Shown here: piece by piece, positions 1 through 11,096 of the stretch
Position numbering within the stretch: the first letter of the stretch is position 1
Layout: every line of letters starts with the position of its first letter
Assembly: GCA_021736505.1 (NCBI GenBank)
Contig: JAIPFU010000045.1
Location: 1-11,096 of the forward strand
Direction of reading: 5' to 3'
DNA from: Spirochaetia bacterium
GTDB lineage: Bacteria > Spirochaetota > Spirochaetia > PWKH01
DNA length: 11,096 nucleotides
Position numbers and translations under genes: made by a program
The notes under the pieces: generated by a model
The model's input: only the letters and a program-made list of their open reading frames with translations
Told to the model about the DNA's origin: nothing
Database searches by the model: none

Positions 1-185
1 ACATAGCAAATAGCTCGTTAAAGCATGACCGCTACATTACTACTGATACGGGGTGGAAGATTATTCTAGGTCGCGGACTTGATATTTTCCAGCGTTATGA
101 AGCTCATGATGCATTTGCATTGGATAACCGTATTCAGGAGTTCAGAGGATGCAAAGAGTGTTCCATTACGTTTATAAAAGAATAA
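1..185 (+). CDS. 3' end of a gene with a C-terminal MIT_C-like (PLD-like) domain
   Basis: The reading frame enters from outside the window (first full codon at base 3) and ends at TAA 183-185, giving about 60 C-terminal residues. Near its start it reads H-D-R-Y-I, then T-G-W-K-I-I-L-G-R-G-L-D-I-F-Q, and after a short spacer F-R-G-C-K-E-C-S-I-T-F. This order (HDR, a GW pair, GRGLD-[IY]-F, then R-x-C and a closing beta strand) is that of the MIT_C domain. I recognise it from the C-terminus of eukaryotic MITD1, a phospholipase-D-like fold without the classical HKD motif. In MITD1 the domain binds membrane; its role in bacteria is not established from this sequence. The N-terminal architecture lies outside the window, so no function can be assigned. 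The gene points toward the catabolic locus and does not look part of it. Confidence 0.7.
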   Translation, partial: IANSSLKHDRYITTDTGWKIILGRGLDIFQRYEAHDAFALDNRIQEFRGCKECSITFIKE

Positions 186-189
186 ATTC

Positions 190-244
190 AGTTTCCTACT
201 CATGTATGTGGGGCTTTCTTGCTCAAATAAAGGGGTAAGAAACT
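190..244. repeat. Weak inverted repeat in the gap between converging genes
   Basis: Bases 190-199 and 235-244 are inverted copies of ten bases with one imperfect pair (196 with 238, a G-U wobble in a minus-strand transcript). They are separated by 35 bases. The repeat lies between the converging MIT_C-like gene and the end of the minus-strand operon, where a bidirectional terminator could sit. The loop is long and there is no clean T-tract, so this is only a candidate. Nothing else convincing was seen in 186-332. Confidence 0.2.
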
Positions 245-332
245 ATTTCAAATTTTATAACCAAAACTGATTTCATTAGCTCTGAATCATGAAACACCTT
301 GGGTTACCAAAACATGGCCATGCACATCAAAC

Positions 333-1469
333 TTATTCTAACAGCATATTAATTGCTTTCTGTAAATCGGGTTGCAGACCCTTTGACTGCAGATATGATC
401 CAATTCCAACAATTGTACTTACAAGATTCCTAAGTTCTGTTTGAGGTCTGCTGAAATGACCAATTCTAAAAATCACATTTTTGTATTCCCCAAGGGAACC
501 TGCAATCTGTATTTTAAATGTCTCTTTTAGGTACACAACCAACTCAGCTGAATCAAATACCGAATCAGTTGCAACAGAAGTCAGGCCATGTGTGCAATGC
601 TCATCATCAATAAGTAGTCTCAGCCCCAGTGTTCTTAACGCATTCCTTATTTTTTCGGCTGTCACTTCCAAGTATGTAAAATGGTTAGATACACCTTCTT
701 CATACAGTAACTGAAGACTCTTTCTGTAAGCCTTGATCAAGTTCGTGGGGAGAGTTACAGGGAAAGGATGCCAATCAAACCAGTCATGATAGTATTGGTT
801 CCAGACTCGAAGATCAGTATACCAGCCATGAGATGGATTTTCTTCAAGTGTCTTAATAAGATCTTTTCTTATTATAACAATTGCAAGGCCAGCAGGACAT
901 TCAAAACCTTTTTGTGAAGCTGTGACCACGACATCAATACCTGAGGCATCCATGTTTATTGGTTCAGTCCCGCCACTGGCAATTGCGTCGAGAACAAACA
1001 GCGCTCCATGCTTCTTTGCCAGCTCTGCCACTTTTTCAGCTGGGTTAAGCATACCCGTGCTCGTCTCCGCGTGTACGAGAAGCACAACGTCAAACAACTG
1101 CTCAGATAATGTTTTTTCTACTTCAACTAAATCCACCTTTTCTGCAAAGCCAAATTCGAGAGTTTTAATGTATTCACAATGATTAGATACAACTGACTGC
1201 AATCTGTCTGCAAAAAACCCATTATGAAGGAGCAGACATTTCTTATCCTTACAGAATGTTACGGCTATGGTTTCAAGGCCAAGAGATCCTGACCCGGGCA
1301 TAAGAAATGCAAGTCCATCGGTTCCAAAGAAGGTTGTAGTCCGGTCAACGGCATCCAAATATAGTTCTTTCCATTTGGGACCATAATGTGCAACGTTCTG
1401 GCCATTGAACTCATCAATAATATCCTGGGAGATCTCAACAGGCCCTGGTATCATAAGCAACTTTTCCAT
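333..1469 (-). CDS. Class V PLP-dependent aminotransferase (alanine/serine-glyoxylate aminotransferase-like)
   Basis: A 378-residue fold-type I PLP enzyme, the normal length for the class V aminotransferases that include alanine-glyoxylate, serine-glyoxylate and ureidoglycine-glyoxylate aminotransferases. The N-terminus has the family's L-M-I-P-G-P-V signature. H-A-E-T-S-T-G is at 133-139. D161 in D-A-I-A-S-G-G should pair with the pyridine nitrogen. K187 in S-Q-K-G-F-E-C-P-A-G-L is the expected Schiff-base lysine. R-I-G-H-F-S near 335-340 is the usual C-terminal signature. Two ATG codons are adjacent; the second (1469) is preferred because GAGG then sits five bases upstream, whereas it would be two bases from the first (1472). 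It is the last gene of the transporter operon, 16 bases after the threonine-synthase-like gene. It may move an amino group between a substrate-derived amino acid and a keto acid such as glyoxylate or pyruvate. The donor and acceptor cannot be told from sequence. Confidence 0.88.
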   Translation of the reverse strand: MEKLLMIPGPVEISQDIIDEFNGQNVAHYGPKWKELYLDAVDRTTTFFGTDGLAFLMPGSGSLGLETIAVTFCKDKKCLLLHNGFFADRLQSVVSNHCEYIKTLEFGFAEKVDLVEVEKTLSEQLFDVVLLVHAETSTGMLNPAEKVAELAKKHGALFVLDAIASGGTEPINMDASGIDVVVTASQKGFECPAGLAIVIIRKDLIKTLEENPSHGWYTDLRVWNQYYHDWFDWHPFPVTLPTNLIKAYRKSLQLLYEEGVSNHFTYLEVTAEKIRNALRTLGLRLLIDDEHCTHGLTSVATDSVFDSAELVVYLKETFKIQIAGSLGEYKNVIFRIGHFSRPQTELRNLVSTIVGIGSYLQSKGLQPDLQKAINMLLE

Positions 1470-1485
1470 CATTACCTCGCTGTAT

Positions 1486-2697
1486 TTATGCTTTTAGAAG
1501 TTTTTGGACTTCATCAATAGTTCCTAAAATTGAAAAAATTTCAGTGTGGTTTCCAATAAAAGTTTCGATACTCTTCAGTCCCGTCCCGCTGATAACACAT
1601 ACTGTTGTCTCATCATCACCCACGACCTTATCAGCGCGGGCTTGCAGGTACCCTGCAAAGGAAACACCGCCAGCAGGCTCAGAAAGAACACCATATGTTT
1701 TTGCAAGATGCCTGACTGCCTGAAGCAACTTCTCATCATTTACGGCAAGCGCTTTACCGCCAGCATCCTGCAGACATGCTAAAGCTGCATCCCCATCTGG
1801 AGGATATGGAACTGCAATTGGAAAGGCAATGGTATCGATTTTACCTTTCCACCGTTCCACTGGCTTTGATGATTCAGTAGCTAAGACAAAGGGAGCGCAG
1901 CTGGCACTCTGAACGGGCAGGAATTGAGGTATTTTTGTAGTTATTCCGGCTTCGTACAGTTCTTTAAACCCAAGGTACAATCCAATGAGCAGGCCTCCCC
2001 CGCCTAACGGCAGGGAAACCCAGTCCGGTGCATCAAGCAAATTTTCAACAATCTCGAATGCAATTGTTTTATTCGCTTCAAATTGATATGGATTGACATA
2101 CCCTGCTGTTGAACAATGGTGGTATCCGGCAGTTTCAGTCAACTGGTTGGCTAGTTCCAGACAATCATTCACATCGCCATCAATCAAAATAATCTTTGCC
2201 CCGAAGGCTGCTGCCTGAGAATATCTAAGAACCGGGGTCTCTTTCGGCATAAATACTACACAGTCTAATCCAGCCATAGCTGCATATGCAGCTACGGCTG
2301 GTGCAGTATTTCCATCTGAAGCAACAGTTACCCCTTTTCCTCCAAGCTCCAGTGCCCTGGAAACAGCAAGTGAAGCAGGACGGTCCTTGTATGTTCCGGT
2401 TGGATTGATGTTTTCACTTTTAACGAATACCCGGGAATTCTCTTGTTTCAGTTCCACAAGGGGAGTATCTCCTTCACCAATCGAGGTAATGTACTTTTCA
2501 GAAAGAAGCGGCAGATGAGAGAAGTGTTTCCACATCCCATGCTTTGCTAGAGCATCCAGGTCAAATCTAATTTTTTTTGGATACTCTACCCACAACCTGC
2601 TATCGCATGAGGGACACCTGTATAGGGACTCCTGGGGCTTGTATGTTGCATCACAGTTTCTGCAGTGCAGATTGAATTTTTGTGTTAAATCATTCAT
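1486..2697 (-). CDS. Threonine-synthase-like fold-type II PLP enzyme with N-terminal zinc ribbon
   Basis: A 403-residue member of the threonine synthase / tryptophan synthase beta superfamily. An N-terminal zinc ribbon is formed by C12-x2-C15 and C28-x2-C31. N-P-T-G-T-Y-K-D-R-P (98-107) carries the presumed PLP lysine K104. S-D-G-N-T (127-131) is the substrate-carboxylate loop, L-G-G-G-G-L (231-236) binds the PLP phosphate, and S-E-P-A-G-G (339-344) and S-G-T-G-L-K-S (370-376) complete the pocket. Threonine synthases usually have S-F-K-D-R-G and S-S-G-N at the first two sites, so T-Y-K-D-R-P and S-D-G-N hint at a different or relaxed substrate. The start at 2697 is preferred: it lies 19 bases after the permease stop with GGAG upstream (11-base spacing), while an in-frame ATG at 2751 would add 18 poorly conserved residues overlapping the permease gene. 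Its place behind an importer suggests beta/gamma-elimination or replacement on an imported hydroxy- or phospho-amino acid, not threonine biosynthesis. That is inference. Confidence 0.85.
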   Translation of the reverse strand: MNDLTQKFNLHCRNCDATYKPQESLYRCPSCDSRLWVEYPKKIRFDLDALAKHGMWKHFSHLPLLSEKYITSIGEGDTPLVELKQENSRVFVKSENINPTGTYKDRPASLAVSRALELGGKGVTVASDGNTAPAVAAYAAMAGLDCVVFMPKETPVLRYSQAAAFGAKIILIDGDVNDCLELANQLTETAGYHHCSTAGYVNPYQFEANKTIAFEIVENLLDAPDWVSLPLGGGGLLIGLYLGFKELYEAGITTKIPQFLPVQSASCAPFVLATESSKPVERWKGKIDTIAFPIAVPYPPDGDAALACLQDAGGKALAVNDEKLLQAVRHLAKTYGVLSEPAGGVSFAGYLQARADKVVGDDETTVCVISGTGLKSIETFIGNHTEIFSILGTIDEVQKLLKA

Positions 2698-2716
2698 GTT
2701 ATCATAATCTCCAGTT

Positions 2717-3544
2717 CTATTTGGCAAAGCCCTCAGAGACTCCCCGTACAATATAGTTTCTCAAGAAAATATAAATGGTCATCGGGAAAATCGAGAATAG
2801 CAAGGAAGTTATCATCAATCCCTGCCAATCTGTCCTGAACTGACCAATGAGTGAGGCCACTCCAACCGTACCGACCCAGTTTTCCTGACTTGTTATGAAG
2901 CTGTAAGCATACATATACTCATTCCACGTATCAAAGAATATGATAATCGCAACAGTCACCAACGCAGGGTATATGAGAGGAACATTGATCTTGAAGAATA
3001 GTCCAAATTTACTGACACCATCCATCAGAGCAGCTTCCTCAATTGATTGGGGGATATTCTCAAAGAATCCAATGAGAATCCAGGTTCCAAGTGGCAGAGT
3101 TAAAATGGTATTTGATAGGATCAATGAAAAAAGGCGGTCAATCATACCTGCAGAGGCAAAAATCTCAAACAAGGGAACGACCATGATTGCCGATGGAATC
3201 ATTTGCGTTACGAGAATAACTATTAATAGGTATCTATTAAAGGGAATCTTATATCGTGCAATAGAATAGGCTGCAGGAACCGAAACAACCAAGTTTACGA
3301 CTACAACACCTAAAGAAACAATGAAGGAATTCCCGATCCATCTGAAGATATCAGTTTCCCGCATGATTGTGATAATCTTCTCGAATGAAAAACTTTTAAA
3401 AAAAAAGTTTGGGGGATAAGTCATTGCCTGAGTAGTAGGCTGAAACGATGCAAGGATCATGAAATAAACTGGGAAGATGATCACAGCAGCCATAACTGCG
3501 AGGATAAAGTATAAAAATATTTTGTTTCGTAGATTCTGTTTCAC
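2717..3544 (-). CDS. CUT1-type sugar ABC transporter permease, MalG-like
   Basis: A 275-residue inner-membrane permease with six predicted transmembrane stretches at about 9-32, 70-96, 104-130, 138-161, 187-207 and 241-262. The cytoplasmic EAA loop that docks on the ATPase is visible at 169-190 (E-E-A-A-L-M-D-G and ending in N-V-P-L). The C-terminus R-G-V-S-E-G-F-A-K resembles the R-G-x-x-E-G-A-x-K tail of MalG-type subunits. The start is GTG at 3544, with GGGAGG six bases upstream. The preceding permease ends in TAG whose last base is the first base of this GTG, so the two are translationally coupled and probably made in equal amounts. Together with the adjacent permease and the binding protein it forms an importer; no ATPase gene is present in the window. 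Confidence 0.93.
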   Translation of the reverse strand: MKQNLRNKIFLYFILAVMAAVIIFPVYFMILASFQPTTQAMTYPPNFFFKSFSFEKIITIMRETDIFRWIGNSFIVSLGVVVVNLVVSVPAAYSIARYKIPFNRYLLIVILVTQMIPSAIMVVPLFEIFASAGMIDRLFSLILSNTILTLPLGTWILIGFFENIPQSIEEAALMDGVSKFGLFFKINVPLIYPALVTVAIIIFFDTWNEYMYAYSFITSQENWVGTVGVASLIGQFRTDWQGLMITSLLFSIFPMTIYIFLRNYIVRGVSEGFAK

Positions 3545-4494
3545 TATTTTCCTCCCTTTTTAATCTCAGAGGCCTTGCTGTTTTTCATATAGAAAATGGA
3601 AAATACTCCTACAACAAAAAGAAGAACAATTGCTATAGCCGATGCGTAATTTGAATTGAAAAATCTGAATCCCTGCTGATAGATCAAAATAGGAAGTGTT
3701 TCAGTTGAATGCATAGGTCCACCTTGAGTAAGAAGCCATGTGATAGCAAATCGTTTAAAACTCCATACAATGGTCAACAGAACCAAGAACTTCAGAATAT
3801 TTGAAATGTAAGGAATCGTCACATAATAAAACTGTTTGAAAATATTGGCTCCTTCAAGTTCAGCCGCTTCGTACAATTCCTGTGGGACAGTCTTAAATCC
3901 AGAGAGAATGATTAAGGTATGCATTGGGAAAAGTCTCCAAACAGATACCATGATAACACTAATTAATGAAGTTTGGGTACTTGTAAGCCATCGAAGACCA
4001 TCTGACCCGAAAAAGGAAAGCATGTAATTCACAGCTCCCTGCTGAGGGTTCAACAACCACATCCAAATGATGGCACCAACTACATCAGGTATTGCGTATG
4101 GAAGCGTGAGCAGAGAACTCAGAAATTTTGTCCCGGGTAATTTTGATTTCTCACTGATATCAATAGCCAACGCCGTTATGAAACCTATACACATGATGCC
4201 TACTGTATAGATCGTAACGTATAAAAAGGTGATCAACAGGGAATTTCGAAACAGTGGATCCTCAATAAGACGCTGATAATTTCCAGTTGAAAAATTCCCA
4301 TCAACAACAAAACTACTGATAAGCGCGTATAAAAGAGGATAGATAAACAACAAAATAAGCAACATAACCATCATAATATTAAAGACATATGGTACATGAT
4401 GATCTTTTCTGACGAATTCATGGAGATCTACGATGAATTTTGGAAGGTTGTGAGCGTTTCGTTTAGAGTGCAACTTTGATTCCCCTTTAATCAT
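3544..4494 (-). CDS. CUT1-type sugar ABC transporter permease, MalF-like
   Basis: A 316-residue permease with a roughly 35-residue charged N-terminal cytoplasmic segment and about six membrane spans (near 36-60, 84-111, 122-147, 174-198, 232-255 and 282-303). The EAA loop is at 209-228 (E-A-A-E-L-E-G-A-N ... V-T-I-P). The Q-G-G-P pattern near 257-260, followed by T-E-T-L-P-I-L-I-Y, is typical of MalF/UgpA-type proteins. The ATG at 4494 has no convincing ribosome binding site. An in-frame TTG at 4473 has AAAGGGG eight bases upstream and may be the true start, which would remove seven residues. It overlaps the MalG-like gene by one base. It follows the binding-protein gene by 103 bases that contain a strong hairpin. 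Confidence 0.92.
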   Translation of the reverse strand: MIKGESKLHSKRNAHNLPKFIVDLHEFVRKDHHVPYVFNIMMVMLLILLFIYPLLYALISSFVVDGNFSTGNYQRLIEDPLFRNSLLITFLYVTIYTVGIMCIGFITALAIDISEKSKLPGTKFLSSLLTLPYAIPDVVGAIIWMWLLNPQQGAVNYMLSFFGSDGLRWLTSTQTSLISVIMVSVWRLFPMHTLIILSGFKTVPQELYEAAELEGANIFKQFYYVTIPYISNILKFLVLLTIVWSFKRFAITWLLTQGGPMHSTETLPILIYQQGFRFFNSNYASAIAIVLLFVVGVFSIFYMKNSKASEIKKGGK

Positions 4495-4527
4495 TACAAA
4501 TTTTAAACTTCATTGTAGAACATTCAC

Positions 4528-4562
4528 GTAACCGGTCCAGCAATTTCTGCTGAACCGGTTAC
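4528..4562 (-). promoter_or_regulatory. Intercistronic RNA hairpin between binding-protein and permease genes
   Basis: Bases 4528-4542 and 4548-4562 form a 15-pair stem with a 5-base loop. One pair (4537 with 4553) would be a C-A mismatch in a plus-strand transcript but a G-U wobble in the minus-strand transcript, so the stem is fully paired only in the RNA that is made. No U-tract follows, so it is not a classical intrinsic terminator. It begins about 35 bases after the stop codon of the binding-protein gene. Such hairpins commonly protect the 3' end of the abundant binding-protein message or partly attenuate read-through to the permeases, as between malE and malF. That role here is inference. 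Confidence 0.75.
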
Positions 4563-4597
4563 TAAATGAATACTAGATGTACTTATTAAAGAAAGAT

Positions 4598-5848
4598 CTA
4601 TTTGAATCTCTGCTCAAGATCACTCTTAAGTTTATCCATTGCCTGTTTTGCAGTTACCTCTCCGCTCATAGCGTGAGAGATGCCATCAGCAACCATCTTT
4701 CGAATTTCTGGAGTTTCTGCTTCATAACCCGGCAAAGGTCTTACAACACCATGGGGAGATGCTTTTGCATAGACTTCAAACCACGGATATTCCTCAGAAA
4801 TTGCTTTTGCGGTAAAATTGAGACCCGGAATTGCAGACTCTAAAGCCCATTTTGATGCAACTTCTTCGCTCATTAAGAATTCGATGAATTTTGCAGCTGC
4901 TTCTTTTTTCTCAGTAGATGAGTTTGCATTAATAGAATCCCAGTTAGTCTCAAAAGGTGATGCGGGATCTTCAAAGGGAAGCTTTGCAACAATCAGATTT
5001 TCATACATCTCTTCGTCATTTGCTCTAACAATTCCTGGCCAATAACTTCCATCCATGACCATTCCAGCCTCTCCATTGAGAAACTGTTCTCTCTGAAGTC
5101 CAAACTGCATGCCAGCCGGATGCGATTTCAAGTTATAGATATCAACGAGTAATTCTACACCTTCAACAAAATCAGCATCATTTACAGCAAATTGTCCGTT
5201 TTTAACTATTCGTCCTCCAAATCCTTCAATTACGATCATACCGCTCTGCATGATATAGCTCTGGTTTGCAAATTCTGTTGCATGTGCCAGTCCAGTATAA
5301 CCAGTTGCCTCATAAATGGCATCTGAAACAGCAAGTAGCTCTTCGGGAGTAGTTGGAACATCCATTCCTGTCTTTGCAAGCAGTTCTCCATTGATCATTA
5401 ATGCACCGTAAGGAAAACCTTCACAGATGACTGCTAAGGTGTCACCATCCATAACAGCAAGCGACTGCTGCTCGGGAAACTCATTTTCGTATTTTGACAG
5501 ATCAATAAGGGCGTTCATGGGTTCAAGAAATCCCATCTTCATCCAAGGCACCAGGGTCATGTCTTGCACCCTGAAGACATCAGGTCCCTTTCCAGCCCGA
5601 AACTGAGTTGTCAAAGAGTCATTGTAAGATGAATATGCAATCGGCACGGGTTCTACCTTTATGCCTGGATTTGCAGCTTCAAAATCATCAATAAAACCTT
5701 CTAAGATTACATCTCGTCCACTTTCCAGGAACTGCCAGTTACCCCAGGTAATAGTCACTTCTCCAGAATCTGCTTCTGCCTGTCCTGCTGAATAAAGCGG
5801 CAGTGCACACAAAAGAACAGCTAACAATAGCACTAGATTCTTTTTCAT
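4598..5848 (-). CDS. Extracellular solute-binding protein of a sugar ABC transporter (family 1, CUT1)
   Basis: A 416-residue secreted binding protein. The start at 5848 is chosen because AGGAGG lies six bases upstream and the protein then opens with M-K-K-N followed by a hydrophobic core to about residue 20 and S-A-G-Q-A-E-A, a normal signal peptide. An ATG 63 codons upstream is in frame but would extend across the promoter region. The mature protein shows T-W-G-N-W near 34-38, F-E-A-A-N-P-G-I-K-V-E at 56-66 and G-K-G-P-D-V-F-R-V at 86-94, all typical of family 1 sugar-binding proteins. The C-terminal half has the A-A-x-K-F-I-E-F-L-M-S-E-E-V helix. C14 is followed by more hydrophobic residues and does not make a convincing lipobox, so signal peptidase I processing is more likely. 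It should deliver substrate to the two downstream permeases. Family 1 proteins bind sugars, polyols and derivatives; the ligand is not readable, but the neighbours suggest an amino-sugar acid or similar. Confidence 0.92.
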   Translation of the reverse strand: MKKNLVLLLAVLLCALPLYSAGQAEADSGEVTITWGNWQFLESGRDVILEGFIDDFEAANPGIKVEPVPIAYSSYNDSLTTQFRAGKGPDVFRVQDMTLVPWMKMGFLEPMNALIDLSKYENEFPEQQSLAVMDGDTLAVICEGFPYGALMINGELLAKTGMDVPTTPEELLAVSDAIYEATGYTGLAHATEFANQSYIMQSGMIVIEGFGGRIVKNGQFAVNDADFVEGVELLVDIYNLKSHPAGMQFGLQREQFLNGEAGMVMDGSYWPGIVRANDEEMYENLIVAKLPFEDPASPFETNWDSINANSSTEKKEAAAKFIEFLMSEEVASKWALESAIPGLNFTAKAISEEYPWFEVYAKASPHGVVRPLPGYEAETPEIRKMVADGISHAMSGEVTAKQAMDKLKSDLEQRFK

Positions 5849-5890
5849 AAAATTCCTCCTATTTTTTTTGAAGTAAGTCTCTCGAAATTC

Positions 5891-5919
5891 ATTGTAGCTC
5901 GATATTACCAAATTGTAAA
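5891..5919 (-). promoter_or_regulatory. Sigma-70-type promoter for the transporter operon
   Basis: Read on the minus strand, TTTACA (5919-5914) and TACAAT (5896-5891) are separated by exactly 17 bases; each matches its consensus hexamer at five of six positions. Transcription would start near 5884, leaving a leader of roughly 35 bases with AGGAGG before the ATG at 5848. The -35 box overlaps the left arm of the AT-rich inverted repeat, a suitable position for repression. Found by eye; AT-rich sequence raises the chance of false matches. Confidence 0.6.
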
Positions 5920-5955
5920 TTAAAATTTTAAATTTTAAATTTATAATTTTAATTT
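5917..5955. promoter_or_regulatory. AT-rich inverted repeat in the divergent intergenic region; candidate operator
   Basis: Bases 5917-5927 and 5945-5955 are perfect 11-base inverted copies around a 17-base centre that itself consists of alternating A and T runs. The repeat lies between the -35 boxes of the two divergent promoters and overlaps the one for the transporter operon. It could be a regulator binding site, an intrinsically curved DNA element or an AT-rich UP element. It does not closely match the T-N-G-T-N3-A-C-N-A pattern of FadR-type operators, and A/T-only palindromes arise easily by chance. Confidence 0.4.
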
Positions 5956-5957
5956 CC

Positions 5958-5986
5958 TTTACTTTTTCACTGGTATGTTTTATAGT
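5958..5986 (+). promoter_or_regulatory. Candidate promoter for the regulator-catabolic operon
   Basis: TTTACT (5958-5963, four of six consensus bases) and TATAGT (5981-5986, five of six) are 17 bases apart. An overlapping alternative is an extended -10, TGG then TATGTT at 5971-5979. Either would start transcription at or just beyond 5986. The message would then be leaderless if translation begins at ATG 5988, or have a short leader if it begins at ATG 6048. Confidence 0.45.
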
Positions 5987-5987
5987 C

Positions 5988-6704
5988 ATGACAATGGAAA
6001 AGGAAGTAAACATTAAGATAGATTTGCCAAAATACACGAAGAAAAAAATGAGTAAAGCCGATGTGGTTTATGATTTTCTCCTTGATGGTATCATCAAGGG
6101 TGTATGGTTATCTGGTGACCGTGTTAACGATAAAGAAATAGCAGAACACCTTGGAGTCAATCGATTAGCCGTACGTGAAGCTTTATCCAGACTTGCCCAG
6201 AATGATATTATTGAGCAGGTTCAGTGGAAGGGATACTACATTAGGAACATAACAGAAGAAGATGTTCAGTCGCTGGTCCAAGTCAGGATCGCCCTGGAGA
6301 ATCTAGCGATGTACCTCTTTCTCACAAAAGATGATGATGTGCAGCAAAAATATCTTAAACTCATACAAAAAACCATCGATGATTCCATACAATTCTTGAA
6401 AGAGGGCAATCACGCAAAATATATGGAGATAGACTTTCGATTTCATGAATTAATCTATGAAGCATCAGGGAACAATATGATTGCTAAAGTTATTGGAAAT
6501 ACACGCTTGATAACCAGCATCATGAGAAATCTCTCAATGGGCAAGGAATTTGAACAGGCTGCAATGACTTCTATCCAAGAGCATCAGAATGTTTTCGATG
6601 CATTGAAAGCGAAAGACCTTGAAGGTGCAAAAAAGGCATTGTACCATCATTTAGCCAATACCTTCGTAACCAATATTTTTAAGAATATTCCACATATATA
6701 TTAA
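5988..6704 (+). CDS. GntR-family transcriptional regulator, FadR/FCD subfamily
   Basis: Up to 238 residues. A winged helix-turn-helix spans about 23-87: V-N-D-K-E-I-A-E-H-L-G-V-N-R-L-A-V-R-E-A-L, then the wing ending in K-G-Y-Y-I-R. An all-helical FCD effector domain spans about 92-225. D149, H153, H199 and H221 have the spacing of the metal ligands of FCD proteins (D-x3-H, H, H), so a metal-assisted carboxylate effector is plausible. The recognition helix reads V-N-R-L-A-V-R-E-A-L where most relatives have V-S-R-T-P-V-R-E-A-L. The start is uncertain: ATG 5988, ATG 5994 and ATG 6048 are all in frame, none with a good ribosome binding site, and 6048 would give a 218-residue protein with a compact N-terminus. 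Its position at the divergent promoter, heading the catabolic genes, makes it the likely local regulator of both operons, probably sensing a pathway sugar acid. Confidence 0.9.
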   Translation: MTMEKEVNIKIDLPKYTKKKMSKADVVYDFLLDGIIKGVWLSGDRVNDKEIAEHLGVNRLAVREALSRLAQNDIIEQVQWKGYYIRNITEEDVQSLVQVRIALENLAMYLFLTKDDDVQQKYLKLIQKTIDDSIQFLKEGNHAKYMEIDFRFHELIYEASGNNMIAKVIGNTRLITSIMRNLSMGKEFEQAAMTSIQEHQNVFDALKAKDLEGAKKALYHHLANTFVTNIFKNIPHIY

Positions 6705-6721
6705 CATTTAGGAGTTATACA

Positions 6722-7186
6722 ATGGGAAAGTATGAGGAAAAACTTGCATCTATGGGCTATTGCATCCCACCTATACCCCCGGCTGCCGGATCCTATATTC
6801 CTGCATTAAAAGTAGGAAAATTGGTGTATTGTTCAGGTCAAGGAGCATTTCAGAATGGCAAGCATAAATACACGGGCAGGGTCGGTAGAGAAGTCACGAT
6901 AGATCAGGCAGTCGAAGCGGCACAGATTGCTGCGCTGAATTGCCTCGCAGAAGTCTGCAGTATTACCGGTTCGATTGATAAAATCACTCGCATAGTTCAA
7001 GTCAGAGGATTTGTGAATAGTACTGATAACTTTCACGACCAGCCCAAAGTGATTAACGGTACTTCTGACTTTCTCAAAGAACTGTTTGGAACATCTGGAG
7101 AACACGTCAGAAGCGCTCTTGGAACCAGCAATCTACCAGGGAACATACCTGTTGAAGTTGAAATGATTGTTGAGATAGAGGAATAA
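6722..7186 (+). CDS. RidA/YjgF-family protein (PF14588-like enamine/imine deaminase)
   Basis: A 154-residue protein of the YjgF/YER057c/UK114 superfamily. The length and the N-terminal P-P-I-P-P-A-A-G-S-Y segment (16-25) fit the longer chorismate-mutase-like branch (PF14588), not canonical RidA of about 128 residues. L-V-Y-C-S-G-Q-G (34-41) corresponds to the family's first core strand. R130 in H-V-R-S-A-L-G is placed like the conserved RidA arginine that holds the substrate carboxylate, followed by N-L-P-G-N-I-P-V-E-V-E (137-147). RidA proteins hydrolyse reactive enamine/imine products of PLP enzymes to keto acid and ammonia. TAGGAG lies eight bases before the ATG, and the gene starts 17 bases after the regulator. 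It ends five bases before the SelA-like lyase, whose initiation region overlaps its 3' end, so it probably serves that enzyme. Activity on this pathway's intermediate is inference. Confidence 0.87.
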   Translation: MGKYEEKLASMGYCIPPIPPAAGSYIPALKVGKLVYCSGQGAFQNGKHKYTGRVGREVTIDQAVEAAQIAALNCLAEVCSITGSIDKITRIVQVRGFVNSTDNFHDQPKVINGTSDFLKELFGTSGEHVRSALGTSNLPGNIPVEVEMIVEIEE

Positions 7187-7191
7187 AGTGT

Positions 7192-8328
7192 ATGGAAGCT
7201 AAGAAAGCCATATATGAGAGATTAGGTGTGCAAAAGATTATTAATGCAGCTGGTACTTACACAGTAATTGGGGGTTCCCGCATGTCTGAAAAAACTCTTT
7301 CAGATATTGCAGAAGCATCCCGATCTTTTGTAGAGATACCAAAATTACAGAAGAAAGCTCATGATAGAATAGCTAGACTGACACAAAACGAAGCTGCATA
7401 CATTGCAACTGGAGGAGCTGCTGCTCTATATATAACCGGTGGTTCCTCTGTAGCCCGAAAATATCAGCGAAAAGTAAAATACCTTTCAGAACAGGACATT
7501 CGATCCTCTGAGGTAATCATGTTTCGAGCACATAGAAGCCCTTATGACTGGGGACTTCAGCAGCTTGGAGTAAAAGTTGTTGATGTCGGGTATCCAAATG
7601 TGATCGGCCCGGCAAGCCGTGAAGATCTTGAAGCGGCAATAAATAAGAACACCTGTGCCATATTCTATGCTGCTGGAGGCCCTGGCGGCTGGTTGGCAGA
7701 AGGTTCCCTCAACTTATCTGACACAATAAATATTGCAGATAAACATGATCTGCCGGTTGTTGTTGATGCTGCTGCACAGCTGCCGCCTGTGCAGAACCTC
7801 TGGAATTTCACAAAGATGGGTGCATCTGCTGTGATTTTCAGTGGAGGTAAAGACCTTCGTGGTCCGCAAGCAAGTGGACTTATTGTCGGGAAAAAGGATT
7901 TCATGAGTTATGTGCGCGAAACTGGATTTCCAAATTATGGAATAGGAAGAATGCTCAAAGTAGGGAGAGAAGAGATTGTAGGGCTCACATCAGCAGTCGA
8001 ACAATACGTTTCCCTGGATCACAAGAAGCGTAATGGTTGGGCAGAGAGTGTTGTTGTAACACTCGAAAAGAGTCTGAGCAGCTTTCCTGAAGTGACTGTA
8101 ACACGATCTTTCCCCAATGAAGCTGGACAACCTATGGCTAGGGCAATTATCAGACACAAATCCATGAAAGCTGAGCAAATGATTGAACTGCTCATGGAAG
8201 GAGACCCTGGGATTTTTACCATAAAAGCTGATGATTATTCAATCTTCATTAATCCAATGACACTCGAAGATGATCAGATTGGGTTGATCACTTACAGACT
8301 CGAGAAGATCTTCCGTAAGGTAAAATAG
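7192..8328 (+). CDS. SelA-like PLP enzyme, probable amino-sugar-acid ammonia-lyase (DgaE type)
   Basis: A 378-residue fold-type I PLP protein of the SelA/DgaE superfamily. It opens with R-L-G-V-Q-K-I-I-N-A-A-G-T-Y-T (10-24), the family's usual start. T-G-G-A-A-A-L (73-79) should bind the PLP phosphate. D192 in V-D-A-A-A-Q should contact the pyridine nitrogen. K220 in F-S-G-G-K-D-L-R-G-P-Q is the expected PLP lysine. True selenocysteine synthase is about 460 residues with an N-terminal tRNA-binding domain, absent here, so a SelA label would be misleading. The characterised relative DgaE removes ammonia from D-glucosaminate-6-phosphate to give 2-keto-3-deoxygluconate-6-phosphate. The RidA partner upstream and the aldolase and keto-deoxy-sugar kinase downstream support the same alpha,beta-elimination here. 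A kinase and an ABC importer in place of a PTS suggest an unphosphorylated substrate. A purine-rich AGAGGA about eleven bases before the ATG serves as ribosome binding site. An aldolase- or racemase-type reaction is not excluded. Confidence 0.85.
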   Translation: MEAKKAIYERLGVQKIINAAGTYTVIGGSRMSEKTLSDIAEASRSFVEIPKLQKKAHDRIARLTQNEAAYIATGGAAALYITGGSSVARKYQRKVKYLSEQDIRSSEVIMFRAHRSPYDWGLQQLGVKVVDVGYPNVIGPASREDLEAAINKNTCAIFYAAGGPGGWLAEGSLNLSDTINIADKHDLPVVVDAAAQLPPVQNLWNFTKMGASAVIFSGGKDLRGPQASGLIVGKKDFMSYVRETGFPNYGIGRMLKVGREEIVGLTSAVEQYVSLDHKKRNGWAESVVVTLEKSLSSFPEVTVTRSFPNEAGQPMARAIIRHKSMKAEQMIELLMEGDPGIFTIKADDYSIFINPMTLEDDQIGLITYRLEKIFRKVK

Positions 8329-8337
8329 GAGACTGAT

Positions 8338-9015
8338 ATGATAATGCCCCATGAAATTGAAGAAAAAATTAAAAAAGCTGGTATAATTGCAGTTCTTGTT
8401 ATGCAAGAAGAGAAGCATATACGACCTACAATAGAAGCCCTACTTGAAGGTGGGGTTACAGCTATCGAACTGACACTTCGTACCCATATCGCTATTGAAG
8501 CGATTAAAATCATTCACAGGGAATATCCTCAGATTCTTTTAGGAGCAGGAACAATCTTAACTCCAAGACAGGTTAACGATGTTAAAGAAGCGGGTGCAGA
8601 CTTTGGGGTTACCCCTGGTCTGAATAGAAAAGTCATGAATGAGGCTCTTTCTGCACAACTGCCTTTTGCCCCGGGCGTAGCAACACCAAGTGATATTGAG
8701 TCAGCTTTAGAATATGATTGTCGAATTTTAAAATTTTTCCCAGCTGAACCGATGGGAGGACTACCCTACTTGAAAAGCATGCATGCCCCTTATGCTCATC
8801 TGGGTCTTTCATTCATTCCATTGGGTGGGATTAATCAGCAGAATCTTCCACTTTATGCAAAAGAATCATCAATTTGTGGGATTGGGGGAAGCTGGATTGC
8901 TTCAAAAAAACTTATTTCTGAACAGCGTTGGGATAAAATTACTGAACAGGCACAAACTGCCATGACTTCATTTTTTAAGGAGGGAAAAAATGGGAGAGAT
9001 AGTCACATTCGGTGA
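8338..9015 (+). CDS. KDPG/KHG aldolase family protein (Eda-like class I aldolase)
   Basis: A 225-residue Schiff-base aldolase of the 2-keto-3-deoxy-6-phosphogluconate / 4-hydroxy-2-oxoglutarate family (usually about 205-215 residues). A-I-E-L-T-L-R-T (42-49) supplies E44, the general acid/base, and R48. G-A-G-T-I (69-73), P-G at 93-94, P-G-V-A-T-P-S-D-I (112-120) and the Schiff-base lysine K132 in L-K-F-F-P-A-E (131-137) follow in the normal order. P-L-G-G-I (161-165) stands where P-T-G-G-I is usual, a small change in the phosphate/substrate loop. It should split a 2-keto-3-deoxy-phospho-sugar acid into pyruvate and a triose phosphate in the cytoplasm. It belongs to the Eda family, not the separate DgaF aldolase family, so this pathway is assembled differently from the Salmonella Dga operon. 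AGGAG lies six bases before the ATG at 8338, nine bases after the lyase. Its last 26 bases overlap the kinase gene. Confidence 0.9.
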   Translation: MIMPHEIEEKIKKAGIIAVLVMQEEKHIRPTIEALLEGGVTAIELTLRTHIAIEAIKIIHREYPQILLGAGTILTPRQVNDVKEAGADFGVTPGLNRKVMNEALSAQLPFAPGVATPSDIESALEYDCRILKFFPAEPMGGLPYLKSMHAPYAHLGLSFIPLGGINQQNLPLYAKESSICGIGGSWIASKKLISEQRWDKITEQAQTAMTSFFKEGKNGRDSHIR

Positions 9016-10084
9016 AATCATGGGAAGAATTGAGATGGAAAACAATTATCGGTTCAACCAGGCTCTACCCGGAAAAGTCAGGATCACATATGCAGGTGCT
9101 GAAGCTAACGTTGCCTCTTCCCTATCACACATGGGCAGGGCAACCCAATATGTTACTTCTCTGCCGGATAATCCGATCTCAAAATCATGTGTGGCATATT
9201 TGCATAGTCTGAACGTAGGAACCGATCACCTTCAATTCACTCCCTTTGGAAGATTCGGACTTTACTTTTTAGAAACCGGTGCAAACCAGCGTCCGAGTAA
9301 TATAATATATGATCGAGACTATTCCAGTATCAGCGAACAGGATCCAAATTCATATAACTGGGATATCATTTTCTCACAAGCAAAGTGGTTTCATATCAGT
9401 GGGATAACACCAGCCTTATCAAAAAATGCTGCTGTTGCCGCAATTGAAAGCGTAAAAGCTGCAAAAAAGCATGAAGTTAAAGTTTCCTGTGATCTGAATT
9501 TTAGAAAAAAACTTTGGAATTGGGATAAGAACCTTTCAAGAAAAGAACTTGCACGAGAAACTATGAGAGAAATACTTCTGAATGTCGATATTCTCATTGG
9601 TAATGAAGAGGATGCATCTGACGTTTTGGATATTCACCCCAAGAATGTCGATGTCAATTTAGGGAAACTTGATTTTTCTGCATACCATGAGGTGGCTAAA
9701 AAAGTTTCTGAACAATTTCACAATATTCAACTTGTTGCTTTTACGCTTAGAGAGAGCATCTCTGCCTCACACAATAATTGGGGAGCTATGATTTACGATA
9801 CTGCTTCAGATTTCCACTATGTTTCTCCAACAACCTCTGGCTATTATGCTCCGTATGAAATACGAAATATTATTGATCGCGTTGGAGGGGGTGATTCCTT
9901 TTCAGCAGGTTTGATTTATGCCTTGACTGACAAGACATTCAATAACGATCTCCAGCAAGTACTCGACTATGCTACAGCTGCTTCATGTTTATGTCACTCC
10001 ATACATGGAGATATAAACTATTCAACTCCAGAAGAAATCAAACGTCTTATGCAGGGAAATGCTTCAGGACGAGTTGTCCGCTGA
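8990..10084 (+). CDS. PfkB-family sugar kinase, probable 2-keto-3-deoxygluconate kinase
   Basis: A 364-residue ribokinase-fold enzyme. The N-terminal substrate region has G-A-E-A-N-V-A (36-42). C-D-L-N-F-R-K-K-L-W (167-176) and G-N-E-E-D-A (204-209) are hallmarks of the KdgK branch. The ATP/anion-hole signature D-R-V-G-G-G-D-S-F-S-A-G-L (296-308) carries the catalytic base D302. The length, GGGDS in place of the commoner GAGDS, and the C-terminal S-G-R-V-V-R match a long KdgK-like subgroup I recall from clostridia and spirochaetes, so I do not treat them as anomalies. It should phosphorylate the 2-keto-3-deoxy acid made by the SelA-like lyase, feeding the aldolase. The strong ribosome binding site AAGGAGGG sits five bases before the ATG, inside the 3' end of the aldolase gene in another frame (26-base overlap), indicating translational coupling. 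Substrate stereochemistry (gluconate, galactonate or other) is not readable. Confidence 0.9.
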   Translation: MGEIVTFGEIMGRIEMENNYRFNQALPGKVRITYAGAEANVASSLSHMGRATQYVTSLPDNPISKSCVAYLHSLNVGTDHLQFTPFGRFGLYFLETGANQRPSNIIYDRDYSSISEQDPNSYNWDIIFSQAKWFHISGITPALSKNAAVAAIESVKAAKKHEVKVSCDLNFRKKLWNWDKNLSRKELARETMREILLNVDILIGNEEDASDVLDIHPKNVDVNLGKLDFSAYHEVAKKVSEQFHNIQLVAFTLRESISASHNNWGAMIYDTASDFHYVSPTTSGYYAPYEIRNIIDRVGGGDSFSAGLIYALTDKTFNNDLQQVLDYATAASCLCHSIHGDINYSTPEEIKRLMQGNASGRVVR

Positions 10085-10106
10085 TTAAGAACATAATGAA
10101 TAAAGT

Positions 10107-10131
10107 CGTTGCATATCATTTATTTGCAACG
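10107..10131 (+). terminator. Possible weak terminator hairpin after the kinase gene
   Basis: Bases 10107-10113 and 10125-10131 form a perfect seven-pair inverted repeat with an 11-base loop, 22 bases after the kinase stop. C-rich then T-rich sequence follows (TTCTTTATT from about 10137), not a clean U-tract, so termination may be inefficient. No gene or RNA was recognised in 10085-10189. Confidence 0.35.
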
Positions 10132-10189
10132 GCCCCTTCTTTATTGCTCATTTGCAGATCATTTATTTATTCAGATAAGATATGTCTAA

Positions 10190-11096
10190 ATTATTAATGG
10201 TTCATCCTGGACCAATCCTGAAAACTTTGTTGGAAATGGTCCTTTTACCCTGGTTCAATGGGCTCCGCAGGAATTCATGTCAGTTGTTCCCAATATGAAA
10301 CCTACTGGGATGCTGAAAATGTCTACCTGGACAGCGTTATCTACCTGCCCATCGATGACAACAACACAGCTCACAACATGTACCTGAATGGTGAGGCAAG
10401 CTGGAACAACACGGTTCCGAGAGATCAGATGGATGCGGTTAAGCTGCGGGATGATTATCACAATGCTCCGTACCTGGGAACCTACTACTATCTGTTTGAA
10501 ACTACGACACCGCCGATTGACGATGTTCGTGTACGGAAAGCACTCTCCATGGCTATTGACCGACAGGCGCTGGTTGACTTGATTACTAAGAGCGGACAGA
10601 TTCCTGCTTACGCTATGGTACCGGAAATGGCCGGCTATCCTCAGAACTACTTCTTTGAAGAGGATGTTATGGAAGCGCAGGATCTTCTGGCTGATGCGGG
10701 ATATCCCAACGGTGCAGGCTGGCCGGAAGATGTAGAAATTCTCTACAACACCTCTGAATCTCACAGAAAGATCGGTGAGTTCATTCAGCAGCAGTGGAAA
10801 GAGAATCTTGGTATTGATGTGAAACTGACAAACCAGGAATGGGGTACCTACCTGAAAACCAGACGTCAGCATGAGTTTGATATTGCCCGTGCCGGCTGGA
10901 TTGGTGACTATCCTGATCCTAACACCTTCCTGGATATGTTCCTCACCGGCGGAGCTAGAAATGACGGTCAGTACAGCAACCCTGAATTTGATAAGAGAAT
11001 ACGGCAGGCAGCAACAATGGAACCTGGTGAAGAACGTTTTGAGGTCTTGAGAGAGGCTGAAGAATACTTCATCGGTGAAGACCAGGCTGTTATGCC
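10190..11096 (+). pseudogene. 5'-truncated, frameshifted oligopeptide-binding protein (OppA family) fragment
   Basis: Two frames together read as the middle and C-terminal part of a family 5 (OppA/DppA) extracellular binding protein. The first frame, open after a TAA at 10187-10189, gives S-S-W-T-N-P-E-N-F-V-G-N-G-P-F-T-L-V-Q-W up to V-V-P-N at 10283-10294. The second continues from G-A-A / E-T-Y-W-D-A at 10297 to the window edge. It includes P-I-D-D-V-R-V-R-K-A-L-S-M-A-I-D-R and G-W-I-G-D-Y-P-D-P-N-T-F-L-D, both classic for the family. Removing two bases (the extra AT near 10293-10296) would join the frames as V-P-N-E-T-Y-W-D-A. The N-terminal roughly 200 residues and the signal peptide are missing, no promoter or ribosome binding site is evident, and the coding sequence is richer in G and C than the genes to its left. 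It is a decayed remnant, a gene cut by insertion or rearrangement, or an assembly artefact. An ATG at 10258 opens the second frame but lacks initiation signals. Confidence 0.8.

What the first reader, a model, noticed from the sequence alone, without database searches (positions are those of the whole stretch)
333..10084. Candidate ABC-fed pathway for an amino-sugar acid: SelA-like lyase, RidA, KdgK-type kinase and Eda-type aldolase with two extra PLP enzymes
Every step of a plausible route is present: import, ammonia elimination, imine hydrolysis, phosphorylation, aldol cleavage and a local FCD regulator. The characterised D-glucosaminate route (Dga) uses a PTS importer, DgaE lyase and DgaF aldolase. 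Here an ABC importer, a PfkB kinase and an Eda-family aldolase replace the PTS and DgaF, implying lyase action before phosphorylation. The threonine-synthase-like enzyme and class V aminotransferase have no place in the known route, so the substrate may be different or more complex.
Basis: partly seen in the sequence, partly recalled or inferred. Interest (0 to 1): 0.72.

Follow-up and report, generated by a model that had tools for sequence, protein, structure and literature searches.

The report
Amino-sugar-acid breakdown gene cluster
This bacterial gene cluster appears to import an amino-sugar acid, strip its ammonia before adding phosphate, and split it into pyruvate and a sugar phosphate, much like known routes but with a different lyase and two extra vitamin-B6 enzymes whose job is still open.

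Summary
The gene content is confirmed: a sugar-type ABC importer, a threonine-synthase-like PLP enzyme (PALP), a class V aminotransferase and, divergently, GntR/FCD, Rid (PF14588), a SelA-like enzyme, Eda and a KDG-kinase-like gene. SelA-like + Rid + Eda + kinase recur within 10 kb in 7 of 80 related loci; an Acetomicrobium MAG locus (L002) has importer, PALP, SelA-like, Rid, Eda and kinase together. The SelA-like enzyme is related to DgaE but fails its tests: scores below both curated cut-offs, His162/163 absent, phosphate-site Arg346 replaced by Met. This fits ammonia loss before phosphorylation, but deaminase-then-kinase with an essential RidA is already shown for oxidised chitin sugar (PMC9537276), so the route shape is not new. 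The PALP does not look like a threonine synthase in its phosphate-site residues. It travels with an aminotransferase in 3 of 5 other PALP stretches, with SelA-like in only 1 of 5, so PALP plus aminotransferase may be a module of its own. Substrate and both extra roles are inference; my boldest reading is one lyase per C2 epimer. New variant of a known kind.

The parts
333..1472 (-). class V aminotransferase (AT5), AGXT/PhnW-like, 379 aa
   Evidence: PF00266 77.6 bits; TIGR03301 162 bits, below its cut-off 360.8; best PDB match 1vjo
1486..2697 (-). threonine-synthase-like fold type II PLP enzyme (PALP) with an N-terminal segment holding two Cys pairs, 403 aa
   Evidence: PF00291 244.7 bits; TIGR00260 180.3 bits, above cut-off 167.1; loop PLGGGGLL and Gln at the Thermus Arg160 position
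2717..3544 (-). ABC permease, MalG/GlcU-like, GTG start
   Evidence: PF00528 56.3 bits; 69% identical to L002 copy
3544..4494 (-). ABC permease, UgpA/MalF-like
   Evidence: PF00528 53.7 bits; 60% identical to L002 copy
4598..5848 (-). solute-binding protein, family 1, 416 aa
   Evidence: PF01547 95.3 bits; 60% identical to L002 copy; aggagg before ATG at 5848
5917..5955 (.). AT-rich inverted repeat between the divergent operons, possible operator (weak, low complexity)
   Evidence: 19-nt arms, 95% complementary
5988..6704 (+). GntR/FCD regulator
   Evidence: PF07729 73.2 and PF00392 42 bits
6722..7186 (+). Rid-superfamily protein, PF14588 type
   Evidence: PF14588 72.3 bits, cut-off 35; PDB 3d01 and PA0814
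7192..8328 (+). SelA-like, DgaE-related PLP enzyme, probable ammonia-lyase
   Evidence: PF03841 34.6 bits; TIGR01437 208.5 bits, below cut-off 385.3; PDB 7lc0 128 bits; PLP Lys220 kept, His162/163 and Arg332/346 positions changed
8338..9015 (+). KDPG/KHG aldolase (Eda)
   Evidence: PF01081 208.2 bits; TIGR01182 216 bits, above cut-off 156; PDB 1eua 146 bits
8990..10084 (+). PfkB kinase, like 2-keto-3-deoxygluconate kinase; overlaps the end of Eda by 26 nt
   Evidence: PF00294 107.3 bits; PDB 2afb, named 2-keto-3-deoxygluconate kinase, 259.7 bits

Best explanation
A catabolic cluster for an unphosphorylated 2-amino-2-deoxy sugar acid (D-glucosaminate or a close relative). The ABC importer, served by an ATPase encoded elsewhere, brings it in; the SelA-like enzyme removes water and ammonia, giving an enamine/imine; Rid helps hydrolyse it to a 2-keto-3-deoxy sugar acid; the PfkB kinase phosphorylates it; Eda splits it to pyruvate and glyceraldehyde-3-phosphate; GntR/FCD senses substrate or an intermediate. 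The PALP most likely dehydrates (or racemises) an L-configured hydroxy-amino acid, perhaps the 2S epimer, and the aminotransferase moves an amino group of the imported compound or a product. Shown: gene content, recurrence, residue differences. Inferred: every reaction and the substrate; the PALP and aminotransferase roles are the weakest part.
For: Gene content. Near-complete set in L002. SelA-like + Rid + Eda + kinase in 7 of 80 loci. Some SelA-like loci hold a zinc-type dehydrogenase and an SMP-30 lactonase (L015), glucose 1-dehydrogenase, Rid and PIG-L deacetylase (L093, a distant relative), or an Amidohydro_3 gene plus Rid in the same stretch (13 of 80); this is consistent with a free amino-aldonate, not proof. 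Arg346 of DgaE is Arg in 0 of 202 rows and Met in 185, and is kept in a PTS-linked C. difficile enzyme. Kinase nearest 2afb. Deaminase then KDG kinase shown for GlcN1A in PMC9537276.
Against: No biochemistry; substrate not identified. No deacylase, dehydrogenase or lactonase was found among the window genes, so the source of the free acid is unexplained. Arg301 is kept in the window. The loss of His163 does not track Rid: R. etli and Aminobacter enzymes keep both histidines and lie next to RidA. A PTS-type C. difficile DgaE cluster also has a sugar kinase, so the kinase alone does not prove the order. SelA-like contexts vary: a dihydroorotase-like amidohydrolase lies in 39 of 80 stretches, Eda plus kinase in only 9. 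PALP is found without SelA-like in 4 of 5 other fetched PALP stretches (L091, L100, L101, L102 without; L002 with), although all are bounded stretches.
Confidence: 0.53

Rival explanations
1. Two modules meet here: importer, PALP and aminotransferase degrade an imported hydroxy-amino acid or sugar-amino-acid conjugate by transamination and elimination, and SelA-like, Rid, Eda and kinase handle an amino-sugar acid, or finish the sugar part.
For: An aminotransferase accompanies PALP in 3 of 5 other PALP stretches (class I in L002 and, directly adjacent and 461 bits to the L002 one, in L091; class V in L100), SelA-like in 1 of 5. L112 has a window-type binding protein (35%), permeases, a class I aminotransferase and a DapA-like aldolase (by eye) without SelA-like. 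In G102 an importer ortholog and the SelA-like gene lie on different contigs.
Against: In L002 importer, PALP and SelA-like are consecutive on one strand; SelA and PALP homologs have equal contig lengths in two further cases; L100 joins PALP and aminotransferase to Eda and kinase.
Confidence: 0.27
2. The SelA-like enzyme acts on another D-amino acid (for example a D-3-hydroxy amino acid), and kinase and Eda serve a second substrate.
For: SelA-like genes with Amidohydro_3 or dihydroorotase-like amidohydrolase genes; OngC also takes D-serine and D-threonine (PMC9537276).
Against: Eda and the kinase directly follow SelA-like in the window and occur with it and Rid in 7 of 80 loci.
Confidence: 0.12
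3. Classical phosphorylated Dga route: a kinase acts first and the SelA-like enzyme is a DgaE.
For: Relation to 7lc0; Arg301 kept; a kinase is also present in a C. difficile DgaE cluster.
Against: 164.1 against 600 and 208.5 against 385.3 bits; no PTS gene among the window genes; His162/163, Arg332 and Arg346 changed.
Confidence: 0.06

Closest known systems
ong oxidative chitin pathway, Pseudoalteromonas (PMC9537276, passages read)
   Same: deamination of unphosphorylated GlcN1A to KDG, then KdgK, with an essential RidA protein; the aldolase step is only hypothesised there
   Different: OngC is fold type III, not SelA-like; starts from GlcNAc1A with deacetylase OngB; SSS symporter; RpiR-type regulator; no PALP or aminotransferase named in the cluster
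Dga pathway, Salmonella (PMC9529869, passages read)
   Same: SelA-like PLP ammonia-lyase and a KDPG aldolase
   Different: PTS import with phosphorylation first; DgaF aldolase; lyase with His162/163 and Arg301/332/346
Predicted haloarchaeal glucosamine route (PMC12343721, passages read; compare L093)
   Same: DgaE-like protein, Rid-type gene, Entner-Doudoroff ending
   Different: glucose dehydrogenase makes glucosaminate in the cell; an unknown kinase is proposed before the lyase; prediction only
Rhizobial ABC + RidA + DgaE-like cluster (R. etli p42e, L107)
   Same: ABC importer, RidA and DgaE-like gene adjacent; GntR regulators near
   Different: other importer genes with an ATPase; lyase keeps His162/163 and Arg332; no Eda, kinase or PALP annotated in the 15 kb shown

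Membership tests
[quoted passage not shown]
   164.1 bits
[quoted passage not shown]
   Lys220 aligns with chain position 213 of 7lc0; Lys in 202 of 202 rows; the paper numbers the lysine 217
[quoted passage not shown]
   Gly, Gly in window; His at 163 in 0 and at 162 in 2 of 202 rows; gapped loop, so alignment is approximate
[quoted passage not shown]
   Arg, Ile, Met in window; one of three kept; a Lys lies next to the second position
[quoted passage not shown]
   ABC genes instead
DgaE subfamily TIGR01437 | score above curated cut-off 385.3 | tested here: not met
   208.5 bits
Threonine synthase (TIGR00260) | score above curated cut-off 167.1 | tested here: met
   180.3 bits
Threonine synthase (TIGR00260) | substrate-phosphate residues Asn154, Ser155, Arg160 and loop GNAG (roles recalled for the Thermus enzyme, no paper found) | tested here: not met
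   Ser or Gly (by alignment), Tyr, Gln, and loop GGGG; among the 31 best PALP homologs 30 have Gln and 1 Glu at 160, 22 of 31 have GGGG
ong pathway | fold type III deaminase OngC and deacetylase OngB | tested here: not met
   no such family among the ten window genes
ong pathway | KDG kinase and a Rid-family protein | tested here: met
   by similarity only
KDPG/KHG aldolase Eda (TIGR01182) | score above cut-off; Schiff-base lysine in KFFPAE | tested here: met
   216 against 156.05 bits; motif conserved; motif role recalled
2-keto-3-deoxygluconate kinase | curated equivalog NF052444, cut-off 400 | tested here: not met
   43.5 bits; 2afb, so named by its depositors, matches with 260 bits, so I call the gene KDG-kinase-like only
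2-amino-2-deoxyaldonate ammonia-lyase | activity on free D-glucosaminate | not testable with these tools
   needs an assay

The most novel reading that the evidence does not exclude
A two-lyase amino-sugar-acid pathway: a SelA-like fold type I enzyme dehydrates and deaminates the 2R epimer and a dehydratase-like 'threonine synthase' (fold type II), working with a transaminase linked to the importer, takes the 2S epimer, both feeding one Rid protein and one kinase/aldolase pair. That would be a new activity for this PALP subfamily, which curated models now call threonine synthase.
Probability: 0.23. Interest if true: 0.6.

Novelty: new variant of a known kind. Interest (0 to 1): 0.45.

Why it matters
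It would extend unphosphorylated amino-sugar-acid breakdown from marine chitin degraders to ABC-fed lineages such as Synergistota, and it suggests that a curated 'threonine synthase' call (TIGR00260) and generic 'selenium transferase' names can hide sugar-acid enzymes. It offers a small, defined set of proteins for testing what PF14588 Rid proteins do in a pathway.

Tried and rejected
1. 'Loss of His163 makes Rid necessary': attractive, because H163A DgaE releases the enamine (PMC9529869, passages), but R. etli and Aminobacter DgaE-like enzymes keep both histidines and have RidA next door. Not used as evidence.

2. PALP as ordinary threonine synthase: judged unlikely on the phosphate-site residues and loop and on its place in the importer operon, although it passes the curated score cut-off.

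3. Beta-hydroxyaspartate cycle (BhcA/BhcB): AT5 146.4 against a cut-off of 650, PALP 61.5 against 550. Rejected.

4. Phosphonate use (PhnW-like AT, PhnR-like regulator): 162.4 against 360.8 and 87.5 against 271.5 bits, no other phosphonate gene among the ten. Rejected.

5. RNA families: none at the gathering threshold. Promoter-like sites 19 found against 25.8 in shuffles, terminator-like 8 against 8.4: no information.

6. The window's own genome: none held. Binding-protein ligand: nearest solved binding proteins are mixed sugar binders, no guide. No structure was predicted.
Full report
WHAT IS THERE. The window holds two divergent gene sets. Minus strand, in order of transcription: solute-binding protein (5848-4598), two permeases of the sugar-importer (CUT1, recalled label) type, a threonine-synthase-like PLP enzyme (PALP, 2697-1486) and a class V aminotransferase (AT5, 1472-333). 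Plus strand: GntR/FCD regulator, a PF14588 Rid protein, a SelA-like enzyme, Eda, and a PfkB kinase whose start overlaps the end of Eda by 26 bases. No importer ATPase was found among the window ORFs. An AT-rich inverted repeat (5917-5955) lies between the operons; its low complexity makes it a weak operator candidate. No whole genome is held for the window, so its organism is unknown; AT5 relatives include three entries that their sources name Spirochaetota or Spirochaetes, at 47-52% identity.

DOES IT RECUR. One scan of genome contigs with an alignment of 29 SelA-like proteins gave 80 loci (143 stretches encoded a relative, the best 80 were kept). Within the stretches held (up to 10 kb each side), Rid-family genes occur in 29 of 80, Eda in 15, kinases like the window's in 9, Eda plus kinase in 9, Eda plus kinase plus Rid in 7 (L001, L002, L017, L018, L032, L036, L037), a window-like binding protein with permeases in 2 (L002, L037), a PALP in 2, of which only L002 is a close relative (415 against 57 bits). 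Only 33 of 80 loci have at least 5 kb on both sides, so these are lower bounds. All 7 full sets are among L001-L040; 0 of L041-L080 (mostly Chloroflexota) have one.

L002, an Acetomicrobium hydrogeniformans MAG, carries Eda, kinase, a class I aminotransferase, binding protein, two permeases, PALP, SelA-like, an ABC ATPase and Rid on one strand. Identities to the window: binding protein 60%, permeases 60 and 69%, PALP 48%, SelA-like 56%, Rid 50%, kinase 44%, Eda 25%. The importer is the best kept part; Eda is not a close ortholog. L100, from the genome that also holds L015 (Bacillota), has permeases, PALP, Eda, kinase and a class V aminotransferase (28% to AT5) but no SelA-like gene on its 8.3 kb contig. 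L037, a Spirochaetales MAG, has GntR/FCD, SelA-like, a RidA-like gene, another binding protein with permeases, an MR/MLE-like gene, Eda and kinase.

PALP WITHOUT SELA. Of five other PALP-bearing stretches fetched, one has a SelA-like gene (L002); L091, L100, L101 and L102 have none. An aminotransferase is present in three (L002, L091, L100) and Rid in three (L002, L101, L102). In L091 the gene directly before PALP is a class I aminotransferase with 461 bits to that of L002; by eye its other neighbours are a branched-chain-amino-acid-type importer and an IclR regulator. L112 has a binding protein (35% to the window's), permeases and a class I aminotransferase without PALP or SelA-like. So PALP goes with an aminotransferase more than with SelA, which favours a separate PALP-aminotransferase module more than I first thought.

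Homolog lists for SelA, PALP and AT5 (120, 120 and 118 of 120 values used) share longest-contig lengths. Besides the window, at 3 kb or more: SelA/PALP 12383 and 18995; PALP/AT5 3617, 8935, 83775, and 10923 with different sources; SelA/AT5 24148, and 4770 with different sources. A jitter control expects 0.30, 0.31 and 0.44. Equal length as sign of the same contig is inference. In the tree of 90 rows the window group, the L002/P0023 group and P0025 fall in three separate well-supported groups, so the SelA-PALP link is not one recent inheritance, though an old link with losses is possible.

HOW RARE. PALP relatives: 2 of 185 genomes in the phylum of L002 at E 1e-75, 1 of 392 sampled in the phylum of L037 at 1e-75, 1 of 299 sampled in the phylum of L015 at 1e-80. 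SelA-like at 1e-85: 2 of 383 in the phylum of L037, both already known loci. Binding protein at 1e-60: 2 of 183 (62 and 55%) and 1 of 392 (35%). In G102, which by coordinates appears to be the genome of L007, the importer is followed by an ABC ATPase, with no PALP in the contig part held, and SelA-like lies on another contig.

THE SELA-LIKE ENZYME. [quoted passage not shown] PMC9529869 (passages) names His163 as proton donor, His162 nearby, Arg301/332/346 around the docked phosphate and Arg226 near the carboxylate. In an alignment of 202 relatives (window, 119 proteins, 82 loci; some duplicates) the PLP lysine is in 202 of 202, His163 in 0, His162 in 2, Arg346 in 0 (Met in 185), Arg332 in 1, Arg301 in 130. 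The window has Gly, Gly, Lys (226), Arg (301), Ile (332), Met (346). A PTS-linked C. difficile enzyme keeps both histidines and all three phosphate arginines; rhizobial ABC-linked ones keep all but Arg346. In this small set loss of Arg346 goes with non-PTS clusters; loss of His163 does not track Rid. Context in other loci (dehydrogenase and SMP-30 lactonase in L015; glucose 1-dehydrogenase, Rid and PIG-L in L093; an Amidohydro_3 gene plus Rid in 13 of 80) suits a free amino-aldonate but would also suit other N-acyl-D-amino acids. The C. difficile cluster has a sugar kinase too, so the kinase alone does not fix the order.

THE PALP AND THE AMINOTRANSFERASE. The PALP passes the curated threonine synthase cut-off (180.3 against 167.1), but at positions that I recall as binding the substrate phosphate in the Thermus enzyme it has Ser or Gly (by alignment), Tyr and Gln instead of Asn154, Ser155 and Arg160, and the cofactor loop reads GGGG rather than GNAG. 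Of the 31 best homologs 30 have Gln and 1 Glu at 160; 22 have GGGG, the rest GGGS, GGAG or GGAS; P0141 and P0147, the two that may share contigs with SelA, are GGAG and GGGS. A tetraglycine loop is, from general knowledge, typical of serine/threonine dehydratases and racemases. Relatives in L101 and L102 (38% identity) lie with M20-type hydrolases and Rid genes. My inference is a stereochemical split: SelA-like for 2R and PALP for 2S acids; that M20 enzymes prefer L-amino acids is recalled. A transamination step is likely, since aminotransferases of two classes accompany PALP or the importer, but I cannot place it.

AGAINST THE KNOWN. Deamination of GlcN1A to KDG, then KDG kinase, with an essential RidA protein, is established for the ong cluster, the aldolase step being hypothesised there (PMC9537276, passages); OngC is fold type III. 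A haloarchaeal DgaE-like route is proposed in PMC12343721 (passages). An older Pseudomonas glucosaminate dehydratase (EC 4.3.1.9) is recalled, not read. Listings of searches (substrate and pathway terms; threonine synthase, aminotransferase, KDG kinase, RidA, glucosaminate together) showed no paper on this gene set; the library holds open-licence papers only.

VERDICT. New variant of a known kind; interest 0.45.

Noticed in passing
window 10190-11096 (+): Family 5 (oligopeptide-type) solute-binding protein gene, cut by the window end, lacking its N-terminal part and apparently with its reading frame broken near 10300: looks like a remnant.
   Followed up: partly
window 3-185 (+): Tail of an open frame that matches MIT_C (PF16565, phospholipase-D-like domain at the C-terminus of MIT proteins), 54.7 bits against cut-off 25.
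   Followed up: partly
L020-L023, L025, L026, L028, L029, L034: Nine Treponema, Spirochaetaceae and Endomicrobia loci with an Amidohydro_3 gene (D-aminoacylase-like by recall), SelA-like and RidA close together, an ong-like layout with the SelA-like enzyme in the OngC place.
   Followed up: partly
many of L041-L080: The SelA-like gene lies about 1.2 kb from a dihydroorotase-like amidohydrolase gene in many Chloroflexota and Trueperaceae loci; probably a different pathway.
   Followed up: no
L101:9481-12521: Two PALP genes of this family in tandem behind a Rid gene and an M20 hydrolase, with a polar-amino-acid-type ABC importer (by eye).
   Followed up: no
L091:9004-11629 (-): Class I aminotransferase directly before a PALP, close to the L002 aminotransferase (461 bits), in a cluster without SelA-like, Eda or kinase hits.
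   Followed up: partly
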